The translations under genes and the position numbers were made by a program. From a virus, in IMG/VR virus record IMGVR_UViG_3300046820_001905, positions 1 to 45,740 of that record: a stretch of 45,740 nucleotides of DNA; one strand, written 5' to 3'. The notes under the pieces were generated by a model. It saw nothing but the letters and a program-made list of their open reading frames with translations, made no database searches and was not told the DNA's origin. The stretch's first letter is position 1; each line of letters opens with the position of its first letter. Below are positions 1-45,740 of the stretch, piece after piece.

Positions 1-2801
1 ACTGCAGTAGCACTACCAATAGTGTTTGCTGTAGTACCACCTGCAGCATTTCTAGCTTCAAAATAACCACCACCCAAAACAGATAGTCTTGAGTTCTCGG
101 TACCCATCTCGGTATTAGCATTTTTTGATATTACTACTGTACCGTACAAATCATTACCAGGATTACCGTTTGTTGAGTTGGCACTCAGTGTATTTGCAAA
201 TGCTTGAATGTATTGTGAGTAGTGCTGTCTTGCACCTGTCAATGTTGCATTGTTATACACAGTGCTAATTGATGAACCATAACTTGTTGCATCAGCAGCA
301 TATGTTTTATAAACTGATAGTGCGGTGTTTGTTAGGAATGTAGTGTTACCAATTGTAATCACGCCAGACGTATTATTACCAATCTTCAACGTTGTTGAGT
401 TGGCAGTCATGTTTCCAAGTGCGATAACAACTTGATTAGCAGTTACATTAGCTGTCGTTGTGATATCAGAATTGAAAATAATTGGTAAGTTAAATGTAAC
501 ACCATTAGAGAATGTCACTGCACCAGTAACAGATAATGTATTACTTAATGTAGTAGCGCCAGCAACAGATAAAGTGTTGCTTAGTGTTAACCCACCTGTT
601 ACGGCTAGTGTATTAGTAAATGCAGATGCACCTGAAACAGATAATGTATTACCAAAAGTTACTTGACCAGTGTATTGTGTAGTGCCAGTGAATGCTGTAG
701 TACCACCAATTGAGAGTGAACCACCAATTGTTGTATTGCCAGCAACAATAAGATTATTGCCAACAGTAGTTATTCCCGTTACACCAAGACCACCTCTCAC
801 TGTTAACATTTTAGGAGTAATAAAGTGGCCTGGTTGTGATGTTGCTGCAGCTGATGTCAAGTTGATTGCTGCACCGCCAGGAGTAGCAGATAATTGTATA
901 TGTGTTACGTTTGTTGTTATTACATAATAATCAGTGTTATTAGCTAGACCACCAATGACAGTGTTGCCTGTTCCTACAGAATACGTTATAATATCATTGT
1001 TGGAGGTATTGGATATCCAAGCTGTAGATACTGGAATGAATCCATTTGATGAGCTATTGCCAACTAGCACGGAGATGTTATTACCTACAAACGTGACCGT
1101 GTTAGCGTTTGTTAATACCTTCTTATCTGCAAAAGAAACTGCACCATTGACAACTAAAGTGCTATTTGCAGTTACTGGAGGTCCTAGTACTACGGATCGA
1201 CCAACACCAGCCGCAACAGTAAGACTTCCTCCGCTTAGCCCAAGTCCATTAGAAAAATTAACGCCGTTGTAGAAGTTGGCAGAGGCTGCAGTAACATTGA
1301 AGTCGCCACCACCATTATTCATTAAGAAGTCACGAGTTGTAATGGACGCAGCATTTACATTATTTGCAAACTCTGCAGCTCTTACTACATTCAAGTTAGC
1401 CAACGTTGTATTACCTGAGACTGCTAATGAACCTCTTACCTGCGCTCCAGCTGATATTAAATAGTGGGTCTGAGGACTAGTTGATACAGAAGATATATTG
1501 ATCACTGCGTTTGATACGGTGTTAACAAGCTGGATAGCCGTTGAGTTGGTTGTCAGCACATAGTATCCGGTATTGCTAGTAAGACCACCAAGCGGTGTTG
1601 ATGTTCCATTAGCAATATACACAACCAAGTCATTGTTAGTATAAGAGCTTGTTTTAGCTCCTAATAAGATGAATCCATTTGCTGTACTGTTACCAATTAA
1701 TACTGTAGTTGTATTGCCGTTGAATGTCTGAGCACCACCGCCTGAGCTAACACCTGAGCTACCACCACCTATTGAACCAGTAACAACTACGTTACCAGCA
1801 ATAATAAGGTCACCGCCAACCTGCATATTAGCTGATACATTAGCCACACCTGTTATTTTTGTATCACCAGTAACTTCTAAAGCTACTGTTGGGGATGCTG
1901 TATTGACACCCATTCTATTATTTGTTGCATCAAGAATGAATGTACCAGAGTCGATGTTAACATTACCCGCTACTGTTAATGTATTTCCAAGTGATACAGC
2001 ACCTACAATATTTGCAGTGTTACTGATTGTAACATTACCTACGATGTTTGCTGTGTTACTAAAAGTGACATTACCAGTGACTGCTAATGTATTGCTCATT
2101 GTAACATTGCCAGTCACTGCAATTGTGTTACTGAATGTTGCATTACCTGTCACAGCCACAGTGTTACTAAATCCAACAGCTCCTGTGTATTGGGTATTAC
2201 CTGTGAATGATGTGTTGCCAGCGATACTTAAAGTACCACCAATGGCCATGTTACCTGTTACGTTAGCAGTACCTGTTACTTGTAATCCAACCGTAGGAGC
2301 AGTATTATTGATACCTACTCTATTGTTAACTGAATCTACAAATAACGTACCGCTATCGACGTTGACATTGCCTGAAATTGTTTGTAGAGCTCCAGACATT
2401 GAAACATTACCAGTCAGTGTAGAAATACCTGTAACCGATAGATTTCCACCAAACGATCCATTGCCAGCTGCTGTGATTGCTAGATCTGTATCAATGGTAG
2501 TTGTGTTAATAACTGTATTGACTGTTGAGTTACCAATAGAAACATTACTGGTAATAAAAAGCACATTCGCAGTACCAATTGTACCGCCTCGTAGTCCATA
2601 TGAGCTATTTCCGCTAACAGCTATCGAGTTGGAAGATAATATACCAACCAGTGTAGCATTACCAGTAGTAGATCCACCAGTAGTATTAGCTGATGCTGTC
2701 AGTATAGTATACGAGTATGCATTGAGCAACGTATTTGTCTTATCGACCCAGTTCTGGAAGTTATCTGAAACTACATCAACATTTGAGGTAAAAAGTGCCA
2801 T
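1..2801 (-). CDS. Tail fibre-like virion protein (C-terminus beyond window)
   Basis: An open minus-strand frame runs from an ATG at 2801 to the window edge, so the N-terminal 933 codons are visible. The stop of the upstream gene lies 2 bases before this ATG. The N-terminus (MALFTSNVDVVSDNFQNW) is a short non-repetitive segment. Most of the rest is built of short repeats of the form G-N-V-T-x-S-N-T-x-x-V-T, the pattern expected of a beta-helical fibre shaft. Two copies of the fibre hallmark NR(V/M)G(I/V)N-x(2-3)-PTV occur, near bases 2282-2340 and 1865-1925. Two copies of a ~75-residue module (residues ~365-445 and ~570-660) also occur once in gp8. The likely role is receptor contact or distal baseplate decoration, and its place as last gene of the baseplate operon fits. 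The exact type of fibre is inferred. Confidence 0.8.
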   Translation of the reverse strand, partial: MALFTSNVDVVSDNFQNWVDKTNTLLNAYSYTILTASANTTGGSTTGNATLVGILSSNSIAVSGNSSYGLRGGTIGTANVLFITSNVSIGNSTVNTVINTTTIDTDLAITAAGNGSFGGNLSVTGISTLTGNVSMSGALQTISGNVNVDSGTLFVDSVNNRVGINNTAPTVGLQVTGTANVTGNMAIGGTLSIAGNTSFTGNTQYTGAVGFSNTVAVTGNATFSNTIAVTGNVTMSNTLAVTGNVTFSNTANIVGNVTISNTANIVGAVSLGNTLTVAGNVNIDSGTFILDATNNRMGVNTASPTVALEVTGDTKITGVANVSANMQVGGDLIIAGNVVVTGSIGGGSSGVSSGGGAQTFNGNTTTVLIGNSTANGFILLGAKTSSYTNNDLVVYIANGTSTPLGGLTSNTGYYVLTTNSTAIQLVNTVSNAVINISSVSTSPQTHYLISAGAQVRGSLAVSGNTTLANLNVVRAAEFANNVNAASITTRDFLMNNGGGDFNVTAASANFYNGVNFSNGLGLSGGSLTVAAGVGRSVVLGPPVTANSTLVVNGAVSFADKKVLTNANTVTFVGNNISVLVGNSSSNGFIPVSTAWISNTSNNDIITYSVGTGNTVIGGLANNTDYYVITTNVTHIQLSATPGGAAINLTSAAATSQPGHFITPKMLTVRGGLGVTGITTVGNNLIVAGNTTIGGSLSIGGTTAFTGTTQYTGQVTFGNTLSVSGASAFTNTLAVTGGLTLSNTLSVAGATTLSNTLSVTGAVTFSNGVTFNLPIIFNSDITTTANVTANQVVIALGNMTANSTTLKIGNNTSGVITIGNTTFLTNTALSVYKTYAADATSYGSSISTVYNNATLTGARQHYSQYIQAFANTLSANSTNGNPGNDLYGTVVISKNANTEMGTENSRLSVLGGGYFEARNAAGGTTANTIGSATA

Positions 2802-2803
2802 TG

Positions 2804-3022
2804 TTACATCTCTTTAGAATTTTGTTTGATTAGGACCGACAACATAGATTTAATGTCGCTTATGTCATTTTTAAGAGAATCCACTTCTTTTGTTAAAGTG
2901 GCTACAGTGGTCTGGGATTCTCTTTGCTGCTTGTACATTCGGTAGCTGGCAGCACTATTATTTATTAGTGCGCCAGACTCCGGATCTCGAACATACCCAT
3001 CCTCATTAGTTTTTATCAGCAT
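2804..3022 (-). CDS. Small conserved virion-operon protein with C-terminal coiled coil
   Basis: A 72-residue protein between the DUF4815-type protein (1-base gap) and the fibre gene. The N-terminus contains VRDPESGALINN. The second half (residues ~36-70) has a heptad-like pattern of hydrophobic residues (VATLTKEVDSLKNDISDIK) that predicts a coiled coil. Small proteins with a V-R-D-P-x-S-x-A-(I/L)-I-N start followed by a coiled coil are common beside structural genes in marine T4-like phages. A scaffold or trimerisation role for the neighbouring fibre is possible but not shown. Confidence 0.7.
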   Translation of the reverse strand: MLIKTNEDGYVRDPESGALINNSAASYRMYKQQRESQTTVATLTKEVDSLKNDISDIKSMLSVLIKQNSKEM

Positions 3023-3023
3023 A

Positions 3024-6000
3024 TTACACCGACACAGCTAAAGCTCTAATATCTTTGAGGATTGGGGTATACACACTTGTGCTTGATAATAATACTACCT
3101 TAACTGCGAATACCTTGTAGGTTGAGTGTCTTCCTAGACCCTTATCAAAGTATGATACAATATTGCTTTCTTTATTGTACTTGAACGCTGCTTGAGGCTG
3201 CGTTACTTTCTCAATGCTACAAACACTTGAGAACGATGTATTAGATTTCACCGTGAAGTGCGTTGCATTGGTGACTGCATCAACAACCGCCACATCGTAG
3301 TTGGTCTCTGTTTCCCGTACAACTTTAATTACATCATTAGCTACCAAACTGGAGTTGAAAGATGTTCCAGATCCAGTGATTGTGGTATTAGAGCTGCTTG
3401 TTGCAACGCCGGCCAATGTTGTAGAAGGAGGAGTCAGTTTAAAGCTATACTGGAACTCTTTGTAGTCACTTTCGTCTAACGAGTCACTGTATAGGTTAGA
3501 ATCTGTATCCTGCTTCAATAAAGTCCAATCTAAATCTTCAAACACCGATGTATCATCGTTACTTGCGATCTTGGCATATACGAGTATCTGAGATAGTGTT
3601 GGTTTATAAGCAGTTACATATACTTTTAAATCTTCTGCATCTAAACCATCAGAAAGAATAATCTTCTTGGATATGTATCTTGCTTGCGCACTACCGTATC
3701 TTGTATTCTCATTTGTAGAATCATTGTTTACTTGATTGGTTAGTGTAACAACACTGGCTGGAATTATATCAACACCTGGTCCCACACTTGGGAATGTTGC
3801 TGATCTTTCAAGATGAGCAAACAACTTGTAAGACTTAGAACCACTAGTAATTTCATTAGTTCTTGATTTAATTTCAGCAAGATAGTTTAGCTTGTTAGAT
3901 ATACCATCAATCATGGCTGTATTTGAAGTTGATGATCCATCAGCAGCATCAATATCCTGCGTATATACAATAGAAGTGCCAGGTGGACGAATATCAGATA
4001 CGTGAGTTTCCGTATAGTTAACACTAATGTCATCAATTGATGATATGGTAGCAGTAGCTTTAGAATCCTCACCAACAAGTAAACTACCAACTTCTAGTTT
4101 AAAGCTTGAATTAGCAGCAGAAGAATTCTTAATAATTAAACTATTATTATCTTCTGTTGAGTCAATTGTACCTCTTACAACCTTCATCACTGCGCCATAC
4201 AATCCAGATGATCCACTAACAACTTGCGTTGGACGATCTTTGATTGTGAATGACGTTGAATTGACAGATGATACACTTGTTATTTGATACATCACATTAT
4301 CAAGTCCAGCATGTGTATTAGCTGACACAGCTGCAAGGAATGGAGCATCAACATTCATGTAGGTAGTATTTGCTACACTAACAACTTCTCTAACAAAATA
4401 GGCACTGCTATTAACATAGCACAGTAAATAATCACCAGGTGAATATTCTGTAACGAAGTCGGTACCTGTTCCATTAACAACTGTAGTACTTGTACTAGCA
4501 ACTGTAATTGTACCTGATTTTGCTGAAGTAGTGTTTGCATACACAAGCATCACATAGTCACCAATAGATAACGATGATGATAAGGATGATGTGGTCAGTA
4601 TTCTACTGTTGGACGTATTAGCCGTAATCATCGAACCAAGATAGTTGTTTGCTTTCTGAGCTATTTCCTCGCGTGAACTAAATGCACCTGAAGTATTAGC
4701 TATTGTTACAAACTCGTAAGGTTCGTTTTCAAAAGCAAGTGTGGCTTCAGTCTTTGTAAATTCAGCAGTGTATACCGTCATCTTGATATCTTCACCCTGA
4801 TACGGAGTCCAAACAGTATCATTAGATGATAAGAATAATACACCACTACCCCAGTTCTTATTGCTGACTATTGCAGTATTTGCAACATCTGTAGATCCTA
4901 ATTCAGCAGTCCATAATTGATAGTTTGGATTGTATCCATCTGGTATTAATACCACACAATACTCTTGACCCGACTTAACATATACTGGTGTTGGGAATAC
5001 TACTGTGGTAGCTATAGATCCAGTGCTGCTGACGTCAATCTGATTACTACTCATGAACCGCTTACCAAGAATTCTTGGTGAAGGAACCCCACTATCAGTT
5101 TCTCTGATCTGTACAGTTACTCCGCGAACATCATCCTTTGACTTGAAGTACAAATCAATCTTTGTAATGAATACGCCATCAGCTGCATCAGATGTGTTGA
5201 CATTGAAAGTCTGTGCAAGTGGATCTTTATTATGTACGAGAGTAAAATCATCAATACCCTTCATTCTGACATGATAGGTCTTATTGCCACTGAGTACAAA
5301 GTTGTATAGTTGTAGATCAGGGTCATCAGATCTAAAATCAATGCTTCTAACTTTTAATGTTGATCCATCAGATGTAATTAATTCATCTCCGACCATCATG
5401 TCGGTTATTTCCATACCTTCTTTTCTTATAGTCTCAGCATGGATTAGCTTGCAAGATTCAGCATCTGGAGCAACCCATCCACGGTTAGACATAAACATAT
5501 GATCTTCTGATGTAGCATATTCAGAACCGTTTATTGAAACCATTCTTTGTGGCTTAGGTAACCAGTGGTCATTGACTCCTAACAGAGGTCTATGGAACTC
5601 CTGCACTTTATTAGATGTGCCTTCTTTACCAAGAAGCTCCTCTCCAATATCAACATCCTCAATATTCTTCCACGTGCCATCTCTCAACAAAACCTCTGTT
5701 CCTTTGATAAAGCACTTATTGTGTACGAGCATTACATCTTCTGAACCCTGCATCTTAACGTGATATGTTCTGTTACCGTCAAGATAGAAGTTGTATAGCT
5801 GGGTATTTGGATCATCATTCTTGAATTCAATGGATGTTACAGTTACAGTATCACCGGTATCTGTGACTATTTTATCACCAACATTGAGCTGTGTGATCTC
5901 AAAGCCTTCTGCCTCAAGAGTATACTTGTGAATGATCTTACACATAGCAACTGTTGGCGTTTTCCAGCCATCAGTCGTGTAGAACATATGATCTTCAGAA

Positions 6001-9000
6001 ACAGCAAACTCACCGTTATTGATAGAAGCAAGTCTTAGGTCGTGCGGTAAGTCGTGGTCAAAGGATCCAAGCTGCGGACGATGTAACTTTAATACTTTAT
6101 TCTCATTACCGTCTTTACCAATCAGTACTTCACCTGGAGATACATCTTCGATATTCTTGAGAGTCTTATCTGCCATCAGTACCTTAGTACCAGCTACGAA
6201 ACACTTATTGTGAACAATTAGATCAAATGCTGTATACGTATGGTTACCATCAAGAGAGAAGTTATGCAATGCAGTTGCTGGGTCTCCTGGTATCTCATCA
6301 ATTGAAGTTATCTTGAATCCTGTACCATCTTGAGTTTGGATAGTGTCACCAACTTCAAGTTTACCAATATTCCAGTCAGACAGTTTGACGTAGCGTGACT
6401 TAGTACCCTCTGGGTTTACTGATTTCCATGTACCATCTTGCATGTATACAGGGTGATCATTGGTCATAAATGGAACACTACCATTCAACGACACGAGTTT
6501 TCTTTCTCCTAGTGCTGAAGGTAAACATTCTAAAACAGTATTGATTTCACCATCTTTACCAATTAACTTTTCACCAACTTTAACAAGCTCAATAGCTTTT
6601 TTACTTCCGTCAGCCATTGTAATTTGTGTTCCTGGCACGAAGCAGACAGCTGGTGCTGGAGGAGGAGGTAACGCTACCTGTCGCGTCTCTGTTGATGTTG
6701 TTGTTGAGAACGTCGTATTTGAAATGTTGGTGTATGATTCTGGAGTCTTTGTTGTAAGTGTAACGGATGACTTATCTTTGTAGAAGTTATATGCGTTAAA
6801 TTGACTCACAGCAGAAGATACTGCTGGATCAAAATCATCGATGTCATAAACATCAGCAATTGTTACCTGTCTCTCACCAACATAATATGATCCAGCCGGA
6901 ATATAAAATGCTCCAGCAAGAACACCATCACTATCAGTGATTAGAGGATCACCAGCATTACCACTGAAATCTACTGTTTCATTTGCTACAAATCCAAGTC
7001 TACTACCACTAGAAAAGAATGCATCCTTGTCTCTTATTGTAGCTGGAACGGCTCTGGACTGGAAATTCTCTTTGTCGAAGAAAACCCAATGTTCTGAGTT
7101 TGGTCTTAAACCAAGTGCGACAAAACTAACCCACTGAGCACGTATGTAAATATTTAAACCAAAATCAGTAACAAAGTTACCAACTTGCTGTATTTCAGAT
7201 TTTGTTCCGTTTGGAACAATTGACTGTGTTGTTGTTGCAACATTAGAGGTTACAGTTCTAGCTTGATTAGCTACACCACCACCAGTAGACGTAGTAGCCC
7301 AGTTACCCGTAGTAGAGGATACTGTTGCTGTTACCTTAGCAGCAGCAAGAGCTTTGTTGATAGCAGTTGTCTGAGCTGCAAGAGCACTTGCAAGATCTAC
7401 TGTAACATTAACTGATGTTTGATTAGTATCATAGAAGTTATCATATTTTGGAAATAACTCCATGCTACCTTTGAATTTCCAAAACATCTGTGCTAGGTTT
7501 CTAAACTTTGTTGCTGCCGGCTGATCAATGAATGTTTTATGAGAATAGTTAATCAGTGCTAACTCACCCGTAGTTGTTACATTGGATGAAGCTGCCGCAT
7601 TGACCTGCAGATCAACAACTCGTTTTTTGATGTTAGGTCTTGCAGTGCTATTTTTAGTATCAATAGTGATCAAGAATTCCGGACTGTTTGGATTGGCAAT
7701 ATCATAATTGTTGAAAGGATCTACAAAGAAACCATTTTTAAATCTAGAGATTGCTGAATTAGCTTCACTTGGAATTACTAAGTCCTTTGTACTTTGCTCC
7801 AGAGTATTGAGTAGAGAGTAGTATTCAATACGACTTATTCTATCCTCAATCTGCTTGATATCCTGCATAGTATAGTTTCTTACTTGATCATGTTTGACCA
7901 GTGTACTATACTCATTTCTTGCAGCACTTAGTGCAGTGTCTGGTGCTAACGAAGGATATGGTGGTATGTACACCGTACCCAATGTCATTGTATTTTCTGG
8001 TGGTCTTGGAGGCGATGGGTCATTACCTGGAACACCTTCAATAATTCTAACATTACTTGAACTATCAATTACAACTCTATCAATCCTCTTCAAATAGTAT
8101 GTTATATCAGCTTGGAAAGTTTCATTGGGAGCTGGATATATTAAAGTACCTGTTAAAGTTTCTGTGTTTGAAGTAACAGCAACAGCAGACGCAGCACTTG
8201 TTGCCAGAGCAACTGTGTTAGCAACCATGGGACGGAAATCCAATACATCTCTAAGATTGTAATACTTACCAGTTCTTTGAGAGTTGTAGAATGGGATCTG
8301 TTCTGTTCTAATTCTGTTTGAAGGTAGTGTTGCTGATGCATCATCTACTGGATAGGACTCTGTAGAGATATAGTATCCTGAGCCATGTGTAAAGCAGCTT
8401 AACTTAACCACTAAGTTCGTATTGGTTGTTATACTTAAAGTGCTACCTGGTTTCTTTCTCAAGTAAGATAATCCGTAGATATTATCTGTTTGACCTGAAA
8501 GTAATTCAAAATCTGCTAATCTATTTGCAGCAGTTGCTGGATCAGCATATGAGCTTCCGGTTCCTACATACACACCTTGAATTTCAAACACATCAGGAAT
8601 ACCTAAGCACCATGGACCGTTGGTAGCTGCTGCTATAGAAGTATTTGATATTTTTGCGAATATATCCTTATTGACGGTTTTAGTCTTTGGTGTTGCACCG
8701 TCGATCTTAACATTGCACAGTACAGTGAATGTAGCAGAACCAGATGTGCCAGTTCCAAGATAAATGCTTGCAACTTTGCCTGAAGAGTCTATAGAAACGT
8801 TAGCTGATCCTCTGTCTAATCTAACAGGGATATTGGCAGGATAAGCTCTTTTGAATGTTGCACCAGAAGCAGCCGGCCCTGTAGTGCCATTTACTGTAAA
8901 CACAGTGCTTGAGGTGATAGCAGTAACACGGAAATAACTAGCACTACTGCTGAATACAACGTAATCACCAACACTAATTAACGATGTAATATCAGCTGAA

Positions 9001-10937
9001 GCAGTTACTGTGTTACCAGAAGAAGTTGCTGTAGGAGTAAAGTTAGTGCTCGAAGCAACGTTGGCTGTTGGGATTACAATAAAGTCTCTTTCCTGTACAT
9101 CATTCAAAGTTGATGATGGAGTGTAATTCCACTCTTCAGGATCTGTTAGAGAGATCTGGCCAATACCCGACGTTGCAAATGTAACTAATGCCTTCTTTCT
9201 ATAAATGAATTGTTCATTATCAAAGAATTGTACTGAGCTAGCTCCTGAGGAGAATATCATCTGGTCATATGTTGTATCTCTCAACTCAGCTGTTGATAGA
9301 TATCCACCCAATACAATATCAGCTACACCAGTGCTGGTGTTACCGATAGATTTAACATTTCTGTTAAAGGAGAATGCAGGGTTCATCTTAACATCATAAA
9401 GATACGCTCTATAAACAGCATTAGCGGTACCAACAGTACCTGAATCATAAACTAGCGATCTAATTTTAGCTGTACCAATAGTAGATCCTGCAACAGTTGG
9501 AGCACCTCCAAAGTTATCAGTGACGTCACCAGCTGCTACACTTCTCAAATCAACAGTATTACCACTTGTAAAGTCAAAGAAGCCAAGCATTTCTTTAACA
9601 TACACGAAGTTACCAAAGTTCGTACTAATTGATTGTGTTGTGCTTACTGCAGTGTTCGTAGCTTTTCTTAACGGCTTTTTAATTACGTCAGCAACATTTA
9701 CTCTCTTACCCTTGACATAACCGGTTCCTGGTCCAACAACTAGTTTCAGATGTGTTGAGTTAGCAGATTCCGTATATACTTTGAATGGGCGTACAACATA
9801 GTCACCACTTTCTTCTGACGTTCTCAACGCCATTGCTTCACCAACAGAATTAAACTGTGTATCTGTCTTACGTCTTGTAACTCTACCCTCTTCAAATTCT
9901 AAGACAGAGAAGAAGTCTGTATTGCTTCCTGCATCTACTGTTGGAATTGACACGAGCTTAGGTGTCAGTTTGAGTCTATGTGCACCTGGAGCTGTATAGT
10001 TTGAATATCCCTGTGCATTGTCAAGTAGTGATACATCAATACTTGAATTTACCACACTCTCTAAAGTTGTGAATCCAACTGATACCTGATCAGGTGAATT
10101 TGTATACTTGCCAGCAATAGCAACCTGGTCTTCAACTCTAACAAAGTGACCTTTTTGGTATATTATACCATCTGTAACAGAAACAGCACATCCAGTACCA
10201 ATACCGTTACCAAAGCTATTATTTGCTACTGTTACCTGAGCAACAAAGTTCTCTACAGAAAGAGTAGCACCAACACCAGCATCGGATGTAATTTCAGCTG
10301 TTGCACCTAATGTATATCCAGAACCAGCTGTAAACAGATCAACTTGTCTAACAACGCCGTTAGCATATGTGACTACGTTTGCAATAGCACCGGTACCTTG
10401 AGCAGCTGTAATTACAACTACGTCACTGTTAGTATAACCACCACCACCGGAAAGAACATTAATTCTTTGTAAAGGATATGTCTTTTGATATATTGTGAGT
10501 ACATCATTTACAGCAAAGGTTTTCTTACCTGCATCGCCAGTTGTGCTGTATTTCACATACAGTGTGCATAGATCAGGAGCTTGAGTCTCAAGGCCTTGAA
10601 CCTGATTTACAATTTCACCTTTAAGATTGCTACTATCAGTTACGTAGCAATTGGCATAGTCTGAAACATTTACACTATAGCCATCGCCCTGGAGATCGCG
10701 AATCTTTACGTAGTTGTAATTATAGTCAAAGCTAAGACCGCAACCTTTAATAATAGTTCCAGCTTCGTATATGTTGTCACCAAATCTTTGAACTTGGTTC
10801 TGAAGGATAGTCTGGAGCTGAGTTAGCTCTCTGGCTTGGACAGGGACAGCTGGACGGAAAAGAACTTTATGGAAGTTCTTATCATCGCTGTAATCATCAT
10901 AATATGGAAAGACGTTGAAGTTAGTATTTAAAGCCAT
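3024..10937 (-). CDS. Giant DUF4815-type baseplate/tail structural protein with three tandem Hint domains
   Basis: A 2637-residue protein, the largest gene in the window. It has a good ribosome site (GAGGG, 4 bases before ATG). The N-terminus (NVFPYYDDYSDDKNFHKVLF, then PVQARELTQLQTILQNQ) matches the DUF4815 family of T4-like cyanophage structural proteins. Residues ~160-230 carry Gly-rich G-(S/G)-G-Y-T repeats also seen in gp8. Residues 1432-1903 hold three consecutive Hint domains, listed separately. Directly after them comes DPLAQTF, which I associate with the continuing structural region of this family. The C-terminal part has beta-rich modules with a G-x-G-T-x-F motif shared with gp7. 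It sits between gp8 and the fibre, where T4 has gp9-gp12, so a baseplate-to-fibre connector role is likely. Self-processing by the Hint domains would split it, but this is untested. Confidence 0.85.
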   Translation of the reverse strand: MALNTNFNVFPYYDDYSDDKNFHKVLFRPAVPVQARELTQLQTILQNQVQRFGDNIYEAGTIIKGCGLSFDYNYNYVKIRDLQGDGYSVNVSDYANCYVTDSSNLKGEIVNQVQGLETQAPDLCTLYVKYSTTGDAGKKTFAVNDVLTIYQKTYPLQRINVLSGGGGYTNSDVVVITAAQGTGAIANVVTYANGVVRQVDLFTAGSGYTLGATAEITSDAGVGATLSVENFVAQVTVANNSFGNGIGTGCAVSVTDGIIYQKGHFVRVEDQVAIAGKYTNSPDQVSVGFTTLESVVNSSIDVSLLDNAQGYSNYTAPGAHRLKLTPKLVSIPTVDAGSNTDFFSVLEFEEGRVTRRKTDTQFNSVGEAMALRTSEESGDYVVRPFKVYTESANSTHLKLVVGPGTGYVKGKRVNVADVIKKPLRKATNTAVSTTQSISTNFGNFVYVKEMLGFFDFTSGNTVDLRSVAAGDVTDNFGGAPTVAGSTIGTAKIRSLVYDSGTVGTANAVYRAYLYDVKMNPAFSFNRNVKSIGNTSTGVADIVLGGYLSTAELRDTTYDQMIFSSGASSVQFFDNEQFIYRKKALVTFATSGIGQISLTDPEEWNYTPSSTLNDVQERDFIVIPTANVASSTNFTPTATSSGNTVTASADITSLISVGDYVVFSSSASYFRVTAITSSTVFTVNGTTGPAASGATFKRAYPANIPVRLDRGSANVSIDSSGKVASIYLGTGTSGSATFTVLCNVKIDGATPKTKTVNKDIFAKISNTSIAAATNGPWCLGIPDVFEIQGVYVGTGSSYADPATAANRLADFELLSGQTDNIYGLSYLRKKPGSTLSITTNTNLVVKLSCFTHGSGYYISTESYPVDDASATLPSNRIRTEQIPFYNSQRTGKYYNLRDVLDFRPMVANTVALATSAASAVAVTSNTETLTGTLIYPAPNETFQADITYYLKRIDRVVIDSSSNVRIIEGVPGNDPSPPRPPENTMTLGTVYIPPYPSLAPDTALSAARNEYSTLVKHDQVRNYTMQDIKQIEDRISRIEYYSLLNTLEQSTKDLVIPSEANSAISRFKNGFFVDPFNNYDIANPNSPEFLITIDTKNSTARPNIKKRVVDLQVNAAASSNVTTTGELALINYSHKTFIDQPAATKFRNLAQMFWKFKGSMELFPKYDNFYDTNQTSVNVTVDLASALAAQTTAINKALAAAKVTATVSSTTGNWATTSTGGGVANQARTVTSNVATTTQSIVPNGTKSEIQQVGNFVTDFGLNIYIRAQWVSFVALGLRPNSEHWVFFDKENFQSRAVPATIRDKDAFFSSGSRLGFVANETVDFSGNAGDPLITDSDGVLAGAFYIPAGSYYVGERQVTIADVYDIDDFDPAVSSAVSQFNAYNFYKDKSSVTLTTKTPESYTNISNTTFSTTTSTETRQVALPPPPAPAVCFVPGTQITMADGSKKAIELVKVGEKLIGKDGEINTVLECLPSALGERKLVSLNGSVPFMTNDHPVYMQDGTWKSVNPEGTKSRYVKLSDWNIGKLEVGDTIQTQDGTGFKITSIDEIPGDPATALHNFSLDGNHTYTAFDLIVHNKCFVAGTKVLMADKTLKNIEDVSPGEVLIGKDGNENKVLKLHRPQLGSFDHDLPHDLRLASINNGEFAVSEDHMFYTTDGWKTPTVAMCKIIHKYTLEAEGFEITQLNVGDKIVTDTGDTVTVTSIEFKNDDPNTQLYNFYLDGNRTYHVKMQGSEDVMLVHNKCFIKGTEVLLRDGTWKNIEDVDIGEELLGKEGTSNKVQEFHRPLLGVNDHWLPKPQRMVSINGSEYATSEDHMFMSNRGWVAPDAESCKLIHAETIRKEGMEITDMMVGDELITSDGSTLKVRSIDFRSDDPDLQLYNFVLSGNKTYHVRMKGIDDFTLVHNKDPLAQTFNVNTSDAADGVFITKIDLYFKSKDDVRGVTVQIRETDSGVPSPRILGKRFMSSNQIDVSSTGSIATTVVFPTPVYVKSGQEYCVVLIPDGYNPNYQLWTAELGSTDVANTAIVSNKNWGSGVLFLSSNDTVWTPYQGEDIKMTVYTAEFTKTEATLAFENEPYEFVTIANTSGAFSSREEIAQKANNYLGSMITANTSNSRILTTSSLSSSLSIGDYVMLVYANTTSAKSGTITVASTSTTVVNGTGTDFVTEYSPGDYLLCYVNSSAYFVREVVSVANTTYMNVDAPFLAAVSANTHAGLDNVMYQITSVSSVNSTSFTIKDRPTQVVSGSSGLYGAVMKVVRGTIDSTEDNNSLIIKNSSAANSSFKLEVGSLLVGEDSKATATISSIDDISVNYTETHVSDIRPPGTSIVYTQDIDAADGSSTSNTAMIDGISNKLNYLAEIKSRTNEITSGSKSYKLFAHLERSATFPSVGPGVDIIPASVVTLTNQVNNDSTNENTRYGSAQARYISKKIILSDGLDAEDLKVYVTAYKPTLSQILVYAKIASNDDTSVFEDLDWTLLKQDTDSNLYSDSLDESDYKEFQYSFKLTPPSTTLAGVATSSSNTTITGSGTSFNSSLVANDVIKVVRETETNYDVAVVDAVTNATHFTVKSNTSFSSVCSIEKVTQPQAAFKYNKESNIVSYFDKGLGRHSTYKVFAVKVVLLSSTSVYTPILKDIRALAVSV
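5229..6644 (-). other. Three head-to-tail Hint (intein-like) domains inside the DUF4815-type protein
   Basis: Residues 1432-1903 of the host protein. Each unit starts with Cys (C1432 CFVPGT, C1579 CFVAGT, C1742 CFIKGT). Each has a block-B type (T/S)-x-D-H motif (TNDH with H1495, SEDH with H1650, SEDH with H1813). Each ends in V-H-N followed by Lys (HN at 1576-1577, 1739-1740, 1902-1903). Lengths are about 146, 162 and 162 residues, too short for a homing endonuclease, and no LAGLIDADG-like motif is seen. The Lys after each HN is not the Cys/Ser/Thr needed for standard splicing. In the first two joints the next residue is the Cys of the following unit. Units 2 and 3 resemble each other more than unit 1, suggesting a recent duplication. 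Confidence 0.85.
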
Positions 10938-10948
10938 TTATCCCTCTA

Positions 10949-13219
10949 TTAGAATTCAAGAATAAGTCTGAATGTTTCTGTTTGATCTGTTGTTTTGGTG
11001 ATTGGACTAAAATTCTCAATGTATATAACATCACCCGAATTTTTAACCAGATCTGGTTCGGTTGTATCTGATATGATAAACCTAGCAAGTGATGTGTTTC
11101 CATTAATATATCTATTAGTACCACCAGAAGTCTTTGTGATTGTACCTTTTTTATTTATAAGCTTCACAACAGAGCTATTTGCAAAATATACGTATCCGTT
11201 ACCGTTTGCATCTTGTGTAGCGAGCTCATCTTCAAGGAAGCCTTCTACTGTCTGAAGACCACCTGTAAGCGTAAGGGTTTGGTCAAAGTATGTATCTGGT
11301 TGATCAGCAGCAGTGATACGAGCAGTGTATCCAGATGAATTACCATATAGCAGGGCATATGAACCGTTACTTGATGTGAATATACCGTGTACATTTGACA
11401 ACGTCACTTGGCTGGTATTAGCAACCTCAACAGTTCCATATGCACGTAAATCTTTATCTGTATCTAATACAATAGCTGCAGTAGCAGTTTGACCAACTAC
11501 AAAGTGACCGCTTTCTGTAACTCCGGCTGTTAGGTTGATTGCTGAACCATTAAGCGTTGATGATAACTTGATACCAGTAGAATTTGCACTGACAGTATAA
11601 TACAATGAGTTATTTGTAAGTCCTGAAATTGCAGTGTTACCAGCTGATGTATAGTATCTTACTATGTCATTGTTTTGGAATACACTGTTAGATATAGCAA
11701 TAAAATCATTAGTATTACTTACACCTGTGTTTCCATTGAACGATATTTCCTGAGGAGGCGATATCTCTACATTTGCAGTTAGATATCCAGTACCACTTTT
11801 TGATAGTACAGCTGTGCTAATTCTACCCGTGGAGTTAGAAACACCATACGCATTAGCATCCGATACGTTTGTACCAGTAATAACAATAGATGCATTTGAT
11901 CTGTAACCAGATCCAGGATTAATTATTACTATACCAGCAACTGGTGAACCAGTGCTTTGAGAAACACGCTCTCCTGGTGAGAATAATCCTGACGTGTTAC
12001 TAAGAGTTAACACTACTCTATTGAATGTAGGATCTCTAAGTAGTCCGACTACTCTGAAATCATTTTCATCCAGCACCTTGCCATCAGCAAGATTGCTGTC
12101 AAAGGTAGAGCTCATACAGACATACTTGCAACCTAACTCTTCTGCTGGATCACTTCCATGACCTCCAACAGGACTAATTATAACCTTAGATATAGCACCA
12201 CCATCATCTCCAATAACACCCGTGTTACCAGAAATAGAAGCAGAGGCATAGGTGTACCCACTTCCTCTCTCAGTTATTTCAATTGAGTATATTGTATTAC
12301 TAACACTATTAACAAGTGCGCGTGCCTGCGCCCCTGTACCATCTCCTGTTATAGTTATAAGAGGAGATATCTCATATGAGGATGAATCAGTTGGCTCTAT
12401 GTCAAACGGCTCAGCTACCACAACAATACGTTGGCTACCAATAATAGTATAACCAGAAATCTTACGCTGTTGACCAGCCCCAATACCAGCTACAATCTTC
12501 AATGCACTCTCATTATAGAAGTTAGTATTTGTAGATGCATTAGCAGGATCAATGGAATATGCTAGAGGGTTACCTCTTGTTCCAATTTCTTGCAAAATAC
12601 CATTTGCATAAGCTATGTAATTATTTCCACCATTAGTGACTTGGATATTATCTATAGATCCATTGATAGCATTTGCGACCACGGTAGGGTCTGAATACAC
12701 AGGAATATAACCTGGTGTTGTAAACTTATTATATTGAACAGGAGTGATTGGATACAGATACTTCCACTGATACCCATCTGCAGTGAAATAGAAATCATCA
12801 CTTGGTGATGTAGCTAAAAAGCTAGGGGCTGTTGTTGATGGCGCTCCGTTATTATTGTCTAAGCACTTAAACACACTGTACTGCGATCCATCGTCAACGA
12901 CTGTGTAGAATTTTGTTTCAAACATATCCGAATCATCGTGGGTATATTTGTCATACACAGTACCGGTAGTCCACTCATACTTCTTCACCATTCTTGCAAC
13001 ATCGGTGTATTCAATTCTTTTACCAAATATCATATTATTATAAGCATCAAAACTTACAGTCTCGTTGTTATCATATAATACAGGTGGATTATTATCATCT
13101 GGGAAAGCTACAGGGCGCCCAACAAACATATAATATATGTTGAAGCCAGGCTCTGTGAATGATTCAACGAAGTTATCTACATTGAATAATCTAAGGGTAT
13201 TTGCGATTAATTTACTCAT
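10949..13219 (-). CDS. 8: Baseplate wedge subunit, T4 gp8 type
   Basis: 756 residues. The first ~180 residues carry the gp8 signature: YYMFVGRP near the N-terminus, then NPPVLYDN, MVKKYEWTTGTVYDKY, SVFKCLDNNNGAPST and DGYQWKYLYPITP. T4 gp8 is about 334 residues, so this version carries ~400 extra residues. These are Gly/Ser/Asn-rich repeats (RGSGYT, NPGSGY, SGTGY) and, at residues ~491-573, a module found twice in the fibre gene. The extra part probably decorates the baseplate edge (inference). The start overlaps the gp7 stop by 4 bases (ATGA), implying coupled translation. Confidence 0.85.
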   Translation of the reverse strand: MSKLIANTLRLFNVDNFVESFTEPGFNIYYMFVGRPVAFPDDNNPPVLYDNNETVSFDAYNNMIFGKRIEYTDVARMVKKYEWTTGTVYDKYTHDDSDMFETKFYTVVDDGSQYSVFKCLDNNNGAPSTTAPSFLATSPSDDFYFTADGYQWKYLYPITPVQYNKFTTPGYIPVYSDPTVVANAINGSIDNIQVTNGGNNYIAYANGILQEIGTRGNPLAYSIDPANASTNTNFYNESALKIVAGIGAGQQRKISGYTIIGSQRIVVVAEPFDIEPTDSSSYEISPLITITGDGTGAQARALVNSVSNTIYSIEITERGSGYTYASASISGNTGVIGDDGGAISKVIISPVGGHGSDPAEELGCKYVCMSSTFDSNLADGKVLDENDFRVVGLLRDPTFNRVVLTLSNTSGLFSPGERVSQSTGSPVAGIVIINPGSGYRSNASIVITGTNVSDANAYGVSNSTGRISTAVLSKSGTGYLTANVEISPPQEISFNGNTGVSNTNDFIAISNSVFQNNDIVRYYTSAGNTAISGLTNNSLYYTVSANSTGIKLSSTLNGSAINLTAGVTESGHFVVGQTATAAIVLDTDKDLRAYGTVEVANTSQVTLSNVHGIFTSSNGSYALLYGNSSGYTARITAADQPDTYFDQTLTLTGGLQTVEGFLEDELATQDANGNGYVYFANSSVVKLINKKGTITKTSGGTNRYINGNTSLARFIISDTTEPDLVKNSGDVIYIENFSPITKTTDQTETFRLILEF
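11152..11159 (-). promoter_or_regulatory. Candidate T4-type late promoter box TATAAATA inside gp8
   Basis: An exact match to the T4 late consensus on the minus strand, about 215 bases before the start of the 2637-residue gene. It lies in coding sequence, and an 8-base AT-only match is expected by chance several times in a window this AT-rich. GATAAATA variants occur similarly inside coding sequence at 13403-13410 (before gp8), 17920-17927 (47 bases before gp6), 22901-22908 (78 bases before gp48) and, on the plus strand, 23177-23184 (89 bases before the gene at 23273). Confidence 0.25.
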
Positions 13220-16089
13220 GTTTCTATTAGTACACCATCTGTGTTTATACGGACATTTGCTGTAGAAGTTCTAACTACGGAACCAAATAACTTGGTACCA
13301 GCAACATGCGCTATTTGTTTGAGAGTATCTGCATAATCTTCTAAAGGCAGACTTGATTTAATTTGGTAAGAGTAAGTCTGGTAAAAATCACCATCGTGAA
13401 TGTATTTATCGCTGTTTAGAAAACCTCTAGTACTCTTGAAATAACCACTACCTACACCCTGCTTATTTAATCTTACAAAACCTGTTGCACTGGCTCCTGT
13501 TGGAGAAACAATCGTTATCAATTCATCATCTTCATATGCAAAACCAGAGTCAGTTACAGATACTGATTTAATAATTCCATTTGCAATCTCAGCAAAGGTA
13601 TTAACAACTGCATTATAGCCAACAAGAGGTGTAGATGGAACATTATCTACAAAAATAACATTAGCTGCTGCATTTGTAGTACCACCAACTATTACGAGGT
13701 CCTTTTCAATTACAGCACTGAGTGCTGTTGGTCTAGCAACAAGGGACTTCTCTGTAAGAGTATCAACAACAGATAGTACTTCTGAGTTTGCTGTGTACTG
13801 AATAGTATTCACTACAGCATTATTAACAAAGAAGTACAAGTTTGCAGGTTTAATTACTGCAACACCATTTGCCTTAAATACAGTATTGGATGTTATCCCC
13901 ACAGCATTAGATGTCAACGTCAGCAACGTGTTATTCGTAACGCTATTAACTCTGAAAATAAAATCACTACCACTGAACTTGATAAATGATCCACTACTCA
14001 AATCTGATGAGAATGTGGTACCAACACCTACAACATTAGCACTTGTTGAATTGGCACTTGCTGTACCAGTGATTGCAGAACTTAGTGTTGAATTTACAAA
14101 TGTATTATTTGTTAGTATTCTAAAAAATGATGTGTTACCAGTGACAACTCTTCCATATGCTATAGTGCCACCATTGATCTGATTAATAATATCATTATCT
14201 TGTGGGGGAATTACAGATCCTTTAACTGTCAAGTCTGCAGATGGTTTAGTAGTAACCTGTGTTATAAACTCACCAGGTATAAATGTGCTTGATGTTAGTT
14301 TATTCAGTCTTATATACTGATCACGGATTTCATATCTGGTAGTATATGGATCTTTAAAGACTGTAAATGGTTTAAAGTTATATCCACCACCAGGGTTTAT
14401 ACCACCAATAGATATTACTGTTCCAATATTATAGTTTTCATAGTTAAGTGTTGATCCAATTGTTGATGATATATTAGCTTCTGGGTCGTTAGGTAATCCA
14501 AATGACAGAGCATTCAGATTAACTGCTCTATAGTCTTTAATCTTATCGGTATTAATAACAATGGTGTCCACTGCCTTGAAAGCACCTAATTTGTACGCAG
14601 CATTTTGACCAACACCAACGAAGTACAAGTTGGCTGTGATGCCAGAAGCGCTTCCGACAATATAGTTACCTAAATTAGCAGTAAATGTACCTGATGTATT
14701 CTGAATACCAAGAACAATACTATTACCACCAAGTACTGTACCATTTGCCGTTCTATCAGTGACGTTAAATATTGTTGCAGATGTTCCACCTATTAATGTT
14801 GCATTAACAAAGTTACCGCTATTAACCATGACCTGAATGGATCCATTAGCAATAACTACTGTATTTGCAACAAGGTTGGGAGCTGCGCTATCAATAACCA
14901 ACTGGGAGTTACTGGTTATAGTTACGACCCTGAAAAAAGTATTTGATGCCGAAAACTTTATGTAGTTGTTAACCACAAGCTCGGAAGTGAACTTGGTACC
15001 TCTACCAGTAACAAGCGTTGCATTAGCAACTGCGTTGACAGATAAAACACCCGATATCTCTTGCTGGTTGACGCCAACAATCGTACCTGTAGCAACATTA
15101 GCTGTACTATTTGATCCTACAATATTGGCACCCAATTCAAATTGAACATTGGCAGCATTGAAGGTCAGTGCAGCCATAGGCTGTGTAACTACCTCATCAG
15201 GAATGAAATACGTAATCTCAGTCTGAGTATTAGCTATATTTTCTATTCCAACTGTTTTATCTGCAGTAATTTCTACTGTATTTGATCCATAACAAGTACC
15301 ACCGTATAATAGCTGGAATGATATCTTACCTGTAGACTGCCCTATAGTGTTTACTCTAGCCTTACCTAATGTACCTCGTCCCTCAGAAATAATATCAACA
15401 ATATCACCTTCGAAGAAGTCTTTACCAGGACTATCAATAACAATTGAAGATAATGATCCTATAATTTTAGGTGCGTCAGTTAAGTTGTTATCACTTGTTA
15501 TATTTTCTAAGTACTGGAACCTACCATCGACATCGGAAATGATGAGAAGATCAAAAAACTTACCACCAATAGATCTTCTACTAGAGCTTTCAACAAACGC
15601 AGTAGCACCTGATGAAGATCCAGTAATTATTTTACCGACAAAAGTAGCGTTTTTAGGAGATACGGATACTTCTAGGTAAGTTGGAACACTCCACTCTCCA
15701 TCTGATGTTCTAATAACATCTGAACCAGGAAAGTAGGTCTGTACATCTGACTCATTATACAATTCTTTGAAAAGAAGCTTAGTACCTTGCTCTGTTCCTT
15801 TAGATCTATAAAAGTCTAAGGAATGCTTGATGTTAGATTTTACCTTGTCATTTACCAGAGGACCAGCAGCTACATACTTTTCTTTGAAGTGGACGAGGAA
15901 TCGATCAATTGTAGTATCAATATCTCTAAACTCAAGCAAGTTCCTCGAGAAGTAGATATCATTGTTTGTCTGCTGTGACCATCTATAGTATTCAGTAACA
16001 AACTCTATAAAGTTATCTCCCTGCTCCCTGTAGAATTCAGGAAACTGGTTCTTAATAAAAATGGCGATATTATCTTCTATTGTTTTCAT
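13216..16089 (-). CDS. 7: Baseplate wedge protein, gp7 type
   Basis: 957 residues, close to T4 gp7 (~1030). The N-terminus (FIKNQFPEFYREQGDNFIEF, then VTEYYRWSQQ, FLVHFKEKY, DFYRSKGTEQGTKLLFKELY) matches the gp7 of marine T4-like phages. The middle contains two copies of a beta-rich module with a G-x-G-T-x-F-x-S-(E/D)-L core (residues ~355-420 and ~682-755), which recurs in the DUF4815-type protein. The gene lies between gp6 and gp8 with ATGA overlaps on both sides, which is the T4 order 6-7-8. gp7 normally organises the wedge core together with the gp6 dimer. Confidence 0.8.
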   Translation of the reverse strand: MKTIEDNIAIFIKNQFPEFYREQGDNFIEFVTEYYRWSQQTNNDIYFSRNLLEFRDIDTTIDRFLVHFKEKYVAAGPLVNDKVKSNIKHSLDFYRSKGTEQGTKLLFKELYNESDVQTYFPGSDVIRTSDGEWSVPTYLEVSVSPKNATFVGKIITGSSSGATAFVESSSRRSIGGKFFDLLIISDVDGRFQYLENITSDNNLTDAPKIIGSLSSIVIDSPGKDFFEGDIVDIISEGRGTLGKARVNTIGQSTGKISFQLLYGGTCYGSNTVEITADKTVGIENIANTQTEITYFIPDEVVTQPMAALTFNAANVQFELGANIVGSNSTANVATGTIVGVNQQEISGVLSVNAVANATLVTGRGTKFTSELVVNNYIKFSASNTFFRVVTITSNSQLVIDSAAPNLVANTVVIANGSIQVMVNSGNFVNATLIGGTSATIFNVTDRTANGTVLGGNSIVLGIQNTSGTFTANLGNYIVGSASGITANLYFVGVGQNAAYKLGAFKAVDTIVINTDKIKDYRAVNLNALSFGLPNDPEANISSTIGSTLNYENYNIGTVISIGGINPGGGYNFKPFTVFKDPYTTRYEIRDQYIRLNKLTSSTFIPGEFITQVTTKPSADLTVKGSVIPPQDNDIINQINGGTIAYGRVVTGNTSFFRILTNNTFVNSTLSSAITGTASANSTSANVVGVGTTFSSDLSSGSFIKFSGSDFIFRVNSVTNNTLLTLTSNAVGITSNTVFKANGVAVIKPANLYFFVNNAVVNTIQYTANSEVLSVVDTLTEKSLVARPTALSAVIEKDLVIVGGTTNAAANVIFVDNVPSTPLVGYNAVVNTFAEIANGIIKSVSVTDSGFAYEDDELITIVSPTGASATGFVRLNKQGVGSGYFKSTRGFLNSDKYIHDGDFYQTYSYQIKSSLPLEDYADTLKQIAHVAGTKLFGSVVRTSTANVRINTDGVLIET

Positions 16090-17873
16090 TTGAGAACTGG
16101 AACCATGGTAACAGCAACATCTTCTGGGTTTATCTTCAACAACCTTTGTAGTGAAGAGCTATAATCCTTAGAGGACAGTTGAACATATAACTTGATACCA
16201 TTACCAGTAAAGCTATCGATATTAAAGCCTGATATGCTTATGGTGCCGGATGGGTAATCAATAGTCCCAACTTCTTTTACTTCAATATGCTCTGTATTAG
16301 TTACTTTAATAATTCTAATATGTCCTTCACCATCATCTTCAAGCTGACAAGTCAGTCCACCGTAGATAAACGGTGTAGATGTAACACCAGCATCAGATAC
16401 AATTGGGTGGTTATTTGTGCTTGGAGTAGTTACTAAAACAGGGGCATTGAAGAATAATGTAGTCTTGTACTCTGTGTTTAATTCCGGCACGAATATTATG
16501 TAAGGGTTTACATCTGTATCATTGTTCAATATGGAATTATCAGAGTTATCAATGTCAGTAACAAAGTTACTATATCTAAAGTCAGAATTGAAGTCGTTAA
16601 GATACGTGGAGTTATACTGAACAATGCTGCTCAATACCTTAGTCTTAATCTGCTCAGAGTTGAGAGTGGTTACTTTAGGATTAAACTTAACAGTACTATT
16701 GACACGTAAGTAAACGTATGATGGAGATACAATTTCTGGTGTGAATCCCAAAGGTACCTTATCAAGTAAGAAGTTCTTATATGATAGTTTCTTTCCTTCA
16801 GGAATAACATCAAAGTTACCAGATTTGACAGAGATGAATATTTTACCGTACTGAGGAGGATCTTCCTTTTCACCACCATAAACAGAAATTGCTTCGATAT
16901 CTGGAAACTCTCTTGTTAATAGATTGGAGTAGTCATTCTCAGTAATTGCTCTCTCCTGGATCTGGAAGTTTCTTGGAGCATTATACTTTATGGAAGATAT
17001 TGATTCCGATATAGATCCGTTAATAGCTTCTGTATTAACAGTTATGGAAACATTTGCATGACCATCGATGCTTGAGTTGTTAACAAAGTTATCTACTCCA
17101 TTTGGTAACTCACCGTTACAGGTTCTGTATGATATACCAATCACTGCTCCGTTCCTTGGAGCTCTACCATAAGTGTCATCGCCAAAAACTAATTCATACT
17201 GCTCATTCTCACACGGCTGTACAAAAAACACACTTGAGTTAGAATTTAAACCAAATAATGAGAATGCTTGTGTATAGATGTAAACATTTGCACCACTATT
17301 CTCTGAAACAGAAACCTCAATACTTGTAGTATCAATATTAGGGTTTGTTAAAACATATCTCTGGTTTGTTGCTGAGCTGTTTCTAATGAATGTGTCTGAT
17401 ACATATACACCCTCATATAAAGATACTCCAGTAGCAGTAAACACACCGTTAGTAGATTCGGTAATTGCAACATCACTTGGTAATGTGAAAGTAAATGTGT
17501 TGGAGCCAAGTCTTGATGAGAATGTTGACTTACCAGGTATAACAACAGATAATACCGGTGTACTCGGCGTGATTGATATATTCACATTAGCAATAGCTGA
17601 TCTAAAGGATCTTGGTAGATAGTTCAATTCCTTTGCATGGGATACAACACTATCTCTTAGCTGTGCAGAATCAAGAAACATCTCGCTAGCAACCATGTTC
17701 AAATAGAATGTATTCAGATAGGTATTATAAGCTAACACATCAAGAAGAACACTGATGTTTGATCCATCAAAGTTATAGTCTTGGAATTTAGCTTGTGATT
17801 TTAAATGATTTTTAAACGATGTCTTAATACCGTTAAAATCTAAATCAACTAGGTTGATAGAGGAATTGGCCAT
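16086..17873 (-). CDS. 6: Baseplate wedge protein, gp6 type (baseplate J-like)
   Basis: 595 residues (T4 gp6 ~660). The N-terminus (INLVDLDFNGIKTSFKNHLK, then DYNFDGSNISVLLDVLAYNT, MVASEMFLDSAQLRDSVVSH, KELNYLPRS) is characteristic of gp6, which forms the wedge ring of the contractile-tail baseplate. The stop overlaps the gp7 start by 4 bases, and the start shares one base with the gp25 stop (TAATG). A GATAAATA box lies 47 bases upstream inside gp25 and might give separate late transcription. Confidence 0.9.
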   Translation of the reverse strand: MANSSINLVDLDFNGIKTSFKNHLKSQAKFQDYNFDGSNISVLLDVLAYNTYLNTFYLNMVASEMFLDSAQLRDSVVSHAKELNYLPRSFRSAIANVNISITPSTPVLSVVIPGKSTFSSRLGSNTFTFTLPSDVAITESTNGVFTATGVSLYEGVYVSDTFIRNSSATNQRYVLTNPNIDTTSIEVSVSENSGANVYIYTQAFSLFGLNSNSSVFFVQPCENEQYELVFGDDTYGRAPRNGAVIGISYRTCNGELPNGVDNFVNNSSIDGHANVSITVNTEAINGSISESISSIKYNAPRNFQIQERAITENDYSNLLTREFPDIEAISVYGGEKEDPPQYGKIFISVKSGNFDVIPEGKKLSYKNFLLDKVPLGFTPEIVSPSYVYLRVNSTVKFNPKVTTLNSEQIKTKVLSSIVQYNSTYLNDFNSDFRYSNFVTDIDNSDNSILNNDTDVNPYIIFVPELNTEYKTTLFFNAPVLVTTPSTNNHPIVSDAGVTSTPFIYGGLTCQLEDDGEGHIRIIKVTNTEHIEVKEVGTIDYPSGTISISGFNIDSFTGNGIKLYVQLSSKDYSSSLQRLLKINPEDVAVTMVPVLK

Positions 17874-18301
17874 TATCGTAGTCTTGAAAGAAGGAAGCTG
17901 ATTGAGACAGTTTCTGGGTTATTTATCGTGGTGAAATACAGCGTGAGGTTGAACGTATGGTTCTCCTCATCAGCTGTCACGGACGCGGTGATCGTTTTAA
18001 TTCTTGGTTCAAAGTTCTCAACTGCAGTTCTTATCTCTGTTTCTAATGATGTCGTAGTGAACTCTGTGTAGTTTTCAAATAGTAATCCTAAAACATCACA
18101 ACCAAAGTCAGGGAAGAACATACGCTCACCCTTCCTAGTAAATATTATATTCTTCAGTGCAGATATAATAGCATCCTCATTGGTTTGCCTTGCTATATCT
18201 TTGGAACCATAGTTCTTATTAAAATTAATGTAGAAATCACTATACCTCTCGTTAATGAGAGGGGTATTAGTGAATTTATCCGAGTACATCGATATTGCCA
18301 T
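17873..18301 (-). CDS. 25: Baseplate wedge protein gp25
   Basis: 142 residues (T4 gp25 ~132). The protein has the compact alpha/beta organisation of the gp25-like family. It includes the conserved ARQTNEDAIISALKNIIFTR segment, RMFFPDFGCDVLGLLFEN and the E-P-R motif (NFEPRI) near residue 100. gp25 joins gp6 and sheath initiation in the wedge. It starts directly after the PAAR gene stop and shares one base with gp6. Confidence 0.92.
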   Translation of the reverse strand: MAISMYSDKFTNTPLINERYSDFYINFNKNYGSKDIARQTNEDAIISALKNIIFTRKGERMFFPDFGCDVLGLLFENYTEFTTTSLETEIRTAVENFEPRIKTITASVTADEENHTFNLTLYFTTINNPETVSISFLLSRLR

Positions 18302-18592
18302 TTATCCTCCAGCAAATACATTAGGTGAGCCTGCAGCAACACTCGTGCATGCAGTTATAGCATCCCCAATTCGTCCACAGCCTTTACCATTGATAAAGAC
18401 CGTGCCAGATCCGACTGTGATTGGAGCAGTGTGAGCAGGACAGGGTGCACCAGGTAGAACATGCACTGTATTAATATCACCTTGTCTACTAACTGGAATA
18501 CTGTTGCAAAATACATCCCCAGAACCCTGCGCTCTGAACGGGGTACTGCAGTGTGTTACGTCAGCATCTCCAATTCTTGTTACAGCTGGCAT
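18302..18592 (-). CDS. 5.4: PAAR-domain spike tip protein (T4 gp5.4 type)
   Basis: 96 residues. The chain has the PAAR pattern: MPAVTRIGDADVTH at the start, spaced His/Cys residues (THCS, VHVLPGAPCPAHTAP) that could bind the metal of the cone tip, GSGTVFINGKGCGRIGDAI, and a Gly-rich end (SPNVFAGG). PAAR proteins cap the central spike and sharpen it for membrane piercing. Its place next to the gp5-like spike gene supports this role. Confidence 0.92.
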   Translation of the reverse strand: MPAVTRIGDADVTHCSTPFRAQGSGDVFCNSIPVSRQGDINTVHVLPGAPCPAHTAPITVGSGTVFINGKGCGRIGDAITACTSVAAGSPNVFAGG

Positions 18593-18789
18593 TATCTCTT
18601 CTCTCTCTTCATTAGTTCTTGTAATACACTATTCCAACTCTCTATCTCTTTGTGCACATCTTCTGTATGAGGAGGAGGTGGCACATGCGGACTAAATTGG
18701 ATTAGGTTATCAAAGGAACCAGGTATCTTGTACACTTCATCATACGTATGAAGTTCTCCATCAATAAGAACAACGAACTTGTGCTTCAT
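18592..18789 (-). CDS. Small conserved protein between spike and PAAR genes
   Basis: 65 residues. It contains IPGSFDNLIQFSPHVPPPPH followed by a charged amphipathic helix ending LQELMKREKR. The P-H-T-E ... W-N-x-x-L-x-E-L-M-K-R-E pattern looks conserved at this locus in marine T4-like phages, but I know no function. It overlaps the gp5-like gene by 4 bases and the PAAR gene by 1 base, so it is co-translated with the spike components and may assist their assembly (inference). Confidence 0.7.
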   Translation of the reverse strand: MKHKFVVLIDGELHTYDEVYKIPGSFDNLIQFSPHVPPPPHTEDVHKEIESWNSVLQELMKREKR

Positions 18790-19571
18790 GGGTTCAAATC
18801 GATTCTAGGAGCCTTGAACGTCATGTTACCTTTAGACTCCACTGTATACGTTCCGTCAACTAATACATTGACGTTCCCTTTAATTCTTACGTTCACATTC
18901 CCTCCAACATATTCATTATGATTTGATTTAGCTACATCGTACCGGTCTTTGACAGTTTTTATTACAATATTACCTTGCTGGTCAATTTCAACATATGCAC
19001 CTGTTTTGTGCATAATATGAATACGCTCCTTAGAAGGTGTATCATCAATTTCTACGATATGACCTGCTTCTGTTCTCAGGGTCTTATTATAAGGATATTT
19101 AGCTGAGTACGGGGAAGCTGGTTCACCAGGGAATGGAGAAGCTGCACCAATCTTTGATGAATTCTTCAACCCTGACACCGCGTTAGTTCCAGTTGCATTT
19201 CTAGGCACTTCGTTAGTTTCATCTTTACCAACTGCCCCTGCAATAGTACCAAATATAACAGGCATCTGACATTCGTTACCATCTAAGAAAAAACCAAAGA
19301 CGGTTGACCCAACAAGAATACCAGTAGGACTCAACCCAACACCATCATTGATTGCCCCAATCATTCCAGCACTTATAATTGAGTTAATTGGGTTTGCCCA
19401 TGGTAGATGGTCAGTTGGTACGTTTGTTTTATCCGGAGCACCAGATGATGTAAATGGGTGTACGTTGAATATACGAACTCTTACTCTACCCAACTTCTTT
19501 GGATCCTCTCTATCTTCAACTATACCAATAAACCATCTAAATCCTTCTTCTCCAATTGCTGCCGTTGTCAT
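18786..19571 (-). CDS. 5: Baseplate central spike protein, gp5-like, lacking a lysozyme domain
   Basis: 261 residues, against ~575 for T4 gp5. An N-terminal OB-fold region (RWFIGIVEDREDPKKLGRVR, VRIFNVHP) is typical of gp5/VgrG spikes. The C-terminal ~90 residues are short beta repeats (YVEIDQQGNIVIKTV, YVGGNVNVRIKGNVNVLVDG) ending ITFKAP-like, which fits the triple-stranded beta-helix needle. The lysozyme domain that sits between these parts in T4 is absent. In this phage a muralytic domain is found in the tape measure instead. It overlaps the gp27-like gene by 4 bases. Confidence 0.88.
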   Translation of the reverse strand: MTTAAIGEEGFRWFIGIVEDREDPKKLGRVRVRIFNVHPFTSSGAPDKTNVPTDHLPWANPINSIISAGMIGAINDGVGLSPTGILVGSTVFGFFLDGNECQMPVIFGTIAGAVGKDETNEVPRNATGTNAVSGLKNSSKIGAASPFPGEPASPYSAKYPYNKTLRTEAGHIVEIDDTPSKERIHIMHKTGAYVEIDQQGNIVIKTVKDRYDVAKSNHNEYVGGNVNVRIKGNVNVLVDGTYTVESKGNMTFKAPRIDLNP

Positions 19572-20875
19572 TTTGGATAAACTCCCTTACCAAATCTCAT
19601 CAACTCAAGATGAGTATCATATTTTGAAGAGTCAGCAATCTTAACTGAGTGCCTGACCGTTGTTACTAGATACATGCCACTATCCATTGGATTGTTCTTT
19701 AAATTAGTTACTTTTGACTGATAGCTTGGAATATCCAACTCAATAATTTGACCAGCTTTTATTTGTGTGTTTCCAGGAATATCAATGTACGTCTTTTCGT
19801 GCGTAAAGAGATTGGAAAAGCAAACTCTCTCTGCAAGCGTTTCAAATACAAAGTTTGTAGATGGGTTAACAGAGTCCTTGTACTTGGAAAAGGGTATCAA
19901 GAAAGGTTTATTAATATACTTTGAATACTCGCTAAAAAGAGTATTGGTTATGTCAGGATTCTTAGCATCAGCAAAATCATAGAATATTTTATTAGAAGGA
20001 TTGTTCTGGAATAATTTTGTCGTGTACGATTTTGTTGTGACATCGTATTGATGTACACTAGACTGTAAAGCTCCGTTCTTGAAATACTCATTGATATTAA
20101 ATAAATCTTTTACGGTATAGTTTTGAAAAATACGGAACGAGTCTTTATCTGTAGTGGTCGCTTCTGCTCCCTTAATATTCTCAGAAACACCTTCCTTCTG
20201 GAAAAACTTCTGCTTTGCTAGTTTAGCATTTCTTTCAAGTATACCCTCAATCGTTACAAAATTATACTGAGCGTTATCTTCATAAAACAAGAAAGTAGAT
20301 GACTTGTATTTACTGGATACTGATCTCTGTCTGATGAAATCAATAGCCTTGAATGGACTCATGTTTGGTATAATCACTAGAGGGGGATCTTTTGTATCCT
20401 CTACGAATAGTGGCTTCTTACTACCAAGGAATTTACCTATTATATCCGATACTATTAGCTTAGTACCTGCAGCATAGCTCTTACATATATTATGAGCACT
20501 ATCCACAAGCAGTTCTGGACTCGCCATCCTCAATGTGTAGTTCTTTGCTCTAAGATTATTTGAAGGTATCAGATTCATCATCTGAACCACTTTCAACTTA
20601 TATTTAAGTGGAATGGCACTACCAAAACCAAGGAACTCTATCTCAAAGTCTTCTCCACCAGAAATATCAAAGGTCTCTTTAAAATCAGCACCATCATTAA
20701 AAGACACATCTGCAATTATATGAGATGCAAATACACTTTCAATGATATCAATACTATTAATAAACTCAATAAGTTTAACCCCATTCTCACCAGAAGCACT
20801 ATCAGCTCTTTTGGTTTTTGTATGGTTTGATAAAGAAATCTTTTTTACGTCACATTGACCAGGTGATAAACTCAT
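19568..20875 (-). CDS. 27: Baseplate hub protein, gp27-like
   Basis: 435 residues (T4 gp27 ~391). It lies directly before the gp5-like spike gene, as expected for the hub trimer that carries the spike. Internal signs include the early IEFINSIDIIESVFASHIIA strand pair, a tail-hub core with LRMASPELLVDSAHNICKSY, and FKAIDFIRQRSV. The last third (FLIPFSKYKDSVNP, IELDIPS, GMYLVTTVRHSV) resembles the beta-rich hub domain that ends in a loaded-tube interface. The assignment rests on position and these patterns. Confidence 0.78.
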   Translation of the reverse strand: MSLSPGQCDVKKISLSNHTKTKRADSASGENGVKLIEFINSIDIIESVFASHIIADVSFNDGADFKETFDISGGEDFEIEFLGFGSAIPLKYKLKVVQMMNLIPSNNLRAKNYTLRMASPELLVDSAHNICKSYAAGTKLIVSDIIGKFLGSKKPLFVEDTKDPPLVIIPNMSPFKAIDFIRQRSVSSKYKSSTFLFYEDNAQYNFVTIEGILERNAKLAKQKFFQKEGVSENIKGAEATTTDKDSFRIFQNYTVKDLFNINEYFKNGALQSSVHQYDVTTKSYTTKLFQNNPSNKIFYDFADAKNPDITNTLFSEYSKYINKPFLIPFSKYKDSVNPSTNFVFETLAERVCFSNLFTHEKTYIDIPGNTQIKAGQIIELDIPSYQSKVTNLKNNPMDSGMYLVTTVRHSVKIADSSKYDTHLELMRFGKGVYPK

Positions 20876-21744
20876 GATGCTAACAATCGTTTAAATTCTT
20901 CTTCTATAGATTGGATGTAAGCTACGTCAATTAATCTTATATTCTTTTTCTGTTCATTTATCTCATCTTCGTAATCATAGAATGATACTGGGGAGAAGTA
21001 TGATTGTAGCTGGGCGGGGATACATGTACTTAGTGTAGTAACTGATGATACGGTAGCATTGGCGTTACTATCTCCACCTTTAAGATTGTAAGATGTACTC
21101 AAAGATCCAATTACATTAGTCAACACTACATGGGTAGAATTTGCAACGTCGCAAGTAGCAGATGCTACAGTGACACCTCCACTTTGCTGGTATACGTATT
21201 CACCATTGAGGAATGATGTATTTCCAACCAGGGTTATAGCCAACTCTTCTACTTTATTAGTTTTGTATATGATATCTTCTTTCTTTCTCTCATACTTGAA
21301 TATAACTTCATCTTGTCTTGTAAGAGGAGTCCAGAATGATTTCTGAACTGAGCTGAGTGCATTATAAGCTGCTGGCTCAATCATAGAGTAATCATCGATG
21401 TAATTTGATCTAAAGAATTTGATATTACGCTTAGCTGTTGTTACTGATCCATACTTGTTTGCAACAAATTCCTTGAATACACTCTCACCCATATACCAAT
21501 CGTAGTATTGGTCAACAATATTGTTACTGTAGCATACAACCCAGTCATAGCCTGGATCTCCGTAGTACAGATATGCAATGGTATCAGGGCGATCACCATC
21601 TTCGATAGTATACGGATGGTATACTTCATAATTCTCTTGAACTACCTTTTGGAATGCAATCTTAGCAAATATGTTTACAGCAACCGTGTTAGCAACATTG
21701 TTTCCGTAGAGTATAAGAGGGAAGTGTTTAAAATAGTTATCCAT
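20872..21744 (-). CDS. 53: Baseplate wedge protein gp53
   Basis: 290 residues (T4 gp53 ~196). The N-terminal ~120 residues carry the gp53 signature: YFKHFPLILYG, YHPYTIEDGDRPDTIAYLYY, GDPGYDWVVCYSNNIVDQYY, DWYMGESVF. This region clamps gp6, gp7 and gp25 in the wedge. The extra C-terminal portion includes a short beta insert (ATCDVANSTHVVLTN, with S-N-A-x-V repeats) resembling modules of other virion proteins here. A 4-base overlap links it to the hub gene. Confidence 0.88.
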   Translation of the reverse strand: MDNYFKHFPLILYGNNVANTVAVNIFAKIAFQKVVQENYEVYHPYTIEDGDRPDTIAYLYYGDPGYDWVVCYSNNIVDQYYDWYMGESVFKEFVANKYGSVTTAKRNIKFFRSNYIDDYSMIEPAAYNALSSVQKSFWTPLTRQDEVIFKYERKKEDIIYKTNKVEELAITLVGNTSFLNGEYVYQQSGGVTVASATCDVANSTHVVLTNVIGSLSTSYNLKGGDSNANATVSSVTTLSTCIPAQLQSYFSPVSFYDYEDEINEQKKNIRLIDVAYIQSIEEEFKRLLAS

Positions 21745-21749
21745 TTTGT

Positions 21750-22823
21750 TTACTTTTTAACTCCAAAGAACTTATCTTCTTCGATCTCATAATCATTAGC
21801 TAACCAGACCTCGACTTCTTCAAAGGTAAGTGATAGAGAGATGGCAGTTGGAACAATGTCTGGTTTAGCACTACCATCATCCGCCTTGATAAACGAAAGG
21901 CCGTTAGGTGCATAGTTAACACTCATGTTAGTTAGCACTGATCGTTTGTATTGTCTTGTATAGTCGTTAGGAACCATCTTGATTTCAAAGATAGCAGGTG
22001 CTTTCAGTATTGATGGTGCCGAGTCAACAGCCTCTGGTAACATCTCTCTTCTGAAGTAGCCTATAATCTTTCTTATGGTTTGAGCCTCATCTAATGACTC
22101 GGGATAGAATACCCAATCAAATGAGAATGCAGGTTTGAAACCAGTACCCTGGAATATCATTACAGGGAACGGGTTAGTAGTAACCTGAAATGTACTTTTA
22201 GCTGCAGCTGCTAATGGACCACTTGCTTTTGATAGCATGAATGCAGCAGAGGCGGCCGCAGCTGCCTTAGGATTGTTTTTAAGTGCACCTAATACATTAT
22301 TAACACCTTTCGCAGCCTCTTGCATTGGATTCTTCTGCATAGCATTGGCAATACTAGAAGTACCTCCAGAATCCGATTGCATCAGGGAATTCATTCCTTC
22401 CTTAGCAGCATTACCTGCAATATACAGATTCTCCTTATCATAAGAAGCACCATAGGTATCTGATATATTAGTAGGAAGAGGTAAGTATACACCCTTTTTA
22501 AACTGGAAGGTTCTTCTTGTCTCTTCCGGTCTTGTTTGTTTGTGATCATATGCATCAAAGCATATATAATAGTCAGCAGATAAATCCGACGGAAAAACCA
22601 GTGGAGATTTATTAGTTCTTAGAAGTGCCGACCTTTGCTCTTGAATCTTCTTTTCAGGTAAAGTAGATGAAGAGTTGGATTTTGTAGTTGAAGACTTAGA
22701 CGCAGTGTTTGCATTACCTGCAGTACTCTGCTTAGAACCACCAGACAAGGCTGGATCGGCTCCACCCTGGACACCAGGTATTCCAGAAGATGATTGTCCC
22801 GACGATTGAGGAGCAGTTGCCAT
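21750..22823 (-). CDS. 48: Baseplate tail-tube junction protein, gp48-like
   Basis: 357 residues with the ATG at 22823 (MATAPQSSGQ). This start has AGGA eight bases upstream, whereas the longer frame up to 22952 would run through the divergent gp4 gene and is rejected. Residues ~5-60 are a Ser/Gln/Thr-rich low-complexity linker. The C-terminal half (FSFDWVFYPESLDEAQTIRK, YFRREMLPEA, FEIKMVPNDYTRQYKRSVLT) matches the tube-like fold of gp48, which caps the hub and starts the tail tube. T4 gp48 is 364 residues. Confidence 0.85.
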   Translation of the reverse strand: MATAPQSSGQSSSGIPGVQGGADPALSGGSKQSTAGNANTASKSSTTKSNSSSTLPEKKIQEQRSALLRTNKSPLVFPSDLSADYYICFDAYDHKQTRPEETRRTFQFKKGVYLPLPTNISDTYGASYDKENLYIAGNAAKEGMNSLMQSDSGGTSSIANAMQKNPMQEAAKGVNNVLGALKNNPKAAAAASAAFMLSKASGPLAAAAKSTFQVTTNPFPVMIFQGTGFKPAFSFDWVFYPESLDEAQTIRKIIGYFRREMLPEAVDSAPSILKAPAIFEIKMVPNDYTRQYKRSVLTNMSVNYAPNGLSFIKADDGSAKPDIVPTAISLSLTFEEVEVWLANDYEIEEDKFFGVKK

Positions 22824-22835
22824 TAAGATATTCCT

Positions 22836-23273
22836 ATGAGTTACAGCGGTATATTTAAACCCAAGAATCCTTCGAAGTATAAAGGAAACCCGTCTAATAT
22901 TATTTATCGCTCTCTTTGGGAGTGTAGATTTATGAGTTATCTGGATTCCCATCCAGATGTGATAGAGTGGGCCAGTGAAGAATTCGCTATACCGTATTTA
23001 TCACCCATTGACAACAGGATACACAGGTATTTTCCAGACTTCTGGGTCCGGAAACGCAGCAGAGATGGTCTAGTAGAGACAGTTGTTATAGAGATCAAGC
23101 CTAAAAACCAGACTCAACCTCCCAAACCCCGCAGTAAAGTCACCAAGAACTACCTACATGAAGTAAAGACCTGGGGGATAAATAGCTCTAAGTGGAAGTA
23201 TGCCACTAAATTTTGCGAAGAACGCAAATGGAAGTTCCAAATATTAACAGAGGATGATCTAGGTATCAAGTAA
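22836..23273 (+). CDS. 4: Head completion protein gp4
   Basis: 145 residues, equal in size to T4 gp4 (150). The signature is YRSLWECRFMSYLDSHPDVI, EWASEEFAIPYLSPIDN, HRYFPDFWV and VIEIKPK. The PDF...EIK pattern is that of a PD-(D/E)xK nuclease-like fold. gp4 acts at the portal vertex after DNA packaging. The gene diverges from gp48, with only 12 bases between the two ATGs. I see no strong ribosome site before it (AAGATATTCCT). The stop overlaps the next start (TAATG). Confidence 0.9.
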   Translation: MSYSGIFKPKNPSKYKGNPSNIIYRSLWECRFMSYLDSHPDVIEWASEEFAIPYLSPIDNRIHRYFPDFWVRKRSRDGLVETVVIEIKPKNQTQPPKPRSKVTKNYLHEVKTWGINSSKWKYATKFCEERKWKFQILTEDDLGIK

Positions 23274-23812
23274 TGGCACAGACATATCAACAGATGCTGC
23301 AGCAAGCAATAACCAGAGGGCAGGTAGTTAATGCTCAAAACTGGTTTGATACTACTTATCAGACTCTTGGTAAGCAAGACGCAACCACTGTTATATCAAG
23401 TGGCGACAACAGACTTACTAAAAGTTTAACTATTGGTAAGATGTACTTATTTAGCTATGACCCCAAGCATAAAAAGACACTACCCAAATATGATAGATTC
23501 CCTTTGGTATTTCCTTTTGAGCATGCTGAGGGTGGTTTCATGGGAATTAACTTTCACTACTTACCATCGGGTCTCAGAGCAAGTCTACTAGATGGTTTAA
23601 TGTCGCTAGCAACAGATAAGACGTTCTCTGATTCAATGAGATTGAATCTTAATTATAAACTATTAAAGAATGTGGCTAAGTTTGCCCCTGCGAAAGAAGG
23701 TATTAAGCGCTACCTAAATAGCCATGTTAGATCCAGGTTCTTTTACATAAGACCGGATGAATGGTCCAAAGCAATTCTACTACCATTAGACGATTTTGTC
23801 TACAGGAAATAA
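23273..23812 (+). CDS. Conserved T4-like phage protein, function unknown
   Basis: 179 residues. The central region (LFSYDPKHKKTLPKYDRFPL, VFPFEHAEGGFMGINFHYLP, RASLLDGLMSL) is a pattern I associate with a conserved protein beside structural genes in marine T4-like phages. I cannot give a function. It sits between gp4 and gp54, sharing a base with gp4 and with its stop immediately before the next ATG, so it belongs to the late head/tail assembly set. Confidence 0.75.
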   Translation: MAQTYQQMLQQAITRGQVVNAQNWFDTTYQTLGKQDATTVISSGDNRLTKSLTIGKMYLFSYDPKHKKTLPKYDRFPLVFPFEHAEGGFMGINFHYLPSGLRASLLDGLMSLATDKTFSDSMRLNLNYKLLKNVAKFAPAKEGIKRYLNSHVRSRFFYIRPDEWSKAILLPLDDFVYRK

Positions 23813-24532
23813 ATGTTAGATATCAATCAATTTAAAACAGCAGTACAGAAGTATGACCTTGAAAGACCAAATCTTTTCAAGGTAGAGTTTGGTATGCCTA
23901 AATTCTACAGCGATACTGATTTCAAAAATATTGTTGATTTAGTGGATAATGGTAGGCATATATCTTTACTTTGTAGAACAGCCACTATGCCAGGTAGAAG
24001 TCTTGCACTTGCAGACACTAAACGATATGGTATTGGTCCTTCAATAAGAATGCCTACTGGTGGTAATATTGAAGAGTTCTCTCTCACCTTCTTAAACGAT
24101 GCTGATAGTAGAACCTGGTTGTTCTTCCATAAGTGGATGGAGTACATCTACCCAATGGGTCCAACTCAGAATAACCAAGGCGTCGTACCAGGTCAGCTTA
24201 CATCACATCAGCTTAAATTTAAAGACCGTTACCAGGCAGATATAACCCTGACCACCTATGGTGGTGAGAAGGGCAAGTATTCTGGTAGCGGTATTGTTAG
24301 TGCACTTATATCTGCGGTATCATCTGCAGCAGGAGTACCTTTCATTGGATCCCTACTCAATAGTAGATCAATGAAGCAATTTAAGCTTAAAGAAAAACGA
24401 AAAGTAACGTTTTATAAAGCATTCCCAACATCTTTGAGTTCTTTGAACTACAGTGCTGATCAATCGGACTCATTCAGCGAATTCACTGTTGGTTTCACAT
24501 TTGTTAATTACGCAGGAAAAATAACATTCTAA
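23813..24532 (+). CDS. 54: Tail tube initiator, gp54-like (gp19 tube fold)
   Basis: 239 residues. RPNLFKVEFGMP near residue 20, ATMPGRSLA near 60, FLNDADSRTWLFFHKWMEYI, and the late YKAFPTSLSSLNYSADQSDS followed by EFTVGFTFVNYAGK are typical of the T4 tube family (gp19/gp54). It is longer than the tube protein (~163) and shorter than T4 gp54 (~320). The baseplate context favours the initiator role. A second tube paralogue is not in the window. Confidence 0.8.
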   Translation: MLDINQFKTAVQKYDLERPNLFKVEFGMPKFYSDTDFKNIVDLVDNGRHISLLCRTATMPGRSLALADTKRYGIGPSIRMPTGGNIEEFSLTFLNDADSRTWLFFHKWMEYIYPMGPTQNNQGVVPGQLTSHQLKFKDRYQADITLTTYGGEKGKYSGSGIVSALISAVSSAAGVPFIGSLLNSRSMKQFKLKEKRKVTFYKAFPTSLSSLNYSADQSDSFSEFTVGFTFVNYAGKITF

Positions 24533-24544
24533 TAGGAGTTTATT

Positions 24545-25255
24545 ATGGCTTTACCTAAGCTAATGCATCCAACTTTTGATTTGACAGTACCATCAACCAA
24601 GAAGAAAGTTAAATTTAGACCATTCCTGGTCAAAGAAGAAAAACTACTGCTGATGGCTAAGCAGAGTGAAGAGTCAGCTGATATTACAAACGTGCTTAGA
24701 CAGATTGTATCTAACTGTGATGTAGAGTCAGTGCTAAAGATAGATGATCTAGCATCTTTTGATATTGAGTATTTGTTTCTTAAACTAAGATCAAAGTCAG
24801 TAAACAACATTATTGATCTTGCATATACCGATTATGAAGATGATGAGGTGTATAAGTTTCAGATAGATCTAGATGACGTTGAAATCACGTTCAATAAAGA
24901 TCATAAGAATGTTATTGCTCTCACTGAAGAGTCAGGCATAGTAATGAAGTATCCAACAGTTGATCTGATGTCTGAAGTATTGAAGCAAGAGGATCTTTCT
25001 AGCATTCTATTTGTAATGATTAAAGGATGCCTAGATCAATATTATGACGGTGATAAGATTGTAATGTTCAAAGATAGTAATACGGAAGAGATTGATGAGT
25101 TTGTAGACAATCTTCCAACTTCCGTACTGAAGGACTTTGAAGTGTTTTTTGATACGATGCCTAGACTATATCATAAGTTAGAATACAAGAATAAGAAGGG
25201 TACAGATCGTACCATCGAGCTAAGAACACTCGAAGATTTTTTTACGTTGCGCTGA
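24545..25255 (+). CDS. 26: Baseplate hub assembly / tail chaperone protein, gp26-like (zero-frame product)
   Basis: 236 residues, with ribosome site AGGAG six bases before the ATG. ALPKLMHPTFDLTVPSTKKK, RPFLVKEEKLLLMAKQS, LRQIVSNC and ELRTLEDFF match the gp26 family (Pfam T4 baseplate protein, PF12322). The last codons contain a run of seven T (25237-25243) in heptamer phase T TTT TTT, followed by a hairpin that covers the TGA stop. Part of the ribosomes is therefore predicted to slip -1 and make a 291-residue gp26-gp51 fusion. The gene lies directly before the tape measure, where many tailed phages encode their frameshifted tail assembly chaperones. Confidence 0.88.
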   Translation: MALPKLMHPTFDLTVPSTKKKVKFRPFLVKEEKLLLMAKQSEESADITNVLRQIVSNCDVESVLKIDDLASFDIEYLFLKLRSKSVNNIIDLAYTDYEDDEVYKFQIDLDDVEITFNKDHKNVIALTEESGIVMKYPTVDLMSEVLKQEDLSSILFVMIKGCLDQYYDGDKIVMFKDSNTEEIDEFVDNLPTSVLKDFEVFFDTMPRLYHKLEYKNKKGTDRTIELRTLEDFFTLR

Positions 25256-25306
25256 GCCATAACAGCCTTGAAAACTACTATAACGTAGTTTTTATTCTGG
25301 CTCAGC
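25237..25306 (+). promoter_or_regulatory. Programmed -1 ribosomal frameshift signal
   Basis: The slippery heptamer T TTT TTT at 25237-25243 is in the correct zero-frame phase (GAT TTT TTT ACG). A 7-base spacer (ACGTTGC) follows. Then comes an 8-bp stem GCTGAGCC (25251-25258) with GGCTCAGC (25299-25306). Nested inside is a second perfect 8-bp stem, AAAACTAC (25271-25278) with GTAGTTTT (25285-25292). The zero-frame stop TGA (25253-25255) is inside the outer stem. Spacer length and stem position are those of known -1 sites. Confidence 0.85.
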
Positions 25307-25419
25307 ATCATCATTATCAAATTTCAGAAATAGAGAACCTGATTGCCTTTGAAAGAGATATTTACTTACAAATGTTATCAGACCATGTCAAAAAACAAGA
25401 ACAAATGGTTAGAGAATAA
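25243..25419 (+). CDS. 51: gp51-like extension reached only by -1 frameshift from gp26
   Basis: 58 codons in the -1 frame after the slippery run, ending at TAA 25417-25419. The product (LSHNSLENYYNVVFILAQ, HHHYQISEIENLIAFERDIY, then MLSDHVKKQEQ) is not random. It resembles short gp51-like proteins of marine T4-like phages. The frame has no usable ATG, GTG or TTG except an internal ATG near the end, so a separate start is unlikely. Its stop shares a base with the tape-measure ATG (TAATG), which argues that ribosomes really translate it. The fusion would be 233 + 58 = 291 residues. The gp51 name is less certain than the frameshift. Confidence 0.75.
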   Translation, partial: YVALSHNSLENYYNVVFILAQHHHYQISEIENLIAFERDIYLQMLSDHVKKQEQMVRE

Positions 25420-27848
25420 TGGCAGCTGATCCGAACAGAGATACATTCCTCAAGCAGTTGAGTGAGATGCGTTCACTACGCTCTCAGCAAATGCAGGCTG
25501 GTGGCCAGCAGATGCAAGCGCTTGGTAGACAAACAGCTATAATGTCTAGCATGAATAGTAATATTGCTAGACAGTCTCAGCAGATCTCCCAAATGAACAA
25601 CTCGCTGTCGCGCGGATTCTCTGGTCTTGCTAAATCTGTTAGTGGTCTATCTTCAGCTGTAGCAAGAGGTGCTGCTAGCACGGTTGCTGCTGTTGGTAGA
25701 GGAGCTGGTGGTGCTGTTGGTAGTGCAGCTGCTGGAGCTGGACGAGTATCAGCCAGTGCAGTGTCCGGAATCACAGGTGGTATTGTATCTGCCCTGAGTT
25801 ATGCATTACCAACTGCTATTGCTGGAGTTATTGGCAAATCTCTTATCTGGGATAATATCGATGAAGATACTAAGAAAGAGATGGGTGAGAATATTGGTGG
25901 TATCTTCAAGAATGTATTTGGAGACTCACTAAAACCAGTAACTAAAGAATTAAAAGTAATGACACTAACTCTAGCTGATACGTTAGAGTCTCTTAGTGAT
26001 AGAATTGGATCAGTAGTATCAGGTATCAAAGGTAAGTTGCCAGCTCTAAAAGATGGTGCTAGAGAAACAGCATCCAATGTATCCAATGCAGCATCGAATG
26101 TAGTTGATAGTGTTAAGGATAAGATACCACGTGGTGCCAGAGTTGCAAGTATTATGGCCAGCGATGTTTCAGGTGTTGCAAAAAAGGGTGTTGAGTTAGC
26201 TCGAAGTGCGTCAGGGGTTGATACAGGAGAAGTAAAACAAGGTGTAGCCGCAGTTGGAGTTGGAGCAGTGGGTGTATCAGTAACAAAGACTCTTCAAGGT
26301 GCATCAGCTACTGCAAAAGGAGTAGAGAAAGCTGCAGGAGCTAAAAACTCTATATCAAAATTGGCTATGGATCTTCTTAAAAAAGATGGGTCGAAAATAA
26401 CCAAAGCATCTTTGTTAGCTGCAAGAGTTGTTGCTAGACTAACGCTAATGAGTGGACCTACCGTTGCTAAGTTATTAGGCATGATATTGAAGTATAAGTT
26501 GGCCAAGTACACAGCTGTTTTAAGTGTTGTTATAGAAGGTGGGATGTATTGGGTCATAACAAGTGAAATAGAAGCAATGATGCAGGAAGGAGTTCTAACT
26601 GCTGAAGAAGGTAAAGCTCTTATTGAACTAGCTAGAAAACAATCTTTATATTCAGGAGCTGGCGCTCTTGCACTTGGTGGTATTGGAGCTGCAGCAGGTA
26701 GTGGTCTTTTATCAATACCGTTAGGTATAGCTGGGTCAGTTGCTGGAGGTATGGCTGGTAGCAAGATTGCTGAAATGACAACCAAGCTACCTGATAGCTT
26801 GAAAGAAGAATATGATGAATCTAAAGCAGAAAAGAAAATGGGAGATAGCGTTGGTGCTTTAGACGTTGCTAACAAAAGAGATAAGAAGAAACAGAAAACA
26901 AGCGCTGCTACCGTATCAAAACCTTCTGCAGGTGCAACTGAAAGCAAAGGCGAGAAGGGTAATGCTCAGAAAGCAATGGAGTTCTTTATGTCCAAAGGAT
27001 GGACTAGAGAACAGGCTGCTGGTATCGTAGGTAATTTACAAACCGAATCATCTACCTTCAGTACGGTAGAGACTGGCGATGGTGGTAAGGCTGTAGGTAT
27101 TGCTCAGTGGCATCCGGACCGCCAAGCAAGGTTCAAGGAAATATTCAAAAAAGACATTAGGGAAGCCACATTCGAAGAACAATTGGCTTTCGTTGATTAT
27201 GAGTTAAACAATCAGGAAAAGGTTGCAGGAAATAAACTCAGAGAGGCAAAATCTGCTGAAGAGGCTGCTCTTGTAATTGACGAGTATTATGAACGCTCCA
27301 AGGGTACCGGTAAGGGTAAAGGCGGAGATGCTATTAAGAAGAGACAGCAATACGCTTTAGCTCTAGTAGGTGGCAGTGCGCAGACTACAATGATGGCTGG
27401 TGGTGGTGGAGATCAAACAGCTGGTTTAAAGAGTGACCAAGTATCAGCTGCGCAGAAGCCAACAGCTGGTATGAATATATCACAGAAGATGGATTACTAT
27501 CGTGGTCAGTTGGGCGAAGATGGAGCTCAGGCATCATCTACACCTAAACCTAATGAGCAAAAGAAACCAGGTATGTTTGATAGCTTTAAGAATGCATTTA
27601 GTAGCGATGCATTCGATAAACTAACCGGTGATCTTCAGAAGGGTGTTGAAGATCTAATGAGCTTTGACATAACCTCTAAGAAGGAAGCAGCTGCCAGTGC
27701 TTCTGCTCCACCAGTTAGTGGCGGAGATACTGTTGTTAATGTTAGCGGTGGCGGTGGTAATTCCCCTCCTGCCTACAACCCGATAGCACCTGCTGCAAGC
27801 TACCAATCACAATTCACTTCACTGGCTGGTATACAACGTACAGCATAA
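25419..27848 (+). CDS. 29: Tail tape measure protein with embedded tail-lysozyme domain
   Basis: 809 residues. The N-terminal third is Gln/Met/Ser-rich and helical (QQMQAGGQQMQALGRQTAIM), then Ala/Gly-rich with hydrophobic stretches (residues ~100-145 and ~410-450) as in tape measures. Residues ~515-650 form a phage tail lysozyme-like domain: SKGWTREQAAGIVGNLQTES with a putative catalytic Glu at 543, VGIAQWHPDRQARF, and a late EYYERS. The region should be injected ahead of DNA and open the peptidoglycan. The C-terminus is a Gly/Ser/Pro-rich linker. Position after gp26/gp51 and size fit the T4 gp29 role. Confidence 0.85.
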   Translation: MAADPNRDTFLKQLSEMRSLRSQQMQAGGQQMQALGRQTAIMSSMNSNIARQSQQISQMNNSLSRGFSGLAKSVSGLSSAVARGAASTVAAVGRGAGGAVGSAAAGAGRVSASAVSGITGGIVSALSYALPTAIAGVIGKSLIWDNIDEDTKKEMGENIGGIFKNVFGDSLKPVTKELKVMTLTLADTLESLSDRIGSVVSGIKGKLPALKDGARETASNVSNAASNVVDSVKDKIPRGARVASIMASDVSGVAKKGVELARSASGVDTGEVKQGVAAVGVGAVGVSVTKTLQGASATAKGVEKAAGAKNSISKLAMDLLKKDGSKITKASLLAARVVARLTLMSGPTVAKLLGMILKYKLAKYTAVLSVVIEGGMYWVITSEIEAMMQEGVLTAEEGKALIELARKQSLYSGAGALALGGIGAAAGSGLLSIPLGIAGSVAGGMAGSKIAEMTTKLPDSLKEEYDESKAEKKMGDSVGALDVANKRDKKKQKTSAATVSKPSAGATESKGEKGNAQKAMEFFMSKGWTREQAAGIVGNLQTESSTFSTVETGDGGKAVGIAQWHPDRQARFKEIFKKDIREATFEEQLAFVDYELNNQEKVAGNKLREAKSAEEAALVIDEYYERSKGTGKGKGGDAIKKRQQYALALVGGSAQTTMMAGGGGDQTAGLKSDQVSAAQKPTAGMNISQKMDYYRGQLGEDGAQASSTPKPNEQKKPGMFDSFKNAFSSDAFDKLTGDLQKGVEDLMSFDITSKKEAAASASAPPVSGGDTVVNVSGGGGNSPPAYNPIAPAASYQSQFTSLAGIQRTA

Positions 27849-27875
27849 GAAAGGGGCCTAGGCCCCTTTCTTTTT
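27847..27875 (+). terminator. Strong rho-independent terminator between convergent operons
   Basis: A perfect GC-rich stem, GAAAGGGGCC (27849-27858) with GGCCCCTTTC (27861-27870) and a TA loop, extendable by two A-T pairs. It is followed by TTTTT on the plus strand. The tape-measure stop and the gp32 stop flank it. The minus-strand side has a shorter T tract, so it may act on both transcripts. Confidence 0.92.
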
Positions 27876-28800
27876 ACTCATCCAATAGTTCTTTGAACTT
27901 AGCTAAGTCATCATCCTCGTCACCATCCCATGGTGCAGCTGCTTGTTTCTTTGCAGCAGGTTTAGATTCCTTTTGCTTTGGTGCAGTCTCAAACTCTTCT
28001 TCATCCTCACTTAAATCAGTTAAAGATGCGTTACGAACTTGCTTAGGTGCACCACCGTCTAAACCAAGTACACGATAGAGCTTTTGTTTCAACTCATCGT
28101 ATGATTTAAAGTGCTCATCAGCTAAGAACGCTTGTAAAGAGTGTTGCTGCTTCCAGATCTTTTCTAACTCTTCATCATCATCTAATAATGGAGCTGGAGC
28201 TTCGAACTCAGACTTATCATAGTTACGATAGCCTTCTACGTTACGAATCTTCAACTTGAAGTTAGCACCTGCCCAGAAGTCAAACGGATTGATTGGCTCT
28301 TCATCCTCAAACTCAGGATTCATAGCAGCATTCAACTTATCAAAGATCTTCTTGCCATACTTGAACAAGAATACTTTACCTTCATTCTCTGGATGTGCTT
28401 TATCACTAACAACATAGATGTTAGAAATGAAGTTTAACTTACGTTTTTGTTTACGAACTTGGTCTTGATTAGCTTGCAGCTTAGTTGCCCATAACTGACT
28501 ATTGTATTCTGAAACAGGATCTGCTTTACCAATAGTGGTTAAAGACTTCTCGATATACCACTGACCACCTGGACCCTGGAATCCGTGATCAAAGATACGG
28601 ACAAAAGGAACGTCTTCACCATCAGGAGAAGGAAGAAAACGAATAACAGCATAACCATTACCTGACTTATCGACTTCAGGCTGCCAGAATCGGGTGTCTT
28701 GTTTACGGCCTTCACCTTCGGGGGCTGCAAGTTTAGATACTTGTTGATTGATTTTGTCCAAGCTGGACTTTGAGGACTTCTTTAGATTTGAAAAAGACAT
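27874..28800 (-). CDS. 32: Single-stranded DNA-binding protein gp32
   Basis: 308 residues (T4 gp32 301). The N-terminal basic segment (LKKSSKSSLDKINQQ) is the cooperativity region. The core contains RFWQPEVDKSGNGYAVIRFL, PGGQWYIEKSLTT, ISNIYVVSDKAHPENEGKVF and KYGKKIFDKL. The C-terminus is acidic (DGDEDDDLAKFKELLDE), as needed for partner recruitment. There is no cysteine in the protein, so the His-Cys3 zinc site of T4 gp32 is absent. AAGGAG lies well placed before the ATG, and a TTGAC-type promoter ends ~65 bases upstream. Confidence 0.95.
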   Translation of the reverse strand: MSFSNLKKSSKSSLDKINQQVSKLAAPEGEGRKQDTRFWQPEVDKSGNGYAVIRFLPSPDGEDVPFVRIFDHGFQGPGGQWYIEKSLTTIGKADPVSEYNSQLWATKLQANQDQVRKQKRKLNFISNIYVVSDKAHPENEGKVFLFKYGKKIFDKLNAAMNPEFEDEEPINPFDFWAGANFKLKIRNVEGYRNYDKSEFEAPAPLLDDDEELEKIWKQQHSLQAFLADEHFKSYDELKQKLYRVLGLDGGAPKQVRNASLTDLSEDEEEFETAPKQKESKPAAKKQAAAPWDGDEDDDLAKFKELLDE

Positions 28801-28866
28801 CGTATGCTCCTTGTGTAAAATATATTTAATGTATTAGCGTATCCACAAACTACCAATAACTACCCT

Positions 28867-28895
28867 ACTATATATGGTTCTTGAAATAACGTCAA
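28867..28895 (-). promoter_or_regulatory. Sigma70-type promoter of gp32
   Basis: On the minus strand TTGACG (28890-28895) and TATAGT (28867-28872) are separated by exactly 17 bases. It overlaps the stop region of the upstream oxygenase gene and points at gp32. It is one of five promoters in the window with a (T/A)GTTGAC -35 box and 17-base spacing. Confidence 0.8.
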
Positions 28896-29545
28896 CTGAA
28901 TTTATCGTGTGCAGAATTGATACATGCTCCACGAAGATTGTCACATAATCTACTGTACTGCGTGAAAGTGGTCATTACGTATTTTGAATTTGAGAATGGA
29001 TGTTCAGCATAATGTGGAAACATCCAAGTACTTGGGAATATAATTATCGACCCCTTTGCTGCAGGATATCGAATATCATAGTCAGGGAATACTAGCGTGC
29101 CACCATCTGTAACATCATTAAGGTAACATAATACAGTAAGTAGCTTTTGAACACCACATCTATTATCTGCATCGGAGTGATATTTGACATTTTCTTTACT
29201 ATACTCATACCGTTTGAGTTTGAAATGTTCAAGTGAATGTTGAGCAGGATATAAACTTGCCCAAAAACCAATATCATCGATGTACTTGCGGAGTTGGTTT
29301 TCAATTAGCGTGGCTAAAGATCCATGAAACATTTTAAACGATTCATCATCTTGTAAACCAGTAAGAACAAGCTCAAGGTGACCATCCGTTTTATACTCTT
29401 CCTTATCGCCCTTACGATAGCTGGCTTCGAATGTGCGGTCAACATTCTGTTCAAAAATATCGATAAGGCTGTCACAGATAGAATCTGGTATAGCCTTTTC
29501 GTATAGTCGGATAAAGTGAGCGGTATCTTTTTTATTTGTGTTCAT
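28892..29545 (-). CDS. 2OG-Fe(II) oxygenase (prolyl-4-hydroxylase-like), copy 1
   Basis: 217 residues. It has the full double-stranded beta-helix iron triad: H123-x-D125 (YHSDADNRC), H178 (WMFPHYAEHP) and a 2-oxoglutarate-binding Lys188 (SNSKYVMTTF). The LCYLNDVTDGGTLVFPD strand is typical of prolyl hydroxylase-like enzymes. The substrate is unknown; protein or DNA-linked targets are possible. It is the last of three tandem paralogues and overlaps the next copy by 14 bases. Confidence 0.85.
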   Translation of the reverse strand: MNTNKKDTAHFIRLYEKAIPDSICDSLIDIFEQNVDRTFEASYRKGDKEEYKTDGHLELVLTGLQDDESFKMFHGSLATLIENQLRKYIDDIGFWASLYPAQHSLEHFKLKRYEYSKENVKYHSDADNRCGVQKLLTVLCYLNDVTDGGTLVFPDYDIRYPAAKGSIIIFPSTWMFPHYAEHPFSNSKYVMTTFTQYSRLCDNLRGACINSAHDKFS

Positions 29546-30173
29546 GAGCAGGGTTAAGGCAAATATCAGGGTTGTTACAGAGTGTAGTAAATCTTATAAA
29601 GCTGACAAGGATATACTTGGCTGACGATATTGGTACGTTAGCTGAGTGTGGATACATCCAGCTACTTGGAAAGAGAGCAAGCGATCCTCGTTTAGGTTTG
29701 ATAGAATATCCCATATCAGGAAATACTGTCTCTCCTCCTTCTTCTACATCATTGAGGTAGAGAACAGCTGATAGAACTCTATTACCATCACACGCCTGAC
29801 TTGTATCAGCATGAGTGATGTACGTATCAATTCCCTGATTATACTTCTTCAGCAGGATTTCTTCGTAACCTCGTAAGTGCTGAGCCGGGAAGCAGTTGAC
29901 GTCGTAGTTTAGAGTATGAATGTAATCTTGTAAGCAGCGTTCAAGGCAAACACCAATATTACGATGAATTGCTTTCATACTCTCATCTTGGCACATAGAT
30001 GTGAATGACATCTTCTTTGGCTGAGATCCCTGATCAAGGTATTTGCTAGCATATTGATAAGCAGCTTCCTCGTTCTCATCATATACACTGATAAGAAACT
30101 CACATATCTCTGAAGGTATTGTGTTTGGATATACCTTGATATAATCTGTTAATGAATTCATTTGATTAGACAC
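29532..30173 (-). CDS. 2OG-Fe(II) oxygenase (prolyl-4-hydroxylase-like), copy 2
   Basis: 213 residues and paralogous to its two neighbours. Key residues: H121-x-D123 (ITHADTSQ), H176 (WMYPHSANVP) and K186 (SAKYILVSF). The region VLYLNDVEEGGETVFPDMGY aligns with copy 1 and copy 3. All catalytic positions are kept, so it should be active. It overlaps copy 1 by 14 bases and copy 3 by 16 bases, so the three are one translational unit. Confidence 0.85.
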   Translation of the reverse strand: MSNQMNSLTDYIKVYPNTIPSEICEFLISVYDENEEAAYQYASKYLDQGSQPKKMSFTSMCQDESMKAIHRNIGVCLERCLQDYIHTLNYDVNCFPAQHLRGYEEILLKKYNQGIDTYITHADTSQACDGNRVLSAVLYLNDVEEGGETVFPDMGYSIKPKRGSLALFPSSWMYPHSANVPISSAKYILVSFIRFTTLCNNPDICLNPAHEHK

Positions 30174-30763
30174 CCGTTACAGTCTTTACAATTGCTATAG
30201 TGAAGATTGGTTGCTAGTAGATACTTAGGACCGGATATAGGTTTCTTACCTGCATGTGGAAAGAACCAATATGGAGGGAACATTACTACTCTACCCTTCT
30301 TTGGTTTGATATTGATACCAAAATCTAAGAACTCTGTCTCCCCACCTTCATCAACATCATTGAGGTAGCAAAATATATTCATAAAGCGAACGCTACTACA
30401 AACACTATCAACATCACAGTGTGGTTGAAACTGATCTATGTCATTATTCTCATACTTCTTTATACGAAGATGCTCGAATGCATAATTCTTAGGAAAGAAG
30501 TTTTGTTGGAAAGGAACTGAGTTCTTATAATCAATGGCAATCTTGTTGAATATCATCGCCACATGATTATTGAATCGTTGATGTTCTGGTTCGGAAGAGA
30601 ACGTGGTATAGATCAGTTCTGTGAAGTCAGGTGCTTGCTCATAATCATTACCGGCATATCTTTTGGCATGCCCTAAGTTGTCGTTGTAAAAATCAACAAA
30701 GTAGTCGCAATACACATCCGGTACTGCATTGTCGTACGTTTTAATTAATTCTGTGATGTTCAT
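30158..30763 (-). CDS. 2OG-Fe(II) oxygenase (prolyl-4-hydroxylase-like), copy 3
   Basis: 201 residues. Key residues: H115-x-D117 (QPHCDVDS), H170 (WFFPHAGKKP) and K180 (GPKYLLATN). FCYLNDVDEGGETEFLDFGI and IKPKKGRVVMFPP complete the family core. It ends in a Cys-rich tail (CKDCNGC), and the other copies also carry two C-terminal cysteines. It lies immediately after gp59 with a 1-base gap. Three different but complete enzymes suggest different substrates rather than dosage (inference). Confidence 0.85.
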   Translation of the reverse strand: MNITELIKTYDNAVPDVYCDYFVDFYNDNLGHAKRYAGNDYEQAPDFTELIYTTFSSEPEHQRFNNHVAMIFNKIAIDYKNSVPFQQNFFPKNYAFEHLRIKKYENNDIDQFQPHCDVDSVCSSVRFMNIFCYLNDVDEGGETEFLDFGINIKPKKGRVVMFPPYWFFPHAGKKPISGPKYLLATNLHYSNCKDCNGCLIK

Positions 30764-30764
30764 A

Positions 30765-31331
30765 TTATCTATCCGTCACTATATGCTTATACTTATCCAC
30801 ATCGAATGATATAAATGGTGTGAGCTTCAATAGTTTATTATACTCAGAGTCCCATACGGGATCAGATAGCTTACTATCCCAATACCTAAAGAGACAGTTA
30901 TTCTGAACAGCATCCAGAATGATAAGAGTCTCTGCACTCATATCCTTAGACATAAATCTTTTAAGTAACGCTGGATGCTGTTTATCAGACACCTTCATAG
31001 CTACTCTAAGATCATCAATACTGTCCAGTTCACTTTTAAATATATAGGAGAGGGATTCCTTGCGTCGTAACCACTCTCGGTATTGTTTCTCAGCAATCTG
31101 TTCATTAACTAGATCACCAACCCAAACATCACCGTAGTAAAAGTTGGCAACTAGGAATCCCATCACGTCTTTATGCTTGGCTAACTTTGCAAAGAAGTAT
31201 TTGTCATTCCTCTTCTCAAAAGCAGCATAAGACACCTTCACCTTACCACTATACTTAAAATAATCATACGTGGTAGTTTGAAAGTGCCTTTTCAGAGCAC
31301 AATACAACTTATACGCATCATAATCTGTCAT
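30765..31331 (-). CDS. 59: Replicative helicase loader gp59
   Basis: 188 residues (T4 gp59 217). The N-terminus (DAYKLYCALKRHFQTTTYDY, FKYSGKVKVSYAAFEKRNDK, YFFAKLAKH) is diagnostic of gp59, which loads the gp41 helicase at forks coated with gp32. The mid region (FLVANFYYGDVWVGDLVNEQ) also fits. It overlaps gp33 by 4 bases and lies just before the oxygenases, in one operon with gp33. Confidence 0.9.
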   Translation of the reverse strand: MTDYDAYKLYCALKRHFQTTTYDYFKYSGKVKVSYAAFEKRNDKYFFAKLAKHKDVMGFLVANFYYGDVWVGDLVNEQIAEKQYREWLRRKESLSYIFKSELDSIDDLRVAMKVSDKQHPALLKRFMSKDMSAETLIILDAVQNNCLFRYWDSKLSDPVWDSEYNKLLKLTPFISFDVDKYKHIVTDR

Positions 31332-31564
31332 AAAGGCAATTGTTTAGTCTTTGGCAAATAGTTTAAGTTTTCTGCTTCGACCTGTATAGAGGCTTTCAGC
31401 TTTGCATTACTTTTAATCAAAGAAGCTGCTGTTTCAATATCAACACCGTTCTTCTCACAGAAGTACATTACAGCATCAATATACTCCATTCTTTTTTCTA
31501 AGACAAGTTTCTCAATCTCTTTTGTAAACTCAACAATACTTAGAAAGTTCAAATCCTGAATCAT
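31328..31564 (-). CDS. 33: Late transcription coactivator gp33
   Basis: 78 residues (T4 gp33 112). EYIDAVMYFCEKNGVDIETA, ASLIKSNAKLKASIQ and AENLNYLPKTKQLPL match the gp33 core that bridges host RNA polymerase and the sliding clamp at late promoters. This agrees with TATAAATA boxes in the window. It overlaps gp59 and the cell-wall hydrolase gene by 4 bases each. Confidence 0.88.
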   Translation of the reverse strand: MIQDLNFLSIVEFTKEIEKLVLEKRMEYIDAVMYFCEKNGVDIETAASLIKSNAKLKASIQVEAENLNYLPKTKQLPL

Positions 31565-32082
31565 ACTTTATCCTTGGTGTAGAAAATATGGCCTCCAATT
31601 TTAACTCTTCGCTTCAACTTTGCTTTCCATGATGGACTAACATAGGTTGCGTGGAAGAATAAAGATCCACGAGATGGATCGTATAACGAAATACCACTAT
31701 GACCATTAGCAATAACTATAGCCATTTGGTAGATTCGATTATACAACTCTTGATCTCTAATTACAAGATGTTTCTTTGGTAGGCACACCCAAGAGAATTG
31801 ACACACCTTGTTTATTTTTTGATGAACGACACCACAGATGGTCTTTGGGAAAGAATCATCGGCAACTCTATTCATAGTAACAAAGCCAACGGCTTTGATT
31901 CCTTCATCTGGTTCGTTCTTAGCTTCGAAGTACATATTTCGAGCTAGACATTCTACTTGCTTACTTGGTACGCTTGGTATGGATATAGTATCTTCTGACA
32001 GGACGATATCGTCACTGATCTCATTTTGTGCAAATACAAGCGAACACAATCCAAGCAGCGTAATTAGCGCTAACTTTTTCAT
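31561..32082 (-). CDS. Secreted SleB/CwlJ-type cell-wall hydrolase (candidate endolysin)
   Basis: 173 residues with the ATG at 32082, chosen because AGGAAG lies five bases upstream and the product then begins with a clear signal peptide (MKKLALITLLGLCSLVFAQ, cleavage near residue 18). A GTG-initiated extension to 32160 is less likely. The domain is the Hydrolase_2 family: ECLARNMYFEAKNEPDEGIK with putative catalytic Glu53, VGFVTMNRVADDSFPKTICG, VVHQK and CQFSWV. It cleaves peptidoglycan. Export by the host Sec system would not need a holin for crossing, and none is recognised here. The nearby TATAAATA box fits late expression. Confidence 0.85.
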   Translation of the reverse strand: MKKLALITLLGLCSLVFAQNEISDDIVLSEDTISIPSVPSKQVECLARNMYFEAKNEPDEGIKAVGFVTMNRVADDSFPKTICGVVHQKINKVCQFSWVCLPKKHLVIRDQELYNRIYQMAIVIANGHSGISLYDPSRGSLFFHATYVSPSWKAKLKRRVKIGGHIFYTKDKV

Positions 32083-32224
32083 GTTAACTTCCTCTTTGTT
32101 TATGGGATTATTTTGGAATGCAGAGGTACAACTTTCAGTATCCTGATTTTTAATAGTCACAATGCCATCCTTATCAAGTGCTGCTCATACCAAATTGGAC
32201 CGTGGGTCCTATTGAAGATAAAAT

Positions 32225-32232
32225 TATTTATA
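32225..32232 (-). promoter_or_regulatory. T4-type late promoter TATAAATA before the cell-wall hydrolase
   Basis: An exact TATAAATA on the minus strand in a 163-base non-coding gap (32083-32245), ~145 bases before the hydrolase ATG. The leader contains a small hairpin, GGACC-GTG-GGTCC (32197-32209). Of the late-box candidates this one is in the best position because it is intergenic and precedes a lysis gene. The rest of the gap shows nothing else. Confidence 0.6.
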
Positions 32233-32245
32233 AGTTAAATAATTG

Positions 32246-32641
32246 CTACTTGGTATCTTTAGCGATTTGTCGGTATCCATCTCTATCTGGATGGACCTTG
32301 TCTTTCTGTAGACTTTTGATTGCAATCACGGTATCACCGTGTTGTTCTGCGATGTCTCGTACAATTTGCTGCTTGTGAGGCTTTATTGCTGGAAGTATCC
32401 AGTATACACGAGATCCTTTGACTTTGCTACGAGTTTTTTCTAATTCTGCTTTTGTATTCAGTCCTTTTAGATCATTAGAGCCTAAACTAATAATCACGGT
32501 ATTAGCGGTTAGATCTTTATGTAGGTAATCCTTATTCCACTGCTCACTACTCCATCCACCCCTTGAATATGATACACAATCAGGTCTTTCCCTGTGAGTT
32601 CCTACTCCAATACTATCACCTATAATAAGACACTCAATCAT
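32246..32641 (-). CDS. SGNH/GDSL-type hydrolase
   Basis: 131 residues, a minimal SGNH fold. The block I motif is IIGDSIGVG (nucleophile Ser10). Block III is LGSND (Asn56), with a Gly-rich loop RGGW between them. Block V is DKVHPDRDGY with Asp114 and His117 forming the D-x-x-H pair. Such enzymes are esterases, lipases or carbohydrate deacetylases. In a phage it could remove acetyl groups from envelope sugars or act on lipids, but the substrate is unknown. The ATG overlaps the upstream gene stop (ATGA). Confidence 0.8.
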   Translation of the reverse strand: MIECLIIGDSIGVGTHRERPDCVSYSRGGWSSEQWNKDYLHKDLTANTVIISLGSNDLKGLNTKAELEKTRSKVKGSRVYWILPAIKPHKQQIVRDIAEQHGDTVIAIKSLQKDKVHPDRDGYRQIAKDTK

Positions 32642-33315
32642 CAGTCCTCCAGTAACCTAGATATATTATCACAATTAAAATCAAAAGAAATCAGTATCCT
32701 TGGGTAGGGCACATTTGGCTCTGTATCATATACTCTATGGGGGACGTCGTATTTGAACAGGAGTGGCCTATCAGTAATGAAAGATGCAACCTCTGACTCT
32801 ATATCACTCATTCTGTATATTCCGGTCTCACTTGCATCTACGGTGTCCTGACTAGGCGGTTTGTAGCTTGATAGTCCAGCTGCTAATAAATTAATTGCTC
32901 CTGGTTTGAGTTTGTACATTGATGTAGTTGTACCAGGTAGACATTGGTGCACTGGCCAATTTAGTCTGTATGGTAGGCTACCGGTTGATGCATCGGAGTG
33001 AAGTCCAAGACGAGTACCAGATCGATCTTCAGTTATGACTAATACTGAACATCCAGTAACTTCAATACCAAGATTATCTAGCGCCGCTACTAAATCAGGA
33101 CACCTTTCAAAAACCTCTTGGAATATAGCATAGTTCCATAATGTAGTATGGTTTAAAATATTATACTTTGATTGCCCATCTGATCTAGGATGGAAAGTAA
33201 ATATATTATCACCATTATCAGTTGTCCACAGATATATCTCATTTAAAAACAAATTCTCTAACTGCTTTGATATGTCTAAGTGGTTTTCTATATTGAGGAA
33301 TTTGAAAGGTTTCAT
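32641..33315 (-). CDS. Divergent 2OG-Fe(II) oxygenase-like protein
   Basis: 224 residues. A plausible iron triad is H106-x-D108 (LGLHSDAST) and H193 (DVPHRVYD), with R206 (PYPRILISF) as the 2-oxoglutarate-binding residue. NWPVHQCLPGTTTSMYKL lies between them. The layout is closer to aspartyl/asparaginyl hydroxylase-like enzymes than to the three prolyl-hydroxylase-like copies at 28892-30763. The substrate is unknown. It sits between rubredoxin and the SGNH hydrolase in one coupled operon. Confidence 0.65.
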   Translation of the reverse strand: MKPFKFLNIENHLDISKQLENLFLNEIYLWTTDNGDNIFTFHPRSDGQSKYNILNHTTLWNYAIFQEVFERCPDLVAALDNLGIEVTGCSVLVITEDRSGTRLGLHSDASTGSLPYRLNWPVHQCLPGTTTSMYKLKPGAINLLAAGLSSYKPPSQDTVDASETGIYRMSDIESEVASFITDRPLLFKYDVPHRVYDTEPNVPYPRILISFDFNCDNISRLLED

Positions 33316-33323
33316 ATCAAAGG

Positions 33324-33461
33324 TTATAGAGTATCATAATCATCTTTACCGGCACCACACTCTGGGCATTCAAAGTCATCTGGTAAAGTACCCCATGCAC
33401 CTTCTACTGCCTCATCATGCTCATGACCACACACTACGCATACGTGTATAACGTCTCCCAT
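33324..33461 (-). CDS. Rubredoxin (stand-alone, 45 residues)
   Basis: MGDVIHVCVVCGHEH with CxxCG (Cys8, Cys11) and FECPECGAGKDDY with CxxCG (Cys32, Cys35) are the two iron-binding knuckles of rubredoxin. Aromatic and Gly positions (GAWGTLPDDF) also match. The start shares a base with the rubrerythrin stop (TAATG), so translation is coupled. In most bacteria this domain is fused to the rubrerythrin C-terminus; here it is a separate product. It would pass electrons to the diiron centre. Confidence 0.88.
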   Translation of the reverse strand: MGDVIHVCVVCGHEHDEAVEGAWGTLPDDFECPECGAGKDDYDTL

Positions 33462-33913
33462 TATTGAACCTCCTCTAACATTTTTTGATATGCAGATGCA
33501 TGACGCTGTTCAATCTTCGCTAATGCAGCGAAGCGTCGTTCTGCTTTCTTTAATACTTCCTTGAACTGCTCAGCATGCTCTTTTGATTCTTCGATCTGAT
33601 GATCAGCTTCTTTAGCTGCTTCTATATCACCTTCTGCTTCTGCAACAGCTTTGAATTGAGGGTACATCTGTGTGTACTCATATGTCTCACCTTCAATAGC
33701 TTTCTCCAGGCATTCCTTGGTACTTGGTTTACCAATTAGTAATTCCAAATGACCAAATGCATGAACCAACTCTTGTCTTGCCGTATGCTCGAAGTGATCG
33801 GCAACATCATGCAATTCCTCTTCACGAGCAATCTTTGCAAAGTAAAGATATTTGGTATGGGCTGTCGATTCACCCGCTAATGCATTCTCTAAATTTTTAA
33901 TTGTAACACTCAT
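33461..33913 (-). CDS. Rubrerythrin diiron protein
   Basis: 150 residues of ferritin-like four-helix bundle: LENALAGESTAHTKYLYFAK with Glu15, ARQELVHAFGHLELL with Glu48 and His51 (ExxH), AIEGETYEYTQMYPQ, and IEESKEHAEQFKEVL. Rubrerythrins reduce hydrogen peroxide and protect against oxidative stress. The usual C-terminal rubredoxin domain is missing, but it is encoded by the next gene. GGAG lies before the ATG. The operon also holds a 2OG-type enzyme and an SGNH hydrolase. Confidence 0.9.
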   Translation of the reverse strand: MSVTIKNLENALAGESTAHTKYLYFAKIAREEELHDVADHFEHTARQELVHAFGHLELLIGKPSTKECLEKAIEGETYEYTQMYPQFKAVAEAEGDIEAAKEADHQIEESKEHAEQFKEVLKKAERRFAALAKIEQRHASAYQKMLEEVQ

Positions 33914-33963
33914 AACTTCTCCTTTATAAAAAATACTCTATTATCTATAACAGAAACACTATC

Positions 33964-33993
33964 ATTATCACTAAGTTGATAGTGATTTACCAA
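33964..33993 (-). promoter_or_regulatory. Probable rubrerythrin promoter with overlapping dyad
   Basis: GATAAT (33964-33969) is a -10 box, with a weaker -35 box TGGTAA or TTGGTA at 17-18 bases. A perfect 7-bp inverted repeat, ATCACTA (33967-33973) and TAGTGAT (33980-33986), sits between the two boxes where a repressor could bind. The rest of the 33914-34018 gap shows nothing else. Confidence 0.5.
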
Positions 33994-34018
33994 TTGTATT
34001 TTTTTATGGAGATAATAG

Positions 34019-34042
34019 AAAAATAGGACCCGAAGGTCCTAT
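34019..34042 (-). terminator. Terminator of the tmRNA transcript
   Basis: On the minus strand, ATAGGACC and GGTCCTAT (34023-34030 and 34035-34042) form a perfect 8-bp stem closed by a UUCG tetraloop and followed by TTTTTC. This is a clean rho-independent terminator just after the tmRNA coding piece. Confidence 0.9.
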
Positions 34043-34327
34043 AGCTATTGGGTGATAAGGGAGCTACCCTCAGTTTAGCTTAAGCAGCTAAACGGTAATC
34101 GCTATCGTTTGCGTTTACTAGTTTTGCTTGATTTACGGTCATCGCCTACCGTGTTGTCCATATCTTTACTCTTTACCCTGTCGAGACCAGATCAGCCCCA
34201 TCAGAAACATACTTTGGTTTATTAAGTCTTACGTGTAGAGGACTGGGATACCAAACCCGATCTTTTTACAGATTTAAATATGTTTCTGGTGGAGCTGGGC
34301 GGAATCGAACCGCCGTCCAGAATACTT
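34043..34327 (-). ncRNA. ssrA: Circularly permuted (two-piece) tmRNA
   Basis: Read on the minus strand, the acceptor piece comes first (about 34327-34287). It has a T arm GGCGG-TTCGATT-CCGCC and ends CAGCTCC-A-CCA, with CCA encoded. After an 87-base spacer (34286-34200) the coding piece begins at 34199 with GGGGCTGAT. GGGGCTG pairs with CAGCTCC over 7 bp, with a G-U at the third pair, the alanine identity element. The resume codon GCA at 34112-34110 opens the tag ANDSDYRLAA, stop TAA at 34082-34080. AGAGTA in the coding piece can pair with TATTCT of the acceptor piece (P2). A 9-bp inverted repeat (34203-34211 with 34279-34287) clamps the spacer. The 3' end of the coding piece is approximate. 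Confidence 0.93.
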
Positions 34328-34353
34328 TTCATTCAACTTCATACAACAATATC

Positions 34354-34443
34354 TTATTTATCTCTATCTTCAGTAACGAGCTTGTAGACCCAGTATCCAA
34401 CCAGGCCTACAAGCATTCCTAGAATAACTAGGTTTCCTATCAT
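34354..34443 (-). CDS. 29-residue single-pass membrane peptide
   Basis: The frame begins with an ATG sharing a base with the stop of the outer-membrane protein gene (TAATG) and encodes MIGNLVILGMLVGLVGYW followed by a charged tail VYKLVTEDRDK. The first 20 residues form one membrane helix. The coupling and the non-random hydrophobic/charged split make it likely to be real. Function is unknown; a small lysis or envelope peptide is possible. Confidence 0.6.
   Translation of the reverse strand: MIGNLVILGMLVGLVGYWVYKLVTEDRDK
34355..34362 (-). promoter_or_regulatory. Candidate late promoter of the tmRNA gene (GATAAATA)
   Basis: GATAAATA on the minus strand lies about 28 bases before the predicted acceptor piece. 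It differs from the T4 late consensus only at the first position, which appears flexible in related marine phages. It overlaps the last codons of the 29-residue frame. Position supports use, but chance matches are common in this base composition. Confidence 0.45.
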
Positions 34444-35012
34444 TAGAAGCTACGTGTATAGCTCAAACGCCATGCGTTCTTTGCTTCACCATCATCACCA
34501 TACGCTTTGCTATAACGAATTGCAACAGAGTCTTTATTTGTTACTGCAAAAGCTAATGCAGCATGCGCACGTTTACTTTCGAAAGCATTGTCTGCTTCAA
34601 AAGCATTGCGATAACGTCCACCAATATCACCACTCAAAGCACCAGCGATTGGAAACTTAACGCCAGCATCAAAGGCATAATGAGTAAAGTGAGCACTAGA
34701 AGATATCTTCTCACCTAAACGTACACCCACATATGGTGTTAGACCACCAACAGTACCAAAGTTCTTACGAACACGACCTTCTAAGCCGGTACTGATAGAG
34801 CCACTACCAAGTTCAGCCTGGCTAGATTCCATTTTTACACTGTAATCCATGCCACCTTCAGCTTTGTAGCCTGCTACCAGTGCACCCTTGATGCTTTCTG
34901 CGTTGGTGATACGGTTGGTTTCATCACTATATTCAAAACCAGCATAGCCACCTGCGTTAGCAGCACCAGATACTAGCAGTGCAACTGCAGCCATTAGTTT
35001 AACTAATTTCAT
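34443..35012 (-). CDS. Outer-membrane beta-barrel protein with signal peptide
   Basis: 189 residues. The N-terminus (MKLVKLMAAVALLVSGAANA) is a typical signal peptide, cleaved near residue 20. The mature part alternates polar and hydrophobic residues in about eight strands (YAGFEYSDETN, ALVAGYKAEGGMDYSVKM, LTPYVGVRLGEK, AIRYSKAY). It ends in aromatic Phe (WRLSYTRSF), the signal recognised by the host barrel assembly machine. It should sit in the host outer membrane. Masking a receptor against superinfection is a reasonable guess. AGGAG precedes the ATG; the gene lies just after a terminator. Confidence 0.82.
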   Translation of the reverse strand: MKLVKLMAAVALLVSGAANAGGYAGFEYSDETNRITNAESIKGALVAGYKAEGGMDYSVKMESSQAELGSGSISTGLEGRVRKNFGTVGGLTPYVGVRLGEKISSSAHFTHYAFDAGVKFPIAGALSGDIGGRYRNAFEADNAFESKRAHAALAFAVTNKDSVAIRYSKAYGDDGEAKNAWRLSYTRSF

Positions 35013-35028
35013 TTAATCTCCTAATTAT

Positions 35029-35058
35029 TAAAAAAAGTGGTACCTTTCGATACCACCC
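35029..35058 (-). terminator. Terminator after the DUF932 gene
   Basis: On the minus strand a stem GTGGTA (35051-35056 complement) with TACCAC (35037-35042 complement) around the loop TCGAAAGG is followed directly by seven T. It separates the DUF932 unit from the outer-membrane protein gene. Confidence 0.88.
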
Positions 35059-35075
35059 ATACCAAATACTGTAGA

Positions 35076-36035
35076 TTAAGCAGCTTCTGCCATCTCCACA
35101 GCAGTCTCAAGCGCTTTCACCTTGAGTGCCTTGTTAGGACCGTACCAAGCAGACGTCAAACGACCTTCTTGAGTACGACCAATAACATGATCTGTTAGGT
35201 AGGTAACAGCGTTAAATGCCTGCCACCATGATCCTTCTGCAAATGCTGCACCTGGTTGCTCATGTAGAGCTTGTAATGCCAGCTCAGCAGAGCTCGATAA
35301 CTCCTTTTTGACACGAGTTTCTTCGTTCTTAGAGCGACCATATGCATTAACAGGGAAGATACGATTGAAGTATTCGGTGACTGACTCCTGTTTATACTTC
35401 TTGCTACCCAGGAACTTGGCCATTTCCTTGTATTTTGCCAGCTTGTCCGATGCAATACCCAGCATCAGCTTCACTTGATCACCGTCAAACTCGCGGCGAT
35501 GCGACACTTTTACCATATTGTCTTGCTTAGAAGACAGTGAAAGAGTAAGAGTATTGTTGCAGACCACGCGTATTGGAGTGAAACGCACGTCAATAGACTG
35601 ACCAAACTTGTGAGGAAGAGTAAAAAGGAGGTATGAGTCAACCTGATCGCCGCCAAAAACATCGAAAGACTCCTTCACCTTAGCTAATGCCCACACAATT
35701 TGACCATGTTTCAGCGAACCAGCGGTGTGCATCTCCATATCACCCGAGCAAACAAAGTCGTTAAAGAACTCGAACGCCTCTTCATTCTGCAAAGGATTCC
35801 AGTCTTGCGACACTACATCCAGGATACGACCGTCAGATGAACGCACAAGAGCGTCCTTACCGGTGTAAACTTGCTTACCATTGATGTTAACAAAGCTCTG
35901 AATCTTGTCAACAGACCAATCAAGGCCAGCAGACTTCAACATCTGAGCAGGAGTTAGGTCGCCAGGAACGCGTTGACCTAGTCCGTGCCACGGGGTTTCG
36001 CCTGCATAAGCCATTGTCTCAACTAAATGTGCCAT
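35076..36035 (-). CDS. DUF932 phage/plasmid-like protein
   Basis: 319 residues. MAHLVETMAYAGETPWHGLG near the start, then DWSVDKIQ, YTGKDALVRSSDGRILDVVS, LQNEEAFEFFNDFV, RVVCNNTLTLSL and EFDGDQVKLMLGIASDKL, match the DUF932 (TIGR03299) family found on phages and plasmids. The biochemical role is not known. It is a monocistronic unit, with its own TTGACT promoter upstream and a terminator downstream, implying strong independent expression. Confidence 0.88.
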   Translation of the reverse strand: MAHLVETMAYAGETPWHGLGQRVPGDLTPAQMLKSAGLDWSVDKIQSFVNINGKQVYTGKDALVRSSDGRILDVVSQDWNPLQNEEAFEFFNDFVCSGDMEMHTAGSLKHGQIVWALAKVKESFDVFGGDQVDSYLLFTLPHKFGQSIDVRFTPIRVVCNNTLTLSLSSKQDNMVKVSHRREFDGDQVKLMLGIASDKLAKYKEMAKFLGSKKYKQESVTEYFNRIFPVNAYGRSKNEETRVKKELSSSAELALQALHEQPGAAFAEGSWWQAFNAVTYLTDHVIGRTQEGRLTSAWYGPNKALKVKALETAVEMAEAA

Positions 36036-36078
36036 AATATATCTCCAAAAGTCAATTAAATATCACACTACAGAGACG

Positions 36079-36107
36079 ATTATCAACTTAAAACGAAATT
36101 AAGTCAA
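36079..36107 (-). promoter_or_regulatory. Sigma70-type promoter of the DUF932 gene
   Basis: On the minus strand TTGACT (36102-36107) and GATAAT (36079-36084) are 17 bases apart, pointing at the ATG at 36035. The sequence after -35 (TAATTTC) is shared with the promoter at 44105. Confidence 0.82.
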
Positions 36108-36574
36108 CTGTTTTCTTCAGATTTGCGTTCTTCGTACGTAGTTACTGGTGTATAGGGGAACTCAATAGGAGTGTGACTTTCTTTGTTACTGTAATAAACC
36201 TTGTATGGTTGACCTTCGTTCACTTCTGGATCAGTCATCCACTCGTAGAATATTTTACCATCAATGTCCCATGCCTTACCATCCTGGCCTTTAAAGACTC
36301 TACCGCAGCGTTTATTCTGAAAAAGAGTAGATCCATTTTGCTCAGCAACATCCACCCACTCCCATGCTTCACCGGTCAGTGGAGTTACTGGCTCATATTT
36401 TAACAGCTTATCCAGTACACCAATAGCGTAGGATGCAGAAAAGCCAGAATGGCCTTCTTTGGAGAACTCTTCTACCATGTGTAGAAGGTGTTTACGCATC
36501 GCTCCATTCATTTCATCTTCTTCTACTAATCCAAGAAGGTCTAGTTCTCTTACTGCATGATCATATAGGCTCAT
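36104..36574 (-). CDS. Conserved phage protein, paralogue of the next gene
   Basis: 156 residues from the ATG at 36574 (AGGAAG upstream; a longer frame to 36598 exists). The pattern SLYDHAVRELDLLGLVEED, VEEFSKEGHSGFSASYAIGV, LKYEPVTPLTGEAWEW, then FQNKRCGRVFKGQDGKAWDI and IEFPYTPVT, belongs to a widespread phage family of unknown function. It is a paralogue of 36561-37022 and overlaps it by 14 bases. Confidence 0.8.
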   Translation of the reverse strand: MSLYDHAVRELDLLGLVEEDEMNGAMRKHLLHMVEEFSKEGHSGFSASYAIGVLDKLLKYEPVTPLTGEAWEWVDVAEQNGSTLFQNKRCGRVFKGQDGKAWDIDGKIFYEWMTDPEVNEGQPYKVYYSNKESHTPIEFPYTPVTTYEERKSEENS

Positions 36575-37022
36575 CATCTTCCTCTTTATATTGAACAAAA
36601 GTTTCTACTTCAGATGGGAGGGTTATCGGAGTTAGACTAAGATGTGTGATGTAATACTGCTTTTGTTTAACACCATCATTATCTTGCCACTTCCAAAACA
36701 TCAATCCTTCTCTGTTGTAGATACCATCTTCAGACTTGTAAATTTTATAACAACGTTTATGTTGGTAGTATGCTTTATTATTAAAGTATACAGGTTTGTG
36801 GTACCAGTCACTCTCAGTATCTTCGATTGGAGATAGTGGTTCACCTCTTAATAGTTTGATGATGATTTCAACCCACCAGTACTTGTCTTGAGTCTGGTGG
36901 CCAGCATTTTGAAACTCTTCTACTATTTTGAGGATATTCTTACGATTAGCTAGTTCTTCTGGAGTCTTACCGGTTAGACCGATTCTATCTAGCTCACGTT
37001 CTGCATGGGACATCAGGCTCAT
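36561..37022 (-). CDS. Conserved phage protein, diverged paralogue
   Basis: 153 residues. It shares SLMSHAERELDRIGL, VEEFQNAGHQTQ, LLRGEPLSPIEDTESDW, YQHKRCYKIYKSEDGIYNRE and ITLPSEV with the paralogue at 36104, but is clearly diverged. In the related protein the RCxRVxK...D(I)xG block is better kept. Function unknown. Expressed in the same leftward unit. Confidence 0.75.
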   Translation of the reverse strand: MSLMSHAERELDRIGLTGKTPEELANRKNILKIVEEFQNAGHQTQDKYWWVEIIIKLLRGEPLSPIEDTESDWYHKPVYFNNKAYYQHKRCYKIYKSEDGIYNREGLMFWKWQDNDGVKQKQYYITHLSLTPITLPSEVETFVQYKEEDDEPI

Positions 37023-37023
37023 A

Positions 37024-37221
37024 TTACTTCTTCATCTCTTCTTCTTGTTTATCAACAACTGTCTTCATAACACTGCTGATAACCAGAAGAGGAATGAGTG
37101 CTATGAGAACTAGTGGTTGATATGCTGCAAAGTGTACAACGAGAGAGATCCAGAATAGATCAAAGATAGACAGGTTGCTACTGAACATAAAGTAGCTAGC
37201 TGAATTGAATAGGTTTTTCAT
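37024..37221 (-). CDS. Small membrane protein
   Basis: 65 residues with AAGGA six bases before the ATG. Two hydrophobic segments (residues ~18-34 LSIFDLFWISLVVHFAAY and ~36-52 PLVLIALIPLLVISSVM) predict two membrane passes. A charged tail (DKQEEEMKK) follows. It overlaps the phosphatase-like gene by 4 bases. No family is recognised. Confidence 0.7.
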   Translation of the reverse strand: MKNLFNSASYFMFSSNLSIFDLFWISLVVHFAAYQPLVLIALIPLLVISSVMKTVVDKQEEEMKK

Positions 37222-37637
37222 AATGTATCCTTTGTAGGGAAATCAATAATAGGATCCTTCTCTTGACTACGATTGTACTTCTCAATTATCAATCTAACAA
37301 GTTCGGGATGTCGGTATTCATAGATATCTTCTATGTTTAGGGTGATGATTCTTTTTTCTGGTATGGACCATGCCAGCATTTTCTTCAGAACAAAGATTTC
37401 GTGTTCTTTCTGCATACAGACAATTTCATCTGCCCACATTAAGAGATCTTCAGTCAACGGGATTAGGGCATAGCTTTCAATACCGACATTTCTGGTATTA
37501 AAGTTATAGGGGTCGGCAGAAAGGATATGAGCTGCTGTTGCTGATCTCAGGATACCCGCGCTACAGACAGTTAATACTTTTTTATAGTGACCCTGATACT
37601 GGTTACTATGCACACCCATTCTCTTAAAAAGACTCAT
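37218..37637 (-). CDS. Low-molecular-weight protein phosphatase-like protein
   Basis: 139 residues. VLTVCSAGILRSATAAHIL contains the C-x5-R phosphate loop (Cys25 to Arg31) followed by Ser, as in LMW tyrosine phosphatases and arsenate reductases. LLMWADEIVCMQKEHEIFVL resembles the helix before the usual general-acid region. The normal D-P catalytic loop is not obvious (the C-terminus has DIYEYRHPELVRL). It may act on host phosphoproteins or be a binding-only relative. Confidence 0.7.
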   Translation of the reverse strand: MSLFKRMGVHSNQYQGHYKKVLTVCSAGILRSATAAHILSADPYNFNTRNVGIESYALIPLTEDLLMWADEIVCMQKEHEIFVLKKMLAWSIPEKRIITLNIEDIYEYRHPELVRLIIEKYNRSQEKDPIIDFPTKDTL

Positions 37638-37671
37638 TCTATATCACCCGGGAAAATTAATAAAAAATTTA

Positions 37672-37899
37672 CTACTTCACATCTTTCGCAATGTCACTGA
37701 CAATAGCGCAGGAAGCTAAAAAGGCAAATCCTGCCAGCGCTGCCATCATGATCGAAGCAACGACTCTCGGTTCATTCCAGTCAATACCACTAGCAGAGTG
37801 CCCCAGCATGGTCCAGCACCAGATATCCACGAGTCCTACGATAGCAGGAGTCAATAGTAAAAGAATAACATTACCAGCAATAAAAATAAATGTTTTCAT
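37672..37899 (-). CDS. Small membrane protein
   Basis: 75 residues with two predicted membrane helices: residues ~4-30 (FIFIAGNVILLLLTPAIVGL) and ~48-70 (VVASIMMAALAGFAFLASCA). The loop contains GIDWNEPR. It overlaps the upstream small gene by 4 bases. Function unknown. Confidence 0.65.
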   Translation of the reverse strand: MKTFIFIAGNVILLLLTPAIVGLVDIWCWTMLGHSASGIDWNEPRVVASIMMAALAGFAFLASCAIVSDIAKDVK

Positions 37900-38132
37900 T
37901 TTGATCCCGTCAGGTATCCAATAATATACGCAATTCCAAATATAAAGAGCGGGTGCTTAATAATATCAATCCAGGTAGTCCCCTGTTTCTCTCTATACTC
38001 TCTAAGAGCACGATCTTCGCAGAGTTTACCTTCATTACATTCACCGCTACAGCATTGTCTAATAGGTCTAATCATATTGTCAACCTCATTCCATATTATT
38101 AACGAGATACAGAGAATCCAGAAGGCTAGCAT
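37896..38132 (-). CDS. Small Cys-rich membrane protein
   Basis: 78 residues. It has an N-terminal hydrophobic stretch (MLAFWILCISLIIW), a Cys-rich segment RQCCSGECNEGKLCED (four cysteines), and a C-terminal helix FIFGIAYIIGYLTG. The first ATG overlaps the upstream stop by 7 bases, in keeping with the tight packing. An alternative ATG at 38075, with GAGG eight bases upstream, would remove the first helix. No family recognised. Confidence 0.6.
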   Translation of the reverse strand: MLAFWILCISLIIWNEVDNMIRPIRQCCSGECNEGKLCEDRALREYREKQGTTWIDIIKHPLFIFGIAYIIGYLTGSK

Positions 38133-38557
38133 GGATCATCACAACCACAATCAGAGCATCTTGCTTTTTGTCTGCCCATATTAAGAACAGCCGCAGCCTT
38201 TGCTTGCTCTCTTGTGATGTAGTTAACTGTCGTACTTCCTACTAACCAGAGGTTGGATACTGAGTTGAATGTTATGTCGTCCAGTACGGCTCCATCTTCT
38301 GCTACCAGATATTCGGTCTTTTGCCAGGCTGGTCCAAACACCCATTTTACGTTATCTGAATTCTCGTACATGATACTCTCCCGCTTTAGGTCGTTAAGAC
38401 TAGTCTTATATGTATCATTTAATATGCCGTAGGTAAAGCCAGTTCTATCTGGTGGGATAGTTACTTTCCCGGTATAGGGAGGCATTGGTAATTTAATACC
38501 ATCTGGATTCTCTGGATGAAAGAATCCATCCCATGTTGTTTGTGTCTTAAATGTCAT
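38126..38557 (-). CDS. Unknown protein with Cys-rich tail
   Basis: 143 residues. The chain has a Pro-rich opening (FFHPENPDGIKLPMPPYTGK), a middle with YGILNDTYKTSLNDLKRES and KWVFGPAWQKTEYL, and ends with a possible metal-binding tail CSDCGCDDPC (four cysteines). I recognise no family. It overlaps its neighbours by 4-7 bases. Confidence 0.65.
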   Translation of the reverse strand: MTFKTQTTWDGFFHPENPDGIKLPMPPYTGKVTIPPDRTGFTYGILNDTYKTSLNDLKRESIMYENSDNVKWVFGPAWQKTEYLVAEDGAVLDDITFNSVSNLWLVGSTTVNYITREQAKAAAVLNMGRQKARCSDCGCDDPC

Positions 38558-38733
38558 TTCAGTCCTCTCACTTTACACTCATATACAACAGTACTAACAT
38601 AGAAGCTGTTTAGACGTTCACACTCCTTGGCTACTGTAGCATGAGCAATTACCCAGCCTAGTACAAAAGAGACTAGCATTGTTATTGTAACGACAACTAA
38701 CAGCCACACTGCAAAGTTATCTTCATCATTCAT
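38554..38733 (-). CDS. Small single-pass membrane protein
   Basis: 59 residues from the ATG at 38733, preferred because AAGGA lies seven bases before it (an ATG two codons earlier is too close). MNDEDN is followed by a long hydrophobic helix (FAVWLLVVVTITMLVSFVLG) and a basic/polar tail with two cysteines. First gene after the promoter at 38786. Confidence 0.65.
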   Translation of the reverse strand: MNDEDNFAVWLLVVVTITMLVSFVLGWVIAHATVAKECERLNSFYVSTVVYECKVRGLK

Positions 38734-38785
38734 TATCATATCCTTAGTAAATTAACTAACAACAGTATCTGATAACCACAACAGG

Positions 38786-38814
38786 ATTATACAGAGAAGT
38801 GTAGATAGAGTCAA
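38786..38814 (-). promoter_or_regulatory. Sigma70-type promoter, consensus -10
   Basis: On the minus strand TTGACT (38809-38814) and a perfect TATAAT (38786-38791) are 17 bases apart, pointing at the gene starting at 38733. It is the closest to consensus of the five promoters here. Confidence 0.88.
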
Positions 38815-38817
38815 CAG

Positions 38818-38997
38818 CTAAAAAGGAGGTTCTCCAAATAACTTGATGAAATCAACTCTTGTAACCTTCTTCCTCTTGATCTTTGGCTTAGGTATAACTT
38901 TTATTGTATATCCCTCTTCCAAGTACTTCTCAGCGTCTTCAGCGCTCCAGAACTTACGCAGCAACACACCGTCCTCATCCAGTAGGCAGTATCTCAT
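38818..38997 (-). CDS. Small unknown protein (59 residues)
   Basis: The frame begins MRYCLLDEDGVLLRKFWSAE, continues DAEKYLEEGYTIKVIPKPKI and ends in a basic stretch and LFGEPPF. The ATG overlaps the upstream stop (ATGA). The order YCLLDEDGxxLRKF..AEDAEKYLEEGY suggests a small alpha/beta fold of the kind common in T4-like phages. Its stop lies immediately before the promoter at 38786. Confidence 0.7.
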   Translation of the reverse strand: MRYCLLDEDGVLLRKFWSAEDAEKYLEEGYTIKVIPKPKIKRKKVTRVDFIKLFGEPPF

Positions 38998-39158
38998 CTT
39001 ACAGTATACTCTTCAATATAGAACCACACTTGATTATGCTGCTCCTCTGCACCTTGTTCATGATCCGCTACAGCTTCTTCTGCATCCCCTTCATTCTTGA
39101 AGATGTCAACAACACTGCTACCATTAGCATGCTCTGCTATTACAACATATACATTCAT
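38994..39158 (-). CDS. Small acidic unknown protein (54 residues)
   Basis: MNVYVVIAEHANGSSVVDIF begins a beta-beta-alpha pattern. It continues KNEGDAEEAVADHEQGAEEQ and ends QVWFYIEEYTVR. GGAG lies before the ATG. It overlaps the next gene by 4 bases, and the two look like related small folds (strand-loop-strand then E/D-A-E helix). Confidence 0.7.
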   Translation of the reverse strand: MNVYVVIAEHANGSSVVDIFKNEGDAEEAVADHEQGAEEQHNQVWFYIEEYTVR

Positions 39159-39259
39159 AGAGGACTCCGTCGTGTTAGTAAATTAGTAACGAGCATAATA
39201 GGATGAATTTTTGCGTAAAAAAATTAAACGAGAAACAGGATTATATAATAGTTCGGAAT

Positions 39260-39378
39260 AAATGGCCCCCCGGTGCTTCCTTAGAGGCTTCCAAAAGGGG
39301 CCGTAGTTGATTCTAGGGCCGCTAGGGCCAAATGGCCCCCCCGCCCCCGCTGCCTTCGGTGGCTTCGCCGGGGAGGCC
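39260..39378. other. GC-rich, C-tract-containing structured island in a 236-base non-coding gap
   Basis: In an otherwise AT-rich window this stretch is strongly GC-rich. A 12-base direct repeat AAATGGCCCCCC occurs at 39260-39271 and 39330-39341, exactly 70 bases apart. CTAGGGCC is repeated at 39313-39320 and 39322-39329. GGCCCC (39264-39269) can pair with GGGGCC (39297-39302). A second imperfect hairpin spans 39334-39378. The minus strand carries G runs of 6, 7 and 5. The rest of the gap (39159-39259) is AT-rich with no clear feature. No function is recognised. Confidence 0.7.
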
Positions 39379-39394
39379 TAGCAGCCTACTGCTG

Positions 39395-39523
39395 CTACTG
39401 GATAGCTTGCTCCTCTGCTCGTGCGCGCTGGTAGGCTTCCAGGTCGAACGCATCGCGTCGCTGCTGCTCCAGGACCTCAGTGTCCGTCATCAGTTGTAGT
39501 ACAGTCCAAGTCATTGCATCCAT
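39395..39523 (-). CDS. Small acidic-basic helical protein (42 residues)
   Basis: Start at 39523 (MDAMTWTVLQLMTDTEVL) because AAGGAG lies seven bases upstream; a longer frame to 39577 is disfavoured. The rest (QQRRDAFDLEAYQRARAEEQ) is a charged helix rich in Arg, Glu and Gln. It is the last gene before the GC-rich island. Its codons are also richer in G and C than those of its neighbours. No family recognised. Confidence 0.55.
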   Translation of the reverse strand: MDAMTWTVLQLMTDTEVLEQQRRDAFDLEAYQRARAEEQAIQ

Positions 39524-39534
39524 TGTCTTACTCC

Positions 39535-39627
39535 TTATAGTGTACTGAATATTAACATTCCAATAATGAAACCCCAAACAATCCCTAATGCTATATTGAC
39601 TACTGTATCGCCAGTTGTATCATTCAT
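39535..39627 (-). CDS. 30-residue single-pass membrane peptide
   Basis: MNDTTGDTVVNIALGIVWGF then IIGMLIFSTL forms one membrane helix after a polar start. The ATG overlaps the preceding stop (ATGA), and its end contains the ribosome site of the next gene. Coupling on both sides supports a real gene. Confidence 0.55.
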   Translation of the reverse strand: MNDTTGDTVVNIALGIVWGFIIGMLIFSTL

Positions 39628-39833
39628 CACTTCCACTCCTTATAGTTGCCTGCTGCTGTATTGTCAATGTATCCCTGGAAGTACTCAGCTATCTCTTCCA
39701 GCGTCATGTTCTCTTCTGTTACTTCCGGTGAGTCATATGTGTTGCCGGTGAAGTAGTGAGGCTTGCGTGGACGTCTGTAGTAGCTATCAGCTGCGCCCCT
39801 ATCATAGGGACTTCCGTGACGGTGGATCTTCAC
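39627..39833 (-). CDS. Conserved small phage protein (HGSPYDRG family)
   Basis: 68 residues. HRHGSPYDRGAADSYYRRPR and PHYFTGNT, followed by MTLEEIAEYFQGYIDN and a final K-E-W-K, is a pattern I recognise from many phage genomes as a conserved small protein without known function. It overlaps the next gene by 4 bases. Confidence 0.8.
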   Translation of the reverse strand: MKIHRHGSPYDRGAADSYYRRPRKPHYFTGNTYDSPEVTEENMTLEEIAEYFQGYIDNTAAGNYKEWK

Positions 39834-40018
39834 GCAGACACCTTAGGAGCCATCATACGAGCACCATCGAACATGAACTGACGCAACTCACGGCGTACTT
39901 CACTTGGAAACTCATCCTCGTACTCCCGAATGAATATGATTGCTTCTAGGACACCGTACTCTGGACGGTGCTTGCGGATATAATCAACTTCCGCCATCAG
40001 ATTTGCAAAATTACTCAT
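39830..40018 (-). CDS. Small unknown protein
   Basis: 62 residues, mostly helical (LMAEVDYIRKHRPEYGVLEA, IIFIREYEDEFPSEVRREL). The ATG shares one base with the upstream stop (TAATG). No family recognised. Confidence 0.65.
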   Translation of the reverse strand: MSNFANLMAEVDYIRKHRPEYGVLEAIIFIREYEDEFPSEVRRELRQFMFDGARMMAPKVSA

Positions 40019-40254
40019 TATACTTCCTCCTTTGCACGCTTAGCGTCCATCTCTTCGGACAGGATGAACTTAGCGATGTTCATGTACTTGCGAGCACGAT
40101 CACTCATACCTACTTCAACCATGTGCTGCGCATCCGATAAGATACCCATCACAACCATCTCAATACCACAGAGCTTCGCTGTCAGAGATTCTACATACTC
40201 TTCGCGGATATCAGCTTCTGTTAAACCGTAGCAGTTCTTTTCGAATTCTGTCAT
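40018..40254 (-). CDS. Small unknown helical protein, first gene of an early unit
   Basis: 78 residues with GGAG before the ATG and a promoter ending ~33 bases upstream. The product (FEKNCYGLTEADIREEYVES, CGIEMVVMGILSDAQHMVEV, ILSEEMDAKRAKEEV) is helical and acidic. No family recognised. Confidence 0.7.
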   Translation of the reverse strand: MTEFEKNCYGLTEADIREEYVESLTAKLCGIEMVVMGILSDAQHMVEVGMSDRARKYMNIAKFILSEEMDAKRAKEEV

Positions 40255-40286
40255 TTTTCTTCTCCATTTAATTATTCAGTGAAGTC

Positions 40287-40315
40287 ATTATCGTATTAAA
40301 TGGAATTTAGGTCAA
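40287..40315 (-). promoter_or_regulatory. Sigma70-type early promoter
   Basis: TTGACC (40310-40315) and GATAAT (40287-40292), 17 bases apart, on the minus strand. The promoter and its leader (ACTGA, then ATTAA, then TGGAG) are nearly repeated at 44105, so the two promoters and their ribosome sites appear duplicated. Confidence 0.88.
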
Positions 40316-40343
40316 CAGTTTGTTCAACCGCGTATTCAGTGGG

Positions 40344-40688
40344 TTATACGTACAATAAGGTCTCCCGTGCAATAGCCAGATGCTTACACTCCCCCCGGTA
40401 CTTGAACCCCGTGCAGTCACAGCTAGACTTAGAGTCCTCCAGTATAACAGTATACTCAGTTCCCTTGCTACCTTCAACTGCTACTGATACTATATTGCGT
40501 ACTACTGCGGGTCCTGCGGAATGAAATACAAAGGTTCTGCCGCGTGTATCGAAGCGTATAGGCGACTTGAACTTCTGCAGCGGCTCTCTGCCATCCACCA
40601 TATAACCATGCATGTACTGCTTATTATCATCCAGCAGATACACGTGATTCGGTGTGTTCCAATCTGTTGTCTCACGGAAGTACTTCAT
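40344..40688 (-). CDS. SWIM-type zinc-finger protein
   Basis: 114 residues. The C-terminus SSCDCTGFKYRGECKHLAIA has the SWIM motif C-x-C-x8-C-x-H. The N-terminus (WNTPNHVYLLDDNKQYMHGY, then FKSPIRFDTRGRTFVF) is a second conserved phage segment. SWIM domains bind nucleic acid or protein partners. A role in host takeover or DNA handling is possible. It is the last gene before the promoter at 40287. Confidence 0.85.
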   Translation of the reverse strand: MKYFRETTDWNTPNHVYLLDDNKQYMHGYMVDGREPLQKFKSPIRFDTRGRTFVFHSAGPAVVRNIVSVAVEGSKGTEYTVILEDSKSSCDCTGFKYRGECKHLAIARETLLYV

Positions 40689-40703
40689 ATTTCCCCATCT
40701 ATT

Positions 40704-40910
40704 CTAAAGGTGCGGATTATCGATATAATATATCCCAAAGTCTCTATTTGACGATATTTTATATCCCTCTTCTTCTCTTTCTGCGATATATCTTTCTACT
40801 ATTCTTATCTGCTGCTCTGTAATCTTATTACCTGTTGCGCTTAGCTTACCTCTTATCTCTGATAGATTGGATAGCTTCTTTTTCAAGTATTCTAGCTCAG
40901 TTTGATTCAT
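40704..40910 (-). CDS. Small helical unknown protein
   Basis: 68 residues. The opening is a leucine-rich coiled-coil-like helix (LEYLKKKLSNLSEIRGKL) and the end is NRDFGIYYIDNPHL. The ATG shares one base with the upstream stop. No family recognised. Confidence 0.65.
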   Translation of the reverse strand: MNQTELEYLKKKLSNLSEIRGKLSATGNKITEQQIRIVERYIAEREEEGYKISSNRDFGIYYIDNPHL

Positions 40911-41119
40911 TAGTCAACTCCGAAGTGTTCTTTAATCATATCGTATGCTTGTCCACGACTAACCATATCACGCAACATAGGACTCAATGCTATACCACAT
41001 TCATTGATGATTAATTCGGCAAATCTTGCAGCGTTACTAAGTCCGCCAATTGCCCATTCTTTACCATCAGCAGTCTCATTTGCCGTTTGGATATACAGTT
41101 CTCTAATTCGTTCGTTCAT
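40910..41119 (-). CDS. Small phage protein with FAxxIxxEC ... HFGV motif
   Basis: 69 residues. The C-terminal part (RFAELIINECGIAL, then IKEHFGVD) is a pattern seen in many short phage proteins and repeated in two other genes here (44230 and 44859). The N-terminus MNERIRELYIQTANETADG also fits that group. Function unknown. It overlaps the next microprotein by 4 bases. Confidence 0.75.
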   Translation of the reverse strand: MNERIRELYIQTANETADGKEWAIGGLSNAARFAELIINECGIALSPMLRDMVSRGQAYDMIKEHFGVD

Positions 41120-41223
41120 TGTAACACTCCAAGACGATGTAGTATGTTAAACAACCATGTCAATCCCATAGCTAACCCCACGCAGCTAATAACCCCAATT
41201 CCGGCAATCTGAAATTTATTCAT
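41116..41223 (-). CDS. 35-residue membrane peptide
   Basis: MNKFQIAGIGVISCVGLAMG followed by LTWLFNILHRLGVLQ gives one long hydrophobic helix. The frame overlaps the following gene by 4 bases (ATGA) and starts 1 base before the stop of the preceding gene ends. Coupling and hydrophobicity support it. Confidence 0.6.
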   Translation of the reverse strand: MNKFQIAGIGVISCVGLAMGLTWLFNILHRLGVLQ

Positions 41224-41382
41224 TCATTCCTCATCCTCCGGTAACCTAACTCCGGTGATAATAAAAACATCACCTAACATATTCAGTGCTTCAAGTATTT
41301 CATCGTCCGTCAGAAAATCTTTAAGCGAACATCCTTTTTCAACTTGAATTAGCGCATGTAAAATCTTTTCTTGTAGATTCAT
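41224..41382 (-). CDS. Small unknown protein (52 residues)
   Basis: MNLQEKILHALIQVEKGCSL then KDFLTDDEILEALNMLGDVF and a C-terminal strand with an acidic end (VRLPEDEE). GAGGG lies before the ATG. No family recognised. Confidence 0.65.
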   Translation of the reverse strand: MNLQEKILHALIQVEKGCSLKDFLTDDEILEALNMLGDVFIITGVRLPEDEE

Positions 41383-41396
41383 ATATCCCTCGTTCA

Positions 41397-41750
41397 CTAG
41401 TCAATCCTTCCAAGCATTGCAATCTGGATCTTGTACAACTGCTTCACGTGGTCAATAGCAAATACTTTCATTGAGTCTGGTCTGATCTCACCAATATATT
41501 TGAGAGTCTTATCAATCGCATCCTGAACATCTCTATGACTGGCTGGATATGGTTTCTTTTGTTCTGCCATGTGCTTTTCGTAATCCTCCGCAATCTTTTC
41601 TGGAGTAGCATATTCCTGCCGATACTCTTGCTTCCATATCATTTTGTTAAGAAACTCCACTTCCTTCTCCAAATCCAGTCTCAATGCTATTTCTGAATTA
41701 TAAAGCTGCTTGTACTTCTCTGCTCTCTCTTTATCATCTTGTTCATTCAT
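41397..41750 (-). CDS. Unknown coiled-coil protein
   Basis: 117 residues. The first ~70 are a charged helix (ERAEKYKQLYNSEIALRLDL, EKEVEFLNKMIWKQEYRQEY). The last ~40 contain AIDKTLKYIGEIRPDSMKVF. Four-base overlap with the next gene. No family recognised. Confidence 0.65.
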   Translation of the reverse strand: MNEQDDKERAEKYKQLYNSEIALRLDLEKEVEFLNKMIWKQEYRQEYATPEKIAEDYEKHMAEQKKPYPASHRDVQDAIDKTLKYIGEIRPDSMKVFAIDHVKQLYKIQIAMLGRID

Positions 41751-42175
41751 TGTTCAAACTCCTTCAACTCAAATATATAATGACCACCACGTTGTGATTG
41801 AACCCAATTTAGATGCCACATCATATCATTATCCCGCATCGCATGAATGATTGATTCATTACCACTCCAACCAGCAGTTGAAATATAGTATCGATGAACC
41901 ATCCTACCCTTGTACTGATCCATATCACTCCACTCATGCGGCTCATCCACTTCCTTCCAACCAAAACTACGAAAATGCCAGAGTCCTTCAATAAACTTGA
42001 ACCAGCCCTTGACATCATCCCAATGCCAAATCTCAATCGCTTTCAATGCAGCTTCCGTTGGATATCCATCATCATCCAATAGATCATTATTCTCAATCAA
42101 CTCTGATATCAACTTCTTGTTATTAGCAATATCTTGTTCTAATTCTTTTAACGCTGCGTCACGATCATATTTCAT
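41747..42175 (-). CDS. Conserved phage protein with Trp-rich core
   Basis: 142 residues. The block IEIWHWDDVKGWFKFIEGLW, then YYISTAGWSGNESIIHAMRD and WVQSQRGGHYIFEL, is strongly patterned and is known to me from other phages, without a function. The N-terminal 40 residues are a helix that resembles a short coiled coil. Coupled on both sides by 4-base overlaps. Confidence 0.8.
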   Translation of the reverse strand: MKYDRDAALKELEQDIANNKKLISELIENNDLLDDDGYPTEAALKAIEIWHWDDVKGWFKFIEGLWHFRSFGWKEVDEPHEWSDMDQYKGRMVHRYYISTAGWSGNESIIHAMRDNDMMWHLNWVQSQRGGHYIFELKEFEQ

Positions 42176-42555
42176 TTTCTATCCAATCCATTCCAACACT
42201 TAATTAACTGCTCTTCTGCATTACGCATATACCAGAAATCAGCATTGATAACTAACTCCATTCCACAATACTCATCCTTGTCTTTAGTACATTCAATATA
42301 GATTGTCTGCCAGTCCTTACCATAGCACTCACTAACTGCAGTAGAATCTAATCTGGCAGCTGATCCACACATTGGACAAGGTAGAATCTCACTAGTCTCT
42401 TCTAATACCTGCTTAAACGGATCTTTGAGCTGCTCAATTGCTTTTTTTACATTAGAATACTTCTTCTTATTGACAGCAACACAGCAAGTGCAGGAAAGTT
42501 TCTTCGTATTCTTTCCTTTCATCTTAACATTACCATACGGCTGATACTTACTCAT
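42172..42555 (-). CDS. Zinc-ribbon protein resembling restriction alleviation protein Lar
   Basis: 127 residues from the ATG at 42555 (GGAG six bases upstream; a longer frame to 42567 is disfavoured). The C-terminal half shows LPCPMCGSAARL (CxxC), WQTIYIECTKDKDEYCGM and EEQLIKCWNGL, which matches the Lar-like layout: CPxCG, a second Cys pair, and a closing A/L-I-x-x-W-N. The N-terminal half has a further CTCC motif. Anti-restriction function is plausible but unproven. Confidence 0.65.
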   Translation of the reverse strand: MSKYQPYGNVKMKGKNTKKLSCTCCVAVNKKKYSNVKKAIEQLKDPFKQVLEETSEILPCPMCGSAARLDSTAVSECYGKDWQTIYIECTKDKDEYCGMELVINADFWYMRNAEEQLIKCWNGLDRK

Positions 42556-42877
42556 TTTCATCTCCAATATACTCTAAGAGCTTATCAATCTCATCTAGGC
42601 CGCATCTTGCAGTATCGTCACGGTAAGGATAGACTTCCCAATATGGTTCCATTCCCTCGTAAATACCAAGCGCATGACGATTATCCAGATAAACAGACCT
42701 CTCCTTACCAGATGGCAATTTGACACGAAATCTAACTACTGCATCACCAAACGGAGGAATGACCTGAACCTTCCAATCAGCAGGAAATTGAATGAATGGA
42801 ATCACATCTATCTCATCCAGCCACTTCTGATGACCCTCTACCTTAAACCTCATCTGCCTCAATTCATCTGAATTCAT
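42548..42877 (-). CDS. Conserved phage protein (IPFIQFP family)
   Basis: 109 residues from the ATG at 42877, which overlaps the upstream stop (ATGA) and has GGAAG upstream; an ATG at 42892 is possible. The pattern IDVIPFIQFPADWKVQVIPP, FGDAVVRFRVKLPSG, SVYLDNRHALGIYEG, PYWEVYPYRDDTARC is conserved in many tailed phages with unknown role. Confidence 0.8.
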   Translation of the reverse strand: MNSDELRQMRFKVEGHQKWLDEIDVIPFIQFPADWKVQVIPPFGDAVVRFRVKLPSGKERSVYLDNRHALGIYEGMEPYWEVYPYRDDTARCGLDEIDKLLEYIGDENE

Positions 42878-43098
42878 CTTAATATCTTCCATTGTCTTGA
42901 TCTATTCTTACCTCCAGAACTAGCTCTCATTACTCCGTTCTTCTGGACGATTACATATATCTTTTTCTCATTACTCTTCTTCCAGGCATCATATGCAAAA
43001 CAGTGAGCAAATAGCATATATTCTGATTCAAATAACATTTCAGGATTGTAGTCCATCACAACTGGATTCCATTCAAATACTCGATAAAGCTCACTCAC
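42874..43098 (-). CDS. Unknown protein, probable GTG start
   Basis: 74 residues if started at GTG 43098, whose first bases overlap the upstream stop (GTGA) with GGAG five bases before. The ATG at 43140 would overlap the preceding gene by 46 bases and is less likely. The body contains VFEWNPVVMDYNPEMLFESE, YMLFAHCFAYDAWKKS and a basic C-terminus. No family recognised. Confidence 0.65.
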   Translation of the reverse strand: MSELYRVFEWNPVVMDYNPEMLFESEYMLFAHCFAYDAWKKSNEKKIYVIVQKNGVMRASSGGKNRSRQWKILR

Positions 43099-43262
43099 AC
43101 CTTCTCCATACGAATTCCAAGCAACATTCGCAACATCCATCTCTGAAATATATTTGGAGGATTCTCTACATAGAATTGAAAGTAAGTATTACTAACATCT
43201 CCAAACGTGAGTCTGACATTCGGTTCTGGCTGACTATTGAATGTGTATTGTTTGTCTGACAT
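43095..43262 (-). CDS. Conserved small phage protein (ENPPN...RWM family)
   Basis: 55 residues: MSDKQYTFNSQPEPNVRLTF, GDVSNTYFQFYVENPPNIFQ, RWMLRMLLGIRMEKV. The beta-rich start followed by N-P-P-N-x-F-x-R-W-M-x-x-x-L-L-G is a pattern I recognise from other phages. Function unknown. It is short, but its coupling and motif make it certain enough. Confidence 0.8.
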   Translation of the reverse strand: MSDKQYTFNSQPEPNVRLTFGDVSNTYFQFYVENPPNIFQRWMLRMLLGIRMEKV

Positions 43263-43489
43263 CAGAAACTTCTCTCTAATAGCTCTACATCTATCTCTTC
43301 TGGCGGAACCTTATTCTCTAGCTGAATAATCACTTCATCCAGGAATTCTTCTGACATTGATGATACATCTTGATAGAGTCTTGCTGCAAACCTGATATCC
43401 GCAGATTCTAGGTGTTCCTTAATCTTAATATTAAGTAAGGCCAATTCTCTATTCAACTTCACAAATTCCTTTGCTTTCATTACTGACAT
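43262..43489 (-). CDS. Small helical unknown protein
   Basis: 75 residues. KAKEFVKLNRELALLNIKIK, EHLESADIRFAARLYQDVSS and the acidic EEIDVELLERSF indicate helices. GGGAG lies six bases before the ATG. No family recognised. Confidence 0.65.
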   Translation of the reverse strand: MSVMKAKEFVKLNRELALLNIKIKEHLESADIRFAARLYQDVSSMSEEFLDEVIIQLENKVPPEEIDVELLERSF

Positions 43490-43490
43490 A

Positions 43491-43676
43491 TTATACTCCC
43501 AGCAATACTGATTCGATCTTTTTCATCTGATCCGGCGTGATACGAAGAAAGTTGGTCTTCCTACCCTCAGACTTGATCTGAATGTCGAATCCATACGGAA
43601 AGTGCTCTTCGGTCAGTGTCAATGGAGCTACCTGGAACAACTGCTGCTCAATGTAATTAATCTCTGCTAATGTCAT
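43491..43676 (-). CDS. Small unknown protein
   Basis: 61 residues with GGAGG four bases before the ATG. MTLAEINYIEQQLFQVAPLT, FPYGFDIQIKSEGRKTNFLR and ITPDQMKKIESVLLG suggest a compact alpha/beta fold. No family recognised with confidence. Confidence 0.65.
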   Translation of the reverse strand: MTLAEINYIEQQLFQVAPLTLTEEHFPYGFDIQIKSEGRKTNFLRITPDQMKKIESVLLGV

Positions 43677-43685
43677 ACTGCCTCC

Positions 43686-43847
43686 TTAGTAAGAAATATA
43701 ATGAACAAATTCATTCTTGCCAATATAGAATGTTCTTCCGTTATTCAACATTCTGGCAGTACGACTCGACATCTTAATATAATCATTACCATTCAGATGA
43801 AACAAACGGCCAATAAAGACTTCACGGAATTCTAACATTGCATTCAT
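43686..43847 (-). CDS. Small unknown protein (53 residues)
   Basis: Start at 43847 (AGGAG six bases upstream) in preference to 43874. MNAMLEFREVFIGRLFHLNG, then DYIKMSSRTARMLNNGRTFY, shows a strand-rich fold. Such short proteins with a G-x-D/N-Y-x-K-x-S segment recur in T4-like phages. Function unknown. Confidence 0.65.
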   Translation of the reverse strand: MNAMLEFREVFIGRLFHLNGNDYIKMSSRTARMLNNGRTFYIGKNEFVHYISY

Positions 43848-43848
43848 A

Positions 43849-44073
43849 TTAAACTCCTCTTGATTGACGTGCACGTCTGATCATTACTTCTGATACCATA
43901 TCATTGAATGCATCATAAGCATCACCCCACTCTAAACCCTCTTCATCCTCAATCTCAGCAACCAACTCTTCCATGAACTTGAAATTTTCACGGAATGGTA
44001 CATCAATGTACTCTTCAATACTCTCTTCATACTTGTCTAACATCACTTCAAATTGTCTTTTTGTTAACATCAT
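43849..44073 (-). CDS. Small acidic helical protein, first gene of an early unit
   Basis: 74 residues from the ATG at 44073 (GGAG six bases upstream). Helical and acidic (LTKRQFEVMLDKYEESIEEY, EELVAEIEDEEGLEWGDAYD, then VMIRRARQSRGV). The promoter at 44105 lies directly upstream. No family recognised. Confidence 0.7.
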   Translation of the reverse strand: MMLTKRQFEVMLDKYEESIEEYIDVPFRENFKFMEELVAEIEDEEGLEWGDAYDAFNDMVSEVMIRRARQSRGV

Positions 44074-44104
44074 AATAATCTCCAATTAATTTCTCAGTAA
44101 AGTA

Positions 44105-44133
44105 ATTATCATATTATATTGAAATTAGGTCAA
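44105..44133 (-). promoter_or_regulatory. Sigma70-type early promoter
   Basis: TTGACC (44128-44133) and GATAAT (44105-44110), 17 bases apart, on the minus strand, immediately downstream of a terminator. The leader is similar to that of the promoter at 40287. Confidence 0.88.
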
Positions 44134-44135
44134 CA

Positions 44136-44163
44136 GACAAAAAACCCGCATCAAATGCGGGTT
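44136..44163 (-). terminator. Terminator of the rightmost early unit
   Basis: On the minus strand, AACCCGCAT and ATGCGGGTT (44143-44151 and 44155-44163) form a 9-bp stem with a 3-base loop, followed by a run of six T. The next promoter starts within about ten bases, so one unit ends and the next begins here. Confidence 0.92.
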
Positions 44164-44233
44164 ATTTCCAATAGTACACAGATATCAACAGTACCAGCAG
44201 AATTGCAATCAGTATTTTCTCTAGGTATCTCAT
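44162..44233 (-). CDS. 23-residue membrane peptide
   Basis: MRYLEKILIAILLVLLISVY followed by YWK. The ATG overlaps the preceding stop (ATGA), and the stop touches the terminator. A single hydrophobic helix with a charged start. Its small size keeps confidence moderate. Confidence 0.5.
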   Translation of the reverse strand: MRYLEKILIAILLVLLISVYYWK

Positions 44234-44511
44234 CTCTCTATCCCAAACTCTTTTAATATGCAGTCAGACGGATCAAAGTCTTCCCGCAGCGCAATGTCAG
44301 AGCACTCCCTAACTATCGAGCTAGCGAACTTCTCAAGAAGGAATATCCTACTTCCATCTATGTCATTGTTTCCAATTGCTATTCCAGCATCAGAAGCATG
44401 CTCTCTCACCTTCCTTCTCAGCCTACTTCTCTTGTATCCAGACTGCAATGCATCTATCTGACCATTCAGTCGCTCTATCTCAAGCTCATACTCCTCCGCT
44501 GTCTTGCTCAT
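44230..44511 (-). CDS. Small phage protein with coiled coil and FAxxIxxEC ... FGI motif
   Basis: 93 residues from the ATG at 44511 (AGGA six bases upstream; the longer frame to 44541 is disfavoured). The N-terminal ~40 residues are a coiled coil (EEYELEIERLNGQIDALQSG). The C-terminus has KFASSIVRECSDIALRED then LKEFGIER, as in 40910 and 44859. Function unknown. Confidence 0.7.
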   Translation of the reverse strand: MSKTAEEYELEIERLNGQIDALQSGYKRSRLRRKVREHASDAGIAIGNNDIDGSRIFLLEKFASSIVRECSDIALREDFDPSDCILKEFGIER

Positions 44512-44650
44512 ATCTCTTCCTCTCAATCTCATACAACTCATGAGTTATCATTGTTTTAACTATCCGAGGATAATGATCCGGATCTGGCAAGTCACCCTTC
44601 TCCATCAGATTAGTGATTGCCAACTCAATATCCTCTTTACTTGGATTCAT
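44486..44650 (-). CDS. Small unknown protein (54 residues)
   Basis: MNPSKEDIELAITNLMEKGD, LPDPDHYPRIVKTMITHELY and EIERKRYEQDSGGV. The ATG shares one base with the preceding stop (TAATG). It overlaps the next gene start by 26 bases, unusual for this operon, so its C-terminal end is shared in two frames. No family recognised. Confidence 0.6.
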   Translation of the reverse strand: MNPSKEDIELAITNLMEKGDLPDPDHYPRIVKTMITHELYEIERKRYEQDSGGV

Positions 44651-44862
44651 TACAACAACTCTTTCTCAACCACAACATACTCATCCAACTCATTCAATTC
44701 TGCTTCCATCATTGCATACTCAATTGCATCTGATTCTAACTTGAATACTCTTAACAAATACTCTACTTCCTCCACCATATTGACTACCGCAAACACCTTC
44801 GTAGTCTCTTCTTCTGCTTCTCTGTCCTCTTTAAAGAACACTCTTTCTGCTAATGCTTTCAT
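44650..44862 (-). CDS. Small acidic helical protein
   Basis: 70 residues, very Glu-rich (KEDREAEEETTKVFAVVNMV, EEVEYLLRVFKLESDAIEYA, MMEAELNELDEYVVVEKELL). It overlaps the upstream gene by 4 bases. An acidic decoy-like protein is possible; nothing is recognised. Confidence 0.65.
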   Translation of the reverse strand: MKALAERVFFKEDREAEEETTKVFAVVNMVEEVEYLLRVFKLESDAIEYAMMEAELNELDEYVVVEKELL

Positions 44863-45095
44863 AATGTATCTCCATTCTCAATTCCAAAATGCTTTCTAAT
44901 TGCCTCAGCTTCAACCGTCCTAACTTGCTGACAACACTCTTCAATCAATGCTAAAGCAAAGAGTCGTCCAGGACCAGACCAAATAGGTGAGTTGTAGATG
45001 TTAAATCTAGTCCTGGCTGCAATCAGATTAAACTTATCAGGATTGTCTGGTAAGAGAACAGCATCATACGCTTCATTGAATTCATCAAAGCTCAT
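44859..45095 (-). CDS. Small phage protein with FAxxIxxEC ... HFGI motif
   Basis: 78 residues from the ATG at 45095 (GAGGAG seven bases upstream; the longer frame to 45113 is disfavoured). MSFDEFNEAYDAVLLPDNPD begins it, and the end LFALALIEECCQQVRTVEAE, AIRKHFGIEN carries the motif shared with 40910 and 44230. Function unknown. Confidence 0.7.
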   Translation of the reverse strand: MSFDEFNEAYDAVLLPDNPDKFNLIAARTRFNIYNSPIWSGPGRLFALALIEECCQQVRTVEAEAIRKHFGIENGDTL

Positions 45096-45282
45096 TGTCG
45101 ATCTCCTCTCCAATCCTTGTCATTTCAATAAGTGCACGCTCAGACCGAATCTGTCTCTGACGTCCTTCTTCTAGCACCATCTCAGAATACTTAATAAAGT
45201 TATCCTTACGAATATGTAATACACTATACTCGTCGTCGTAGATGATTCCGGCAGACTTCGCTATACACTTAAAGTCAATCAT
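45085..45282 (-). CDS. Small unknown protein
   Basis: 65 residues from the ATG at 45282, preferred over 45297 because GCGGA is then at normal spacing and overlap with the preceding gene is small. MIDFKCIAKSAGIIYDDEYS, VLHIRKDNFIKYSEMVLEEG and an acidic C-terminus. No family recognised. Confidence 0.65.
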   Translation of the reverse strand: MIDFKCIAKSAGIIYDDEYSVLHIRKDNFIKYSEMVLEEGRQRQIRSERALIEMTRIGEEIDNEL

Positions 45283-45553
45283 AACGGAATTCCGCAAACG
45301 GAAGTCTAACTATTAATCCAGGTCCACCCCACTTTGTTCCCTTTGTGGTCTTGATTGAGTACTTACTGTAACCAGCTCTTGCTAGTACTGATCTGATATC
45401 GTCAACTAACTCAACTTCTTTCACAGGATCACGTGGACGGTAACACTTGACAGTACGACATGAATCATACTTGTTAGAGTAAACAATTCTACCGTGAAAC
45501 TGCATTGCACGACGAACTAACAATGTTGCTGGAATGATTTCATTTATTTGCAT
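45275..45553 (-). CDS. Small unknown basic protein
   Basis: 92 residues. MQINEIIPATLLVRRAMQFH, GRIVYSNKYDSCRTVKCYRP and YSIKTTKGTKWGGPGLIVRL. It is basic with two cysteines. The ATG shares one base with the stop of the gene at the window edge (TAATG). No family recognised. Confidence 0.7.
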   Translation of the reverse strand: MQINEIIPATLLVRRAMQFHGRIVYSNKYDSCRTVKCYRPRDPVKEVELVDDIRSVLARAGYSKYSIKTTKGTKWGGPGLIVRLPFAEFRYD

Positions 45554-45740
45554 TATACACGCTCCTCATATTCAGAATCAAAGAAAGTCAAACCGGAGTC
45601 ATCATCGGACTCTTGCTCGATGATCTCATTTGCAATTAGATTAACATCAGCGTAGCTAAGGCCGTACATATCTGCAATCTGCTTGAACGATAACTTACCG
45701 TTACGGATCGAGTCCTGCACATCGATAATCATGTCTTTGA
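45553..45740 (-). CDS. Small HTH-like phage protein (start uncertain at window edge)
   Basis: The frame is open to the edge. An ATG at 45732 (MIIDVQDSIRNGKLSFKQIA) has no visible ribosome site within the window, so the true start may lie outside. IRNGKLSFKQIADMYGLSYA followed by DVNLIANEI has the spacing of a helix-turn-helix, the pattern of small phage proteins of the type GxLSFxxIAxxYGV. The tail is acidic. Confidence 0.7.
   Translation of the reverse strand, partial: KDMIIDVQDSIRNGKLSFKQIADMYGLSYADVNLIANEIIEQESDDDSGLTFFDSEYEERV

Follow-up and report, generated by a model that had tools for sequence, protein, structure and literature searches.

In phage lambda, the gene for the tail tube is followed by a short open reading frame, a second, overlapping reading frame and then the tape measure gene (V-G-T-H), and one signal gives rise to both the short and the long product (G/G-T); the slippery heptamer there is G GGA AAG. 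Among T4-like phages, Vladimirov and colleagues reportedly found frameshifting conserved in several groups, with T4 itself using genes 26 and 51. Poly-T slippery sequences are described as known −1 signals in the TAC-N genes (TAC, tail assembly chaperone) of T4-like phages (PMC12846349), and some T4-like phages encode the short form and a fused long form as separate genes (PMC10885494); for these points the relevant passages of both papers cite Vladimirov, Gautam and Davidson (2022, Virology 566:9-15). A sequence-only reading of the DNA analysed here, which had proposed a frameshift between gp26 and gp51, was therefore wrong in holding that no case had been described for this pair. The TAC locus of the Vandenendeviridae and Andersonviridae likewise has a −1 frameshift that is conserved and that lies at a poly-T motif before the tape measure gene (PMC12846349); these are different phage families, and their motif, GTTTTT, is one T shorter.

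The stretch of DNA analysed here, referred to below as the window, comprises 45,740 bases of an IMG/VR virus record and carries a T4-like tail module with wedge, hub, tail tube cap, head closure, DNA end protector and single-stranded DNA-binding genes. On its plus strand, the order is tail tube, short form, long form and tape measure, the same as in lambda. The gp19-like tail tube gene (23813-24532; phrog_45, tail tube, 6.4e-37) is followed at 24545-25255 by a gp26-like reading frame of 236 residues, the short form or TAC-N (PF12322, 4.8e-51; phrog_150, 5.4e-57), which is kept in 168 loci. In the zero frame it ends GAA GAT TTT TTT ACG TTG CGC TGA, and near this end lie a canonical slippery heptamer in zero-frame phase, T TTT TTT (25237-25243), which differs from that of lambda, a 7-nt spacer (25244-25250) and the TGA stop of the short form (25253-25255); all three are where the sequence-only reading had placed them. 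The gp51-like frame, or TAC-C, extends in −1 from 25237 to 25419 (60 codons and a TAA), and its stop overlaps the tape measure start in the sequence TAATG at 25417-25421, i.e., two overlapping reading frames immediately precede the tape measure gene. The tape measure protein itself (25419-27848, plus strand, 809 residues; phrog_9570, tape measure, 7e-23) contains a tail lysozyme domain in its C-terminal half (PF18013, 4.7e-29). Elsewhere in the window, on the minus strand at 28892-30763, three tandem genes (28892-29545, 29532-30173 and 30158-30763) resemble copies of one 2OG-Fe(II) oxygenase family; a profile scan of the outer two matched both to phrog_61 at 1e-30 or better.

The locus very probably represents one tail assembly chaperone gene that gives two products via a −1 frameshift at the junction of the gp26-like and gp51-like frames. 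Most ribosomes would terminate at the TGA at 25253, where gp26 ends, and release the short form of 236 residues, and a minority would be slowed at a nested hairpin about 7 nt downstream of the heptamer and move back by one base on T TTT TTT, where both phenylalanine tRNAs could re-pair with UUU. These slipped ribosomes would then read 58 more codons, resulting in a long form of about 290 residues with the gp51-like C-terminal domain. If the two products act as G and GT do in lambda, the short form should coat the tape measure protein, the product of the gene that follows, and tail tube subunits should be recruited by the long form.

The conservation of the heptamer was followed in loci drawn from two IMG/VR scans and in 16 GenBank phage loci. 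Both parts and the heptamer were present in 168 loci, the window included, which were reduced to 87 by dereplication at 85% nucleotide identity. Across a large divergence (34-89% amino-acid identity to the window), every one of the 87 had T TTT TTN in phase where the gp26-like frame ends, with the gp51-like frame always in −1; the last base of the heptamer was T in 43 loci, C in 43 and G in one, and the gp26 stop followed at a distance of 0-8 codons. The codon preceding the phenylalanine pair was GAT, AGT, AAT, TCT or ACT throughout, and never the synonym ending in C. Thus, [DNST]-F was spelled with T TTT in 87 of 87 cases at the site versus 99 of 272 elsewhere in the same genes, with a formal probability of about 1e-29 that overstates independence because the loci are related. 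Cultured phages with the heptamer and the −1 frame include S-PM2, S-ShM2, phiM12, HTVC008M, Aeh1, phiW-14 and Vibrio V05. A genome-wide excess of T-heptamers was also sought in the window and none was found, TTTTTTY being below expectation (10 copies versus a shuffle mean of 24). T-heptamers alone are not rare, and what puts the site far beyond chance is that its position is conserved, that it is in phase and that its partner frame lies in −1. Judged from the sequences, the slip is almost certainly real, and we infer that it takes place on the ribosome and at a rate that leaves most chains short. Two loci departed from the common pattern in other ways: in L021 (2244-3300) a frame change interrupts the gp26-like frame short of its end, probably through an assembly error, with an AGT TTT TTC site and the gp51-like frame still present downstream of the break, and in Stenotrophomonas phage BUCT608 (L166) the heptamer is present and the second part is below detection.

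Downstream of the spacer, the window can form a nested hairpin with a minimum free energy of −24.8 kcal/mol (z −4.7 against dinucleotide shuffles), and its fold has a z of about −6 against synonymous-codon recoding of the −1 frame. The outer stem pairs 25251-25259 with 25298-25306 and the inner stem 25269-25278 with 25285-25294; the sequence-only reading had recognized both, with the stop correctly placed inside the outer one, and had made each 8 bp long, where they are in fact 9 and 10 bp. Covariation was assessed in 20 distinct sequences of the window's clade, in which 99.4% of the cells of the outer stem were paired, with double changes at two pairs, as were 87.5% of those of the inner stem, with double changes at three. 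For both stems together (93.2% of cells paired, five pairs, 15 double-changed cells), this covariation was reached in 0 of 500 shuffles, and slid controls gave 0-7. Covariation thus supports both stems, and with them a stimulatory RNA element, in the window's clade. The element is not universal: the fold z under synonymous recoding was below −2 in 40 of the 87 loci, and many AT-rich loci showed no such fold. The comparison of relatives that had been suggested as a check bore out the heptamer in all 87 loci and the covarying stems in the clade of the window.

A second candidate element lies upstream. In 26 of the 27 loci that have a GAGG, this Shine-Dalgarno-like sequence ends 9-10 nt before the heptamer, and GAGG or GGAGG was seen at that distance in cyanophage-type loci, e.g., L002, L003, L027 and L040. 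Its placement resembles that of the Shine-Dalgarno-like stimulator of frameshifting in E. coli dnaX. When the E-G codons were pooled, GAG was used over GAA in 20 of 26 cases versus 26% elsewhere (p 7e-8, ignoring relatedness); per locus, the signal was weak, with 6 of 87 loci at p ≤ 0.05 in synonymous shuffles. Neither a hairpin nor a Shine-Dalgarno-like element was found in 32 of the 87 loci, and L114, L127, L129, L132 and similar loci keep the heptamer with neither a downstream hairpin nor a Shine-Dalgarno-like element found. Over all loci, a trade-off between the two elements did not reach significance (Fisher p 0.13). It may be, with chances that fall slightly short of even, that T4-like phages share an old slippery site that has hardly varied while its stimulator is replaced by clade, i.e., a covarying nested double hairpin in the clade of the window, an upstream GAGG in many cyanophage-type loci and apparently neither in the 32 loci.

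Poly-T runs can also cause slippage of the transcript. RNA polymerase could add an extra U to some mRNAs and so join the two frames with no slip of the ribosome, and since the run in the window is exactly 7 T (8 T in 15 of the 87 relatives), the long form could also arise in this way. This explanation is improbable, because 44 of the 87 loci have only 6 T, closed by C or G, because the run always lies in the X XXY YYZ phase, for which a polymerase has no need, and because the covarying downstream hairpins and the 7-nt spacer fit a stalling of the ribosome. A −1 slip of the ribosome is thus the preferred explanation, and it makes the second frame the C-terminal part of the long product.

In the interval that separates the gp26-like frame from the tape measure gene, stops interrupt the zero frame, and the −1 frame alone stays open, running from the heptamer as far as the TAA at 25417-25419 (60 codons with the two phenylalanines, 58 after them). 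Its translation from 25246 matches phrog_634 (“baseplate hub assembly catalyst”, gp51) at 1e-19, and the domain was found by tblastn in 545 phage records. Compared with 14 close relatives, the differences at codon positions 1, 2 and 3 numbered 185, 57 and 317; by this measure, the −1 frame does code for protein and is under purifying selection. No other part of the window encodes the gp51-like helical C-terminal domain. No ATG, GTG or TTG occurs in the first 15 codons, and the sequence-only description of a start-less frame that ends in the TAATG shared with the tape measure gene has held up. The first residues (FF..LSHNSLENYY) are conserved in the alignment of relatives.

In most GenBank records, gp51 is instead a separate protein, which would be made by coupled reinitiation after the gp26 stop. 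For such a start there is a −1-frame ATG in or near the junction in 39 of the 87 loci, which annotators have used in S-ShM2 and S-PM2, just past the gp26 stop. Vibrio phage D504 (L167, 3100-3340), with a gp26-like gene that has lost the heptamer and a gp51-like tail in −1 that has an ATG of its own, within an overlapping TAATG, would also suit reinitiation, and a loss of frameshifting in this one lineage is possible. As an account of the locus in general, reinitiation is nevertheless quite improbable: in 44 of the 87 loci, the window included, the −1 frame has no ATG, GTG or TTG between its upstream stop and the fifteenth codon after the heptamer, and yet the first residues are conserved; where a usable nearby start is lacking, as in HTVC008M, Melnitz and Mosig, the annotated gene begins well inside the conserved domain; and the heptamer would be left unexplained. 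For the window, a separate gp51 start was rejected, as there is no standard start codon. The frameshift join is annotated in none of the 16 T4-like phage records examined (T4 apart); gp51 is either missing from them or annotated as a gene of its own, whose start has often been set at an arbitrary internal codon. A sequencing error in the T run, a homopolymer in a metagenomic contig, that splits one continuous gene, which the sequence-only reading had itself named as fatal to its proposal, can be dismissed, since the split and its phase recur in all 87 relatives, which come from many assemblies and from cultured phages, and 44 of these have a run of only 6 T.

That the frameshifted gene works like lambda G/GT, with predicted short and long tail assembly chaperones before the tape measure gene, is well supported, in agreement with the original proposal. 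An hhalign comparison with lambda G alone detected no similarity (E 0.34), an AF2 model (pLDDT 88.6) had no meaningful fold match in the PDB (best E 0.7) and matched, among viral predicted structures, mostly other gp26/hub proteins and uncharacterised ones, and sequence searches of solved structures gave nothing meaningful. The probable chaperone role therefore rests on position, architecture and literature, i.e., on the synteny with lambda, the shared logic and the cited work. Counting against it, T4 gp26 and gp51 are described as chaperones of hub assembly and not of the tape measure (PMC3004832).

The locus matches both parts of the T4 gp26/gp51 family (PF12322, phrog_150 and phrog_634). 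T4 gp26 aligns to the short part of phrog_150 only (14-235 of 282) and is without a −1-type C-terminal domain, whereas T4 gp51 aligns to 13-280 of the same profile, to phrog_634 and, over its last 40 residues, to the −1 domain (hhalign E 1.8e-4); it is a gp26-like domain and a C-terminal domain fused in one frame. Because T4 gp51 matches the whole profile, short part and C-terminal part, it corresponds to the frameshifted long product. The proposal that the gp26/gp51 pair is the counterpart of G/GT is supported, with the correction that the T4 proteins are not simply its two halves. In T4, genes 26 and 51 are separate and on opposite strands, in contrast to the overlapping frames of the window, and gene 26 reads GAG TTC TTT GAG, with no slippery heptamer; the short and the long form therefore each have a gene of their own. 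Frameshifting has there given way to duplication and fusion, and T4 fits the published separate-gene arrangement, with gp26 as the short form and gp51 as the fusion.

The site and its relatives show how T4-like records are to be annotated at this locus. They also form a natural series, with the same heptamer, different stimulators and, in T4, duplicated genes instead, which could serve to measure how the ratio of short to long form is set and to study the replacement of a frameshift by gene duplication. The closest described system is that of the T4-like tail assembly chaperones of Vladimirov et al. (2022), which, as summarised in the papers that cite it, has the same gp26-like TAC-N, gp51-like TAC-C, poly-T signal and −1 frame, and short and fused long genes in T4. 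Relative to that study, the clade-dependent stimulator is possibly new. Since the mechanism itself is already published for T4-like phages, the window represents a good further example of it rather than a new kind.
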